Below, piece after piece: positions 1 through 64,000 of a stretch of DNA of 64,000 nucleotides. The position numbers were made by a program, and so were the translations under genes. The DNA lies in assembly GCF_000219625.1 (NCBI RefSeq), contig NC_018210.1, forward strand, positions 1,116,001-1,180,000. Direction: 5' to 3'. This DNA comes from Zymoseptoria tritici IPO323. Taxonomy: Eukaryota > Ascomycota > Dothideomycetes > Mycosphaerellales > Mycosphaerellaceae. A model generated the notes under the pieces. That model was not told where the DNA came from, ran no database searches, and saw only the letters and a list, made by a program, of their open reading frames with translations. Each line of letters starts with the position of its first letter. Within the stretch, counting starts at the first letter, position 1.

Positions 1-1423
1 GGAAGGTTATTGGCTGCCATGTATCTGCGCCCCATCGGTAGATATCGTTGCCTTCAATATGACCGTCCTCAACTTCAGTGCACTCAGAATCCTCTTGGTT
101 GTTGCTGAAGCACATGACGTGGCCGTCATTATCTGACAAGTCTTCCAAATGGAGACTATCAAGCGAAAACGCGGCTTCGGTGAGGACGGACAGTGTGCGG
201 CGCCAGCTTCCCTGGACAAGGCGAATGTTACGCAACCTGAGATCTTCGAGCACTGGACCATGCGCTCTGAGAAAAGCTGCGAGCTGATCCTCATCCGTGC
301 AAAAGCCCGCCAGATGCAGGCTGCGCAAGGTTTTCATCGGCCGCATCAGCGCGAGACTGTCCATGTATCGAGGCCTGGATCGCATTGTAGCTATGTTCAA
401 CTCCGCGGACTTGTAGCTCAAGTTATACTTTGCGAGTTCCAATACTTCGAGGTTCGAGCATGCCTCCAACATACGAGTGAGGGCGATCGTTGACTGCCTT
501 GCATTCTCTTCCAACTCCTCCAGCGTGGGTAGCGGATGACGTGTTTCGTCGGTCAGGTGCCTCGAGTCCGTTCGCGAATGATCTCCCCCATTCCTTGTAG
601 CGTACGCGGATTCGAAAATGACCTGATCCGTGAGACGAAGCGAGAGCACCCTCAGAGCTGCCAGGTGGAAGGCCTTGGGCTGCGTCCAGTTGAATTGTGA
701 CAGCGTGTCGTGAGCGACGCCGCAAGCTTGGTCGAGGCAGAAGAAGTGGAGGCACTCGACGCGCAAACCACTGTGGCGCAGGCTCTTCATGGCCATGCTG
801 AACGTATGTGCCGCTGCCTCTTGGACCCATAGGCGGCACTTCACTTCTACCGGAAAAAGCCTAGTAGTGGTGTCGTATTGGTAGGTCACGACCGAGGTGG
901 ACAGGCTTCGCAAGCTAACGCCGTCAGCTGCAAGTCCGCTAAGCGCTCTGCTCAGAAGGCACACGTCCCTCCCGTTCTTGCGAAGACGGTCGCCATCATC
1001 CTGCCACTCGCTCAACACGATGAAGTCGTCCATGACTTTGGACAAAGCTTCATCGCTGCAATTTTCCAGCTCTTCCTCATCTCCGTCATCTTCGTCCCAG
1101 TTCGTTTCGATCATCAATGGAGTTGGTCGTTTGCGAGTGATGATAATGTCCTTCAGGCGTACTGTATTGGGGACAAGGGCCACGAGCGACAGATCTTCCA
1201 GTTTCTTCGCCAGAGCGCTGTTCGACACTATCCAAACAAAGTCCTCCAGATTACGCTTTGTGATATCGAGATGCTTGCTCTTGTAAAAAGAGTGAAACCG
1301 ATCCTGGGTAGCTTTATCGGCAACGTCACGACTAACAAGTCGCATATTCTTGATGTCGGCCAGGTCGAGATGGTCGACGAACAAATTGTACAACTCCGGC
1401 GGAAGCTCCCCGAGCGAGGTCAT
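1..1423 (-). CDS. F-box protein, 3' end beyond window edge
   Basis: One uninterrupted minus-strand frame runs from an ATG at 1423 to the window edge with no stop (about 474 codons visible). The N-terminus carries an F-box-like motif at residues 5-35 (GELPPELYNLF, then DIKNMRLVSR). The rest matches, at similar spacing, the two F-box genes downstream: an ITKRNLEDFVWI segment, a TFSMAMKSLR segment and leucine-rich-like stretches such as MLEACSNLEVLEL. F-box proteins of this kind are normally substrate adaptors of SCF ubiquitin ligases; the substrate is not predictable. A DDGDEEELEN acidic insert near residue 115 is absent from the paralogues. It is the first of three head-to-tail copies on the same strand. 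The ATG aligns with the paralogues' starts. Its 3' end lies outside the window. Confidence 0.8.
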   Translation of the reverse strand, partial: MTSLGELPPELYNLFVDHLDLADIKNMRLVSRDVADKATQDRFHSFYKSKHLDITKRNLEDFVWIVSNSALAKKLEDLSLVALVPNTVRLKDIIITRKRPTPLMIETNWDEDDGDEEELENCSDEALSKVMDDFIVLSEWQDDGDRLRKNGRDVCLLSRALSGLAADGVSLRSLSTSVVTYQYDTTTRLFPVEVKCRLWVQEAAAHTFSMAMKSLRHSGLRVECLHFFCLDQACGVAHDTLSQFNWTQPKAFHLAALRVLSLRLTDQVIFESAYATRNGGDHSRTDSRHLTDETRHPLPTLEELEENARQSTIALTRMLEACSNLEVLELAKYNLSYKSAELNIATMRSRPRYMDSLALMRPMKTLRSLHLAGFCTDEDQLAAFLRAHGPVLEDLRLRNIRLVQGSWRRTLSVLTEAAFSLDSLHLEDLSDNDGHVMCFSNNQEDSECTEVEDGHIEGNDIYRWGADTWQPITF

Positions 1424-2001
1424 CTTGTTGTCCACGAGCCAACGATGCTCGGAGCGGAATCTTCCTCAGTAGCGCTGGCGGTATGATCGAAAGCTGAAGC
1501 TGATGTTGCAGCTCTAGTGATGCGATTGATTTGTTGTCGCTGTCGTATTGTTGTTGATGGTGTCCTTGTATTACCGGTGATCCTGAGGTGATGTTGTGTG
1601 GAAGAGGAAGAGGAAGTTTGAAGGCTTGCAGCAAATGTACCGGTGTGGAGGCAAGAGCCAGGATCAAACGAAAGTGACTTGAATGTATCGTGCTCGTGAA
1701 TTGTCGTGAATTCGAAGCGTTTGGTGCAATCACGCGGCTTCGCGCAATCGTCACCGTCTCAGTGAGCCTCACCTGCTTCCGACCCACGGAGTCTATTCGA
1801 ATTGTCGTGCCTCGTACGATCGGTGAGCTGCTTCGCAACGCCTTGCGCCTGTGTTTGCCCTTTGCGGACAGCCTTCCTTCAATTGTCACCTTCTTTGCGC
1901 CAGACTCGGCTCTGAACATTACGCGAGCCATTGATATGGCCAGGCTGAGGCTCATGGTAAGTCTCTTTTTGCAATAGTCTCTTTGTTCCGGACTGCCGTA
2001 A

Positions 2002-3507
2002 TCAAAGACAATCACCAAAGTCCTTCTGATTCATCTCCAGCCATTTTCCCGTGTCCGACGTGCTAGGATTATAGAATTCTGGAAGGGTGAATGGGCGATA
2101 CGGTATCTGGCGCCGAATAGCTTTGTCCGCTCGCCGAATCGCAGTGGCCTGCTCGAGGGGTCCGAAAACACTGGTACCGTCCTCATCTTCCTCGCCATCG
2201 AACGCCATGAGCTCGGATTCTCCAAGCCACACATCTTCAAGACTGAGCGCATCCAGCGAGAACTTTTGGCTCGCAAGACTAGACAAGAGTGCGTCTCCTT
2301 TGCCTTCTCCAACATTAACGTAGCGCAACTCGACGCCTTGAAGTGAGGCACTATGATGCTCAAGGAAGTGAATCAGATCCGTCTCGTTCACCCAAAGGCC
2401 CGATAGATTTACATATCGCAAGTGCTTGCCCGGCCGCATGTTCGCGAGGAAATACATGTATTGACGCATGAACTCATTTCTGACATGTTTCAGTTGTTCG
2501 TCCAGGTAGGTTTGTCGGTAGAAAGAAATGCCCAAGATCTCCAAGCCGGGACATGCCTCCAGCATCGTCGCGAGCGCCTGCGATGAACGGTTGACTGTAT
2601 TCCTGATGCGTTCCGGCAACCGCTCCATTGCGGAAGTGAACACTGGCGAATCCTCAAGTCCCGTCTCAACAGGCATGATGACTCGTTCCGCTGTCTCGAC
2701 CAGAATTTGATCAGATATGCAGATGATGAGCTTCTTCAGTCCGGGGAGGTTGAAACAGCCCGGATACGTGCGGCAAGTATGAGCGAGCGCATCACATGGT
2801 AGACCGAAGCCGCGCGAATGCGTCCCGAATACATCCAGAGAAGTGACGGCGATTTTGCTCATTGCCAGAGCGTTCATGGCGAGGAAGAACGTGTGCTGTG
2901 CTGCTTTGTGCACCCAGATCCAACAGCCAACATCACTAGGTGCTTCTGTCAAGAGCGCATCTTGGTACACAGTCACTGAGACTGACAGACTGTGCAAGCC
3001 ACGAGGCTTGTACATCTTGAAGGTGCGAAGTGCTTCCGTCAGGAAGGAGAGAGCCATGCCAGTGTTGTGAAATTCGATGTATTCCGCTTTTCGCTGGGTC
3101 AAAAATCTGAGATCCTCCCGCGCTTTGGTCCTGGCAACTACATCGTCAGATCCGGCTATCAAAGGTTCTGCGTTGCTGTCATCATGTGTAGACGCTTCGT
3201 GTGGCCATTTGTCAGGCATGGCGATGCGAGCGGGATGGACGAGGTCGTAAGCAACGCCTAATAATGTCAAATGTTCTAAAAGACGCCCGAGCCGACTGTT
3301 CGCGATGATCCAGCCGAGTTTCTCCAGCCCCTCTCGTGTAGTTTCGACGTTCTTGGTCTTGAAGCAAGCACGAAATCGGTCCTGGGTCGCATTGTGGGCA
3401 AGGGCACGATTGACAAGGCGTAAATGTCGGATGTCGTCAAGAGCCAGATGTTCGATGATCAAAGCACAGATCTCGGGAGGCAGCTCCTCGAGAGAGTTTG
3501 TAGTCAT
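2002..3507 (-). CDS. F-box protein (paralogue 2)
   Basis: A single-exon 501-residue protein. Residues 8-40 form an F-box-like motif (LEELPPEICALIIEHL, DIRHLRLVNRALA). The remainder is a leucine-rich-like helical region with a recurring MLEACPGLEILGI element and LRYVNLSGLWVNETDL, shared with the paralogues at 1-1423 and 3990-5486. The inferred role is a substrate receptor for an SCF ubiquitin ligase, cytoplasmic or nuclear, with unknown target. No membrane segment or signal peptide is seen. The gene lies head-to-tail between its two paralogues with intergenic gaps of about 480-580 bp, which points to local duplication. Identity between copies is concentrated in the F-box and the NLEKF/GLEKLGWI segment, so the copies are diverged rather than recent. 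The acidic GEEDED stretch near the C-terminus is specific to this copy. Confidence 0.85.
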   Translation of the reverse strand: MTTNSLEELPPEICALIIEHLALDDIRHLRLVNRALAHNATQDRFRACFKTKNVETTREGLEKLGWIIANSRLGRLLEHLTLLGVAYDLVHPARIAMPDKWPHEASTHDDSNAEPLIAGSDDVVARTKAREDLRFLTQRKAEYIEFHNTGMALSFLTEALRTFKMYKPRGLHSLSVSVTVYQDALLTEAPSDVGCWIWVHKAAQHTFFLAMNALAMSKIAVTSLDVFGTHSRGFGLPCDALAHTCRTYPGCFNLPGLKKLIICISDQILVETAERVIMPVETGLEDSPVFTSAMERLPERIRNTVNRSSQALATMLEACPGLEILGISFYRQTYLDEQLKHVRNEFMRQYMYFLANMRPGKHLRYVNLSGLWVNETDLIHFLEHHSASLQGVELRYVNVGEGKGDALLSSLASQKFSLDALSLEDVWLGESELMAFDGEEDEDGTSVFGPLEQATAIRRADKAIRRQIPYRPFTLPEFYNPSTSDTGKWLEMNQKDFGDCL

Positions 3508-3989
3508 TTTGCTGCAACGACCGATTTAGAGACAGACAAGCAATGTTGTTCGGAATATGGAAGGTCTTCAGGTCTTTGGAGATTTAAGCTGACGGGAGAG
3601 CAGGGATTGAGCTGACTAAGGCAAGATCGATTCCAGCCGGTGTGGAAAGCTTCGGACAGAGAATCTGTTTGATTCTCATTTCCATACGCTCGAGTGAAGA
3701 CTGACCGTGATACGACTTTCTTGTGAGCCTCCTCTGTTTCTGTCTCCATCCATGAACCCGGAATCCACGTGTCTCATCCCATCGACATCACGCTCCTTGT
3801 TCGACAGAGTATATCGAGTTCGGGATACAGAAGCGCAAGAGCCATACGCGCTCGAGCTATACGCTCTGATCTTGGCTCGCCTCAGCATCCTCACTGCAAA
3901 CAGATACTCCACCTTGCAACTTCGTAGCATGGATGCGGCGACACTCCGAAGCCTCGCAGAAACAATCTATCCTGGCAACAACGATGCCT

Positions 3990-5486
3990 TCAACGTCTCC
4001 ACACACCGAACTCCCCCAAACTCCGTCCCTCCCAAGGTGATCCGCCGCGTATGGATGGCCCATAGCCATCGGCGACGTCGTACATAATCACCTTTCTTGC
4101 CGCATCTTCTCCTGTCCGCAGGATTGTGTTATCAGTGATATTTTCCCCGGAAATCTGCGTGCATTTTTCATCCTCGCTACGGGTGAAAGTGATCGGCGAG
4201 ATGTTTACCCACAGATCTTTCAGGAGAATCCGATCGAGCGTCAGACCGTTGCTTGCATAATCTCTGCCACCTAGACAGGAAAACAGTCGGTCCAAACCTC
4301 CTTCGACGAAGACGATGTGTTCCAATTCAAGATCGCGGAGAGTGGCGCCGTGGTTTCGGATCAGTCCCACAAGGTCTTGTTCAGTCAACCGCAAACCAGC
4401 AAGGCGGAGACGGCGAAGTTGCTTCAGCGGGCGCATGAGCGAGAGGAAGCGCGCAAAGAATACCATCGCGGCGTCTCGAACATGTTGCAAGGAGTAGTGC
4501 ATCCACTCTTCTTCGTCGAAACGAAACCCCGATATCTCCAAGACCTCCAAGTTGGGACATGCTGTCAGCATTGTGGCAAGAGATTGAAGGTGCAGCTCAT
4601 CTCCGAGCAAGTCGCTCGAGGCCATCAAGTCCGTGTCTGGGACTCTCGATTGGTGCATGATGCTGAAGGAGCCACCAGTCTCCATATCCTGTTCCGACTG
4701 GACGGGGAGCGGGTCTGAAAGGCAGATAGAGAGCTGTCTGAGCGCCGTCCATTGGTACATCTCTGGACTTGGCCAACCAACTTGAGTGAGTGTGTCCCTT
4801 GGCAGACCGCATCTCATGGACGCCGGCTTCGCGTGGAAAATGTCGAGTGAACGGACGGAAATTCTGCTGTACCTGAGGCATTTCATGGCGAGCAGAAAGG
4901 TGCACTTCGCTGCTTCGTGTATCCAGATCCAGCACTGAGCCTCATTAGGCGTAAGGCTAGCGCTCCCATCGTAGCGATAGATGCTGATCTTGGTAGACAG
5001 ACTGTGCAGACCGGTCGGGTTCTGTTTTGCGAGATTACGCAGTGCCGTGGAGAGCAGTCCCGCATCCTTCCCAGAGTGGTGGAATTTATCCTGCTCCGTC
5101 CGCCGCTGGTTGAGTGAGTCGAGCTCCTTCGTGAGACTTGACTGCATTTGGTCCATCTGGTCATTCGAATAACTCAGTGCTTGGTATTTGTTGCCTTCAC
5201 TGAGCATGAGAAGGTGTCCTGGGTCATACACAACGCCCACAAGCGTCAGATTTTGCAGGAGACATCCCAGTGGTGAGTGCTCGGTGATCCAGGCGAACTT
5301 CTCCAGATTGCGACGAGTGAGTTCGACGCGTTTGCTCACAAACAGAGAGCGGAAATTGTCGTCGGTCACGATGTGTTCGAGCGCGCGGTTGATGAGGCGA
5401 AGATTTTTGATGTCCGGAAGCTCGAGCTGATCCGTCACTCGATGAAAGAGCTCTGGAGGAAGCTGATCAAGTCGCTTTGGCGGCAT
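3990..5486 (-). CDS. F-box protein (paralogue 3)
   Basis: A single-exon 498-residue protein. The F-box-like motif is at residues 6-38 (LDQLPPELFHRVTDQL, DIKNLRLINRALE). It shares the NLEKFAWITEHSPLG block, the TFLLAMKCLRYSRI block and the MLTACPNLEVLEI leucine-rich block with the two neighbouring copies. It is expected to bind Skp1 through the F-box and recruit an unknown protein for ubiquitination. The start is the first ATG of the frame and aligns with both paralogues. It is the most upstream member of the minus-strand trio. The last 60 residues are not conserved between copies and look disordered. Confidence 0.85.
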   Translation of the reverse strand: MPPKRLDQLPPELFHRVTDQLELPDIKNLRLINRALEHIVTDDNFRSLFVSKRVELTRRNLEKFAWITEHSPLGCLLQNLTLVGVVYDPGHLLMLSEGNKYQALSYSNDQMDQMQSSLTKELDSLNQRRTEQDKFHHSGKDAGLLSTALRNLAKQNPTGLHSLSTKISIYRYDGSASLTPNEAQCWIWIHEAAKCTFLLAMKCLRYSRISVRSLDIFHAKPASMRCGLPRDTLTQVGWPSPEMYQWTALRQLSICLSDPLPVQSEQDMETGGSFSIMHQSRVPDTDLMASSDLLGDELHLQSLATMLTACPNLEVLEISGFRFDEEEWMHYSLQHVRDAAMVFFARFLSLMRPLKQLRRLRLAGLRLTEQDLVGLIRNHGATLRDLELEHIVFVEGGLDRLFSCLGGRDYASNGLTLDRILLKDLWVNISPITFTRSEDEKCTQISGENITDNTILRTGEDAARKVIMYDVADGYGPSIRGGSPWEGRSLGEFGVWRR

Positions 5487-5803
5487 CTTGACGATGATGC
5501 GGTGGTATTGAATTGGAGGAGATGAAGTTCGTGTTGGAGGGCGTTGTTGTTTGTAATGAAACCTGGGGCAGTCGCGCGGCGGACTAGCATCGTGCAGCTA
5601 TCTTGCAGCTACCCCTGCCAAGGATATGCAGTGTTACGTGAAGAACTTTTTGGAGAGGTCGCTGTGTGCGCACCAGGATGACACAGACCGCCGCCGCAAC
5701 TCCAACGAGAAGTCCTTTCTCGGTAGGTGGTCGACCCGTACAAAGCGCACAATCCAAATGGCTCATCCATCTCAGAAACAGCCGCGGACGCTGATGCACC
5801 AGA

Positions 5804-6427
5804 TTATTCCACCCCAGCTTCTATCCGATTCGTGCTCGTCGAATCCGGAGCATGAGTCGTCGAGGCATGCTTGCTCCAGTCCGACGTGGAATTGATCAGC
5901 AACTCGTTCTCCCTCGCATAGGCAATGATATTGGACATCAGCTCGGAAAAGAAGCCTGGGCCGTTGAAGCGGACTTGTAGACTTTGCAGCGTGCAAGTGA
6001 AGACGTCGAACTTGCAGCAATTGGAGGATTTGAGGCGAGATCCGCGGGCGGCGATGGCGTTGATTGCCTACAGGATGGGAGGCCGGCCGATGTTGGGGTT
6101 GGCGGAGAGGGGCAGGTATTGGACCAATTTGACTTGCACGAGTTCTTGCGTGCGGCGGGAAATGTCGTTGTCTGTGCTCTCGAGAGCTTCTTTGCAGGCT
6201 TCCGTAATGTCACGAAGATGACATCCATAGATATCGCTGTATCCATCATCGGCCCTGCTGGAGTCCTGCAGGTTGCACCTCAGCTTCCTCGTATGGCAAT
6301 GCTGACACACCCGCCTTGATCGTCGCTTGGCAGTGATACTCTGCCTTCGCCGGGCGGTCGTGTTGGCAGTGGAGGTCGATGCGGGCGTCGAGAAGTCGGC
6401 CTTGTCGTCGTCCTGTGGAGCCGACAT
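5804..6427 (-). pseudogene. Decayed Zn2Cys6-type transcription regulator
   Basis: A 208-codon frame begins at 6427 with MSAPQDDDKADF and a basic RRSRRVCQHCHTRKLRCN segment. This matches the first half of a fungal Zn2Cys6 cluster (C-x2-C-x6-C), but the second cysteine triplet expected within the next 30 residues is absent. The frame is broken by one in-frame TAG near 6070, readable as a CAG-to-TAG change. It then continues (AINAIAARGSRLKSSN) to a TAA at 5804. No middle homology region is present. It is therefore most likely a truncated, inactive regulator. An unrecognised short intron around the TAG cannot be excluded by eye. The next gene downstream is the F-box copy ending the trio. Confidence 0.45.
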
Positions 6428-6541
6428 CGGCGCAACAACATGTCAACCCTGCACCTGCAGATGAGGTGCCTGTCAGCAAAGAGAGACTTCATCGGCTAAA
6501 GCATCGCGGACATGGTGCGGGGTTGTTCTGACCCGGCCAAT

Positions 6542-6967
6542 TTAGGAAGGAGCCCTGCACAGGAACAGGAATAGAGGGAACATCCACGAATGTTGACAAG
6601 GATATGGGCAGCACACAACCTCACCTGGCAGGATCTCACCTCCTGTCTTCCAGCTCGCCCACAGCCTCGAGCCGTGTGAGTCTGCCATGTCTCCGCCAAG
6701 TTTCTTGGAAGAGCCAATTTTGACGAAGTCCTCGTCGCACGACATGTCCGGCAATATCAATCGTGGTAGTGGAGCATCGAGGCGGCTGAATGCCAGCAAC
6801 TCTCGAAAAATCACCCCTTCAACCGAAGATTCGCCAGCTTTATCAAAATTGAAAGGCTCTTCATCCCTGTCGTTCATGGTTCGGCGCGGCTCTAGAACCA
6901 TTGGGACCCATGTACTGCCCAGCTTGTGTTCCGGGGTACTGCGTCGCCAACACGTGTTTGCATGCAT
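6542..6967 (-). CDS. Uncertain open frame next to the MULE
   Basis: An open frame of about 140 codons reads toward the decayed zinc-cluster gene. I recognise no domain. The segment VEGVIFRELLAFSRLDAPLPR looks protein-like, but the last 30 residues read like intron or UTR sequence, and a GTGAG donor-like site follows WASWKTG. It lies about 40 bp from the MULE's target-site duplication, so an upstream exon could be displaced beyond the element. Minus-strand sequence at 11640-11900 on the far side also has short open stretches, but they do not join this frame cleanly. It may be a remnant, one exon of a split gene, or spurious. Confidence 0.25.
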   Translation of the reverse strand: MHANTCWRRSTPEHKLGSTWVPMVLEPRRTMNDRDEEPFNFDKAGESSVEGVIFRELLAFSRLDAPLPRLILPDMSCDEDFVKIGSSKKLGGDMADSHGSRLWASWKTGGEILPGEVVCCPYPCQHSWMFPLFLFLCRAPS

Positions 6968-6994
6968 GATGCTCACGTTTTGATGTGGATCTCT

Positions 6995-7005
6995 GCGAGA
7001 TTCAC
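6995..7005. repeat. Target-site duplication, left copy (MULE)
   Basis: GCGAGATTCAC directly precedes the left terminal inverted repeat. The identical 11 bp follows the right one at 11615-11625. Mutator-like elements typically generate 8-11 bp duplications, so this marks the insertion event. Confidence 0.9.
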
Positions 7006-7058
7006 GGCGAGGCTATGGGCAGCCATGAATCTCATCTGCGGGCAGCCATACACGTCAC
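7006..7058 (+). repeat. Left terminal inverted repeat of the MULE (53 bp)
   Basis: It begins GGCGAGGCTATGGGC and ends CACGTCAC, and it is identical over 53 of 53 positions to the reverse complement of 11562-11614. The ten-base word GGGCAGCCAT occurs twice within it, 21 bp apart, and could be a paired transposase contact site (inference). Homology between the two ends stops abruptly after the 53rd base. Confidence 0.92.
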
Positions 7059-7201
7059 TCTATGTTATATACAGGAATGCACAGTATTCGTTACTAACGA
7101 TAATGGTATTGAGTTTGTTTATGTAATTCCACACACGAACGCCCCTAGCTCTGCCCGCGAGATTGGCTACAGAGGACGTTGTAATATCACTTTTTGAAGC
7201 C

Positions 7202-8100
7202 TTAGCCTCTCGTCTGTATCGAAAGTATGCAAGTTCGTAGTGTTCGGTCTCTTACACCGTCGCAAGGTAGTAGTAAAAGCAAGAAATCACACCTAAAAAG
7301 CACCCTAAACGCCTCGTCTGTGTCGAAGAAGGAGGAATCCCCCTACGAGCCCGTAGGCTAGTCGTCTTGGTCGAGGTCCTGGCGGTTGTTAGTCACCTCG
7401 TTCTGAACGGCTACTTAGGAGAGAAGTAGGTGCTACGTTATAGCCGCGCCGCCCTAGATCTGCTCGAGTAAAGTACGAAGTATCGAGCGCACTTCGCGGG
7501 TTATCTTCTGTATATCTGTTAGAGGTCTTTGTTTTAAACGAAGAGGTATATATACCGAGATGCGGCCGTTGGTCTGGCGGCTCGTCCAGGTACCCTGCAG
7601 AATCGCCTAGTACTCGACCATCGCATCCTTCTATAGACAGCTATACGGCATAAAGTCCTCGCCGTTACGGCCGATAGGAATGTCGGTGCCCCTCGGCATA
7701 GCCGTATTCGCGGTCCAGCAGCTATAGCACTTGGCCACGCCGCGAGCTCCACGCTAGCTGTGCGCCCTGTTATGTGTTAGTAGCCGCTCGTTTTAAACGA
7801 GCTCGTTATAAACGTACCGTAGGAAGCCTTCGACGGAGGAGTTAATCGGCTGAGGACAGCTGTCCGGACCCTAGCGAATAGCGTAGTAGCGCACGCGGTT
7901 ACGCTAGTTGTTCGAAAGGTTAGGCCACTGCCTATTAATCTCGGCGATCTAGCGGTTCTCTTGTGTCGAACGGTTGGCGTTAGCAGGTAGGGCGTTAAAG
8001 CCGGCCCAGGTAGTACAGTTGGAAGCTATCGTTGTGAACGAGGGCGAGGGAGAGGGAGAGGACTTGGTAATCTTGGTGTTCGTTCTTAACGAGAGACTTA
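7202..8100 (-). pseudogene. Second MULE-encoded reading frame, function unknown
   Basis: Read on the minus strand, one register from about 8100 to a TAA at 7202 gives about 300 codons of protein-like sequence broken by 12 stops, 11 of them TAG. These are the expected products of CAG-to-TAG and TGG-to-TAG change. Visible segments include KITKSSPSPSPSFTTI, INSSVEGFLRYVYNELV and PRGTDIPIGRNGEDFMPYS. No ATG is left at the expected start, and I recognise no family. It lies downstream of, and in the same orientation as, the transposase. MULEs in plants and fungi often carry a second gene; in the plant VANDAL group such genes encode factors that counter silencing. A similar job here is inference only. 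Confidence 0.5.
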
Positions 8101-8309
8101 GATAGGTATGAGTGTTAAAGAAAGGAAGAGGGTTTAAAGTCGAAGAAACGGCGGTATAAGAAGACAGGCCGGGTCCAATTCGTCATTAACGAGCGTGACA
8201 GGCAGCATTCACGTCCTGTCTGCTGACCGGAAAACCGAGCATGTGGCCTCGTTGTAAGCGAAAAGTCGGTCCTCGTTGTGAGCGAAAAGTCGGTCAGATG
8301 GCCGCCCAA

Positions 8310-8554
8310 ATAAGCTCGTTGAGGACGAGAATGTGATAAAATCAGCTCGTTGAGGGCGAGAACGTGATAAAAACAGCGTCCATCTGATAGAAAACCCGCC
8401 TAAATAAGCTCGTTGAGGACGAGAACGTGATAAAATAGGTGCCTATCTAATAGACAGAACGCCTATATGACACGTTTTGCCCCTTAACTGAGCACGTTGT
8501 GAACGAGAACTGAGCACGTTGTGAACGAGAACTGAGCACGTTGTGAACGAGAAC
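8310..8554 (+). repeat. Short tandem and near-tandem repeats in the MULE
   Basis: A module reading GCTCGTTGAGGACGAGAA followed by (T or C)GTGATAAAA occurs three times, at about 8315, 8346 and 8409. A 22-bp unit starting TGAGCACGTTGTGAACGAG is repeated in tandem three times at 8489-8510, 8511-8532 and 8533-8554 with no differences. Every unit contains the TCG-N7-CGA motif or its ACG-N7-CGA variant, so the motif has been amplified here in clusters between the two reading frames. Confidence 0.8.
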
Positions 8555-8599
8555 GTGATATATATAGCCTATTAAGTAAGCTATCGAGGCGCCTACTGA

Positions 8600-11472
8600 G
8601 TCTGAGAAGGTGTTTGAAACGAAGTGCTTGCAGCATATGCAGACTTCCGGGCTGGCTAGGATGGCCGAAGAGATGTCCTCGTTGTTACCGTATAATCCTG
8701 CTCGGTAATAACGAGAGGAGGAAGTTAGTACTACTAGTTCGGCTGCAACGAGTACTGCGGCTGTAGCTGGCAATACAACTGCGGAGGCTGATAAGGCTGG
8801 TATTGGCTGTTCGGTAGAAACGAATAGTAACCGCTTAGATGCTGCTGCTACTACGGCTGGAATTGCGGCTGGAATTAAGAGCTCGGAGGTAACGAATACT
8901 ACTGCTGGGGCTGAAATTGAGCATTCGGTTGTAACGAGGACGGCGGCTAGTGCTGCTGGCTCGGTGTATACGAAGGCTGGCTGTTCGGCATAAACGAGGG
9001 CTGGCTGTTCGGCATAAACAAGGGCTGGCTGTTCGGCATGAACGAAGGCTGGCTGTTCGGCATAAACGAAGGCTGGCTGTTCGGCATGAACGAGGGCTGG
9101 CTGTTCGGCATAAACGAGGGCTGGCTGTTCGGCATGAACGAAGGCTGATTATTAGACTCCTTAGTCCGGTTTATGTTTGACGGGCCAGCAACAACCTTCG
9201 GCTGTACAGCCTTCGGCTGTAACGAGTCGAAGGTTGTTTGCATAAGATGCTACGGTATAGGCGGATTGCTCGGTGTAGTTATCGGTTAAAACGAGAAGCT
9301 ATCTCCCTTATTCTCTTTGTTAGAATCGGTCGCCTTTGCCTTGCCCTTCTTCTTCGTCGTCTTCTTCTTCCTTTTTGAAGGGTTCGTTTAAGACGCAGAG
9401 TGATTCTTATTAACTGTTTCTGCATACAATGCATCCCGACGGTTACTCGAGATTAGCTGTTCTCGACGACGACGAGCAAGCTGGTGCAGCTGGATGCGTT
9501 GTGCTCCTCGTTGCCGACGAGAAGGCAACGACTTAATCTCCTCGATCTCCTCTGCCTCGTTGTCTTTGGTTTGAACGAGGTCCCTTCGAGTGCACTTCTA
9601 GCGCCTGCCGATAACGTCGAGGGAAACGGGCCTCTTCTAGACAATACACTCGCGGATGTAATGCGAGCAAGGCAGGTCGGTTGTTTCTATAAATACCCCC
9701 GTGTAGTCTGTAACCGGCTTTGTGTTATCCGTTGCTAATAAGTACTGTCCTATAAGGAGCGTAATCGCGTACCGGTATACCTTTCGATGCAGCTTGTAGA
9801 AGATTACCGGAGTTTGCAGCAAGGTCTGGCTCGTTTTATCCGAAAGGTCTTGCTAGTATTTCTGTACTTGCTTTTTACACTAGGGTATCGTGCGTTCGAC
9901 AAGGCCGAAGGTGTCGGACTGCGATGTTCCAAGCCACTGCTTTAATATCGCATGCACGCCTTCGACTCGAGATGTTGCTCGGATAAGCCAGGTTCGTATT
10001 CGGTTTAGACGAAAGGCCGCCCAGAGCGAGGTATAAGGAAACCACTCTTTCTGTAGGTATTCGTAGCTACCGAGCTATATATCTTTCAGCGCAGCGCAGT
10101 GAACTTTGAACTCGTCTTCGGTGTTAGCGAAAGCTGCCTTTCGGAAGGTTTCGAAGAACTCTTCTGCCTCTTCGCTGTTAACGAAGCCCCTATTCTCTTC
10201 GTCTGCTTCCTATAGAAATTCGCTCCGTGTATACGCAAGGACATCTTTCATAAGATGCTACTTGCATAGCCGTCGAGGAGTGTTTGGAAACACGGTAGAC
10301 ATTGCGTTTAAGCATGCCCTGTCTCGATCGACTACAAAGAGTTCAGGTAACCGGACTTCGTTCTTAACGAGGATCTCTTTCATAGCCTTAAAAGCCCACT
10401 GAAAGGCGGCTTCGTCTTTACCGGCTATAATACACAAGCCGAAGGGCAACGTCTTGTTACCTCCGGAAACGCCGCAGAAGTTGAACACTAGTCGTCCTAA
10501 ACGATGGACCTTATATGTATTATCCGCAAGAATAACCTCCGGAAAGTGTCGCCAGACTTCGAGGTTTTCGGGGTGAACGAAGAAGAGTTGTTCAAGGCAG
10601 CCGTTCGCTGTAACCGAGTACTTATACGTATATCCTTTCGACTGTAACAACTCGAGTGTTGCGTCTGCGATTGTCTTCCCGGAGAGAACGAGAGCCCGGT
10701 ATTTCTGGCGGATGTTGCTCAGATCCTTTCGTTTCGGATACAAGTCTGGAAACTTATCTCGAAGAAGGGCTAGCGATTCGCTTACATTAAGCCCAGCTCG
10801 TTTGTAACGAATTACTTCGTCGATTACTTCTTCGGTTTGGTCCTAACGACGGTAATATGCTGGCATACCGGCGGTGCCAGCCTCTGTGCTAAACGCCATA
10901 TAGTTATGGATACGTGGCCGGCCTTCTCGTTAGTAACGAATTAACTATGCTCCGTCTTTGTTCTTCGGATCTTCCGCCTTATACTAAAGCCGCATAGGAC
11001 ATTTGTGCTTCCGTGTACTAGTCTTCCGACGACGATTGCTCGCGTCGATCTTGCGATAGTTGCGTGTTGTTCTAGCGTGTCTACAGCGGACGTCCTTCTA
11101 GCACCCGTTGTTCTTTGATCCGCGTATAACGAGGTCGTATCCGTGCTCTCGAGTCCAGACCTTTATAAAGGCCTTTAGTTCCGGTAGAGACGAGAAGACT
11201 CGCTCGGGCGGTGGGAGTAGTTCAAACTCCTTAATCTCTTCGTCGCTGCCGAAGAAGTCCTCTTCTTCGTTGTTAACGAGCTCTTTATTAGCGGCGGCGG
11301 CGGCGTCGGCGTTGGCATCGGAGTGTATATCGTCGATAAACGGATAGCCGTTAGCATCGAGCTCTTGGGTTGAAGTCTGTTCGGCTATAACGAAGGCTAA
11401 GGATCTGCGTGTAGAAGTAGTATATACGCGTGTGAAGGTAGTGTGTATAGGACGACAACAACAACGCGACAA
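8600..11472 (-). pseudogene. MULE transposase (RIP-broken)
   Basis: One minus-strand register carries the whole transposase with about 15 in-frame stops, nearly all TAG, attributable to CpA/TpG mutation. Around 11098-11280 is the N-terminal FAR1/WRKY-like DNA-binding region (ELKAFIKVWTREHGYDL, then DVRCRHARTTRNYRK after one stop). The longest open piece, 10258-10743, is the MULE transposase DDE-type core: EVILADNTYKVHRL, GLCIIAGKDEAAFQWAF and FVVDRDRACLNAM followed by a truncated LCK. The C-terminal part is a disordered, proline- and glutamine-rich tail with seven NSQPSFMP repeats. This resembles the fungal Hop-type MULE family. The stops make it inactive. The original start codon is not identifiable. 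Confidence 0.85.
8985..9152 (-). repeat. 24-bp tandem repeat, 7 units, in the transposase tail
   Basis: Units of exactly 24 bp start at 8985, 9009, 9033, 9057, 9081, 9105 and 9129. They encode the octapeptide NSQPSFMP in the minus-strand transposase frame. Units alternate between GGCATAAACGA and GGCATGAACGA cores, a TG/TA difference of the RIP type. All but the second unit retain an exact TCG-N7-CGA motif. Confidence 0.9.
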
Positions 11473-11561
11473 GAGAGGTAGACATTAACGCGTATTATGC
11501 AGTTACACGCTTGTGTATTAGCTCTTCGTTTATAACGAGTATATACAGAGTATATACAGAG

Positions 11562-11614
11562 GTGACGTGTATGGCTGCCCGCAGATGAGATTCATGGCTG
11601 CCCATAGCCTCGCC
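11562..11614 (-). repeat. Right terminal inverted repeat of the MULE (53 bp)
   Basis: Its reverse complement is identical to 7006-7058 over all 53 bases. It is followed at 11615-11625 by GCGAGATTCAC, the second copy of the target duplication. Confidence 0.92.
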
Positions 11615-11625
11615 GCGAGATTCAC

Positions 11626-12138
11626 GATGCAACTGCCCAAGAAGGAAATCGGACAATAGCTGCATACCGCTCACCGATATCGAATTCCTGCAGTGTCCCC
11701 TCCAGGGTTGATTGCGTTCTCAAGAACGTGTCGTATTTTGGCGGCATCATCGCGAGTAATGAGAAGAGACGGAATTGAAGAAGTGGAGTTCTCCAGCCCC
11801 CACAAAGTGGCTAATTCTTGAATCGCTCATCGAGCGCGCGAGGGCGAATCTCGTACACCTCGTCTGCATATGAGACCTCGGCGTTTTCGGACATTCTTAC
11901 CCCTGTGATTGGACGGACTTGACTTCGCTGCGACAAGGATCGACATGCTCCCTTTGTTTGGCGACGACTCCTACGGAACACTACTCATGGCAGCGTCAAA
12001 GGAATGGACAATAGAAAGTATATGATGGCCATTTCCCGCTGCCATTGATCTCATCCTCCTCTCTCCACCATCTTTCCAGGAAACACACATACCCCCTCCG
12101 TGGCGACACTCCTCAACACCACCCGTACCACCGCCACC
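11626..12138. other. Gene-poor flank between the MULE and the cutinase gene
   Basis: The minus strand contains two short open stretches in different registers. One begins at about 11896 (MSENAEVSYADEVYEI) and hits a TAG after 27 codons; another reads through LENSTSSIPSLLITRDDAA. They could be remains of a gene cut off from its 3' part by the MULE, but no clean join across the empty site is visible. The last 130 bp is pyrimidine-rich on the plus strand and is presumably cutinase promoter and leader. Confidence 0.35.
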
Positions 12139-12975
12139 ATGCCCGGGTTCACCACGCTCCTCCTCTCCGCCAGCCTCTCGCTGCTGGCAACCCTCACCTC
12201 CGCCCAAAATTCACTAACCCAATACTACGCCACAATCGACAACTCCACCACCTCCGACTGCCCCTCCGCCGGCGGCGCACACATCATCGTCGCGCGCGCC
12301 TCCCAAGAACCTCTCGGCTACGGCACAATCGGCATGGTAAAGGACAAAGTCATCGCCGCCAACTCCGCCAGCAACGCCGAATATGTCGTCTATCCCGCCA
12401 CTCTGGCCGGCTATCCCACCTCCGAGTCCGAGGGTGTCACAGGCATGAAGGAACTGGTCGAAGCATACCTCGCAAAGGACTGTCCTGGCAATGCTCCGAT
12501 CGTGTTGATGGGCTACTCTCAAGGCGCTCAGGTCGTTTCCGACTACATTTCCGGCCAGAATGTGAAGGGTTTCGCTTACAATGCTACTCTCACTGAGCCT
12601 GCGTCGGATGATGTTCTCTCTCGCATTGCGGCGGTGATCACTATGGGAGATCCGTCCATCAACATCACTTCCAACGCCGCACACGTTGGCAACTCAACGA
12701 AACCCGGTCTCTTCGAGCGTGCTGCCAATTCCTCAATGGTTCTGGCCGACATCGCGGATAAGTCCCAAGCGTACTGCGATGCGCTGGACCCGTACTGTGC
12801 GAGTGCACCAAATTTCAGTACTATTTCCGTGCATTTGGGGTATGTGAACGAGTATGGAATGGATGCGGTGAAGTTCGTTACCGAAAAGATCGAAGCATAC
12901 TATGCTGGTGCTGGTGGTGCTTCGAACGGCACGGATGCGACGAACGGTACGAGCGGCGGCGGCGAGGGTGCTGGT

Positions 12976-13009
<34 letters not shown>

Positions 13010-13134
13010 GAGGTGCGACGCCAACACAGTCGGGTAACGGACCGGCATACACAGGCGGTGCATCGAAGATGGGCGCGGGAAGCACAATGGCTGTTGTGTT
13101 GGCAATGGGGATTGCATTTGCTTGTGGACTGTAA
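12139..13134 (+). CDS. Secreted cutinase / acetylxylan-esterase-type hydrolase with GPI signal
   Basis: A carbohydrate-esterase-family-5 type serine hydrolase that cuts ester bonds of cutin, acetylated xylan or related polymers outside the cell. A signal peptide (residues 1-22 from this start, FTTLLLSASLSLLATLTSA) precedes the catalytic domain. The nucleophile sits in GYSQGAQVVS, with CDALDPYC and SVHLGYVN as the likely Asp and His elements. Conserved cysteines (SDCPSAGG, AKDCPG, YCDALDPYC) fit the family's disulfides. Then comes a Gly/Ala-rich linker of GAGA repeats and a hydrophobic C-terminus (MAVVLAMGIAFACGL) typical of a GPI-anchor signal, so the enzyme is probably wall- or membrane-bound. 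The frame opens at 12100, but the ATG at 12139 has a GCCACC context and starts the signal peptide, so I prefer it. Confidence 0.88.
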
Positions 13135-13254
13135 ATAAAAGCGACTTACCACATCACCAGAATCAGAGAAAAAGGTTTCAGAGCGCATTACTTCGTCAGT
13201 CGTCTTTCCACCATTTCCAACTCCGTTTCCACCCAATCCAGCTCTCTGCAAACC

Positions 13255-13899
13255 TCATCTCTCCCCTCCAAACTTCCCCTGACGAACCTTCAGAACCCCA
13301 ATCCCAACCCCACGAAACCTACGATCCGAATCAAACCACTGCAAACACCTCTTTTCCCTCCTGCAAACCTCGTGCACGGAAGGAAAGTCAGACTCCGTGC
13401 CAAGAGCGATACCATGCGTCTTGAGTCGCAATTCCTTGAGCGTCTTCTTTTCCTGCACTGTGAGAGAGCCGAGCCATTCGAGACCGACTTCGAGTGTTCC
13501 GGTGATCTGAAAGGTTGCTGTGGCGTAGAATATGGGGAGGGCTTCTTTGCGGAAGAGGTGGCAGGTGGAGAGGATGCCGAGAGAGGGGCTGCGGAGGGAG
13601 TGGATGTATTTGTTTTTGGGGTGAGCTTGTGGAGAGTCGGTTGTTAATGGGGTGAAGATCAGGCGTGGGATGTCCGGGTGAGGATTTGAGGGGTGGCTGA
13701 GGCGGTTTCGGGCGGAGACGTGGATGAGGGAGTTGGTGAAGAGATGCTCGTACACTTTGAGACGCAGTTCGGTGGGGAGTGCGAGGAGGCGGGATTCTGG
13801 TGGTGGTGTCTGAGTGGGCTCGGGTTTGATATGGGACTTTTGTTGGGCCTCGAGCTTGATGTTGGTGCTTCGTCGGGCTGGTGGTTCGCGCTTGGACAT
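13255..13899 (-). CDS. Small fungal protein with LPTELR (F-box-like/2EXR-type) motif
   Basis: The frame opens at 14043; the ATG at 13899 (MSKREPPARRS) is the more likely start because it places the conserved motif near the N-terminus, as in the neighbouring paralogues. A basic, disordered N-terminus is followed by SRLLALPTELRLKVYEHLF and then SLGILSTCHLFRKEALPIFYA. This pattern is common in large fungal families annotated as 2EXR, DUF7730 or F-box-like. No enzymatic motif is present. Function is unknown; an adaptor role by analogy with F-box proteins is inference. It is convergent with the cutinase gene, with about 120 bp between the two ends. Confidence 0.65.
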   Translation of the reverse strand: MSKREPPARRSTNIKLEAQQKSHIKPEPTQTPPPESRLLALPTELRLKVYEHLFTNSLIHVSARNRLSHPSNPHPDIPRLIFTPLTTDSPQAHPKNKYIHSLRSPSLGILSTCHLFRKEALPIFYATATFQITGTLEVGLEWLGSLTVQEKKTLKELRLKTHGIALGTESDFPSVHEVCRREKRCLQWFDSDRRFRGVGIGVLKVRQGKFGGER

Positions 13900-14075
13900 C
13901 GTGCTGGTATCGGTGAGGGATGAAGTGGAAACTTGAGATAATTGGAAGCTGTATGTTGGTGTCGGGCGGTGCTCTCTTGAAGACGTGCTGGTTTGCTGAA
14001 GAAGGGTCGTTTTCAGCCCACGTCTCTGCAGCAAACACGTCAAAGAGGTTCTGCTACAGAAGTCACCGGACGCAC

Positions 14076-14816
14076 CTAGATGGGTCTCCGACGCACTGGG
14101 TTGGTATGCTGGCCAAATCTCACTCCTTCCGACTCGCTTCCCTGCTCATAGGGCATTTGTGAGAGCTGCTTGCTATGGTAGTCGAAGAACTTGTTCGGGG
14201 AGAGCTTTTTTCTGAGCTTCTCAGTCTTCTTGCGCATGCGCTCAGTTTGCTGCAGTTCCATCTTACGAATGCGCATCTCCCGCTTCTGGCGCTTTGCTTC
14301 GTTGTACTCTCTCATATTCCCAATCTCCGAATTGAAGAGCGCTTCTCCGGAGTCTCGCACGATCTCGATCACAGGGCCGCCTGTTGGTTGGCCTGGTTTC
14401 GCGCGCTGGTGAAGAAATGCGAGGTTCGTCTTGAGTCGTGCAATATCCCTGCTGCTGCAGATCATTCCCATGTCGTCCTCGTGATGCACGCATTGGACCA
14501 GGCGGATGCGCATGAAGTCTTGGGGTGACAGTTGCGAGAGCGCCTTGATCGCATCGCGAATGTCTTTGGAGTGGAAGTGGTAGCGATGACGACGTAATGT
14601 GTCTACACTTTCAGCATACACTTGATGGCAGGTCAAGAACACACTCGTGGCGGTGCACGGTGTAGCAGGCGGATCTGGAGCGCGCTGGCCTAGTTTGGCA
14701 ATGCTATCGATGAAAGCGTACTCGTAGATCGTGTCCCGTAACTCTCTTGGAAGCTCGAGCAGGCGGCACCTCGTGGATGGTGTGGTCGGCGTCATGTTGG
14801 CGTGGTCTTCTATCAT
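14076..14816 (-). CDS. Small LPRELR-motif protein (2EXR/DUF7730-type family)
   Basis: A single-exon 246-residue protein. CRLLELPRELRDTIYEYAF is at residues 17-35, and VFLTCHQVYAESVDTLRR follows 40 residues later, the two hallmarks shared with the genes at 13255, 15553 and 16645. A middle segment (LSPQDFMRIRLVQCVHHEDD) aligns with LPPKDFLRIRRIHVVYDL of the 15553 gene. Residues 175-215 form a strongly basic predicted coiled coil (RQKREMRIRKMELQQTERM). The function is not known. Two possible ATGs lie seven codons apart. Confidence 0.65.
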   Translation of the reverse strand: MIEDHANMTPTTPSTRCRLLELPRELRDTIYEYAFIDSIAKLGQRAPDPPATPCTATSVFLTCHQVYAESVDTLRRHRYHFHSKDIRDAIKALSQLSPQDFMRIRLVQCVHHEDDMGMICSSRDIARLKTNLAFLHQRAKPGQPTGGPVIEIVRDSGEALFNSEIGNMREYNEAKRQKREMRIRKMELQQTERMRKKTEKLRKKLSPNKFFDYHSKQLSQMPYEQGSESEGVRFGQHTNPVRRRPI

Positions 14817-15552
14817 GGCGAGGAGACCGGTGTCGTCGAAGTTGTGATGTGGTGGTGGATGCAGAAGAGAGTCTTTTCAATGAAGCCAATGGGTGTTTGA
14901 AAGGACGAGTGGAAAGACATGGAACAGTGGAGACCACCTCGTCTGTCAGAAGCAGAGATACCAAAGAGAAGTGAATGAAATGACGCTTTTGGATGTTTCG
15001 GCCTACCTTGCACATGCTAATCTGATGCCAGCTGACCAAAAGGGCCGTGCATGTGTTTTCCAAGAGCCGAATAGACAGACAGACCAGAGACTCTGCTATC
15101 GATCAGAACCTGCTCCGCACTCTCCGCCATGAGCTTAGCAAGGCTGAAGGATAGCACGATAGCACTTTCATTCCCATGGTTCCTCGTCAATGTATGCGAA
15201 GCGTGGTGCAGTATCGCACCGTACTTCCATCGCAGTTCTTTTTCCGTGTCTCCAAAATGCAATGCTTTTTCGCGCTTCGTCTGCGCATTGTGCGCCTTTC
15301 TTGTATGTCGAGCAGCATCCATTTCGTGATGCAAAGTCACACCTTGCCAAGCGCCAAATGGCGTCCAGTCAAATCAAAACTTTTGAAGTAGGCGTTGGCC
15401 GCGTCGATGTCAGACATCGCGAGTGAGGCCAACACCTTGCCACGCGCAATGCCCATCTCGTCATGGTCTTAAGAGCCTGATATCTTCTTTCCTTTTCTTC
15501 TTGTCGATACGCCATGAAGTGCAGTGTCTTTGCGATTCCTGAATGTTCAGAG
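14817..15552. other. Intergenic, one doubtful small open frame
   Basis: A 107-codon minus-strand frame at 15017-15340 (MDAARHTRKAHNAQTKREKA) might be a small gene or a detached 3' exon of the 15553 paralogue, whose relatives also carry basic, charged tails. No domain is recognised and no convincing splice pair links it. The rest looks like promoter of the 14076 gene. Confidence 0.3.
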
Positions 15553-16179
15553 CTAAGATGCATTATTTGCTGCGACGCCCGCCCGAAGCTGCGAGAGGAA
15601 AGATGAACCATTTGCTGCGTCATTCGCCCGATCTTGCGCATGAAGTTGCTTGTCGCACTCGCTGACACTGGTCTCAAATTCCAAGCCAGACTCCCAAACC
15701 AGCATTCCGGAATCGAGCACGACACGGATGAAAGGCGCCTTGGAGGTAACGCCTGGGGTAGACCCCCGCACAGCTCTTCGATGCAACATGGTCATAGCCG
15801 TGCTGATTTGTATAACGCGTGCGCTCGTGGGATAGCGTCCTTGTTGTGGTCCTGGCTGCAGATCATACACGACGTGGATGCGGCGTATGCGCAGGAAGTC
15901 CTTGGGTGGCAGTTGAGACAAGACTCGGGAGGCGTAGCTGGTCTCGTCGGAGCGGAAGGTGTAGCCCTCGCGGTAGATGCTCACGGTCTCGCGGTAGATC
16001 TGGTGGCAGACCAGAAGGACGTTCGTGGCGCGCAGTTTGGGAGGCACAACCACTTTGACTCGTTCAATCTTGACTCCGATGTCGGCGAAAACATGACCGT
16101 ACACCTGGTCGCGCAGCTCTTGTGGTAGCCCGAGTAGGGTGCATCTCGTGGGCGGATGCGCGGCGGGGGTAGCCATGTC
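15553..16179 (-). CDS. Small LPQELR-motif protein (2EXR/DUF7730-type family)
   Basis: The frame is open from 16338, but the ATG at 16179 (MATPAAHPPTRCTLLGLPQE) aligns with the starts of the 14076 and 16645 paralogues, so it is chosen. CTLLGLPQELRDQVYGHVF and VLLVCHQIYRETVSIYR are the family signatures, and LPPKDFLRIRRIHVVYDL aligns with the 14076 gene. The C-terminus (FLSQLRAGVAANNAS) is not conserved. No catalytic motif, signal peptide or membrane helix is seen. It forms a same-strand group with its paralogues and probably arose by local duplication. Confidence 0.65.
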   Translation of the reverse strand, partial: DMATPAAHPPTRCTLLGLPQELRDQVYGHVFADIGVKIERVKVVVPPKLRATNVLLVCHQIYRETVSIYREGYTFRSDETSYASRVLSQLPPKDFLRIRRIHVVYDLQPGPQQGRYPTSARVIQISTAMTMLHRRAVRGSTPGVTSKAPFIRVVLDSGMLVWESGLEFETSVSECDKQLHAQDRANDAANGSSFLSQLRAGVAANNAS

Positions 16180-16644
16180 TGGTTCGTCGTCTGTGTTTGC
16201 GCCAGAAGTGCTTGTTGACTTCCACGTTGTCGAATTGGGCTGTGTGGTCGGGCAGATGTAAGGTGAGAGCTCTGATGAGATACGTGGTAGCAAGGCGAGG
16301 GCAGATCGGCGGTTGGGGGAACCCGGGACGGCGGACACCGCTCGGGTGCTCTCCGGAGGAAGAATTCGCTACTTAGCCAAGGACGACAAGAACTTTCGTT
16401 GACCTGACATCTCCCGCACGACTGATTTTTCTTTCTGAGAAGCGACGTAGACTCGTCTCGTCCTTCGCGACCTTTCTTCATGTCTTGTAGCAATCGCCGG
16501 CATTGCTGAAGCGTAGCAAACACGGATCGCTGATTCGAGGTGCAAGGCCCGATCCTCCATCGTAACTTCACCGACAAGAGCATCCGCCCCATGACTCCGG
16601 ATCCTATTCCAACACCCGTCACTCATGGCTCCGACTTTAGAGGC

Positions 16645-17142
16645 TCAGCGTCGGCCTTGCAAGCGCGGCGACGTCTTGAAGAGAGCGTCAACCTCAATGC
16701 CAGGAGCACAGCAAGATGCAGCCATGTTTTCAAACTCTGGAACTTCCGCATCGAACCGTGACATGATATCATTCCAGGAGTCGCAGCTTGCAGCGATGAC
16801 GATTCGGATATGTTTTATAAACGTGGCGTGGCTCGGTGGAATCGTTATTAGCCACGTTGTGGCAATCTGACAGTCTGGAGCCTTGAATACGAAGCGTCCG
16901 TAGTAGACTGCCGCGGTCTCATTCCGAAGCTGATGACAAGCTTGTACCAAACCTGGAGGACGTTGGGTACGCCTACCCTTTGGAAGATCTCGGAGAATTG
17001 GAACGACATTGCTGCCTGACCAGGACTGAAAGGCGTACTCGTATATCCATTCCCTTAATTCCGTCGGGAGTTCTAGCAAGCGGCACCTGGTGGCAGGTCG
17101 CGAAGAGGCCGGTGTCATGTCGAGATCGCTCTTGCGTTCCAT
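16645..17142 (-). CDS. Short LPTELR-motif protein (2EXR/DUF7730-type family)
   Basis: 165 residues, the shortest of the four paralogues. TRCRLLELPTELREWIYEYAF is near the N-terminus and GLVQACHQLRNETAAVYYGR follows. The IPPSHATFIKHIRIVI segment corresponds to the DFLRIR block of the others. It stops soon after, lacking their charged C-terminal half, so it may be truncated or missing a spliced 3' exon. Function is unknown. Confidence 0.6.
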   Translation of the reverse strand: MERKSDLDMTPASSRPATRCRLLELPTELREWIYEYAFQSWSGSNVVPILRDLPKGRRTQRPPGLVQACHQLRNETAAVYYGRFVFKAPDCQIATTWLITIPPSHATFIKHIRIVIAASCDSWNDIMSRFDAEVPEFENMAASCCAPGIEVDALFKTSPRLQGRR

Positions 17143-17980
17143 TTTGTCGATGTGGGCGACAGCTTGACGGCGACAGCTCGGGAGTGAGAGCTTGAGAGGG
17201 CTCTGATGATGATTGTGCTAGATGTTGGAAGGTGACCGAAGGAAACGAAGGAAAATCGCAGTTGTTGTGATGCAATAATGGATTTTCGGAGGGCCCATGC
17301 CCATGCGGTGCGACCTTGCGACGACGGGCGATCACGGAATATGACGACCTACCTCTTATTGACATCTCTCAGTCAGGACTTCGAGGGCGGTATATTGCGA
17401 ATCTTTCCCATGCGGCCATCGCGATTGGATCTTGACGGACGAGTCGTTGCTGATGGACATGTTGACGACAGTGGATGTAAAAGAGGGAAGGTCGAGGTCT
17501 GGCAAGATGATGAGGTGAACTTGACCTCGAGCGGGAGTCTCGGGAGACAACGGACCGAGTCCGCAACTCTGTCAGTCAGCAAGAGCCAGCCTAACAGCCT
17601 AATGGCACCGACACCTTAGGTTAGCATCCAATGCTTGCATTTCGAAACCTTCCTTCACCACACGTCGCTTCAGATACTCCAAGAAGGACGGCGATGTTGT
17701 CGCCGCCTTCATTTCGAGGCATCTCAGGTAAGGTCGCACAGCATGCGCCCATGAGTTTCACATACCTTGCTGTGGGTCTTGCGTGAGCCAAGGAGATTGA
17801 AAGACCGCATCTCTTCTTCTCCCTGTCTGGGACTACCTCATAGTTCGGATCACCACCGCATTTCCATGCATTGACATACCGTGGAAGCAGAGACTCACGT
17901 GTTGATATTTCCTCGCCGGCCGAGCTCGCACTAATCGGCACAAGTCCTATACACGTGCCGACGCGCCAACTACACGAAGC
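17143..17980. other. Intergenic region, no gene seen
   Basis: Divergent spacer between the last LPxELR paralogue (minus) and the transporter gene (plus). Only short overlapping frames are present and none looks like protein. It presumably holds both promoters. Confidence 0.4.
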
Positions 17981-19131
17981 ATGGAGGGCGCGCGATTGAT
18001 GCAGTTTGGCACGGAAGATGACGAAGAAAAGGAACTCCAAACCCAGGAACGAAGACAGAGCCTCCCACAATGGGATGTCTCCGAGAACACGAGGACGCGG
18101 TTCATCGACTTCCTCTGCGTCGCCCTCAATGCCTCCTCCACCGTGCTTATCGTCTTCCTGAACAAGTAGTGAGTATATGTCCGATCGCCTGTCGGATATC
18201 GACTGACTTGCGACTAGCACCCTCTCCGACCCTCAACTCCGGAAATCTCAAATCCTCATGGCAATCTGGCACTTCGCCGCAACCTTCTTCGTGCTCCTCC
18301 TCGCCACACGCAAACCCTGGCGCCTCTTCGAACCCGTCCGTCTACCCGCCCTCCAAGTCCTGCCTTTGAGCGCCTTTTTCGCGGGTTTCCTCGTCCTCAA
18401 CAACCTCAGTCTCGCGCACAATCCCGTGGGATTTTACCAGTTGTCAAAGATCCTCACCACACCGAGCGTGGTGTTCATCAACTTCCTGGTCTTCCAGAAG
18501 ACCATCCCGCGAGAGCAATTCCTGGCCGTGCTAGTGACTTGTGTGGGTGTGGGACTGGTGAGCGTGCAGTCGTTCAAGGGCAATGCGTTGGGGACGGGTA
18601 TTGCCTGTGCGGCGTTCACGACGACTGCGTGTTATCAGATTTGGATTGGGAAGAAGATGGCGGACCTGAAGGTCGACGCACCGCAGCTGCTGCTGAATCA
18701 GAGTGTTACTGCCGTGGCGTTGCTAATCCCGGTGTCGATGTTGGTGGACGTGTTTCCGGACTTTTGTGAGTTCTTGTGGTGTCTTGTCTTGCCTATCATC
18801 ATCCATCGCTGACTTTTTCATCTACAGCAACAATATCGACACCCACACTGCTATCACTCGTAGCAGGAGGATTCGTCGCAAGTCTGCTGAACCTGTCGCA
18901 ATTTCTGATCATTGGCAGGACCTCGGCATTGACAGTGAGCTAATCATCCCGCTGTCCCAAGAATATCAGCTGACTCCTCCGTAGTTCAACATCGTCTCCA
19001 ACGTGAAGATGATCGCCATCCTCTCACTCGGCTGGTACACCGAAGGCAAGACCTTTACTTTGCTCGACATCATGGGCGTGCTACTGGCACTGGTGGGCGC
19101 ATGGCAATATGCCGTCTGGGGCAGGAAGTGA
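17981..19131 (+). CDS. Nucleotide-sugar / triose-phosphate-type transporter (SLC35E3-like)
   Basis: Four exons: 17981-18168, 18218-18765, 18828-18934 and 18985-19131, with GT-AG introns of 49, 62 and 50 bp in consistent phase, giving 329 residues. About ten hydrophobic segments follow a charged cytosolic N-terminus (DDEEKELQTQERRQ). Landmarks are NASSTVLIVFLNKYTLSD, the NNLSLAHNPVGFYQLSKI motif with its TTPSVV continuation, and a final VGAWQYAVWGRK. These match the TPT/drug-metabolite transporter family near SLC35E3 proteins of the Golgi or ER membrane. The substrate cannot be read from sequence; UDP-sugar antiport is plausible. C-terminal lysine/arginine residues could act in ER retrieval. 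Confidence 0.85.
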
Positions 19132-19324
19132 TGAGTTTGTTATACTACACGATAGACTACACATGATGCAGTTGCAATTGATACGCAGGTTTTGTACCTT
19201 TGGACTCGATCAACGCGCTCCACTACTTCGCCGACCCTTGCACTGACCGGCGGAACCAAGCTAACAATGCCGAGTCCGTCCATCCACCACCGACGTCAGT
19301 CCCACCCTCCATCTCACCACCACC

Positions 19325-21005
19325 TCACTCCCCACCTCCACAAAGCGTACACCCACACACCTCCCCCATTCCTCCCTCAATCAACCCCAAACAATGCGTC
19401 CACAATTCCGTAAAACTCTTAAACGCCTTCCCACTTGGATGTCCCAGACTCGTCCAATCCCGATGTCCGTTCTCGCGAGTCTTCACCCAGCCTGAGTATC
19501 CCCGCGGCAGTCGATCGAGGCGGTACTTGACTCCGCGTTGAGTGGGGATGGATTGATGCGACATGTAGGCGAGTGCGAGCCGTTCTTGGAAGTAGAGGTC
19601 GTTACGCTGGAAGGTTGGGCGGGTAGGGGTGGTGGCGGGGGCCGGGGCGTCGGAGTAGGGCCAGACGGGGATGAGGCTGTAGGGCTGGGTGGTCGTTGCG
19701 GCTGGGGTGGGAGGTGGGACGGTCGCTGGGAGATTTTTGTCCCTTGGCTCTTGCTTTTGGCAGGCGGAAGGATTGAGGGCTGGACGGACGATGGCGGATG
19801 AAGACTCCGATGGGAGTTGCGCCTTGCTCGGTTCCTGCTTCCGTGGCAATGATGGAACGCTCTTCTTCTCCTTCGGCTCTCGCATCTTCAGAGGGGGGGT
19901 CGGAGCCGGATCCGCGACGATGAGGGAGGATTTGGCAGGGAATTTCTTCTTGCTTGGCTCTTGCTTCTGGACTGGTGCTGAAGCGGCCTTGACTTTCTTC
20001 AGCTCTGGCATTTCGGGAGATGCCAAAGACCGTTTCTCCTGGACTGATTTTTGCCTTGGAAGAGATGCGGGTGCTTTGTTCGCCTCGAGCTTTGGCGTTT
20101 TCGCGGTTGCTGAAACATGTGTCTGCTGCAATGCTTTCTCTCTTGGAAGCGATGCTGTTGTGAGATTCCTCTTGACGCTCTGTTCCTTCTGGTCTCGCAG
20201 GGGACCACTCTTCCCCTTGGCCAGCTGTCGTATTCCGACCGTCGTCGCCGAGTCCCTCTTCTTACCCGGTACATTCTTCTGGAAAGAGGCCAAGAGCATC
20301 TTCCGTTCGACTTCCTCACCTTTCGAAAGAGTCGTTGGAGGCTTCCACTCCTCGCTTGAGTCCCGCCGCTTCCGTTTTGGTAGAGGAGGCGTCGGTGAGA
20401 TCGCGTTCTCGGCTGTTTCACGCCTCTGGAGTGCGACTGCTGCACGCCTTTGCTCGGCTGCTTCTCTCTTCCGCACCAAGAGCGGCAGACGAACGATCAA
20501 CCGCTTTGGGCTGCTGGAGACTGGCTGAATCGTTGGGGTCTCTGGCGCGGGATCGGAGATGAACCAGCCGACTCGCTTCATGGCCAACGCCTCCATCGAT
20601 GCGGTTGGCTCTGTTATATGACCAGACCCGGCATGACCATCTTCAAATAGCTCCGAGAAAGAATTCGGAATCTCATCATCGACAGGCTCAGGCGATTCCT
20701 CCTCCACCGAATCAACAGGCCACAGCCCGTCGTACTGTCCACGGAGATTGCGGAGTAGGCCATGTGTCAGATAGTTCTTGATGACGAGCGGGTGAACTGT
20801 GGTCGGAGGTCGGTACTCGGGGAAGGGTTGAAAGATGGGGTCCATCGGCTGTCCGCTCAGTCTTTCGATCGATTGCCGGAGATGGCGGCTGAGGTGCCAT
20901 ACGCCCTGGGATTGTCAGCATGGACTGTAGTGAGCAATGAAGAAGAGTGCTTGCCTGTCCTTCATCCCAGACGTCGTAGTCTTCGTTCATCACCGAAGTG
21001 CTCAT
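19325..21005 (-). CDS. Clr2-domain protein, likely heterochromatin silencing factor
   Basis: Two exons, 21005-20955 and 20905-19325, give 543 residues. The 49-bp intron uses a GC donor (CAG/GCAAGC) and AG acceptor, and the joined frame reads DVWDEGQGVWHLSRHLRQSI without a break. The middle is disordered and Lys/Ser/Pro-rich, with repeated KQEPS-type motifs. The C-terminus resembles the cryptic loci regulator 2 (Clr2) N-terminal domain: YRLDRLPRGYSGW, then SLGHPSGKAFKSFTELWTH, then a CGCTLCGGG zinc-binding-like cysteine cluster. Clr2 belongs to the fission-yeast SHREC silencing complex. Ending right after the Cys motif makes it shorter than full Clr2, so it could be a paralogue of the domain or a partial copy. 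Confidence 0.65.
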
Positions 21006-21837
21006 TGCGGCAGTGCAGGACGGAGCTTTGTTGTTGGTCGCATGACAGCGATTGATGACAGATGAAGCGATGAAAGGCAGGAAGCTGTCTGCACATGATG
21101 GTCTTGCTGGCCTCGAGCTTGGAAGAGTGAATTCAACCTCTGTGGCACGTGCAACGCGCTGTCGTCCAGCACAAGCACATACTTTATTGGATGGAGTGAT
21201 AGGTTTCAGATTCCATCGACAAGATCGAATGGCCGCTCTTAGGACGATGGCTTTCTGGTCGGGGCGGCTTGCGAGAGAGGAGCTTCTAGCAGTCGTGTGC
21301 GGTCATGATACAAGGGCGGCGATCTAAGATCTTGTTCGCAAGTACTTGATCTCTACCGAAGCTGTGGAGCTGCTCTTCTTGACACTTTGGCTTGCTTCAT
21401 TGGCGTAAACGTCTTCAAAGGCCTTAAGCTTGGAGCTAGCCACTAGCGCGGAATTCACATGCAATTCACTCCTCGCTGCAAACGCTGCATATCGTTTGGC
21501 CATTCGATCGCTCAACCAGAATTTGTCATCTGCTACAGCACCAGGTCTTTCTACGTATCCTGACTGCGTCTCTGGTCCAGCTGTTCATCGTTCAACCACA
21601 AATTCGACAATAGCAAGAAAAACTCGGGCACTTCACTTCGATTGTGCGTTTGTCGCCATGTCTGAAACACTAGTCGATTCCACACAATAAGAAGAAACTA
21701 CAAGTCGGTGGATATCTCACAATACGATGCCGTTCATGCGTATCCATTGTCAAGTATTGTCCATCAGGAATACAAAACTTCGCTGCATCGCCAACCTACT
21801 CCCTCTTTCTTTCTCCACCCACGAACAAACACACACA
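21006..21837. other. Intergenic region, no supported gene
   Basis: Spacer between the Clr2-domain gene (minus) and the zinc-finger gene (plus). A 63-codon minus-strand frame at 21324-21515 and an 86-codon plus frame at 21430-21690 overlap each other and show no family features. It probably contains both promoters. Confidence 0.35.
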
Positions 21838-22050
21838 GCTTGCTCTCCCACATACACACACTTTCTGCTTCCAGCTTCGCTTCCAGCACCACAGCTCTCG
21901 CACACCAGCTTGCTTCTCCAACATACACAGACATTGTGCATCCAGCTTCGCTTCCAGCACCACAGCTCTCGCACACCAGCTTGCTGCTCCAACATACACA
22001 CACATTGTGCATCCAGCTTCGCTCTCAGCACCACAGCTCCAGCATACACA
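21838..22050 (+). repeat. 71-bp tandem repeat in the leader of the zinc-finger gene
   Basis: Units start at 21868, 21939 and 22010 (period 71 bp) with the core CCAGCTTCGCTTCCAGCACC. A partial copy extends to the left from about 21838 and the third unit fades after about 40 bp. The first two units differ at only a few positions. The repeats are CT/CA-rich, lie 100-280 bp upstream of the ATG at 22145, and so probably fall in the promoter or 5' UTR. Confidence 0.85.
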
Positions 22051-22144
22051 ACCAGAGACTCTTGCTTGCTCCTTCTTCTCTCCTTTTCGGATTCTTCTCT
22101 CCTCTTGCTTTCGTCTCTCCAACTCCAGCAGACCGACCAAGACA

Positions 22145-23113
22145 ATGGCGTCCGACCTCTCCGCCCAGAAGCTCGACGCAGGCTTGAAGCGAATCGACGA
22201 GATTGAGCAAGAACTCGCCGCCGAACTCACCACGGCCGAAGAAGAAGTCTCCGCCGCCCGGGATGCCCTCGCCCAAGCCACCGCCAAACTCTCCCAGGTT
22301 CGAGAGAACCACCAAGCCATCACCGAGCGCCGCAGCAGCATCACCGAGTTCCGCGCCCTTCCCCGCTACCTCCGCCGCGACCAAAGCCAGACCGAGGAGC
22401 TCCTCCGTCCAATCGCCGGCTACGAGCTCGAGAGCGCCGACGACTCCCCTCCTCCACCGAAAGCTCCCTCTCCCTCCCCGGCGCCCGTCTCCAAGAAGCG
22501 CAAAGCGAAGAGAGATCCCGCTCCCGCCGCCGCCGCCGCCGCCCCTGCCAGCAAGCGCAGCAAGCGCGCTCCCGAGTACCTCCCCGCCTGTCCCACCATT
22601 GTCAAGACGGACGAAGGCACTTGGGTCGAGCTCCGCTGCTCAGTCTGCAACGGCAACACGGAGCCGCAGAAGGGCCAATTCTACAAGGGCCCCGCCGGTC
22701 TGCAGAAGCATCTGCAAACCAACCACCAGCAGAAGGTGACTCGCGCGGACGTCATCGTGCGTTGCATGCACAGGGCGGTGTCGGATGGCGAGGTGGAGAA
22801 GATCGAGAGCGGAGAGGTGGAGGTGGAGAGGGTGGTGGGTGTGGGGCAAGGGAAGGCCACCTCGGGAAGGAAGGGAAAGGCGGCGGGAGGTGGAGGGAAG
22901 TCACGCGTGGCTGTCCCGGAGGAGGAAGAGGAGGCTGAGGGCATGGAGGCGGAGGCGGAGGTGGAGGGCGGAGCGGTGGCGGAGAGAGAGGAGGAGGAAG
23001 AGGAGGAGGAGTTCGTTCGCCCGAGCGACTCCGTCCCGGACACGGAGGAGAAGCGCTTGCGCTTGGAGCTGTTCCGCCAGCTGCAGGCGCCGTCGTTCAC
23101 GCCGAGAGATTGA
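22145..23113 (+). CDS. Coiled-coil and zinc-finger nuclear protein, function unknown
   Basis: 322 residues starting at ATG 22145 (AGACAATGG context, after the leader repeats). Residues 1-70 form a coiled coil (LKRIDEIEQELAAELTTAEE). A proline/lysine-rich segment with likely nuclear localisation signals follows (KKRKAKRDPA, SKRSKRAPEY). A C2H2-like finger comes next: LRCSVCNGNT, about 18 residues, then GLQKHLQTNH (C-x2-C, H-x4-H). The C-terminus is highly acidic (long Glu runs) and ends RLRLELFRQLQAPSF. This suggests a chromatin or DNA-associated protein. The frame extends upstream to 22007, but that part is translated from the tandem repeat and is unlikely to be used. Confidence 0.75.
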   Translation: MASDLSAQKLDAGLKRIDEIEQELAAELTTAEEEVSAARDALAQATAKLSQVRENHQAITERRSSITEFRALPRYLRRDQSQTEELLRPIAGYELESADDSPPPPKAPSPSPAPVSKKRKAKRDPAPAAAAAAPASKRSKRAPEYLPACPTIVKTDEGTWVELRCSVCNGNTEPQKGQFYKGPAGLQKHLQTNHQQKVTRADVIVRCMHRAVSDGEVEKIESGEVEVERVVGVGQGKATSGRKGKAAGGGGKSRVAVPEEEEEAEGMEAEAEVEGGAVAEREEEEEEEEFVRPSDSVPDTEEKRLRLELFRQLQAPSFTPRD

Positions 23114-23139
23114 GTAGTTGTAGTCCACTGTAAATTTTG

Positions 23140-24400
23140 ATCAGTAATGTCACTTCGCGGTTGGAACTTCTCACATTGAACTCGCCTCTCCATCCACTCT
23201 CCGCATCGTCAACACCAACCCTGCCTTCGGACTCGTTCATCGACGCCTCCAATTGACCTTGAACCATGAAGCACATATGTGTCTCCATAACACGCTCTCC
23301 ATTTCGGGACTTGCAACTATGCCGTCGAATGCGTCCATCTACGTCTGGCATTGACCTCGAACCATGAAGCAAATATGCGTTTCCATGGTCCGCTCTCCGT
23401 ACCAGAAGCTCCGGCCATGTCTTCAAACTTGTTCATCAACGTCTTAGATTGACGTCAAAACATGAAGCACATATGTGCCTCCGTGGTCCGCTCTCTGTTC
23501 CAGGACTTCCAACCATGCCTTCAGAATCGTCCACAATCGCTCGAGGCTGAATTTGCACCATGAAGCGTATTCGTGTCTTCCATTTCGCTCTCTGTTCCAG
23601 GACTCTCAACTATGCATTCAAATCCGTCCATCAACACCTCTGATCAACCTCGAATCGTGAAGCATATACTAGTTGTCAGGACTCCAATCTCCGTTTCGGG
23701 AATTCAAACCATGCCGTCGAATGCATCTACCAACACCTCGAATCAGCCTCGAATCGTGAAGCATATACTTGTCCCCAGGACTCCACTCTCCATCTTGGGA
23801 ATACCAGCCCTGCCTTCAGTTTCGTCAACGCTTGGAGCTAACCTTGGACCATGAAGCGTATGTGTGTCTCCTCCATTTCCACTCTTCGTTCCAGGACTCC
23901 CAATCCATGCTGCCCATTCGTTCGTCGACGCCTGTGACTAGCCTCGGGCCAGGAGATATATTAGCTGCTTGAATCCACTCCCCTTTTTTGAGACTCGCAA
24001 CCATGGCTTCAGAGTCATCCATCAACGCTTGAAGCTTCTCCCGAACCATGAAGCAGTCCACATGTCTCCATGACTTCACTCGTCTTTGCTGAAGTCCCAA
24101 CTGTGCCCTCAGATTCGTCCATCGACCCATGTGATCGGTCTCGACTCAGGAAGCATTCACACGGATTTCGCGGGTTTGAGAAGATTTTAGGGTGGCTGGG
24201 TGGTGTGGTGCTCACTATAATCGTTGATCAACTATGTCACTTTGCTGTCGAAACCTTCTCACATTGAATTCGTGTCTCCATAACTCCAGCACTGTCATTC
24301 CAAAACTCCTGGCCCATGCCATCGGGCCAACCGTAGACGCCTGTAACCAATCTCGAATCATGAAGCACTTACACGTCATCCACCGAGCAATTGGGATGTA
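23140..24400 (+). repeat. Degenerate ~98-bp minisatellite, about 11 units
   Basis: A unit containing CCATGAAGCACATATGTGTC and CGCTCTCCGTTCCAGGACT recurs with the ATGAAGC word (or a variant) at 23266, 23364, 23462, 23560, 23657, 23756, 23851, 24048, 24148 and 24360, a spacing of about 98 bp. Units have diverged by perhaps 20-35 percent. The array is bracketed by two similar ~60-bp segments (23140-23198 and 24222-24282; both contain TTCTCACATTGAA) in direct orientation. Because 98 is not a multiple of three and stops are frequent, it is not a coding repeat. The right end overlaps the 3' end of MCM6. Confidence 0.8.
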
Positions 24401-27357
24401 CGACATAGACGACCTTGTTGCTCTGCTCCAGGCCCTCGCCCTCTTCGTCTGCGAGGCCTTCGCCGCGGATTTGCAGTAGCACATTGTCCTAAGATAGAAG
24501 TCAGCATGATAGCGAACACCCAGGAAAGATTGACAAGCGACTCACCTTGACCATTCTCTTCAGCACCTTCTTCGCCAGCTTTCGCTGGTCCTCCATGTCC
24601 TCTTGGCTCGTAAGCTCCTCCTCTTTTTGCTCCAAGTACCACACCAGCAGGTCTTCCTCCTCGACACCATCTTCCGCTGCGGTCTGATCGTCATTGACCC
24701 TCCGCAGCAGCATGTTGTGAATCTTGATGAAGTCGTCATACTTGATTTGTGTCTTTGGTCGGGGTGCTGGAGCCGGCGTCTGTGAAGCACGGACTGATGC
24801 AGGTGCGTCTTCGTCAGCTCCTGGCTCTGCATCATTGTCCATCTGCTCGTCGCCATCTTGATCGGCAGCTCCAGCAGTAGCGGCGTCTTCCTCTTCTTCA
24901 AACTCGACATCGTCCTTCTCAACACTGATGATACTCTGCTGCAAAAGCTTGAAAGCCTCATCGACCATGACAGGTGTGACAGTGTCCAGACAATTGGCCT
25001 TTGCGATCGCCTCGCTGAGTCGAATGAGAGACTCCAATTGACGCACGGTGATTCGGTACGAGTTCCGGCCGATGCCTCCTTGCGAATCATCAGACCTGAG
25101 CTCCTTGTACTTTTGCACCAAGAAAGTCTTTGCCTCATCGGTAAAGGTGGGTTGGAAGAGACGCGCAAATCGGATGTATCGCTGGAGCTGCTCGGTGCTG
25201 AACTCCGGCTCGATGGCCTCGTCTTTCAGCTGGTGGAGTCCGACAATGTGCTTCGCTAGATGCTCGTCGACCTGCTCGTTGCATTCATCGAGGACAACGA
25301 AGAACAGATCGAAACGAGACATAATCGGTGCACTCATGTTGATGTTTGCTCGCAATGTGGTCTTGCGGTTGTAACGGCCTCCGACTGGGTTGGCTGCCGC
25401 AAGAATACTGGTGCGAGCGTTTAGAGTCGCTTGAATGCCGGCCTTTGCGATGGAGATGGTCTGCTGTTCCATGGCTTCGTGAATGGCGACCTGATCCGCA
25501 AGGTCCATCTTGTCGAATTCGTCGATGGCGCAGATCCCGTTGTCAGCCAGCATGAGCGCACCAGCTTCGATAGTGAACTCGCCAGTCTCCTCATCCTTGA
25601 CCACAGCCGCCGTCAGACCAGCCGCCGAGGACGCCTTGCCTGACGTGTAGACCGCGCGAGGAATGAACGAGCAGATGTACTTGAGGAATTGCGACTTGCT
25701 GGTACTGGGGTCCCCAACAATGCAAATGTTGAGGTCTCCACGGAGTGCCATGCCTTCTGGGGTGACTTTGCTCACGCCTCCCATCAGCTGCAGCAGTAGT
25801 CCCTTCTTCACAACCGTGTGGCCGTAAACCATGGGTGCAAGGGAGTCTACAAGTCGCATGTAAATGTTGTCTGACTGAACCATTTGTCGCAATTCGTCAA
25901 TCTCGGCTGGTGTGAGGGTGTCGAGGTACTCCTGTTGTGCCTTCTCGCCAGTCTCGTCGCTTGCATCTGAACTCTGCATTAAAGACTGCATGATGCTGCT
26001 CGCCTGGCCCTTGAGGTTCTGCGTCGCTCGCTGGCCTTGCGTAGATGTGTCCGGCGTTATCATATTTGCAAGGAATGCCATTCGATACGTGAGGTCTCGC
26101 ACACCGAGTGCCTTCAGTCCGCTCACTCCATTACCACCGACATCACCTCCGCGAGGTGCCTGTGTGTCGCGCACGGCTTGCGGTCTCACACCTGGCACTC
26201 GGAATTGGCTGATGTCCGGCACAACAATCAGCGTGCCTGTGAATATGCACTTCTCGCCGGCCTTTGCTCGGTCGACCATTTCTCCTCGGAGAATCACATC
26301 CATTGTCCTCGGCATGCTGCCTGTCGGAATCTCCGAGCTGTTCTCCTGTATCCGGACCTTCTGCCAATCGATAAATGTGCTCTGCCGGATGTCAAGCCGC
26401 CAGCCTTGTCGGTTCATGCAAGTCACATTGGGACATTGTGTAGGTTCCGAGTACTTGAAGATCTGCTCGATATCGGGAATGACGCTGTTGCAGGCCTCGC
26501 AGATGAATGTCGCCAAGTGCAGCTCGGGTCGCACTTCTGATGTCCTCGTCACAGTTCCGGAGATGGAAACGAGTTTTCCAATCTGCTCTGTCCGCAACTG
26601 GCGGACGCGTGAGACCAATGGCAAGTTGTACACCGCAATCGTAAAAATCTTGTCCGTTTGCTGGTTTGGAGTCTTATTCTCGATATTCTGCTCCTCGCTC
26701 AGGCTCTGTGTAGCAAGAGATGTGTCTGTCCTCGCTGTTGTGGAGCCTGGCTGTCTGTGCGCTCTGTAGTAGTTTGGCTCGTATTTTGCGATAAGGTTGT
26801 TCAGCCCGCGAAGCATGTACGGGTTGAAGCGGTAGTAGTCGTCTTGGATGGCCTGAGCGAGTACGCCTGTCGAGTGGTCCATCAGATGTGTGAAGTCGAG
26901 GTAGAGCGTGGAAAGCCCGAACTGAGCCATTCCGTGGATTTGCGCAATGTAGTATTTGTCCGAGGTCACCGCACTTGAGGTCGGTCCAGCTGATGGTGTG
27001 GGATCTTCTACGAAACTGTACATCAGTCAGCATTGCTCTCTCACGACCAGGCTCGCTGGATCATTACTCTTCCAGGAAGCGCTCAAACTGAATTCCCAAA
27101 GTCTCCGCGGTGGTATCAACAACTCGTGGAACATCCTGAGCACCCGGCAGCATCGTTCGCCTCAATCCTCTTCGTCCGACGACCTCATCATCTGCGAAAC
27201 CATCGATCTCGCTGTGCATGCCCGGGGTGCTCACTGAGGGCGGGCCTCTGGGACGGGATGAGGAGCGAGCCTGTCGTCTTCGTCCTGCTGTCGCATCGCT
27301 TCGTGGCTCTCTGGGCGTATCGTCTGACCGCATCGTTGCATCCGGAGGAGACGACAT
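24369..27357 (-). CDS. MCM6: DNA replication licensing factor MCM6 (MCM2-7 helicase subunit)
   Basis: Three exons: 27357-27068, 27015-24546 and 24488-24369, with GT-AG introns of 52 and 57 bp, giving 959 residues. MCM6 is one of six subunits of the replicative helicase loaded at origins in G1. Visible: the MCM zinc ribbon (ICEACNSVIPD then CPNVTC), Walker A GDPSTSKSQFL, Walker B LADNGICAIDEFDKMD, the sensor region AAANPVGGRYNRK and the arginine finger in MSRFDLFF. The YTSGKASSAAGLTAAVVKDE segment and the C-terminal LQIRGEGL ... VHPNCSVDD identify MCM6 among the paralogues. An acidic linker precedes a C-terminal winged-helix region. The last intron sits just before the conserved tail. It shares an intergenic region with IDI1. 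Confidence 0.95.
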
Positions 27358-27624
27358 GGTAAATTGTGGGAGTGAGGTGTCTTGAAATTTTGGTAGTGAT
27401 CAATTGGAGCGACAGAAGACGACGAAGAGAAACACGAGACGCGCGCGCGACTGCCCGCTTTACGCGTAGAGTGGCATCTAACCAGCTTGGGACTAGAACG
27501 ATTCTCATTCCTCAAGGGTCCAGTGGAGGTTTTGAAGAAAGAGGAGACCATTGGAAAGTCGCATGATTTCGTCTTACCCTGGCACGACATCTTCACAATC
27601 GCAACACGTCCGAACACCGCCGAA
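27358..27624. promoter_or_regulatory. Shared divergent promoter of MCM6 and IDI1, with an MCB box
   Basis: 267 bp separate the two start codons. An ACGCGT hexamer at 27462-27467, about 105 bp upstream of the MCM6 ATG, matches the MluI cell-cycle box bound by MBF (Mbp1/Swi6) in yeasts, which drives G1/S transcription of replication genes. A run of GCGCGCGCG lies just beside it. Regulation by MBF is inference from motif and gene identity. Confidence 0.4.
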
Positions 27625-28419
27625 ATGAGCTCCACCATGACTGTGACAGAGACCGAACCGACATACACCGAAAGAATCCTCCAGCTATTTCCCGAGATCA
27701 ACACGAGCCTCGCGACCCAGAACCGGTCAGCAACTCAAGACCAAGATCTCGCTGGCTACGATGAAGAGCAGATTCGATTAATGGACGAGGTGTGCATTGT
27801 GCTGGATAAGGACGACGCACCAATTGGCAGTGCGAGCAAGAAAGTATGCCATCTCATGGAGAACATCAACAAGGGCTTGCTCCACCGCGCATTCTCCGTC
27901 TTCCTCTTCGACTCGCAAGATCGCCTCCTCCTGCAACAACGCGCTTCAGAAAAGATCACATTTCCCGACCTGTGGACAAACACATGCTGCTCTCACCCGC
28001 TAGGCATTCCCGGCGAGACTGGTGCGACCCTCGAGGCTGCTGTGGCTGGTGTCAAGCGAGCAGCACAACGGAAGCTTGATCAAGAGCTTGGGATCAAGAA
28101 GGAGCAGGTGCCGATCGAAAAGTTCGACTTCCTCACACGGATACACTACCTCGCACCCAGCGATGGAAAGTGGGGCGAGCACGAGATTGATTACATTCTG
28201 TTTATCAAGGCGGATGTGGACTTGAACATCAATCCGAACGAGGTGCAGGCGACCAAGTACGTGTCGGCAGATGAGCTGAAGGATATGTTCAAGGATGATT
28301 CGTTGAAGTTCACTCCGTGGTTCAAGCTCATTTGCCAGAGCATGCTATTCGAGTGGTGGCAGAATCTGAATGGAGGACTGGACAAATACAAGGGCGAGAC
28401 TGAGATCCGTCGCATGTAG
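27625..28419 (+). CDS. IDI1: Isopentenyl-diphosphate delta-isomerase
   Basis: 264 residues, single exon, start ATG 27625 (an alternative Met lies four codons in). It interconverts isopentenyl and dimethylallyl diphosphate in the mevalonate pathway, feeding sterol, ubiquinone, dolichol and terpenoid synthesis. It is a type I, Nudix-fold enzyme: the catalytic cysteine lies in TNTCCSHPLG and the catalytic glutamate in GEHEIDYILF. LHRAFSVFLFDSQDRLLLQQ opens the fold and metal-binding histidines are present. Length is normal for the fungal enzyme. A longer frame from 27487 would add an unlikely N-terminus derived from leader sequence. Confidence 0.95.
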   Translation: MSSTMTVTETEPTYTERILQLFPEINTSLATQNRSATQDQDLAGYDEEQIRLMDEVCIVLDKDDAPIGSASKKVCHLMENINKGLLHRAFSVFLFDSQDRLLLQQRASEKITFPDLWTNTCCSHPLGIPGETGATLEAAVAGVKRAAQRKLDQELGIKKEQVPIEKFDFLTRIHYLAPSDGKWGEHEIDYILFIKADVDLNINPNEVQATKYVSADELKDMFKDDSLKFTPWFKLICQSMLFEWWQNLNGGLDKYKGETEIRRM

Positions 28420-28762
28420 ATGTAGCAGTTCTTGCATTGAGTGGGCAACGAGTTGGAGAAGTCGCTCTCGAGTACGGACATGGCACAGATACCCAGACAT
28501 GGTTTTGAGTTCATTCTGTTCTGTTGCATGATATCCCAAGACCTAGTATTGGACGAGAAACACGGGAATCTTATGCTCTTCATCTGCGAAGTCCCGACGT
28601 TGAAAATTGTGCTCGCCCGGTATGCTCCTTCCTCTCCTACGCAATGGCCGCCTGGAACTTATCTCGACCTCACCTCGTCCCATCTTCACTTCACTTCACT
28701 TTACAAACACATCGAAAATCTCATCCTGGCCGTCACTCGCTTCCCAAAGATGAGCCAGAACC
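28420..28762. other. IDI1 3' region and promoter of the next gene
   Basis: No gene seen. Short frames overlapping the start of the following gene are out of register. It presumably contains the IDI1 terminator and the promoter of the 28763 gene. Confidence 0.4.
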
Positions 28763-30991
28763 ATGTTCAAGACAGGAGAAAGGCAAAATCGGATTCGACG
28801 CTTCGCTCAACGAACGCCGACGGCAGGCACGCGCTCGGAGCCGCCGCTCGTCACCTACGGAAAGCGAACCAAACCGCTCGAATTGCAAGGGACTCACTTC
28901 CTGCACTCTGAGCCTACTCCAGTACCTAAGGATATTCGACCTGAAGTCTGCCGCGGCCGACCACGTGAAAAGCGGTCTGTACCGGAACCTGGCCCTGACG
29001 ACCCTCCTTTATCCGAAGAGGAGCTCGAGGCTGTGTACAATGGCCCCAATGCGAGTCCAATTGAAGAATATTCGAACGGCCAAGACATGCACCATCGGCC
29101 GAGTAAGATGAAGCCACTACAAAGAGGTCGAGAGACGAAACATCCGCGGGAGCCCTCTTGCAAATCACTTCCTCTGCAAGACCAGAAACATGCCGCATGG
29201 AATGACACTGCTCAGCGATCTCGAGACATCTCACAAAGGCCCACAGCAGCCCTGCACGTGTCGCCAACTCGATCACAACACGTGGACGGCCCTCCGCCGA
29301 ACCCGATCTCGCAACCAGGAACCGTGGCAAAACATACAGGACCGAAGCCGGACAGGCCGAGACGTCACCTGCCAGTTGATGAGCTGGTACTGGTCGCTTC
29401 ACCTCCAAGTCCAATTCAGCAGAACACTGTCGAACAAGGCGCGGACGTTGAGACGGTGCGGGCTCCGGACCCTATTGCAGACACCTCTAGTCCAGCTCAT
29501 GGACAAACGCACCGGCCAGATGACGATAAGGAGCAGTTGCAGGAGGCTCCTCTGACCCTTCACCGAAAGCGCTTGAGAACTCCAAAGTTTACGCACAAGT
29601 CGATTGTCGAGTTGCGAAAGAAGCGACGAGCAGAGACGGCTCATTTCGACTCGAAGACAGACCGAATCATTGGCGATGGCTTTAGCAGTACAGAGATCAA
29701 GACAGGCCGCGGGAGCAAAGTCAAAAGCCGAAAAGTAAGGAAGACATTGACACATGTCCTCGTGGCTCTCCAACTGGAGGCTGGACCGTTGCCTGAGGTG
29801 GAGTTTCAAGACAGCAGTTGCGAGCTGAAGATGGAAGAGGACCTGGATGAAGAGGCCGAATGCGCTGTGGCTGACCAGCACCACGACAATGATCCTTTCG
29901 GCCCGTACAACGCGGCAGACGAGCGCAAAGTCACTTTCAGTGACCGAGTCTTCGATCAATTGTCGTCAATATCGGCTCCGAAGAGAGTCTACAGCATCTC
30001 GTCAGACGACAGTGACGATGAACAAGACCTTGACGATAGTGAACTTGAAGACGAAGAAGGTTGCCAGAATGAGGAAACCGAAAGTAGACCTGACGAAAGC
30101 GAGGTCGAGATGCAGCCAAACTTCAGGCCCGCTGGACTTCCGGTGCCTGTCAGGATACCCAGGGCCGCGGGCACGCCTGTCATGTACACTGGCACGCAGA
30201 GCGCGCGCAGTAGCGACCGTCACCTCGAGCCTAACATGCGAAGCATCGAGAAGTCTGCAAAGTCGTTGCGCGTGCCCGGTGGTGTCACGCTGGACTTCCG
30301 CCGTGTCATCACTCCAGGTACAGGGCCTATTCAAGTACCCCTGAACAAGCGGAGACTGATGGAAGTGAACGACATGATCGTTGATGAACCATTCGTCGAA
30401 CAGCAAGAACAGCCAGACCTTCCCAGCGATCCATACCTGCTCAGGGGCTTCGGAGCGCCTCCCGATCAGCAGGATTCAGGAAGACGTCCACGCTCGATTC
30501 TCCGAAACCACACTCCCAGCACTGGAGACGGCACGACTGGGAGAGAATTCACGTCAGCCAACACCCGTCGAAACAGCATTGTCACGACCGAAGACAGCCA
30601 CTACTTCGGCACTGCAACTGGTATGCTGAACCATCGGTCTGTTCAACCCAGGACTAATAGCCGCCGCGTGGTCACACAGCTGGCACACGACACCGCTGCG
30701 CTGGACTATTTCGCGCGGAAAAGACGCGAGGTTCATGTCGTCGACAGTGAGAGTGTCATTCCAGAGACATCGCCGGAGAGGCGGCCGAGGGACTACATCA
30801 CGAATTTAGGATCGCAGATGCTTCTTCGGGCTCAGGAGAATCCGATGTCTTCGAGCGAAGCACTACCTGAAGTGCCCAAGAACCTAAAAACACTCACGAG
30901 AACTGTCAGCAGAGACAATGGAACGCTGAGCCAGGCTGTAAGAAGGCGATCCTCTCTGCCGTTTCAGTCTCCGACAAAGGTCGGGAGGTAG
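28763..30991 (+). CDS. Large disordered protein, probably nuclear, unknown function
   Basis: 742 residues in one exon, and I do not recognise the family. The N-terminus is basic (RQNRIRRFAQRTPTAGTRSE, then VTYGKR). The protein is rich in Pro, Ser, Arg and Glu and has basic clusters (HRKRLRTPKFTHKS, ELRKKRRAE). A strongly acidic patch around residues 415-450 (SSDDSDDEQDLDDSELEDEE) follows KVTFSDRVF, which fits the RVxF-type docking motif of protein phosphatase 1. A conserved-looking stretch (LRVPGGVTLDFRRVI) lies near residue 520. No membrane or enzymatic domain is visible. A nuclear scaffold or chromosome-associated factor is likely, but that is inference. Confidence 0.7.
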   Translation: MFKTGERQNRIRRFAQRTPTAGTRSEPPLVTYGKRTKPLELQGTHFLHSEPTPVPKDIRPEVCRGRPREKRSVPEPGPDDPPLSEEELEAVYNGPNASPIEEYSNGQDMHHRPSKMKPLQRGRETKHPREPSCKSLPLQDQKHAAWNDTAQRSRDISQRPTAALHVSPTRSQHVDGPPPNPISQPGTVAKHTGPKPDRPRRHLPVDELVLVASPPSPIQQNTVEQGADVETVRAPDPIADTSSPAHGQTHRPDDDKEQLQEAPLTLHRKRLRTPKFTHKSIVELRKKRRAETAHFDSKTDRIIGDGFSSTEIKTGRGSKVKSRKVRKTLTHVLVALQLEAGPLPEVEFQDSSCELKMEEDLDEEAECAVADQHHDNDPFGPYNAADERKVTFSDRVFDQLSSISAPKRVYSISSDDSDDEQDLDDSELEDEEGCQNEETESRPDESEVEMQPNFRPAGLPVPVRIPRAAGTPVMYTGTQSARSSDRHLEPNMRSIEKSAKSLRVPGGVTLDFRRVITPGTGPIQVPLNKRRLMEVNDMIVDEPFVEQQEQPDLPSDPYLLRGFGAPPDQQDSGRRPRSILRNHTPSTGDGTTGREFTSANTRRNSIVTTEDSHYFGTATGMLNHRSVQPRTNSRRVVTQLAHDTAALDYFARKRREVHVVDSESVIPETSPERRPRDYITNLGSQMLLRAQENPMSSSEALPEVPKNLKTLTRTVSRDNGTLSQAVRRRSSLPFQSPTKVGR

Positions 30992-31238
30992 ACGTCGAGC
31001 GCGTGAGAGTATGGGAAAGAGTGGGAAGTGTGCCGGGTGGGGACATGTCATGCAAGGCTCTTTGATGTCCAGGCATTCCTACGTGCACACCGTAAGGGCG
31101 CAGTCGCTCCGTATCTAGCACAGAATTTCGCATGCATAGTCCTGATAGCAGATCCGCGCATCGCTCGATCTCGAAGCCGTCTCCGCAGCAGCACGTTCTC
31201 GCCTTCTAGTGCTGTGCAAAGGCTACTCCTGCAAGCTC

Positions 31239-32651
31239 TTATCGCACAGTGGCGCCCGTCAATGATTTCACAGTACAGGTACCCTGCTTCGTCTTCAACA
31301 AGGCAACCTCCGTCTTCCCACTCTCCTTCAGCTTCTCAACCTTACTCGGCTCGAAACCCACAACCTTGTCCGCAGTCGTTGTGAATCCAACCTGACAGTC
31401 GTCCCAGACCTTCTTCTTCGGGTTGAGTACTGCCTCTGGCTCGCCCTCCCATCCCTCGAAGTACACCGGCTCGCCGGCCTCCGCGCCTTCAGGTGGATTC
31501 ACGAGCTCAACGGGCCCGGCGTGGTTGTCAACCTCGCCTTCCGCGAGACGTGGCGATGCTGCGAGAACCATGGCAGCTGACTTGATACCGCGCATGGTGA
31601 CGGGTTTGAGGTTGCACACAGCCACGATCTTGCGCCCTTGCATCTCCTCCAATGGTATCAGTCCGTTCAAGCCCGAGCATACCGTTCGCACGACCTTGCC
31701 CTCGTACTCGGAGGTGTTGTCTGTGCCGGGTGGGTCGCCTACAGCGATCGTGCTAACGAATAGTGAGTCGGCATTCGGATGTTGAATAGCCTTGAGAATG
31801 TGTCCGACTCGAAGATCGATGAGCGCAGGCGAGAACGGCTTGTCTGGTGCTGGAGCGTTCTTCTGTGGTTTCGGCTGCTTCTCCTTCTTTGGCTTCTCCT
31901 TTTTCTCGCCCGGTACCGCTGCGCCCACAGCTGCGGCGATCTTCTCTCCTGTCTCCTTGACCTTCTCTTTCGCCGGCTTTGCGTTCTCGGCCGACTTCGT
32001 GCTGTCGCTCGCGGCGGATGTGACTGTGCCCCCTACTGCTGCGACATTATCTGCGCCTGCTGCTGCTGCTGCCTTCTCCTTCTTCTTGCGCTCCTTCTCG
32101 GCCTTTGCATCGATTGGCTTGATCGCTGCCACAACGTTTGTAGGATCAATGGCAAGTTTGTCGCTGTCCTCCACTTTCAGACCAAACAGAGGCGCGTTCT
32201 GGACGAAGTCCAAGTGTCTGACGATGTGATGGTAGCCAGCTTCGCCGGTTTGCTGCTCTGGTGTCCAGTCCTTCACTACAGGCGCAAGGCGTGCATAGAT
32301 GGCTACATCTGCGATGCTGGGCTTTGCACCGAGGAGTGTCGTGCGGGTCGAGAGGTGGGTGTTGAGGGCGGAGAGGCGTTCGGCAGTCTTTGCCTTGTCT
32401 TCGGAAGGGGAGGCGACGTGAGAGGAGGTGATGAGCCATTGTTCGATCTCGGCCTTTTCTGCGCTGGAATACTATGATCATATGTCAATGCTGGGAGGCA
32501 GAGCAGACTAAGGTCAGAGCATACATACTTCGGCTGTAGAGAAGATCGCGGATGACAGCTTGACGGGGTCGGTCTCATCGGTGCCATTGGCCTGTGGAAA
32601 GGACTTTGCGATCAAGCTCTTCGCCTTGTCGTCGAGCTGTGTGGCAGCCAT
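31239..32651 (-). CDS. ARC1: tRNA-aminoacylation cofactor Arc1-like (EMAPII domain)
   Basis: Two exons, 32651-32529 and 32471-31239, with a 57-bp GT-AG intron; 451 residues. The N-terminal half is GST-like (SSAEKAEIEQWLITSSHV, then LLGAKPSIADVAIYARL), as in Arc1, which binds methionyl- and glutamyl-tRNA synthetases. A lysine/alanine-rich linker follows (EKERKKKEKAAAAAGA). The C-terminal EMAPII/OB-fold tRNA-binding domain starts at IDLRVGHILKAIQHPNADSL and includes VRTVCSGLNGLIPLEEMQGR and MRGIKSAAMVLAAS. It acts in the cytosol, delivering tRNAs to synthetases. Gene order: convergent with the 28763 gene. Confidence 0.9.
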
Positions 32652-33166
32652 GTTGTATGGTCGAGTGCTTTGAAAGGTTCGGACGGGTTCGAAGAGGGTT
32701 GAAAGTCGGATTGTATTGAACTTTGATTTCCTTTGAACGGGTCTGCAAGCTCCTGCAAGCAGTCTCAAGGGACGTATAGTCTTCAGTTTGGCGGTTGTCG
32801 GAGGTGTATGTTTTCGAGAAGTTATGCACATTTTATTCGACTGAGTCAACTACACCAATCGTCATGGCATTTCACAGCATGATCGTGACAAGGTATACGC
32901 AACAGAATCGCGGTCGAAGGTGTATCTCAAACAGAATCATCCTACTAAATAAGTGTCTATCACTACCTTCACTCTGCAGAAAGGCCTCTCGCGCAAGTAC
33001 AACAACTCCCTTTCCTGGCGATCTATCCTCTCAAAGCGATGAGTGTGTTGAAATCTGACCTGCGCGACTTCGGTGGTGGACGAACTCCCGAGAGCTTGAC
33101 AGTCACGCATGTATGTCCGCAGCTCGCAGAGTAGCTCGATTGCCTGAACCGATCGATGTGGCGGCT
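32652..33166. other. Intergenic region, no gene seen
   Basis: Contains the ARC1 promoter side and the 3' flank of the next minus-strand gene. Only short overlapping frames with no family features are present. Confidence 0.4.
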
Positions 33167-34418
33167 TCATCTTGGCCATTTGCTAGCCTTTGTCTGATTG
33201 GCCTTTCTCTTCTTCTTCGGTCGTGGTGTTGGTGTTGGTGGTGGTGGTAATGACGAAGTATCTTCGACATTGCGCTTACGCTTTCGTCCCGGCGTATGAG
33301 GCTTTCCGGATGGTCGTTTTACTGGACCTGGCTGGACCTTCAGAACTGGCGACTGGGACCGTGGAGTCGGCAGTGAGGTCTCCTTACCATGGCCAACAAT
33401 GGTGCCTTCCGCTAAGACTACTCTCGGCCTTCTAGCCTCGCTCACGAAGAGCCCTTCGCCTTCTGATGTTGCCCATGTTGATTCGAGAGAAGCATCTCTT
33501 CTATTTGAAGGTGGGTCCATTTCACTTTGGCTGTCCGAATTATCATCCGCGGATTCCGCTTCAATCGACGGTGGAAACGCCTCATTCTCGTCGAGTACAG
33601 ACGGTGCACCAACGCTGGGTGCTGGTATGGTGGCATCCTTGTTATCCCGTTTTTCGACTTCGGTGGGAGTGCTGGGCCGGAAGACCGCAATTTCACTGAG
33701 CAGCGATTCGGACCTGGCTCTTAAGATCTGTGGGCTGACCATGTCCGTAGCTTCAGCTTGGCCGTCGTCAGGGTTGACCGATGTCTGTTTCTCGCGTTCA
33801 TCGTTCCCATCGATAGACTCCAACGATTCTGTGTCAACGCTTGCAACGCTGTCTGCCTTGTTGCGTTCCCTAGCCTTCGCAGGAAGCATATCGCGTGTAT
33901 CGAACATTCGGGATGTTTGCCCGCCCCTGAGTGCACTCATTACATTGATCGGCCTGGCCATGCCTTTGCGATTGTCTTTACGTGCGCGTTCCTTCAAGGA
34001 TATCTGTGTCGTGGGAAGTGGCGATACGGCTCTCGGGATTATCTCAGGATTCCCGGCAAATTCAAGATCTGTAAGAAATTAGCAACCTGTTCTCCTAGCA
34101 TACTGTCTTTCGCTACTCGCCAAGCGGAATTAACAGTCTGCCGACATTCGCAGGATCTTCGGCACTCGTTGCGAGCTCCAGACTTCTGCGCCTTTGAAAT
34201 ATCAACTCGAGGTTCCTTTCTGCTTGTCCGGCAACCCGTTCCTTCCACCTCTCCGCCTTCTCCAGCGCTTCTTTCGCGGCCACAAAGTACTCCTCCGCGC
34301 GTTCTTCCTCCTCTAGCACTGTGCGCTCCTGCTGTTTGAGGCGATCCATGGCTTCGATGATGCTACTATCAAGATTGAGAGCTTTCATAATACCCCGAGC
34401 CATATCTTTCCGCGGCAC
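33167..34418 (-). CDS. Predicted coiled-coil / disordered nuclear protein, intron uncertain
   Basis: Two same-strand reading blocks belong together by position. Block 1 (34418 to about 34130) encodes a strongly charged helical region (MARGIMKALNLDSSIIEAMD, then QQERTVLEEEERAEEY). Block 2 (about 34050 to 33167) is Ser/Pro/Glu-rich, with a C-terminal basic cluster (PGRKRKRNVED, RPKKKRKANQTKASKW) that reads as a nuclear localisation signal. A pyrimidine-rich acceptor (TTTCTTACAG) lies between them near 34072. The best donor (GAGTAGCG near 34130) does not give a matching phase with it, so the exact splice sites are unresolved. No known domain is recognised and function is unknown. Confidence 0.5.
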
Positions 34419-35524
34419 GCTCGGTAAAGTTCAAGGGTAGTAATTTGCGCGATGCCGAAAATGCGCGAAAATGTCCTCATCCGGTGTCGTGCGCTGAGGG
34501 CGGCGATGGTGCTGTGGTGGTGGCGGTGGTGTCGCAACGTGGAAGGTTGATGTCTCAAGGGAGGCTGAGATACTTGCGACAATCGTAGCTATAGATGGCT
34601 CGTGGCACGAATTAATTCGCAGCACCTGACATGGGGATTCGTGAATTAGTGACTCAATGCGGAGAGGTCCTGTAGGCAACAATATGCCTTGGGCTTTGAT
34701 TTGGTGGTTGACCGTCTCAATTGTTATTGGGCATGTGAAGTCACCGTCCTCGCCAGCTGGGCGCTGTCGAGCGGGAACGTGATGTCTATTGTCAGCTCTG
34801 AGCAGAGTGTGACCGAAGGAAGATGATCGGACGCGAGACCGGCGAGAGGCCGAAGTGCTGCGCCTGTACTCAAACCCAATGCGAGCAAGAGCCACTTGCG
34901 AAAGCATTGCGATGTCTCCATTTTACGTCGCTCACCTGTCGTAGCGAGCTTTTGAGGCTCACCTTTCGCACAGTGGAAGTCGTTCTGAAGACACATAGGT
35001 CATGTCGTGGGTAAGACTTGATGCTACCCCTGTTCAGAGGCCCTACGGCTGTACTGCTTGGATATGTGTGCGGTCTCACATTTCGAGCCTCATCCGGTTG
35101 TGCGTGGCTGCAAAGACAGCCATCGTGGTTGTGTTGCCATCTCTCCTTCACGATGGCATCTCTTGTTGTAAGATCTGTTCGCGGCTTCTACAGTGAGACG
35201 AGTGGGTACAAATCGTAGCCACATTCAATTCCAGTCCAGAATCACCGTTTGGCAGAGTTTGTGTACTCAAAATGTTGATGAAGGAAGCCAGGTCGGATGA
35301 AGGTGAGGTTCGTTCCTCTTTCCAATCCGCTTACCTGAGCAAGATCTTCGAAGCGGCGTTGGCTCCGACATACTCCGATCTTTATCCTCCTCCGCGTCAG
35401 ATTGCTTCCCCTTCTGCACATCAACACCACGCTACACGCCTTCGCAAGCCCTCTCGCGCGCATTGACTGATCCAGGAACATCTGGCTCAGTGAACGAATC
35501 TTCCAAACTTCCAACAACCGTTAC
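34419..35524. other. Long intergenic region, no supported gene
   Basis: Divergent spacer of 1.1 kb. A 158-codon minus-strand frame (34431-34907) and a 93-codon one overlap and have unstructured, histidine- and serine-rich composition without family features. I take them as chance frames. Pyrimidine-rich tracts just before 35525 fit a promoter or leader. Confidence 0.35.
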
Positions 35525-38500
35525 ATGCAATCCGAGTCCCAGGCGCTTTCCACAACAGCAGTCACCGAAAACACGCCCCGAACCCCGACATCAACCTCCC
35601 AGCATGGCATCCACGACTACGATGGCAGCCCAGAGGGCAACCCGTCTCCGACAGACGATGTTGGTGCAGAGTCGCCAATATCTGCCGAGCAGCTTGCCCT
35701 CGACGCAGCACTTGCAGCTTCGTTGCAAGATATCGGCGCCGCGGCATCTTCTGAGAACCGAGGATTGAACATACGGGACACGCCCTCGCCACCAGCATAC
35801 AATCGCATTGTAGAGTATGAGCAAGCTGCGACACCGTCTGCTCGAAAGAAAGATGAAGGGCCTGTGTTTGAAGTGGTCAAGAAGGCGCGAAGTCCAAACG
35901 ACAAACGCTCGCCAATTCAGGACTTGCCGAATGGTAAGCTCGGTGTGCCTAGGACGGACAATAGACCGTCGCTAACGTAAGGCAGAGATCTTGACGCACT
36001 CTTTGGCGCATCTGACTCCTTCCGATCTGGCGTCCATGTCTCTTGTTTCCAAGCGATTTCACGACTTAGTGACGGGACCCCATGCGTGGCGAACAGCTTT
36101 CGCGCACTACTTTCCTGGCCCAGACTCTATCAATGCGATGCTGCAGGATGATTCCGACGATGACCAAGCCGTTGTGCGATCAGAGAAACGCGCCTTCACG
36201 CGTCTCACAGCGCTCGCATCTTGGAGAAGCGAGTACATCATGCGAACACGGCTTTTGAGGTCTTTGTCTCGCGGCAAGCCAGTGCCTGCTCCTGCGTCTA
36301 CCCATACTCCACGCTCGGGTCATGCTGCTATTTCAGCACCAATTACAATGTACAGCTCCCAGCTGCTGACATCGATTAATCACTTGCACGCAACCTATGG
36401 GAGCGGGCTGAACAAACGCTTCCCGAGATTCGTTCACGGTGCAGATGATTACGGCACCGCGACTAGCAGCGACCCAAGTGCCGCCAAAGTCGACCCATGG
36501 GGACTTTCGGATCCCAATACTTTTCTCCAGTTTGCGGAGCGTTTTCCAGGAGACTCGCAGTACGGACTCGGGCCGGGAGAAGTCATCGGTGTGCCCAACG
36601 TCATGGACGTGAGTCAGCCGTACGGTATGGTCTTTGGTGAAGGATCACCCGGAGGCATGACATATTACCGTTCTACCGAAGAGATGCGTGGGCGTTTCTT
36701 GACATTCTCCTCCGCAATGTCGAAGCCGGATCTTGGAATCCCAAAATTCTTGTCGTCCAACGAGGCCATCACCTCTGTTTGGCTGGCCAAGTCTCCTGCG
36801 ATACCTGCCTTGTCCGAAGGCTTGATCGGCATCATGTGCGGATCATCCTTGGGTGTACTTACTGCCTACAGCCTTGGGTCCATCAATGCAGGCAATCACC
36901 GCGACCAGCGCTTCGGACGCGGCGAAATGACCGCTCGATGGGTTTTGAGTCCCGGCGTGCCCATCATTGCGATTGTGGTTGATAACGAATACAGCCTGAA
37001 ACGATACGCTCAGAATCGCATATGGGCTGTGGTGCTCAATGCTCTAGGCGAAGCATTCTACCTGACCAAATTTCCGAAGCGGCCACATATTGATCGTAGT
37101 ATTCGTATGGACGACGAGATGATTGAGCGCACCGCTTGGTCCTCTGGCCGGACCGTATACTGGAATGCGATCGAGCCAAGTCGGCGCGTTGCAAAGCTGG
37201 ACCCATACGCCGATTCTGGCGTCGATGGTAGCTATTCTCCGCGATCATCCTGGAATGGCATGTGCCTCAGCAAGGAGCAGACTAAGGCTGAGACGCACGA
37301 GATTGAGGACTTCGCTTCTCGGAAACCTAAAGACTTCCAAAGAACATGCGTTGGCTGGGATATGCGCAGAAGGCTCGAAGTGGACTTCGCGGGAGACGAC
37401 GGCAATAACGCAGGCGAGAATGTGGTTGTGTTTGAGTGTGGGCTTGAAGAGGAGAGCACTCCACTCGTGAAGCGCTACACGCGATGCAGAATCCTGCAAA
37501 AAGCATCAACGGACACTGCATCCACCCCTCCACTGACTGCCGGCAGCACTGAACCATCTACTCCGCCGTCACTTTTTGGTGGTACTACATCTCCTGCGCT
37601 AGCACCTACCTCGAGCCTGTCCTTCGACCGCCTCGAGGATAATCTTTCGCAAGATGGCTTCGACGGATCTGCCACACCTCGTCAGATGACCGAAGAGTGG
37701 CGCACATCGGAGTTTCTTCTCGGTGGGCTGAAGAATGTCCAGATGCTGACCACTGCTGTCGATAACTCCACATTTGCAACCCAGACCATGTCCGAAGATC
37801 CTCTGCTGGGCTTTTCTGGCATGTCCACAGCATCCTCGCCCTCGCTCACCCCAATATCGGCCACGGAGCCTGGAGTCAATGCCGCGGACGTACCAGGTCA
37901 ACGTGCACGCCTTTGCGCCGTCGGCACGAAGCTTGGTACAGTCTTGCTATGGAACATGCGTGGCCCAGTGTCGCGATCAGTCGAGGCGACGAATATGCTG
38001 GAACCTGTTCGGATCGTCTACACGGATTCTCCGCAGATCTCTTGCTTGGCTCTGTCGTCTTTGTATCTTGTTCACGGCGGCAACGATGGTCTTGTCCAGG
38101 CGTGGGATCCTCTAGCATCAGACACGCAGCCGATCAGAACGCTCAACTCGCGATTCTCGTCCCGCGCTCGTCGTCGACTGGTCCAAGCCCAGGCATCAGC
38201 CCAGGGCGTTGGCATCAACATGTACGCTGCTGGAGCGTTGAGCTTGGATCCAGACCCTACAGTGCTGCGAGGAATGGTCTCGCTTGGCAATCAGCTTCGG
38301 TACTGGTCGTACAGCTCGTCTGCCGCCGATCAGTACAAGTCGCACAAGCGTCGGCTCCGTCGATCTGAGCGAGGCAGCAACAATGGTGGCGAGCGCTTCT
38401 CTGGCGCGACACGAACCAACCTCAAGGATTACATAGCCAATGAGAAATTCGAGCTGGACCGCGAGAAGCAGCTGCGACAGAAGGACGCTCAGCGCTTCGC

Positions 38501-39023
38501 GGGTAGGTTCGGTACAGAGCTCCTTGATGGCAGCGAAGAGGAGATGCTTGCGTATGCGGCCATGCTTAGTCAAGAAACGCTGGAGCAAGAGAGCAGACGA
38601 CGGGTATCAGATGCTAGCACCGCCTTTAGCACTGCGGCCAGCAGTATCGGTCAAAGCAACTGGTCAACAGCTGATGCAACGCCAGCATCTCCCTCTCCTC
38701 GCGAGGTCGCTCCCAGAACGGACGATGAGCTGGATGCTGATATTGCTGAGGCGATCCGTCAAAGCTTGGCTGCATCTCCTGGAGCTGGCTACGACATTCC
38801 CATCCGTCATGCTAAGCCCAGGAACAAGAAGGCTCCATCTGCAAAGTCGTCGCCGCGATTGGCTGGCAAGAGCAAAGAGGCTGAGATGAGTGATCTGGAC
38901 TTTGCTTTGCAATTGAGTCTGGCCGAGGAGCAGAGTCGGCGGTCTTTAGAAGAGAGCGAGCCGTTTCCAGGTCTGCCGGTTGCGTCTGGTCGGGGCAAAG
39001 GAAAGGGCAGGGAGAGGGCGTAG
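35525..39023 (+). CDS. UFO1: F-box protein with WD40-like region and UIMs, Ufo1-like
   Basis: Two exons, 35525-35933 and 35986-39023, with a 52-bp GT-AG intron; 1148 residues. The splice recreates the F-box start LPNEILTHSLAHLTPSDLAS, followed by SLVSKRFHDLV. The middle contains weak WD40-like repeats (LCAVGTKLGTVLLWNMRGPV, then LYLVHGGNDGLVQAWDPL). Two ubiquitin-interacting motifs close the protein (DADIAEAIRQSLAAS and DLDFALQLSLAEEQSRRS), and a third candidate sits at the N-terminus (EQLALDAALAASLQDIG). This matches yeast Ufo1, an SCF adaptor acting in DNA-damage-linked degradation; its UIMs promote its own turnover. The N-terminal UIM is not part of the arrangement I know from yeast. Confidence 0.85.
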
Positions 39024-39498
39024 CAGACGGTAGCAGTCAGACTGCTTGTCAATTCTTGATAGGCTAATTGGCGCATTGAGTAGATGCCCTACTGAAGCAA
39101 TTCTGCAATACTATGCTTCACAAACCGTTTCTCGTATTCATTTCGTTTCATATGCCCGTGCCAAGCATTTCTTCTGTCGAGATGCTGCTTGCGGTACATC
39201 CCGCAGGAAGGAGCATCTCAAGCTGTGACGAAGACAACAAACCGCGCCTCCAACAACACCTTGTCCCTCCATACACACACTCCACGTTACGTCCGAGGGC
39301 ATTGCAACATCGCCTCTATTACACTTGGAGCACGTGTAAATCCCTCTTCTGTTGATACCCGCCGTTGATACCGAAGGCCAACCACTGAAACACATCTCTT
39401 GAGCCCGGCCAAGTCTCCTCACCACCGCATACGCACACGCGACACTCTCGCCTTCCGACCAACGAAACCGATCACCTCCTCACATCGATCTCGCAGTC
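39024..39498. other. Promoter and leader of the PP2A gene
   Basis: No gene seen. Short frames with no family features. The last 100 bp is CA- and CT-rich, typical of the leader of a highly expressed fungal gene. Confidence 0.4.
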
Positions 39499-40619
39499 AT
39501 GGAGGCTGCGGCGCTGAAGGCGCAGCCGGTCGACACGACCATGGAAGATGCAGGAAAGGTGGAACACAGCTTGGGCGCAAGCGTGGACCCGCCATCAATA
39601 AATTGTCTGGACGGCTGGATCGAATCGCTCATGACATGCAAGCAGCTCGCCGAGGAGGATGTGCGAAGACTGTGTGAAAAGGCTCGCGAGGTGCTACAGG
39701 ACGAGTCGAACGTGCAGCCTGTGAAATGCCCGGTGACCGTCTGCGGTGACATCCACGGCCAGTTTCACGATTTGATGGAGCTGTTCAAGATTGGAGGGCC
39801 GAATCCGGATACCAACTATCTTTTCATGGGAGACTATGTCGATCGAGGATACTTCTCGGTCGAGACGGTGACCTTGCTCGTGGCGCTGAAGATCCGCTAC
39901 CCATCACGCATCACCATTCTGCGCGGTAACCACGAGAGCAGACAAATCACGCAAGTGTACGGCTTCTACGACGAGTGTCTCCGCAAATACGGCAACGCCA
40001 ACGTCTGGAAATTCTTCACCGATTTGTTCGACTACCTGCCATTGACCGCGCTCATCGATAACCAGATCTTCTGCTTGCACGGAGGTCTGTCGCCGAGTAT
40101 CGACACACTTGACAACATCCGCGCGCTTGACCGTATTCAGGAAGTGCCGCATGAGGGACCGATGTGCGATCTTCTCTGGTCTGATCCGGATGACAGATGT
40201 GGATGGGGAATAAGCCCAAGAGGAGCTGGGTACACTTTCGGGCAGGACATCAGTGAGGCGTTCAACCACAACAACGGTCTGACGCTGGTGGCTCGCGCGC
40301 ATCAGTTGGTGATGGAAGGATACAATTGGAGTCAGGATAGGAACGTGGTTACGATATTCTCAGGTGAGACTTGTGTTGTGGGCTGAGGATGCCATGCCAT
40401 TTTCTGACTATACTCCCAGCACCCAACTACTGCTACCGCTGTGGAAACCAAGCTGCCATCATGGAAATTGATGAGCATCTCAAGTACACCTTGTAAGTCT
40501 CCAGGCTCCAAAATGTCTCAGTTCTCCACTAACACAGCCACTCCAGCCTACAATTCGACCCCTGCCCTCGTGCCGGAGAGCCGATGGTCTCACGTCGCAC
40601 ACCGGACTACTTCTTGTAA
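39499..40619 (+). CDS. PPH21: Serine/threonine protein phosphatase 2A catalytic subunit
   Basis: Three exons: 39499-40363, 40420-40492 and 40547-40619; 336 residues. It dephosphorylates Ser/Thr proteins as part of PP2A holoenzymes with A and B subunits, in cytoplasm and nucleus. Metal-binding motifs of the PPP family are intact: [20 protein letters not shown] and GNHESRQIT. The C-terminal TPDYFL is the methylation and regulatory tail that separates PP2A from PP4 and PP6. A 30-residue N-terminal extension before [11 protein letters not shown] is usual in filamentous fungi. The two small 3' exons are required to restore the conserved tail; both introns have canonical sites. Confidence 0.95.
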
Positions 40620-41008
40620 TGAGCCAATGCCGCAATGCCAGGACCGAACGAGACGACCAGAGGAGGTTAAAAGTACGACGGAACTGCTTGATCAATCGAA
40701 AATCCGTCCTTGCGTGGGTGTCAGGCGATGATGGACGGGCACGGGCAATGGCTCGCGTAGATGGCAACTTTATTGCATGCCGAGCAGGTAGCACCATACA
40801 GATCTGAAAGAAGTCCTATTTTCGTACTTCTCTCGAATACCAAGCCCTGGATGGAAGACGTGTGGCTGCCAGATGAAGGTCACCGGCATGGGCTCGAAGA
40901 CCGCTCGGAGCGCGCAGTCGAAATGGTTCGGGGTGTTCTCTTGCTCGAGGCCTTCGATTCGCGCCCTCCTGATCACAGTCCTGAAGCTCGACTTATCATC
41001 CACATCAT
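40620..41008. other. Convergent 3' spacer between PP2A and RNH203
   Basis: No gene seen. It holds the 3' ends of both flanking genes. Confidence 0.4.
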
Positions 41009-41638
41009 TCACGTTGGCATATCAAATGCATGTATCTGCAGTCACCAAGTGTCAGTCCATATCGTTATTTGGAGCGAGGTCTGTGTGCAGTCTGAACTCA
41101 CCCTATTCGCCCACCCAACCCACTCGCCCAAACCTCTGACAAACACATCCTCCCCATCCTCACTCGGCACGCTCTCATGTCCCCAGACCAGAATCTCCTC
41201 AAACCTCCCCTTCTCCTCAACCACTTTGACTTCTGCAGGTAGCTCCTCTTCCTCCTCTTCGTCCTCTTCATCATCCTCCATGTCCTGTCTGTGTCGAGGA
41301 ACGCGCATTTTCGGTTTTACCGGCAGGATCGTGTTTGTCTTCTGCAATAAGTGTCCTGTGTAGCCTGCTGGTAAGGGCAGGCGTTTCGCGAGGAGTTTGC
41401 GGCCGCGGAGGTAGACTGTTGGGACTTTTGTCGTGCTGGTCGCTGGATCTGTAGGGAATTTTCCGTCGGTGGTCTCGTCGTTGGACTTTGAAAGGTGCTT
41501 TGACAGGACTTGTTGTCGTGGAGTCCAGTATCGTTTGCTGATTCGCATGGGACCGGAGTGTTTAATGCTGCATGGGAGGATGTTTGGGTGGAGAAGCTTG
41601 GGTTGCGAGGAGGACGAGGAGGGTACTATGGCGAGCAT
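41009..41638 (-). CDS. RNH203: Ribonuclease H2 subunit C
   Basis: Two exons, 41638-41102 and 41035-41009, with a 66-bp GT-AG intron; 187 residues. RNase H2 removes ribonucleotides and RNA:DNA hybrids from nuclear DNA; subunit C is a structural partner of the catalytic RNH201 and RNH202. Family features are TVYLRGRKLLAKRLPLPAGY, GHLLQKT, an acidic insert (EDDEEDEEEEEELP) and FEEILVWGHESVPSEDG followed by the splice-completed WANRIHAFDMPT end. The last exon has only nine codons including the stop and is supported by canonical splice sites. Confidence 0.85.
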
Positions 41639-41930
41639 TGTTGAATGTATTGGAATGCTTCGTTGTGTATACTGTGTATATGTGTCAAGATGTGCGTTTA
41701 TGTTCGAGATTGATATCGAGCTGGCGGACGCGCACCTGGTCGCGGTGGACGTGAACCGAGTACTGCTCTGTCATTGGCTCGGATTGGTCCGGCCCTAGTT
41801 CATGTATCTGAGCTAACCACTACACTCTACATCCTTCGAACGACTTTGACAACCTTGGAACCTGGAAACCTTACATTCGATTGCGGTGATGACGAACTCC
41901 ACAATCCTTGGTCGGGCAGCGATGTGAAAC

Positions 41931-43124
41931 TCAACGTCGCCTGGATCTGACTGGGTGGTGCTTTTCTAAGATAGGAAATATATGAACAAAAGGCGAGCGA
42001 TCATGTGTACTCACTTGGTCCGAGCTGGTTAAAGAATGAGTACGACACCTGGAGCATGACTACCTCTAGTGCAACCTCGTTAAGGTCAGCATACAGAACA
42101 ATTTGAACGCAAGCGATGCGGTACGTACGATGTCTCCATAGTCCATCGATTGATCGAAGTAGGTCATTGCCTTGTCGTAGTATCGTCGTGATCTACCCTC
42201 TTCCGACAGAGTGATGGAAGAGTAGGCGGTCGATCCAATGGCAAACACCATCCATGTACGGAACAATGTTGAAGGGAGCTGTAGCTCATGCTTTGTGTCG
42301 ATAAGAAGCTGCTTCAGATCTGCCATGAACTCTCGTTGGTTGATGATGGGGCAGAGAGTGTGGAAGTGCTCGAAATAGAACATGACGAGCTGTTGTATCT
42401 CCGCCTCGTCCGGAACATCGTCCAGCGGCGAGGACTGCTCGCAGAAGGGGTTTGCGGCATTGTCGTCGTTAAGTAATGGCAGATTGAAGCTCTGAGGATC
42501 GATACTCATCATATTCATGAAGTCGAGATGCGTCGTTGTCGGCCCGTCGTTCAGGAATGTTATGTCCTCGAGCTGTGCATTGAACACAAAGTCCGACCCG
42601 TCGAGGGCCGGTCGACGAAGGACAGCCTGCGTCAACCTAGCGAAGCTCAAACCAGCAGTAGGTCCCAAGAATGGCTCCGCCACGGCTGCCATTGATACGG
42701 ACTTCAAATTGTTCTCGAGCACCTCCGGATTCGGAGCTGGAGCGCCGACAGGGTTGCTTCGCATACTACAGTCCGGTGAAGCAAGTATATACCGTCGTGG
42801 CAATGACGGTGCAGATGAGTGTTCGCCATGGCAGTGATGTTGCACAAGCTGGCCTTCGAGCTCTTTCACACGCTTTTCGAGACTGCTGACGTATCTTTGC
42901 AAGTGCTGTCAGCGATGGCAAAGCAATTGGAAAAGCGCTTTCAAGACATACTCAACGGCATATGATGCCGTATCTTGTTCCTCGTCTAAGAAGCTACACG
43001 AGTGTTTTGCCGTGGTACAATTGCCACATTCGGGGAGTCCTCGATCGCACTTCTTCTTGCGCCATTGACATCGTGTGCAAGAGATCTTAGCCCGCCCGGC
43101 GATGCCACCTTCGCACGGCATCAT
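41931..43124 (-). pseudogene. Zn2Cys6 transcription factor, C-terminally truncated
   Basis: Four exons can be joined: 43124-42952, 42894-42129, 42075-42015 and 41965-41931 (344 residues). The zinc cluster SCTRCQWRKKKCDRGLPECG plus NCTTAKHSC is complete, followed by a coiled-coil linker (YVSSLEKRVKELEGQL). The fungal middle homology region begins (FYFEHFHTLCPIINQREF, then LEVVMLQVSYSFFNQLGP) but stops at exactly the point where this family continues for several hundred more residues. The tail after QLGP (KKHHPVRSRRR, then a stop) is unrelated. It looks like the pathway regulator of the decayed cluster to its right. DNA binding may survive; activation probably does not. Confidence 0.7.
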
Positions 43125-43249
43125 GAAGAATTGGACCGGAAACCCTTAGAGGATCGAGAGTATCCGCGATGTTCTTGCCTCCAGGTTCAAGGCGCTTATC
43201 AGTTCTTATCATGATGTAGGATGGATGCTCCACGATTCAATCTTGGCGC

Positions 43250-44379
43250 TCATGGGTGTCTGTTGGACACGATGAGTGGTGCTAAAAGCGAGATACGTTC
43301 GCTAGCCACTGTGAATGCTGGCGTTGAGAGCGAATCGCTACAAGAAGTGAGAGTACCGGGAATGGTTTCAAATCCGCCGCTGACCAGAGAAAGGCAGATT
43401 GAAGATACTTCAACCCCAGCCAACTTGGTTTCTTCATCCTTCAAGATTGCTGCACTGATGCAAGGCTTGTCCACGCCCTGCTTGATCATCTCACAGACTT
43501 CGTTCAGCAGCAAGTCGAGATAAGCGTCGCGACGATCTCTGAGCTCCTTGGACCTTGCTGTTTACTCGTTGTTGGGAAGATAGCACAGTGCCGGGATGTA
43601 GTCCTGCAGATTCTCAGATGCACTGCGGAGCAGAAAGATCGCTGAGCCAACGTGCAGAATCTCTCGAAGCAATTCATCGTAGATGTCGTTCATCCGAATG
43701 CCGTAGCAGAGCGTCAAGGTCGTGTTGAGAGCGTACCGCTGGATGTAAGGCCGTATGCTGACTTCTTTCTGTGGGTTTGAACAATCGCTGTCGGCGTGCA
43801 TGTCGCGGACGATGCAGAAACTCTCCAGATCGAACATTGGATGGTAGTCACGCAAGGCCGGACGGGCCAGAGCGGTACCAGCGGCTTTTCGCTTGTTCTT
43901 GCTGCTGGCAACCCACGGGCTGCTCCCGATCGTGAAGCCTTGTGTGCTATTGATCACACCGTGAAAAGTGTATAGCTTTGGACGATCAATGACGGCGCTG
44001 TGGTGTTTCACCAGGATGTCGCGGCAGGCATCGAAGGAGTTGAACACCACGGCTCGAGTGTTGCCGAACCTGATTTGGAATACAGGATGGTTGTACTGAC
44101 GCCACCATCTCTCGCACGTGGACGCATGATCCTCGCCGAGCTTGAGCAGATGCACGCAGATGGGCACCGCCCCAGGGATTTCGGGAATGCCGTTGATGCG
44201 TTTGATGTCCGTAAATGTGGCCAACTAAGACAATGTGTTGTCAGCATGGCTTTGAGCGACCAATGGACCATAGCACGTACCCAGTAGATCAGGACTAACA
44301 TTCCAAGAGTAAATCCTACCACTGCGTGGAGTCCATGATCGCGGACAATGTCAACGAGTATATTGAGCCCGGCCAACAT
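43250..44379 (-). pseudogene. Cytochrome P450, N-terminal half, inactivated
   Basis: Exon 1 (44379-44281) encodes the membrane anchor (HAVVGFTLGMLVLIYW), and a 56-bp intron with GTACGT donor leads to 44224. The frame then resembles fungal phenylacetate-hydroxylase-type P450s: IKRINGIPEIPGAVPICVHL, VIDRPKLYTFHGVINSTQGF and IQRYALNTTLTLCYGIRMND. A TAA interrupts it at about 43562, after the same register's LCYLPNNE. Beyond the stop the family sequence resumes (RSKELRDRRDAYLDLLLNEV, then SGGFETIPGTLTS) and then degenerates. The ExxR and heme-cysteine regions are absent, so it cannot be functional. The sequence past GTLTS is replaced by unrelated DNA. Confidence 0.85.
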
Positions 44380-44895
44380 TGTAGAGACGCAGGTGCTGTT
44401 TGACGAGTAACGAACCTGATGAGGCTGCGACTCTTTCGTAGACCAGCATCGATATATGGCGTTCTTCGTGAGCCCGATTCCCCGGCATACCTCTGCCGCA
44501 GCTCTGCCGGGAAACGCGGCAGATTACACAGTCGGAGTGCCCGATGTGGGGAGCTTGATAAGAGTTGTCTGTAGAGATCTGGCCCCATATCCGATACTCT
44601 CCTATGGGCAGTCAGCAGAGCCCCGATGGGATTCATCCGTCCCTTGAGGCGGAGTAAGGCATGCGAGGAGAGGTCCTGGTTGTTGTAGAAAGGACAAGCA
44701 CTGCTGTTCTGGCTGGTAAGACATGTTTGCAACCGAAGTTCGCCACCCTATGGATGCTTCTATGTCTCTGGGAATGTCGCTATATCTTGAAGTCTGCGGT
44801 GACGTATTCCTCAAGTTTGTAGCTCGGCTGACACTCGACAAAGAGTGTTTCCTGCGATGAAAGGTTGATGAACATGCTGTAAGAAGGACTATTCT

Positions 44896-45754
44896 TCAGG
44901 CACCTACTGGATCACCCGCCATGCGAAATGTACTCGCCGCCTCTTCGTCCGGCTATGCTTTTGGGGAGCCCAGTCGCTTCAACCATGAGTTGAATCCGAC
45001 AGCTCTTCTCCAAAAGAGTATACAGGTATGCCGCTTCGTCTACTGTTTGGCCTACTGTAATCAAGCCGTGGTTGACCAGAATTGCAGCTTTGTTCTTGCC
45101 CAGTGCCTGAGCGATGTTGCTACCTTCGTCTGCTGCGAAGGCAATGCCCCCGTTATTGTCGTAGACCGAATGTGCTTTGTAGAAGTAGCAGACATCTTGG
45201 CTGATCATATCAAGGTTTCGCCCGAAAGCCGCCCAAGCCTTGCCGTACAGGGAGTGCGCGTGGCAGACGGCATGAGCATCGGATCGAGCCAAGTGGCAAG
45301 CTGTGTGGATCGCTACACCAGCTGCGTTGGCTGGCGCTGACGGAGACGCACCCGTTGGAGTCAGAAGCGGTTCGTCTGGAAACACCTGCGAGACCAGTAC
45401 TCACCCGATTGCCACCTACAACATTGCCCTGCATGTCCAGACAGATCAAGTCGCTGATAGTCATCATCGAGAAATGTACAGCAAGAGGATTGATCCAAAA
45501 GCGGTCGTGAAACTCCGGATCTCGTACACTGATGTGGCCTGCAATGCCTTTCGCGTAGCCTTCGCGACCAAACACACGGCAAGCACCCGCGAGATGCTCC
45601 AGCGTCCACTGCCGCTGAGTGGCGTAAGATTCGAATTTCGGGATCGCATCGACTGCCACTCCCCCATGGCTTCCAGCGGCGATAGAACATGCTTGGGCTT
45701 CGGGAGGTTTTCGATGTTTGCCGTCGTCTGCCTGGAGTTGTTTTCAGAGACCAT
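44896..45754 (-). pseudogene. Class II aldolase/adducin-family protein, frameshifted
   Basis: Homology is spread over several registers. MVSENNSRQTTANIENLPKP runs to LSPLEAM in one frame. A second frame carries VDAIPKFESYATQRQWTLEH, GIAGHISVRDPEFHDRFWIN and LDMQGNVVGGN. A third carries the metal-site region AVCHAHSLYGKAWAAFGRNL, MISQDVCYFYKAHSVYDNNG and AILVNHGLITVGQTVDEAAY. A last switch gives DEEAASTFRMAGDPVGA and a stop. The only GT-AG pairs that could bridge the middle switch give introns of 19-34 bp, too short for fungi. So at least two or three indels disrupt the gene. The intact family catalyses aldol cleavage or related reactions of small sugars and acids. Confidence 0.75.
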
Positions 45755-46415
45755 GGTGTCGATATCCAGATCGTATTTAGTATCATCGACACTCGCGAAG
45801 TCACGGATGTGCAGCGTACCAAAGAGGTGTGGTCTGGCCTGTCTTGCTATCGGCCTGTCCGAACACGATAGAGGTCCAATCGGCACTGCCGACGCCGCCT
45901 CTCCATCGGCGGGCGCGACATATCTCACCAAGGATGGACATACGGGATGAAGGCAGCGATAGGCGACGACATCTCTATCTTGATAGAGGGGAAGAGGACG
46001 TGGGCCGAGCGGGCAAGGGGGCGCAGTTCTATCATTGGCTCTGCGGAGGTTCGCGCTAGTAAATGTCCTCTGACCAGGCGGGCACTTGTCCGCTCCCCCT
46101 GTGAACCAATACCGACCTCAACGATGATGAGGCGTTCACCAAACATCCATGCTACGGGTCCATTGTACCTCGGATGTCGTCCGTTATGCGGATTCTGTTC
46201 CGATGTAAGCTTCTCTTCCAAGCGCAGATTCACCGCTGGAAGATAAGGCAATTCTGCCTCGATCTGGTAAAGCGATGCACGAACTGGACACGCCCTGCTG
46301 AAGACTAAAAGCGCCATTGCATCGGCCAGACCGACCTCACTTTGCCAAGCTGGCACTTGAGAAGCCACGAGGCTGCTTGCCCGTTGACCTTCGAGGACTG
46401 CTAATCTATTGTACC
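45755..46415. other. Spacer between decayed aldolase and intact P450
   Basis: Frames at 45464-45931 and 45925-46368 (minus) and 45947-46246 (plus) overlap one another without recognisable family features. No gene is supported. It probably serves as promoter of the P450 on the right. Confidence 0.35.
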
Positions 46416-48045
46416 ATGCTGACTCTGATCATTTTTGCGGCATCGCTGGCGGCGGCTTTTTACCAGTTCATCGTCCAGCCGCTGTACCTGGACAGACTGA
46501 GCAAGATCCCGGGACCCAAACTATACGCCCTGACTAAATGGCGACTGGCCCTCGAGGAATGGCGAGGCGCTCGAACCCGGACTATCGACGCTCTACACAA
46601 TCAGTACGGACCTGTGATCCGCATAGGACCGAATGAGATCCATTGCAACAGCTTGGCAGCTCTGCGAACCATCTACGGAGCCGGCAGTGGATATGGACGG
46701 ACTTCTTTCTATCGGATGTTCGATGCCTATGGAAAGCAGAATCTCTTCACTTTCTACTCGAACAAGGCGCACGGAGACCGCAAGAAGTTGGTCGCCAATG
46801 CTTACTCCAAGTCTGTCATTCTCAAAGGGCCCACGGCCAGCTTGGTGCGGGAGAAGGTCTCGCAGTACATGTCTCTGATCGAAGAGGGCGGTACTAAGCC
46901 TCATGAGATCTTCAGCAGTCTCCACTACTACTCCATTGATAGCATTACGCACTTCCTCTATGGTTCCAAGTTTGGGGGGACATCAGCTTTGACAGGGAGT
47001 ACAGCGGACCGCAAACTTCTCCAGGACATTCTCGATCCTACTCGTCGCCGCTTGAGCTGGTTCGCTGTCCACCTGCCCGCTCTGACTAAGTGGCTATATA
47101 CACGGACCGGGTCCATGGAGAGGCTCGTGAAGCCGCTGCTACCTATGCAAAAACCTGCCACGTACAGCGGCATCCGGAAACATGCGCTGGACGCATACTG
47201 GGGATTTGAGAAAGCAGCTACCGCGGAGCCTTCGGCCACTCTTGCGGACCCAACGATCATCACGCAGCTCTGGAAGTCACACGAGAGGGTCAAAGCATCT
47301 GGTGCAGGTGCTTTAGACTCGCTCGACATCGCCTCCGAGTGTGCAGATCATCTACTCGCTGGCATCGACACCACCGCTGATTCTCTGATGTTTCTTGTAT
47401 GGGCAGTCTCAAGGCCACAGCATGAAGCACTTCAGCGTCGCTTGATCGACGAACTTCGATCGCTGCCAGAAGACGAGCTGGAAGACGGCGTGCCCAAGCT
47501 AGAGACCCTCGATACGTTGCCGGTCTTGAACGCGGTCATCAAGGAGACTCTACGGCTTTATTCTCCACTGCCTGCTTCAGAACCTCGCTCGCTGGGTGTG
47601 GATCGTACTGTAGACGGCTACGATATCCCAGCCGGAACGACCATCAGCATGTCACCATACTCGCTGCATCGCAACGAGGAGGTGTTCAAAGATCCATTGA
47701 CATTCAACCCTGATCGCTGGTTGAACAGCTCGCTTGAGGAAGTGGCCGAGATGAATCGCTGGTTCTGGGCATTTTCGTCGGGCGGGAGGATGTGCATTGG
47801 ACTGCAGTAAGTTCGGTCTTGGGGCAGGCGGAAATTTCATGAGCCTTGCTAACACACCTCCCAGCCTCGCCATGGCTGAAATGACAGCTTTGGTGGCTGC
47901 TGTGTATCGCGAGTACACGACTTCGATCGCACCAGGTTTTGAGAACAAGACTCCTGCGATCACGTCGAGGTTCGAGATGTTCTATGATGTGACGGTGCCG
48001 GAGATTGCGGAGCATGAGTGCATGATTACGTTCGAGCGGCATTGA
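46416..48045 (+). CDS. Cytochrome P450 monooxygenase, intact
   Basis: Two exons, 46416-47806 and 47865-48045, with a 58-bp intron; 523 residues. The ATG at 46416 opens a hydrophobic ER anchor (MLTLIIFAASLAAAFYQF) followed by the proline hinge KIPGPKLYALTKW. The I-helix oxygen motif is LAGIDTTADSLMF, ExxR lies in VIKETLRLYSPLPASEPR, and the heme loop FSSGGRMCIG contains the cysteine ligand. The splice restores IGLHLAMAEMTALVAAVY. It belongs to the fungal secondary-metabolism type P450s; the substrate is unknown. It is the only intact member of the 42-48 kb group, and its proximity to a decayed regulator, P450 and aldolase suggests it once belonged to their pathway. Confidence 0.9.
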
Positions 48046-48879
48046 TTGAAGCCCTCGCTGGTCGAGGAAGTATACGCTACTTGTAGAAGCTCGCGTTATG
48101 TCCATGCGGTGCTGAATTGTTTGTGAACTGTTCCACATCTCGTCATTCATACCACGACACGACGATCCATTCAAGTCGCATGATTTGTTGAGAGCCTCAT
48201 TCGAGGCGGAGTCGGCCCCACTTCGTCAGATCGGATCAGATCTCTTGTCGATTGCTTGAGTGGAGCTATTCAAGCTCGTCGAGGCGATCATCTCGACAAA
48301 AACTGCAACAGACGACAGACGAAATTCCTTCGTCGCTAGGTACCCAGCCACCAATGTGTGTAAAGGACAACGGAACGGTCATATCCACCGACTCCCGCCG
48401 TGCCGGAGTAATGGCACATTCGAAAACCCGGGGCCAATCCGTTCACGGCAGATCGATGACGCTACCGTGTCAATATTTGGACCAGCATCACTGGCATTGG
48501 GCCATCACTTCGCCCACATCGCATCCCTCCTCCATCAAATGGAGTGATGATACCTTAGTGAGCGTTTCTTTTCGCGCCGACATCCGATCCGGTGGAATTG
48601 TGCCGTCTCAGCGCTACCAAAAAAGTTAACGTCACGATAGTCCATCTCCTCTTCCAGACTCATCCGCTTCCTCTCTTTGTTTTCCCACCACCGACAGCCT
48701 TCGCCCAGCGAGTCTCGTTTTATTGTTTGTTTTCTGGTCGTTATGCGCGCGTACATTGACTTGTAGTAATACACCCCGACCTCGTCCTCGACCATCTCGC
48801 ACTTTCCGAGCCATTGGGCCAAGTCCGGAATTCCCCCGCCTCATCAACATTGGACCTCATCTCGAAACACCCCACCAGC
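48046..48879. other. Intergenic region, no supported gene
   Basis: Tandem spacer of 0.8 kb. Overlapping plus frames at 48252-48629 and 48260-48547 show no family features. The DNA near 48780-48870 is CT-rich and probably the leader of the next gene. Confidence 0.35.
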
Positions 48880-50304
48880 ATGACCCTCACCGACAGCGCG
48901 GCGGCGCTCGTCAGCTACGCCAGTTCCTTCGCGTTCCCTCCTCTCCTCTCGCTCTCCCGCGGCGCCATCCTCTCCCTCCTCCGCAACATCCAGGTCGGCT
49001 CTCTCCAAGTGACCGACTCCGATGGCAGCATCACGATCTGCGGAACGCCTCGCCGTGCCGGCGAGGTTGAAGACGAGAAGACTGTATATACAATCCCACA
49101 CGCTGAGCTGAAAGTCACGAACGACCTCTTCTGGGTGCGACTGGCTCTCCTCGCCGACATGGGTTTCGCCGAGTCCTACATGCTGGGCGAAGTGAGCTGT
49201 CCCGACTTGACGGCTTTCTTCAAACTGTTCATCGTCAACAAAGCCCACCTCTCCAATGGCACGACCTTTTCCTCCAACCTGGCCGGCCGCCTGTCTGCGA
49301 TCATCCGCAAGACCAACACCCTCACCAATGCCCGCCTGCACATCTCCGCGCACTACGATATCTCGAATGACATGTTCGCCGCATTCCTCTCCCCGGACAT
49401 GACCTACAGCTGTCCCGTCTGGCTACCACGATCCGATCCACAGTCAACGCAAGAGACGCTCGAGGATGCACAATACCGCAAGCTCACTCGCTTCATCACC
49501 AATGCGAAGATCAAGTCCAGCGACCACGTTCTTGAGATCGGCACAGGCTGGGGCAGCTTCGCGATCCTAGCATCCCAAAAGACCGGCTGCCGTGTGACAT
49601 CTCTCACCCTCAGCTCCGAACAAAAAGACCTCGCCGAAGCCCGCATTCGTGAAGCAGGTCTCTCCGACAAAATTACCGTCCTCCTCTGCGACTACCGCAG
49701 CCTTCCCGTTCCCGCGGAATCCGAAAAGTACGACAAAGTTGTCTCGATCGAGATGCTCGAAGCCGTGGGCGCAGAGTTCCTGACCACCTACTTCCGATGC
49801 ATCGACCAGCTGCTCAAGACCGAAGGCGGCGTCGCTGTGTTCCAATGCATCACCATGCCCGAATCTCGATACAAAACATACTCCGCATCTGACGACTTCA
49901 TCCGACGGTACATTTTCCCTGGCGGCCACTTACCGACTATAACGCAACTCCTCGATGCGATCCGCACTGGCTCCTCCAATGCGAAGACTGGCATTGAACC
50001 ACGTCTCATTCCGGAAAGTATAGAGAATATCGGCCCGCATTACGCGAAAACGTTGCGACTATGGAGGCAATCGTTCATGCAGCAGTTTAGCACGAAGATT
50101 CGACCAGCGTTGCTAGCGGAACACGCGGCGGGTGAGAGAGGAGGGAAGAAGATGAATGAGGAAGATGTGGAGGTGTTCAAGAGGAAGTGGGAATACTATT
50201 TTGCGTACTGTGAAGCTGGGTTTGCGACAAAGACGTTGGGAGATGTGATATTGACTGTCGGGAGAGAAGGGGCGGTGGAGATGATGGAGGACGTGCCTTT
50301 GTGA
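48880..50304 (+). CDS. Cyclopropane-fatty-acyl-phospholipid synthase-like methyltransferase
   Basis: 474 residues in one exon, from ATG 48880 (the frame extends upstream to 48814 only through a TTG). CFA-synthase-type enzymes transfer a methylene or methyl group from S-adenosylmethionine to double bonds of membrane lipid acyl chains. Features: ISAHYDISNDMFAAFLSPDM with TYSCPVW, the SAM motif HVLEIGTGWGSFAILASQKT, VVSIEMLEAVGAEF, and IFPGGHLPTITQLLDAI near the C-terminus. The N-terminal domain (MGFAESYMLGEVSCPDLTAF) is also typical. Homologues in fungi are common and often resemble bacterial enzymes; horizontal origin is possible but not shown here. Confidence 0.9.
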   Translation: MTLTDSAAALVSYASSFAFPPLLSLSRGAILSLLRNIQVGSLQVTDSDGSITICGTPRRAGEVEDEKTVYTIPHAELKVTNDLFWVRLALLADMGFAESYMLGEVSCPDLTAFFKLFIVNKAHLSNGTTFSSNLAGRLSAIIRKTNTLTNARLHISAHYDISNDMFAAFLSPDMTYSCPVWLPRSDPQSTQETLEDAQYRKLTRFITNAKIKSSDHVLEIGTGWGSFAILASQKTGCRVTSLTLSSEQKDLAEARIREAGLSDKITVLLCDYRSLPVPAESEKYDKVVSIEMLEAVGAEFLTTYFRCIDQLLKTEGGVAVFQCITMPESRYKTYSASDDFIRRYIFPGGHLPTITQLLDAIRTGSSNAKTGIEPRLIPESIENIGPHYAKTLRLWRQSFMQQFSTKIRPALLAEHAAGERGGKKMNEEDVEVFKRKWEYYFAYCEAGFATKTLGDVILTVGREGAVEMMEDVPL

Positions 50305-50614
50305 GGTGGATGGTCAAGGGGTGGGCCGTAAAGAGGAGGATGTGTGGGCTGGTACCCATCTTGGTGAGGTGCTGCTGGTTGGAGATCTGGTTTCCCATTG
50401 TAGATGAACGGTGATACCCTTCTCAGGCGATGAAGTTGAGTAGGCGATGTTGGCGGCGAGTGGACCATTACAGATAGATGACCTGAATCGAATCGACTCG
50501 ACCCTGCACAGGAGTCGTTCCACACTTGAAGCAGACGCAAAAGTACTGGTCGTGTTGTGCGGCAGCAAGTTGCTGGTAATATTGTCCGCGCTGTCAAAAC
50601 TCATACAAATCCCT
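50305..50614. other. Convergent 3' spacer between CFA-like gene and REX4
   Basis: 310 bp with no gene seen. It holds the two 3' UTRs. Confidence 0.4.
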
Positions 50615-51799
50615 CTACTTCCTCTTCGTCCTCTTCTTTTTCTTCTTCTTCTTCGTCCCACCCCCTGCTCCACCTCCAGCACCAACCCTCTCCGTAACCG
50701 GCAGCTCGTCCGCAAACTCATCGTCCTCCTCCCCATCAATCAGATCCAAGTCCCCATCGCTCTCCACCACATCATCCTCCTCCTCACTCTCATCCTCCAC
50801 ACTCTCCTCCCTCGCCTTCCCTCCCTTCCCCACTTTCCGCGGCTGCCCAAAAACCTTCCGATTCTCCACCTCAAACCCCACCTTCTCTTTCCGAAACAAC
50901 GCCATCGTAGCCCTCGCGTCTTCAATCGAACTATGCTCTCCCGTCTGTATCACCAGTCCCAATTCCGACTTTGCCAACTTTCTCAACGCGGGCGGTTTCC
51001 CTCGACTTTCGACTCGATACTTCGCATACCGCGATGTATCCCGTATATCCCTCTTCGGATGTGTAATCATCAACACATTCAAGTCATTCCGCACCGCGTG
51101 TCCAACCAGCACTTTCCCCTCTAACAAGTCCGCTATGTCCCTCTGCACCACCTCAAACGGCCGCGCGAAGGGGGCTCGCATGTGGTGCGGTTGTATACCC
51201 GAGACGTGGGTGCGGTAGTCTTGGACTTTCATCCCCGCTGGGGGGAGGACGTAGGAGTCGTAGACTTGTTGGCCGTGGAAGTTGACGAGGGAAGCTCGGG
51301 CGAGGAGGTTGTCGACGTGGGGCGGGGGACCGGTTCCGACCATTTCGCAGTCGAGGGCGAGGAATTTTCCGGGGACGTGGGTCGGGTGGTGGCCGATGTT
51401 GATTTGGTCGGTGGGTTGGGTGAGGGAGGTTGTTGTGGTGCCGTAGGCGGCGGAGATGTCGGCGGCGGGGATGTCGTGGTCGTGGATTAGGCGGGAGGCT
51501 TTTTGGGCGGTTGTGGTTGATGTTGGGGTGGAGGTGAGGGCGCCCATTTTAGAGGTGGAGGAGGGGCGTTTCTTGCGGGGGAGGGAGGTGGTGTTGGCGT
51601 CGGAGATTGTGAAGCGGGACTTTTTGATCGCGGAAGGAGGTTTGGTGTCTGTTGTCGAAGGTCTCTTTCGTTTTATGCCGGCGCCATTTGTTGCTGCTTT
51701 GATCGATGCGACTTTTTGGTCTTGTCTTTTGCCGGCTTTCAGTCTTTCCTGTAGGATCTTCCAGTTGCTCGAGATTTGGCTGAGATCGGGGCCCGCCAT
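50615..51799 (-). CDS. REX4: RNA exonuclease 4 (DEDDh 3'-5' exonuclease)
   Basis: 394 residues, single exon. Rex4 takes part in pre-rRNA processing in the nucleolus. The exonuclease domain (about 145-310) shows ExoI FLALDCEMVGTGPPPHVDN, ASLVNFHGQQVYDSYVLPP, ExoII VLVGHAVRNDLNVLMI, and ExoIII HSSIEDARATMALFRKE with the catalytic His. The N-terminus is disordered with basic clusters (GIKRKRPSTTD, IKKSRF). The C-terminus is acidic (DESEEEDDVVESDGDLDLID) and ends in a lysine/arginine run that reads as a nucleolar localisation signal. It is divergent from ESA1, with 240 bp between starts. Confidence 0.9.
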   Translation of the reverse strand: MAGPDLSQISSNWKILQERLKAGKRQDQKVASIKAATNGAGIKRKRPSTTDTKPPSAIKKSRFTISDANTTSLPRKKRPSSTSKMGALTSTPTSTTTAQKASRLIHDHDIPAADISAAYGTTTTSLTQPTDQINIGHHPTHVPGKFLALDCEMVGTGPPPHVDNLLARASLVNFHGQQVYDSYVLPPAGMKVQDYRTHVSGIQPHHMRAPFARPFEVVQRDIADLLEGKVLVGHAVRNDLNVLMITHPKRDIRDTSRYAKYRVESRGKPPALRKLAKSELGLVIQTGEHSSIEDARATMALFRKEKVGFEVENRKVFGQPRKVGKGGKAREESVEDESEEEDDVVESDGDLDLIDGEEDDEFADELPVTERVGAGGGAGGGTKKKKKKKRTKRK

Positions 51800-52039
51800 G
51801 TCGTTGTGTTAGAGGGAGGTCATGTCCAGTTGATGTCGAAGTGGAAGAGGTCTAGAAGATGTCGGACTTTGGGGGAACTTTTTGCAGGTTCAACAGCCGA
51901 TCACACCGGAGACAGCTCCGTCGCTTTCGGTCGCATCTCGAACTGCGACGACCAGGTTCGATTCCACTTCGATTCATCGCCAGAATTACACAATCATCCG
52001 AATACTCATCACATTTGGAAGACCATCTTGCTGGACATC

Positions 52040-53738
52040 ATGGCGCCTCACGGTGATAACAAGCATGGCGGAAGTGGAGGAGATGATGTCAAACCAGAGC
52101 GAGGCATGGCCACGCTTTCGACATTAAGGTGAGTGCTGGGATCACATGCAAATATGCCGGGGCATGCGACTAACACATCGCACAGAATCGGGACCAAGGC
52201 CATGGTCAAGAAGGTCAGCGAATGTCAAGTCGCTGTCGAGAGCGAATACAATTATCTTGCTTCTAACAGTCATGCTGACACTCCACCAGAGCGACGAGAC
52301 ACGCAAAGCAGAGATCCTTTCCATGCAGACAAGAAAAGGTCTCCCAACCTTCTACGTCCACTACGAAGACTTCAACAAACGTCTCGACGAATGGGTCTCT
52401 GCAGATCGGCTTGACCTCACACAAGAAGTCGAGTGGCCCATCCCGGAGAAGCCTGACAACAAGACCAAGCAGAAGACTGCTCAGCAGTCCAAGTCCCAAC
52501 AACAATCCAAGACCGACTCGAAATCACAAACGAAAGCTGGACAGAAACGGTCGAGAAGCGGGACAGCCACGCGAGAAGCCTCCGCTACGCCAGACGTCCC
52601 CGCGAAACTATCACGACATCCTTCAAAGGCAGGCGGAAAGGAGAATCGTGATCCTCTCCCTACGGTTGCTGTAGAAGATGTCGATGCCGGCACTCCGCAG
52701 CCCGATGATGAGTCTGCCGTCGATCTCGTTGACATGCAAGAAGCCGCGGCGTCCGCGAAAGCTATTCCCGACACAGTCCCCTACTCCCGTGAAGAAGAAA
52801 TAGAAAAGCTCCGGACCGGAGGTAGTATGACCCAGAATCAAACCGAAATCAGCCGCGTCCGCAACTTGGAGCGAGTTCAAATGGGCAATCATGAGATTGA
52901 GCCGTGGTACTTCTCCCCCTATCCAGCCGAATTCACCGACTGCGACATGGTCTATATTTGCGAGTTCTGCCTCTGCTACTTTGGCAGCAATTTTCAGTTC
53001 AAACGCCATCGCGGAAAGTGCCAGCTGTTCCATCCTCCTGGCAATGAGATCTACCGCGACGACAACGTCTCCTTCTTCGAAATCGACGGTCGGAGGCAAA
53101 GGACATGGTGTCGCAACCTCTGCTTACTGTCCAAACTCTTCCTCGACCACAAGACCCTCTACTACGACGTCGACCCCTTCCTCTTCTACTGCATGACCAC
53201 CCGTTCCGAGCACGGCCACCACCTTATCGGATACTTCTCCAAAGAAAAGGAGTCCGCAGAAGGCTACAACGTGGCCTGTATTCTCACCCTCCCACAACAT
53301 CAGCGAAAAGGCTACGGCGCCCTCCTCATCCAATTCTCCTACGAACTCTCCAAAATCGAAGGCAAACTTGGATCCCCAGAGAAACCCCTGTCCGATCTCG
53401 GTCTGCTCGGGTACAGGGCTTACTGGCAGGAAATGATCGTCGACGTCCTCCTCGAGCGGGAAGCGGAGAACCCCGGCAGCACGGGTGGTATCGCGGTGGA
53501 AGAGCTGGGCGCCACGCTGGCGATGACGACGAATGATGTGCTGCATACGTTGCAGAATTTGAATATGCTGAGGTATAGCCAGAAGAACCATGTGATTGTG
53601 TTGACGGATGCGGTGGTCGCGGCGAGGGAGAGGAGGAAGGAGAAGGAGAAGATTAAGGGGAAGAGGTTGATTGAGCCGGAGAAGTTGATTTGGAAACCGC
53701 CTGTTTTTGCGGCGAGTGCGAGGACGTGGAATTGGTAG
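52040..53738 (+). CDS. ESA1: MYST histone acetyltransferase Esa1 (NuA4 catalytic subunit)
   Basis: Three exons: 52040-52128, 52186-52213 and 52290-53738; 521 residues. Exon 2 is only 28 bp, and it joins [10 protein letters not shown] to [20 protein letters not shown] in one register. The N-terminal chromo-barrel ([20 protein letters not shown]) is followed by a disordered Lys/Ser linker. The MYST domain then shows the C2HC finger ([20 protein letters not shown]), the acetyl-CoA loop [18 protein letters not shown], and the catalytic Glu in [15 protein letters not shown]. It acetylates histones H4 and H2A in transcription and DNA repair and is essential in yeast. The length is normal. Confidence 0.93.
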
Positions 53739-54826
53739 GGTGGAATTGGGAGGTGGGATGGGTTGCTTGGGAAAGGCGTTTGGTGGGATTGATACCCGGG
53801 TGATATGGATGAAGCTAAGATTTGAGATATGCGGAGATGCGCGACCGTGATCGTGATGCGCGATATCGATGCCTGGTACTTTGCCCAGTGAGACACCGCT
53901 TTGCGCATGGGTGCCATGCCGCAGGGGCGAGGTGGCCTTGGCCTTGTTTATGCCGCATCCGGACATTCCTCACATTCACATTCACCTGGCCATCCCGCTC
54001 CCGCACCTTATCTTGACTTCAATGTCAACTTCGACCTCACCTCCTGAACTGGCGCCGGAAGACTGTTCCCCTATCCTCAATGCATGTGTATGTAGCACCT
54101 TCAATGAGTCCGTTACTCTCCTCTGCGTATACGCCTATGCTTCTTCGGAGCTTGGAACTACATTTCATCGGCCGTTTCTTGTGTATCTTATGGCCTCTTT
54201 GCCTCTGCCAATGTGAAGCACACGTACGGAAGTAGCAGTATCCACTTCAGACTTCGTTACGACTTCGACCCCCCCTTAAGATATCCAAGCTTGATACTGA
54301 GAGCCTCTCTGTCCTTGGTATGAGCGAACTGTGACGGCTTCCGTATGTTATGTGCACCTGCATGCTGATGCTCTGTAGGCCGATCAAGAAGATCATTGAA
54401 GAAGACTTGAACCTCCTTGAATCAGACCCATTGAGAAGGGCACGCATAGGCCAAGGCAGCAACGCCGAACGCCATCTTATTAGACGTGCGAAAATGGTAA
54501 TGCACGATCGTCCGAAGGAGTCTTTCAATATCGGCCGACAGGAGTTGTTCGATATCAATGTCTGAAGTCTCACTTCCAACCAGTATCTACTACGATCGAT
54601 CATGCAAGACAAGGCATGAGAAGAATTTGATCTTTTTATCATGTGCAAGGACAGCTGATAGGCACAGAAATTCACTCGCCTTGGCACATATGCATGGCGA
54701 AGTCCAAATTTCGAAGTGCAAAAATAAGACCTCAACGTCGACCGAACACGCTGAAATTTCCTGAGGTAAGAGCAGACGAAGAGGAGAGCAAGGCAGTAAA
54801 GAGGGAGAGCGCCAATGTGGCAAAAA
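53739..54826. other. Long spacer before the repeat block, no supported gene
   Basis: 1.1 kb of ordinary-composition DNA with the ESA1 3' flank. A 206-codon minus frame (54247-54867) overlaps the tRNA-like element and plus frames at 54350-54565 and 54558-54764, and shows no family features. I do not call it a gene. Confidence 0.35.
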
Positions 54827-55018
54827 AGGTCGTACCAGGGCTCGAACCTGGGTTCCCTGAAGATCAAGATGTACTCAAAATCAGCTGTTCCAGATGTTAG
54901 CGGAGTAACGTCGAACGGAGGATGACTTTAGCTTACATGTGCTCACTGTGGCAGAGTTAGAGACTGAACGATGGTCAATGACACCAAGGGTGTGACTTGC
55001 CCACTACACTATACAACC
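54827..55018 (-). tRNA. tRNA-Gln(TTG)-like gene, apparently interrupted
   Basis: On the minus strand the 3' half has a perfect T arm (54851-54835, CCAGG-TTCGAGC-CCTGG), acceptor strand TACGACC (54834-54828), discriminator T and an immediate T5 run (54826-54822), as in a Pol III terminator. The anticodon region reads GCTGATTTTGA (54885-54875, TTG) with a short intron-like insert before TCAGG; the stem has four of five pairs. The 5' half is found about 105 bp upstream: acceptor GGTTGTA (55018-55012) pairs with TACGACC in 7 of 7 positions (one G-U), and a consensus A box TAGTGTAGTGG forms the D arm. The 105 bp at 54886-54990 separate the D arm from the anticodon arm. It is either a pseudogene or a tRNA with an unusual interruption. 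Confidence 0.35.
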
Positions 55019-55226
55019 GCATTGACAGCTGATTGGCTTCTGATATAACTTCTGCAAAGCCGGTGCGTTTATAATAGTTCTAGTCAGTTGCGACAGTGCC
55101 GAGCCTATGACGTGTTCGAGTTAACTTTCTTTAATACCAACCAGCAACAGACCATACAGACCATACAGAAGCAATGCTACACGCGTGTGTCTACGCGGAC
55201 GTATGTTATATTCGCGCGCTCCCTCG

Positions 55227-55234
55227 TGTTTAAT
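55227..55234. repeat. Target-site duplication, left copy (hAT)
   Basis: TGTTTAAT stands immediately before the left terminal inverted repeat and again at 58152-58159 immediately after the right one. An 8-bp duplication is diagnostic of hAT-superfamily insertion. Confidence 0.9.
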
Positions 55235-58151
55235 TAGTGCTCTTTATAGTATGGTTACCGGTAAAATTAGCCGCTTACTACTACTAACTAGATGTTTACT
55301 ATTCCTTACTAATAGCACTAGTAGTAACTATTACTAGATTAGGAAGGAGGTCGTAAAATAAAGCTTATATTGCTAGTGTATCTACTAGTGTTATAATAGT
55401 CGATATCTCTTTAAACTCTAGCGTTTTAACCGCTCTTAATAAGCTAATATTACCCTTCTTCGTATATTCGTATTATACTACCGGCTCTTACTCCTTATTA
55501 AATACTATTATTCTATGTGTTAGTAGTCTATACTAGCTTCTTAAATAGTTACAGGCCTTAATAATGTCCTCTTATAGGTAAGAACGACGGTATCCGATTA
55601 AGTCCCTACTAGCTAAGAAGGCTCGTTTATCCTTATTACTTATAATTAGAATAGCTAGTATATTAAATGCTATAAGAGCGAGCTCTAGCTCCGTATAGCG
55701 GCGTTCGAACTAGTATTAAAGGAGGTTAAGGGGCTCGGTTAGCGTATCTTATATATAGTCGGTAGCGATATAGTTATTAAGGGGATCGACGCGTACGAAG
55801 GGGCTATTAAGTTTACGTCGTTTAAAGTCTCGGAGGTGTTCGTAAAGGTCGTCGCTCTCGAGAGCGCGTATAGTAGAAGGGGCGGTAGAAGGAGCGGTAT
55901 AAGGGGTAGAAGGTCGGTAGTTACTATTCTAAAGGTTAATAATAAGCTCTCGAACCTACTTAATATAGCCCTATTATTTAGCGGTACTATAAAGCTAAAG
56001 GTCCTCGAACTAGCCTATTTTTAGTATTAGATTAAGGACGACGGTAGCATATACTATTAGCATCTTATTAGCGAGTTTCTAATACTTCTTAGCCTTTAGC
56101 TATACGTAGTTATAATAAGCTAAGAGGTAGCTAAACTACTTATTAACTAGGGCTTCCTCCTTAAATTTAGCTAAGAACTTAGAGGTATAGTCTAGCGTAA
56201 ACTAAAGCGTTAGATACTACTTAAAGAAGTGCTTCCTATTGCCCTAAGTAGTTATTATTATAAGTTCGAAGACGTAGAGGGCGTTATAAAGTCGCTTAAT
56301 CTACTACTAATTGTTCGCGGTAAGAGTGTTGTCTCGGACGGTGCGGTCGGATCGGAAGAGCCTATAGAACTTTATAAGGCGTTCCCTTATACTCTACGCT
56401 CGGCCGAGTATATAGTAGAAGGAGTTCTAGCGTATAGAGTTGTCTTAAATAAGCTATAAGGGTATTGTTATTAGTTAAAGGAAGAAGGTATATATTTTAA
56501 AGTTAGTATTCTTAGCGGGGGGTAAGGGGTTGCGGCTCTATAGTAGCGGCCGAAATTCTAACGGTAGCTCCCTAGCGTATAGGGGAGCTAATTAGAGTAG
56601 CCGCTAACGAATTTTAGCTATTCCCGTACTACTTAAGCTCTACTAGCGTTAAATCTCGAGATTCTTAAAACTTAGATTTACTTACCTTTAAATTGTTAAA
56701 TATTACCGCCGCGCTAGTATAATAAACCTCTATAAACGCCTCTATCCTCTACGTCGACGCCCTAATCTACCGGATAATATTATATAGCTTTCCGATAGCT
56801 CCGCGGTTACGCTAGAACGTATCTACCGCCTCGAGAGCACCCTTCTCGACCTACTACTCTAATTCCTTTATCGCTTTACTACTCCCCTTACCGAGTAATA
56901 TAGCCTTAGTAATAAGGTTGTTAATATAGCTAAGGTAGCGGAGGCGTCTACCCTTACGCTATTTAGCTATACGGTAGGGATATAGTACCTTTAGGACTAC
57001 GTCGATAGTAGGGTCGTTATTAGAGCTATTATCGGCTATAAAGTATCCGGTACGTTTCTTAATACTATATTCCTTAATAACCTCTAATAGTAGTATAGAG
57101 ATATTAATACTAGTATACTTACCGCGGAGCCTTCTAAACGCTAGCCTCTCGGTCCTCCTTTTACCGCTCTTATCGACGAAGTAAGTAGATATACTAAATA
57201 TCGTATACGAATTCGGACTCGTCTAGCCGTCGAACGAGATATATATATTACTTAGTGCCTCCTTTAACTCCGCCCTTAACGCCTCCTTCCGAGCCTAATA
57301 CTTAGCTATTACCTACCTCTAAATCGTCGAAGAAGCGCGAGGAAGATAGCCTACGAGGCCCTTATTTATAAAGGATATAAGAGCTCGGAAGTACTCGTTC
57401 TCGAGTATATAGAAGGTAATATAACAATATATAATCTAGCGTATAAGAAGGTGCTTAAAGCGATCTATACTATTAGTAGTTACGACCGAGATTATAGAGC
57501 TAACTATGCCCTTCTAAGCCTCCTTCCTTACTACGTTACCGTCCTTATCGATGCTATAGACCTTTAGTATATAAGTTAAAGGGCCTATGTTGCTATTAAC
57601 TACCGGCAGCACCTACTTCCTTCTCTCGTCCTTATAGAGGTAGTAGTAATAGTAGCATTTACCGGTGTCTAGATACACTAGCTACTTACTATACTTCTAT
57701 ATCTTACTCCTTCTCTTACGGAGGCTCTTAAGGCTTACGAAGTCTAGCTAACGTATATATCTTATACTATTAATGCTAATATAGTTAGGTAGTAAGGGCT
57801 TGTCGTATCTAGCATTAAAGGGATTAAGGATAAGCTTATCGGTTAATCTACCGGAGGTTAATAGCTATTAGAAGGCTATAGCAATAGTGCATTAAGAGGC
57901 TAATAAATAAGGGCAATAAGGGCAATAGTAAGAGTAAGGAATGTACGCGATATATAATAACAACGCGATAAAAGGAGGTGCGGTAGTATATCTATTAATC
58001 CTATTAGTTCGGAGCTATTTCCGCTAGTTACCGGTATATACGTAAACCCTTACTACTACTAACTAACAACCCTAACCCTAAAGACTATACTAACTAGTAA
58101 CCGTATAAACTACTACTAGGAACTAAGCTAACTATACTATAAAGAGCACTA
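55235..58151 (-). mobile_element. hAT-superfamily DNA transposon, RIP-mutated
   Basis: A 2917-bp element. The ends begin TAGTGCTCTTTATAGTAT on both sides (inverted; 18 identical bases). One G/A difference of RIP type follows, then four more matching bases. The flanking duplication TGTTTAAT is perfect. The minus strand encodes a single hAT transposase. Subterminal DNA on both sides contains TTACTACTACTAACTA-like words. Despite heavy mutation of the interior, the duplication and TIR cores, which lack CA and have few TG, are preserved. Confidence 0.9.
55430..57850 (-). pseudogene. hAT transposase (RIP-broken)
   Basis: One minus-strand register of about 800 codons is broken by many TAG stops. 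Landmarks in order are the catalytic-domain start ISFDG-stop-TSPNSYTIFS, then RRLRYLSYINNLITKAILLG (the family's RRLRC-GHI-N region after TG/CA loss). FLAKFKEEALVN lies near 56.1 kb. The C-terminal dimerisation domain is at about 55.5-55.7 kb (ELALIAFNILAI, then DKRAFLASRDLIGYRRSYL). This order and spacing identify a fungal hAT transposase. It is inactive because of the stops and many missense changes. The start is not recoverable by eye. Confidence 0.85.
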
Positions 58152-58159
58152 TGTTTAAT
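58152..58159. repeat. Target-site duplication, right copy (hAT)
   Basis: TGTTTAAT, identical to 55227-55234, follows the right end of the hAT terminal repeat. Confidence 0.9.
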
Positions 58160-58199
58160 CTCTACATTATTCTTCTACTTTATTATCTCTATTGTCTCT

Positions 58200-59890
58200 A
58201 TTACCTCTATTTCCTTTAACATGCCTATTATCTCTATCTTTACTATTATCGTCTTTAGACTCCCCGTTGTCCTCTAGTTCCCTTAACGCTAGTCGTAACT
58301 ACGTCGTAAGACGAGTTAGCGCTTTTACGCGGTAGTCGAATCTTAAACTAGTACTGGTCCTACGCTATTCCTCGCCTACGCCGCTACCTCTAAGCACATC
58401 TACATAGCCGGTATATTTACTTAATAGCTTTACAAACTCGTCCTACCGACTAGGCTTGTCGCTCTCGGTCCTTATAACGTGCCTTAGAGTACCGATAGTT
58501 AATCTACGGGTCTTTCCGGCTATCTTCGCATTAGACTTATAGACTACGAGAATGTCTAACCGGAGCTAGCGTATAGTGTAGTATAGCCTCCTTATCCTCT
58601 TAATAATTTCTAAATTAGTTGTACTAGCCTCTTCTTCTTACTTATCTACCTAGTCTTCCGGTCTATCCTCTCCGTTATCTCTACCGTTATCGGAGTCTCG
58701 TCCCGGCCTACTAGAGTCTCGCGCGGCTATCTCTACGGATCGATTATCGACATCCGTCGTAATACTACTCGCTCCTTTACTAACCGAGCCCTCGATAGAT
58801 AAGCTAGTACTGTCTCGAAGATAATCTAGCCGTAGCGCTAAGCGATTCGTACGTAATTGTTTCGCATTCCTATCTAGACGAGCTACTATTAATAGTGTCC
58901 TTACGCGTAGCACTTCTACGTACTAGACTTCGAGGTTAGAGTTATCGTTAGAGTTAGGAACCGTTATATTACGGTTACGAGTAGGAGCTAAGGATATTAG
59001 GGGAAGGATAGGCGGTAATAGGATAGGCGGTACCGGGACGATAGGAGGCGCGGGGACTATCTCTTCTTTATCTCTATCGTCTTCCGAATTAGGGATCGTT
59101 ATATCGCGGTTACGAGTAGTCGCCGAGGATATAAGCGGCGTCGGGATAGGCGGTACCGAGATAGGCGGTACCGAGATAGGCGGTACCGAGATAGGCGGTA
59201 CCGAGATAGGCGGTACCGAGATAGGCGGTACCGAGATAGGCGGTGCCGAGATAGGCGGTGCTAAGATAGGCGGTACTAAGATAGGCGGAGGGGCGGGCAC
59301 TACGTCTTCTTTATCTCCGTCGTCTTCGGAGTTAGAAGGAGTACTATCGTCTCGTACGGTCGTTACCGATAATATAGGTATAAAGTTAGATAAGGGCTTC
59401 CCTTTAAGGCTAGAGACTTTCGGCACCTCTACTAGAGGGTCCGCTATTAGCGAAAGCTCCTCGACTTTATCGTCGGAGTCGAGTAGTACGATAGGTACTT
59501 AGCGCTATTTTATTACTATAGAGCGGATGTTTAGTACGATTTCCTTATCCTCCTCGCTATCGGAAGTAACTACTATCCGTCTACCGCTCCGGGCGCGTCT
59601 AGAGCGTATAGCTAGTATTAGGTCGTTATTCTTACTTTACGCGGTTCTAGACGGTCTCCCTATAGCCGGGCTAGGCTTTCTCGAAGGCCCTCCGGGGAAA
59701 TAGATAGAGTCGACTCGGCGGAAAAGGCTTATAGCGCGAGCGGTCGATTTAAGCGAGCGCTAACGGGACTCTTCCTTAAAGCTGTTTAGTATAGTAGTCG
59801 ACTCTCGTATAATTCTATCTAATCCGCTCTACCTAGCGGTAGATGTACGTCCTTCCGCTCTAAAACCTAGCTAAGACTCTCTACTCTACG
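58200..59890 (-). pseudogene. RIP-broken low-complexity reading frame, family unknown
   Basis: A minus-strand register of about 550 codons is interrupted only by occasional TAG/TAA. It encodes a disordered, charged protein: FPGGPSRKPSPAIGRPSRTA, IVVTSDSEEDKEIV, acidic SNSEDDGDKEDVV repeats, a PPISV tandem repeat, and RNRDITIPNSEDDRDKEE. The lower part has RLDRNAKQLRTNRLALRLDY and SSRPGRDSDNGRDNGEDRPE. I recognise no domain. It lies between the hAT target duplication and the Gypsy element and has the same composition, so it belongs to a repeat. It could be an accessory protein of an unidentified transposon or a captured host gene. Confidence 0.45.
59146..59288 (-). repeat. 15-bp tandem repeat, about 9 units
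   Basis: The unit ATAGGCGGTACCGAG is repeated in register. The last three units carry GTGCC, GTGCT or GTACT in place of GTACC. It encodes a PPISV pentapeptide on the minus strand within the 58200-59890 frame. The length of 15 bp keeps the frame open. Confidence 0.9.
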
Positions 59891-59909
59891 CTTCGCCGTA
59901 ACCGCCTGT

Positions 59910-60135
59910 GTCACATCTGCCTCCGCCGAATACCGACAATCGGCATCTAATCCCCTACCTTAGCGGCATATGCACCCCTACTAAGGCCTTTTAAGCTCGT
60001 TTAAGCCAGATTGCGCCTGTATTATAAGGATATATAGAATCTCCTCCTTCCGAGAGAGTATCGAATCGAGTCTGTTCTAAAGTAATTTATACTGCTACTC
60101 TATTCTTAACTGCACCTTTTATATACGATTCGATC
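59910..60135 (+). repeat. Candidate 5' LTR/leader of the Gypsy element
   Basis: Between the upstream frame and the gag frame lies a 225-bp noncoding segment that still holds CA and TG steps (TGTCACATCTGCCTCC, GGCATATGCACC) and a TATATAG promoter-like word near 60050. Position and length suit an LTR, but its second copy would lie beyond the right edge, so the boundaries cannot be confirmed. Confidence 0.3.
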
Positions 60136-60169
60136 CTCCCTATAGTATAACGAATTACTTCCGAGATAG

Positions 60170-63100
60170 CTTCGTCTCGTCCCGGCCTATTAGGGAGCAA
60201 GAGCACCCGTCGCTATACGAACGAACCCGCTAACGACCCGAAGACTATAGAAACCTCTACTTAGACTGCCGTTAGCGACGACGAAGACGCCGAAGGCGGG
60301 CCTAAAACCCCGGAAGAACCTATCGGACACTAGGATGCCGCTAACGAGGGCGAAGAAGAACTGGAGAACACTCTACCCGGGGGAGAAGAAGACAATATTA
60401 ATAAACAAATCCGTAAGGAAGAGGCCGCTACCGCTAGATAGGAGCGCCTCCTCTAGCTTAGCCTTCTCTAGGCACGCAACAAGGCTATAAGGGACCGTAT
60501 CGCCTAGGTATAGAACGGATCTATCCCTACTGTCCTACCCGATGCCCTAGTTCGGCTATCTATCCCTAAGAATACGCTCCTAAAGGCCCGGAATCCCTAT
60601 ATCTTCGAGGGAAAGAACCGCGCTAACTAGGAATAGTAGTAGGAAGATATTAACCGAGCAATTAACCGGGCTAGTATAGCTACCGACGAAGAAAAGATAG
60701 AATTCGCTAAAGAATAGATAGCGAGACCCTAAAAGCAGCACTAGAAGCGCTACCTTCTTAATAAGGCACCCGTTCGGCTAATATAGAGCGACATATAGCT
60801 CGTAATACTAGATTCTATAGGTATAAAAGACGAACATACCTAAAGAGCTATAGACAATATTAAAGAGGCTAAATAGGGCGACAAGACCCTAACCGGGCTA
60901 ATAAACTACCTAAAAGAATAGTAGGATAAGATCGGTTGCACCGACATTCCTAGGATAATCTATAAATTTAAGGGAGCTCTTACCCCGGCGGTTAGAAACA
61001 GGCTCGAATAAGGCTAAGTTACCCTTATAACCCTCGTAGATGCGGAGGAACGAGCTAATATATCGTACCGACAGATACAGGAATTTAACAAAAAGCGCTT
61101 AGCGAAGACTTCCGTCGACGAAACTAACAGAAGGCGCCTAAACAAAAACAATAAGCCCCCGAGTAGGCTAAGAAGGGCTAAAACCCCCCCGAAGGCGGCT
61201 AATAAGGAGAAGTCGGCTACCGCCTACTAAATATATAGCAAAGAGGGCTACCGGCGCTAGGAATGCCCCGATAAGGACTAGTCGGGAAAAGGGAGAGCCT
61301 GTAGTAGATCTCCTCTAACCGCTACGGGTTAAGTCTAGTACTTAGAGGCCTAAAGAAAGGCTGCCGAGCTAGGAGGAATTACCCGAACTATAGGGGAAGG
61401 GCTAATACGCCTTAAAGTAGAGATATAGGGTCCTAATAGGACTAAGATACTCCGAGCACTACTCGATTATAGAGCGCAAAGCAACTTTATAGATAATATA
61501 GCAGCTAAAGAGCTAGGCCTAAGCCCCGAGTTAGGGCAAACGGCCTAATACGTAGCACTAAACAGCTAGAGGATAGCTATTTAGGGAGAATGCCGCGTCC
61601 TGTTTAAAGTAACGGACACTTAAGGACACACGAGAGGATATATAAAAACCTTCGTAGTCGGAAGAATCTATAGGTTCTAACTAGTCCTCGGCATACCCTA
61701 GCTAGAACGATAGAACCTAAGGGTAAACTTTATCTGTAAAAGCATTACTTAGAAGGGGACGAAAGGTAGATAATAGAGGCCGGTTAGGCTCGTCTTACCC
61801 GAAGAGTTCTAGAAGGACGCCTCCGGCATCCCTTCGGGGCGCGTTTAGGCCCTTGCCGCTTAATACACAGATAACGCGCTAAAAGAACCGGAATTTCTAA
61901 GCGAATTCTCGGATTTCGCAGACGTTTTCGTAGAAGGAAACGAGTCCCTTCTCCCTAAGATAGGGCCGAATAAGCTTAGTATCGACCTCGAAGAAGGCAA
62001 GGAGGCCCTATACGGCCTATTATACAACCTTTCTATAATAGAACTAGAGACTCTGCGCAACTACCTTGCTAATAGCCTAGAGAAGGGGTAGATCTGCCCC
62101 TCGACCTCCCTAGCGGGGGTAGGCATCCTCTTTGTAAAGAAAAAGGACAGTAGCCTATATCTATACGTCGACTATAGGGCCCTTAATGCCGTTACTATTA
62201 AGAATAGACACGCCCTGCCCCTCGTCTAGGAATCGCTAGACTAGTTAGCGCCGGCAAAGTTCTTTATAAAGCTAGATATACGAGACGCGTACTATCGCAT
62301 CCGAATTAAGGAGAGCGACTAGTAGAAAACTGCCTTTCGGACAAGGTATAGCTACTTTAAGTACACTATAGTCCTATTTAGGCTAACTAACGCCCTAGTA
62401 GTGTTCTAAGGATATATAAACTACGCCCTCCGGGGCCTACTAGACTACTATGTTATAGTATACCTCGACGATATCTTAATATACTTACAAGACGCCGAAA
62501 GCTACAAGAAACACGTTAGGATAGTCCTCGAGAGACTTAGAAGATACCGACTCTTTGCTAAATTGTTAAAGTATAAGTTCTTTAAGCAGCAAGTTAGCTA
62601 CCTTAGGTTTATAGTAACCCTAAAAGGGGTCGAAATAGAGGTAGAAAGGATCTAAGCTATCGCTAACTAGCCCCTTCCGGCCTTAGTTAGGGATATTCGT
62701 ATCTTTATCGGATTTGCGAACTACTACCGCTAGTTTATTAAGTAATTCTCCCGCATAGCTAGCCTACTAAACTACTTAATAGAGAGAGGCCTAAATAGTG
62801 CTAAAGGCGGACACCGACAGAGAAAGGAGGAATTAGTTCCCCTCGAACTCCTTCCTAACGTAGTATAAGCATTCTAGCAGTTAAAGACTAGGTTTATTAA
62901 AGCGCCTATCTTACGGCATTTCGACCTAAAACTGCCTATCCGCGTCGCAATAGATACCTCCGGGTTCGCCGTCGGGGCAGTACTATCCTAACCGCATAAA
63001 ACGGAGGGCAAAATGCACTAGTACCTAGTAGCCTTCTTCTCTAGCAAGATAAACGCGGCCGAAAGGAACTATAACATACACGATTAAGAGCTTCTCGCTA

Positions 63101-64000
63101 TAGTCGAGGCCTTTAAGCACTAGAGATACTACGTTAAGGGCGCTTCGCACTAAATTAAGGTCTTAATAGACTATTACAACCTAAAATAGTTTATAACAAC
63201 TAAGCAACTAAGCCGAAGATAGGCAAGATAGGCAGAGTAGCTGTTAAACGTCGACTTCCACATAACGTACAACCCGGGGTTGCTTAATACCGCCGCGGAC
63301 GGAGTAAGTAAACGCCTAGACCTAGAAGATAGGGACTACTTAGGACAGTAGATTAACGAAAGCGATAGTGCCCTTGTATTAGATACCCTTCGGTACTAAC
63401 TAGGTCTGTCCGAGGGAATAACGGCCGAATCTAGCCCTGTTCGGTCTATAATAGCAGTTATAACCTACTATCTGCAGCTCGCTAGGACCTACTACAGCAA
63501 AACGTATATAATAGCGAGTACTCTAATAAAAGAATTATTAGACTCCCCGCTAATTAATATAATACGCGAAAGCCTAAAACATAACCCTATAGCATCGACA
63601 GTCGAACTAGCTATAAATAACCCGGATCCGCCGGAATAGACCTAAAGGTAGGCTATATAAGGCGAATTCCTCTTCTACGAACAGAAACTGTACGTACCTG
63701 CGGGCCTAGTACGCCTAGCAGCTCTCTATTAGTGCTATAACGATCCCCTAGCTAGCTACTTTAGTTTTAAACGGACCCTAGAGCTGTTACAACAGTCGTT
63801 CTACTAGCTAGACATAAGAAAATATGTTAAGGACTACGTAAACAGCTGCTAGATATGCGATAGGGCGAAGCTATAGCGATATAGCCTATATAGAGAACTC
63901 TATACGGAAACTCTACTAAACGGGCCCTAGGAGGACCTAATATTAGATTTTATTACCGATCTGCCCCTAAGTACGTTTATAGGGCATATATACGACTTAA
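60170..64000 (+). pseudogene. Ty3/Gypsy-type gag-pol, RIP-broken, cut by the window edge
   Basis: One plus-strand register runs to the window edge with dozens of TAG stops. Order: gag (60170-61200, acidic start EEEELENTLPGGEED), a decayed CCHC zinc knuckle near 61230-61275, and an aspartic protease around 61465, whose active-site triad is altered by two TG-to-TA steps. Reverse transcriptase follows (VDYRALNAV near 62170; the YLDD catalytic box at 62461-62472), then RNase H (about 62880-63300). Integrase begins at about 63700 with the zinc-binding region and the first catalytic Asp region (LILDFITDLPLS). The RT-RNaseH-integrase order is that of Ty3/Gypsy, not Copia. The element is inactive. 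Its 3' end and LTR are outside the window. Confidence 0.88.

Follow-up and report, generated by a model that had tools for sequence, protein, structure and literature searches.

A palindromic motif repeated throughout a Zymoseptoria tritici MULE suggests a protein that may read the element's own DNA

Results

A MULE of Zymoseptoria tritici IPO323 carries 45 sites of the form TCG-N7-CGA, which are imposed at the DNA level at least in the body of its transposase gene. This array suggests that some protein may read the element's own DNA. The element, a full-length, mutated copy, was found at positions 7005–11615 of the window, the 64,000-nucleotide stretch of contig NC_018210.1 (positions 1,116,001 to 1,180,000) that was analysed. 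The array stops where the element stops: its first site lies at element base 84 and the last ends 77 bp before the right end. All features are listed in Table 1.

Table 1. Features of the element, in window coordinates.
Feature	Position	Strand	Remarks
Left target-site duplication CGAGATTCA	6996..7004	.	9 bases identical to 11616–11624
Left TIR, 54 bp	7005..7058	+	two occurrences of GGGCAGCCAT, at 23 bp from each other
Array of 45 TCG-N7-CGA sites, consensus YTCGKYNNNRMCGAR	7088..11538	.	whole-element count
Candidate second protein frame, 331 codons	7190..8182	-	downstream of transposase, same direction
15-bp tandem repeat, unit = motif	7786..7814	.	1.9 copies, same in all four element copies
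24-bp tandem repeat, one motif per unit	8247..8295	.	2 copies; not found as repeat in C1, C8
31/63-bp tandem repeat, unit contains motif	8308..8465	.	repeat search
22-bp tandem repeat, near-copy of motif (5/6 core bases)	8486..8554	.	copy numbers vary
MULE transposase frame, start codon unassigned, TAG/TAA-broken	8605..11386	-	translation, stop types
24-bp tandem repeat, six exact sites in window copy	8970..9147	.	7.4 copies; C1 4.4
MULE catalytic domain PF10551	10246..10536	-	74.2 bits, one internal TAG; E 1.8e-19 in second scan
N-terminal region, approximate bounds, FAR1/AFT zinc-finger-like	10893..11193	-	weak matches
Right TIR, 54 bp	11562..11615	-	identical to left TIR
Right target-site duplication CGAGATTCA	11616..11624	.	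read directly

The assignment to the MULEs, already made in a reading of the sequence alone (the sequence-only reading), could be substantiated by the PF10551 domain (70–74 bits, cut-off 27.6), the TIRs, identical in the window copy, and the 9-bp target duplications. The genome contains four full copies: that in the window (W) and those which we call C13, C1 and C8. A 9-bp duplication was found at all four, the other three having their own: GGATTTGAA (C1), AGGGAGAAG (C8) and ACATTTTGG (C13). The differences between W and C13, C1 and C8 are transitions in 161 of 165, 270 of 290 and 183 of 183 cases, respectively. Judged by their sequences, the four copies are descendants of one recent ancestor, a single historical sample. 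Because of this common origin and of the predominance of transitions, as RIP makes them, shared motif positions are no proof of conservation, and conservation between copies was set aside as a sign of selection.

The sequence-only reading had counted at least 43 exact copies of the motif. Our recount gives 44 in 7210–11538 and 45 in the whole element, with the extra site at 7088. The profile of the element's sites shows a palindromic motif of 15 bp, YTCGKYNNNRMCGAR, the centre of which is nearly unconstrained. Two comparisons proposed in that reading, with dinucleotide-preserving shuffles and with other genomic DNA, bear out the enrichment. Shuffles of the element contained 1.99 sites on average (maximum 7 in 1000). 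Outside the element, 119 sites were found in 216,689 bases, which is 2.5 per 4.6 kb, and sliding windows of element length reached a maximum of 9 (721 overlapping windows). The spacing is specific too: each of the 30 other gaps between 0 and 30 yielded 0–6 sites as against 45 for a gap of 7. Chance or composition is thus excluded as the origin of the array by shuffles, gap control and background DNA. Sites matching at least eight of the ten bases of TCGTT-N3-AACGA number 52, compared with 1–8 in eight control arrangements. An unbiased scan of trinucleotide pairs placed TCG-N7-CGA first in W, C13 and C1; in C8 it ranks second, behind the overlapping TCG-N6-ACG. Its log10 P is -38.6 to -46.1 in the four copies; at 26 other MULE loci, the best-scoring dyads have values of -4.8 to -9.0.

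The sites are evenly spread over the element (KS p 0.59 for the 45 sites, 0.95 for the 34 groups without similar flanks into which they collapse). Judged by eye, there was no pattern of helical phasing between adjacent sites.

The palindromic form occurs 85 times in the whole genome, 37 times inside the four copies and 48 times outside, the latter against 50 for the control; for this form, a genome-wide motif is ruled out. The comparison with related MULEs in this genome covered 26 of the 46 other PF10551 matches, about 3.3 kb at each locus. These contain 0–4 TCG-N7-CGA sites and no array comparable with that of the element, the copies of which have 43–47; in 25 of the 26, the MULE domain contains stop codons. 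The array was therefore not seen as a general MULE trait among these 26 of 46 loci. The three other full copies do have it, and are non-independent. The sequence-only reading, which had reported the enrichment for one MULE, thus proved right in that it is specific to this family among the MULE loci examined. A two-site cluster pattern gave 130 matches versus 84 in the control; among the first 100 matches, which were listed, the dense two-site clusters are the element copies, plus one pair at C7:2272005-2272071. In the protein of a 57%-identical relative, 6 of 11 motif positions are compatible with the motif (control 1 of 2), an indirect comparison that carries no weight for or against conservation. 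None of the titles and abstract openings listed by our searches of openly licensed literature describes a comparable array from a fungal transposon.

The motif had been described as running through noncoding and coding DNA alike. A correction applies to the segment 8605–9300, which belongs to the coding part: it is the low-complexity, Q/P-rich C-terminal tail of the transposase frame. Stops common to all copies aligned there are found at only two positions of the frame (8605–11404). The N-terminal region matches AFT with an E-value of 0.052, under the AFT cut-off; it aligns to protein P0002, on which FAR1 has an E-value of 1.5e-4, also under the cut-off. FAR1 and AFT zinc-finger domains are grouped as WRKY-GCM1.

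In the transposase body, 17 sites are distributed over codon phases 1, 2 and 3 as 2, 9 and 6, at a density about equal to that of the left region. The three phases given in the sequence-only reading are correct (10605 phase 1, 11267 phase 2, 10798 phase 3). Synonymous-codon shuffles of the body produced a mean of 2.5 sites and a maximum of 9 in 2000, the observed number being 16. In the transposase body, the motif is imposed at the DNA level. A signal imposed on DNA, as claimed before, is upheld at least outside the tail by the three phases and the synonymous shuffles. In the tail, 13 of 14 sites are in codon phase 1, including six of the 24-bp tandem array, which encodes PSFMPNSQ-like repeats. 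Since these tail sites, encoding S-x-x-P-(N/S)-like repeats, share one codon phase, protein repeats may account for them. The earlier dismissal of protein repetition therefore stands for the body, and for the tail it has to be relaxed to a possible contribution.

Of the two encoded proteins that had been postulated, the transposase is confirmed, while a second protein encoded by the minus-strand frame 7190–8182 is weakly supported. For codon usage, this frame comes out best among the six in each of the four copies, though with a weak score. In W it has 13 interior stops, all TAG or TAA; six stop positions are common to all copies aligned there, and TGA occurs twice in each of two other copies. 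The frame is damaged and its status as a gene uncertain; no Pfam match was obtained, DUF1985 and DUF287 included, and a homologue search gave none. Structure prediction gave a mean pLDDT of 36, which is no confidence, and a PDB sequence search one chance-level match only (E 0.5). Three plus-strand frames scanned as a second gene were rejected, with one chance-level Pfam match (E 0.041); for the one searched for homologues, none was found. Relative to the candidate second frame, the 13 sites of the left region occupy all three phases.

Part of the sites lie in tandem repeats. Among the tandem arrays of W scoring at least 50, four of seven contain the full core and one of seven a near-copy; random units contain the full core in 3–16% and five of six core bases in 16–38%. 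The copy number differs between element copies in three motif-bearing arrays (for the 22-bp repeat, it is 3.1 in W, 2.1 in C13, 2.1 in C1 and 4.1 in C8) and is constant in the 15-bp array.

A footprint of a bound protein against RIP was looked for and not found: CpA/TpG in motif centres were mutated in 31 of 48 cases versus 226 of 405 elsewhere. The CpG core was altered somewhat less often than other positions. With a CpG but neither CpA nor TpG in its half-site core TCG/CGA, the array would be comparatively protected from RIP.

Discussion

We propose, giving it about an even chance, that the array consists of dispersed sites for a sequence-specific protein acting as a symmetric dimer, which would likely be encoded by the element itself and might be used in a VANC-like way. 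The component in which we have most confidence is dimeric binding, which is very probable from the form of the motif: a putative reader would contact two inverted TCG half-sites, ten base pairs apart and hence about one helical turn. The array would mark the transposon DNA nearly end to end, leaving the TIRs, the expected targets of the transposase, motif-free. The predicted reader is probably encoded by the element, either in the zinc-finger-like transposase region or as the product of the second frame. As to its use, our best functional guess is a tentative one by analogy, namely that the array might serve anti-silencing in a VANC-like role, so that the element stays accessible or expressed in the face of heterochromatin. 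Equally speculative is the complete picture of an independent, VANDAL-like self-recognition in a fungus, in which an element-encoded dimer would read a CpG-centred palindrome in coding and noncoding DNA and open chromatin. Reading of the array may be methylation-sensitive.

Of the alternatives, a transposase-binding array for transposition fares best, although we regard it as unlikely. Sites of the hAT/CACTA type, extended through the element, would capture or titrate transposase or aid the pairing of ends. The outermost sites indeed lie at almost equal distances from the two ends (84 and 77 bp), and the transposase has its weakly matching zinc-finger-like N-terminal region. However, known subterminal transposase-binding arrays (Ac/hAT, En/Spm; hAT/CACTA) sit near the ends, whereas our sites are uniform over 4.6 kb without concentration at the ends. 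Furthermore, the TIR lacks any TCG and therefore any TCG-N7-CGA site, and it has its own internal direct repeat as a possible separate binding site.

It is rather improbable that the element exploits sites of a host chromatin factor with general regulatory, replication or nucleosome-positioning function. The yeast Abf1 site is TCRY-N5-ACG, a consensus of similar layout to which TCGTT-N3-AACGA fits, and TCG-N6-ACG is likewise strongly enriched in the element. Sites of a general factor would have to be reconciled with the palindromic form not being enriched elsewhere in the genome and with TCG-N7-CGA not being enriched in the 26 other MULE loci. A search of the genome with PF04684 (ABF1 family) was negative; as it was equally negative in the control genomes, this absence is weak as evidence.

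Neutral accumulation without a reader, by tandem amplification or by a mutational bias such as RIP, which leaves CpG-rich words, has very little probability. The sites in tandem repeats and the somewhat less altered CpG core would agree with it; yet the sites form 34 groups with dissimilar flanks, a fixed gap of 7 cannot be imposed by RIP and no other gap rises above background, the 26 other MULE loci covered, 25 of which have stops in the MULE domain, lack the array, and the array is not regenerated when codons are shuffled with the protein kept constant. Still less credible is creation of the motif by protein-level repetition of the S-x-x-P-N tail, which may apply to the tail's 14 sites, 13 of them sharing a phase, and is untenable for the 31 sites outside, in view of all three phases being occupied in the body and, relative to the second frame, in the left region.

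To our knowledge, plant VANDALs are the only transposons described with sequence-specific anti-silencing; if the fungal case were true, such systems would appear to evolve repeatedly. Whatever its function, it is unusual for a signal in the DNA to be so strong that it shapes the choice of codons all through a transposase, and the motif is a ready probe in the search for its reader. In Zymoseptoria, cytosine methylation is described as polymorphic, and the case is directly testable, since some strains possess a functional Dim2 methyltransferase and others lack one (PMC8016269).

Among the DNA transposons of fungi, some are described to encode TET/JBP dioxygenases, a cargo that may act on cytosine methylation (PMC12730594). 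In contrast to these, which carry the enzyme, our element gave no dioxygenase match (Pfam) in the frames scanned. Short TIRs are also found in other fungal MULEs, with 51 bp in the Hop subgroup and 22 bp in Yarrowia Mutyl, the latter with a target duplication of 9–10 bp and a second ORF, mutB, described with a DNA-binding role (PMC6446971). Compared by description only, a motif array is not among the features given there for the Hop group and Mutyl. Short sites repeated inside a DNA transposon are shared with the subterminal repeats of Ac/hAT and En/Spm and with mosquito Muta1, whose 12-bp tandem repeats are reported to lie within the TIRs (PMC5225508). Unlike these end-located sites, ours cover almost the whole 4.6 kb and leave the TIRs free.

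The parallel with VANDAL MULEs drawn in the sequence-only reading stands for family specificity, density and tandem repeats; it fails for noncoding bias, single orientation and the VANC domain. The VANC21 motif is described as 9 bp long, non-palindromic, in one orientation and mainly noncoding (PMC5735166), whereas that of our element is a 15-bp palindrome present in coding DNA too, where the body of the transposase alone has 17 sites. VANC proteins have DUF1985/DUF287, for which the damaged second frame gave no match. VANDALs are described as being of the non-TIR type (PMC6446971), in contrast to the 54-bp TIRs here. For VANC21, both binding and demethylation are reported as demonstrated (PMC5735166), whereas the Zymoseptoria array has a predicted reader and a putative anti-silencing role; the host of the former is Arabidopsis, that of the latter a fungus with RIP. 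We consider the element VANDAL-like by analogy and do not claim VANDAL membership. VANDAL21 of Arabidopsis belongs to the MULE superfamily and has a short, dense, family-specific motif that is described as rare in related families (PMC5735166) and often located in tandem repeats of copy-dependent number (Hosaka et al. 2017, PMC5735166). Likewise, our element is a MULE with a family-specific motif at high density and with motif-bearing tandem repeats that vary between copies.

Enrichment of TCG-N7-CGA in the element

Window 7005–11615 is a full-length MULE. The sequence-only reading had claimed an excess of TCG-N7-CGA in this element, and the excess is real: 45 exact copies are present, against a mean of 1.99 and a maximum of 7 in 1000 shuffles. 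The cleanest test is a gap control (TCG-Nk-CGA, k from 0 to 30), in which gap 7 alone stands out, the 30 other values of k giving only 0–6 matches. The three other full copies contain 47 (C13), 43 (C1) and 47 (C8) sites with the 7-bp gap, and no other k yields more than 7 in any of them. In an unbiased dyad scan of every trinucleotide pair at gaps 0–20, with no motif given beforehand, TCG-N7-CGA ranked top in three copies and second in C8, behind the overlapping TCG-N6-ACG (log10 P −38.6 to −46.1 across the four copies). The best dyads scored −4.4 to −12.1 in eight other pieces of the window and −4.8 to −9.0 at 26 other MULE loci of the same genome.

Copies and distribution of the motif

The window occupies C9:1116001–1180000 in the genome searched, which comprises 39,686,251 bases in 21 contigs. 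Every full copy (4/4) has its own 9-bp duplication and the four are therefore separate insertions; they share one ancestor and thus are not independent samples.

Features of the element and locations of its other full copies
Feature	Position	Description
Inverted repeats	window 7005–7058 and 11562–11615	54 bp each, mutually identical
Target duplication of window element		9 bp, CGAGATTCA
PF10551 transposase		minus strand
Full copy C13	C13:1121164–1125757	
Full copy C1	C1:6056510–6061016	
Full copy C8	C8:1964303–1969742	internal insertion of ~0.83 kb

Each inverted repeat carries two copies of GGGCAGCCAT, spaced by 23 bp, which may form a transposase site separate from the motif array. The insertion in C8 (about 3180–4012 of L006, the stretch holding this copy) contains one TCG-N7-CGA; it is flanked on both sides by CCCGCCCAAAT and hence apparently nested, with its own target duplication. 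Short matches to the inverted repeat, on both strands, at C5:133130–133176 and C3:2835649–2835693 are perhaps TIR remnants. A related MULE at C9:934153–935868 (within L017, C9:933370–936699) is stop-free for 685 aa around the MULE domain; no strong dyad of its own was found in the 3.3 kb scanned.

The inverted repeats contain no TCG-N7-CGA. The outermost sites lie 84 and 77 bp from the element ends, with a uniform spread between them. Outside the element, 119 sites were counted in 216,689 bases examined. The form TCGTT-N3-AACGA occurs 85 times genome-wide, 37 of these inside the four copies; the other 48 are no excess over the 50 of a reversed-pattern control across the whole genome. A two-site cluster pattern gave 130 genomic matches (control, 84). 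Among the 100 matches listed, dense clusters were confined to copies of the element's family, plus one pair at C7:2272005–2272071. Among the matches listed, the 13-mer TCGTTATTAACGA recurs, identical and single, beyond the element copies at six places: C2:371592, C3:843994, C4:1576441, C6:2016320, C7:1834828 and C9:103125, where it is perhaps a piece of another repeat.

The signal lies in DNA in the transposase body

The transposase body (695 codons) contains 16 sites, compared with 2.5 (maximum 9 of 2000) in synonymous-codon shuffles that preserved protein and codon usage and exchanged stops only among themselves. Codon phases 1/2/3 are 2/9/6 for the 17 sites in 9301–11405, and 5/4/4 for 13 left-region sites when the candidate minus frame, prolonged on both sides, sets the register. 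The earlier view that the signal is imposed on DNA thus holds for the transposase body but is less certain for the low-complexity C-terminal tail (8605–9300), where a single codon phase (phase 1) accounts for 13 of the 14 sites; these code for S-x-x-P-(N/S)-like repeats, and repetition at the protein level could play a part. The related protein P0001 (57% identical over 389 residues) has motif-compatible residues at 6/11 sites, the control being 1/2, a comparison that favours neither outcome.

Tandem repeats

Compared by 40-bp flanks, the 45 sites form 34 groups. The window copy has seven tandem arrays at a score of at least 50 (units of 15, 24, 31/63, 22, 24, 15 and 11 bp); four contain the full motif core, one a near-copy and two neither. 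Random units of matching lengths contain the full core in 3–16% and at least five of six core bases in 16–38%. The array at 8247 is present in the window copy and C13 and absent, as found, from C1 and C8. Repeat numbers in window copy/C13/C1/C8 are 3.1/2.1/2.1/4.1 for the 22-bp array and 7.4/7.4/4.4/7.4 for the 24-bp tail array, and 1.9 in all four for the first 15-bp array. With several units and copy-variable numbers, motif-bearing repeats therefore arose more than once, some changing fast. Elsewhere in the window, GATAGGCGGTACCGA is tandemly repeated (9.6 units, 59145–59288) in surroundings of low G+C (39–46%, 54001–64000).

RIP and the motif

RIP targets CpA/TpG, which the motif core TCG/CGA does not contain. 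All four copies are RIP-like in composition, with TpA/ApT of 1.25–1.77 versus 0.49 for window 20001–54000, and most differences among them are transitions. Dim2-dependent mutation is treated in PMC8016269. The union of the four copies holds 52 sites, 34 of them exact in every copy. Variable columns number 15/270 in the core versus 310/3015 in the rest, and altered CpG columns 11/90 versus 42/235. At motif-centre CpA/TpG of the four copies no footprint of a bound protein against RIP was seen: these are altered as often as elsewhere (31/48 versus 226/405), hence no sign of protection. An end fragment of a related element at C10:50233–50485 (2240–2483 of the examined stretch L056) is 77% identical and heavily mutated, its motif sites decayed.

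Motif form, candidate readers and comparison with VANDAL

The consensus of the 45 aligned sites, YTCGKYNNNRMCGAR, is a 15-bp palindrome with three nearly free central bases. Symmetry of the profile is imposed, since every site enters on both strands, and is visible directly in the half-site pairs: TCGTT + AACGA occurs in nine sites, as does the other commonest pair, TCGGC + AACGA, mostly from the tail tandem array. The half-site spacing of ten bases, one helical turn, would fit dimer binding.

A dimeric DNA-binding protein probably reads the array. Since the motif is seen in the element's family alone, we favour, with some reserve, a reader encoded by the element itself. The transposase N-terminal region aligns to the protein P0002, where FAR1 has an E-value of 1.5e-4; the region itself matches AFT weakly (E 0.052), and both matches are below the curated cut-offs. 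The second frame (minus, 7190–8182) has a weak coding score and six stop positions common to all aligned copies; a search for relatives found none beyond the four copies, and structure prediction gave no usable model.

Anti-silencing as the outcome is a tentative and rather doubtful proposal, made because Arabidopsis VANC21 offers an analogy. Parts of a published repeat survey of Zymoseptoria tritici make no mention of such an array. Two features tested for VANDAL membership were absent from the element. VANC21 sites lie mostly in noncoding DNA and have a direction; neither is true of the sites in the element. Nevertheless the VANC21 motif is also family-specific, dense and amplified in tandem, and Hosaka et al. 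likewise report tandem repeats of such behaviour at VANC targets (PMC5735166); by analogy, the element may work like a VANDAL.
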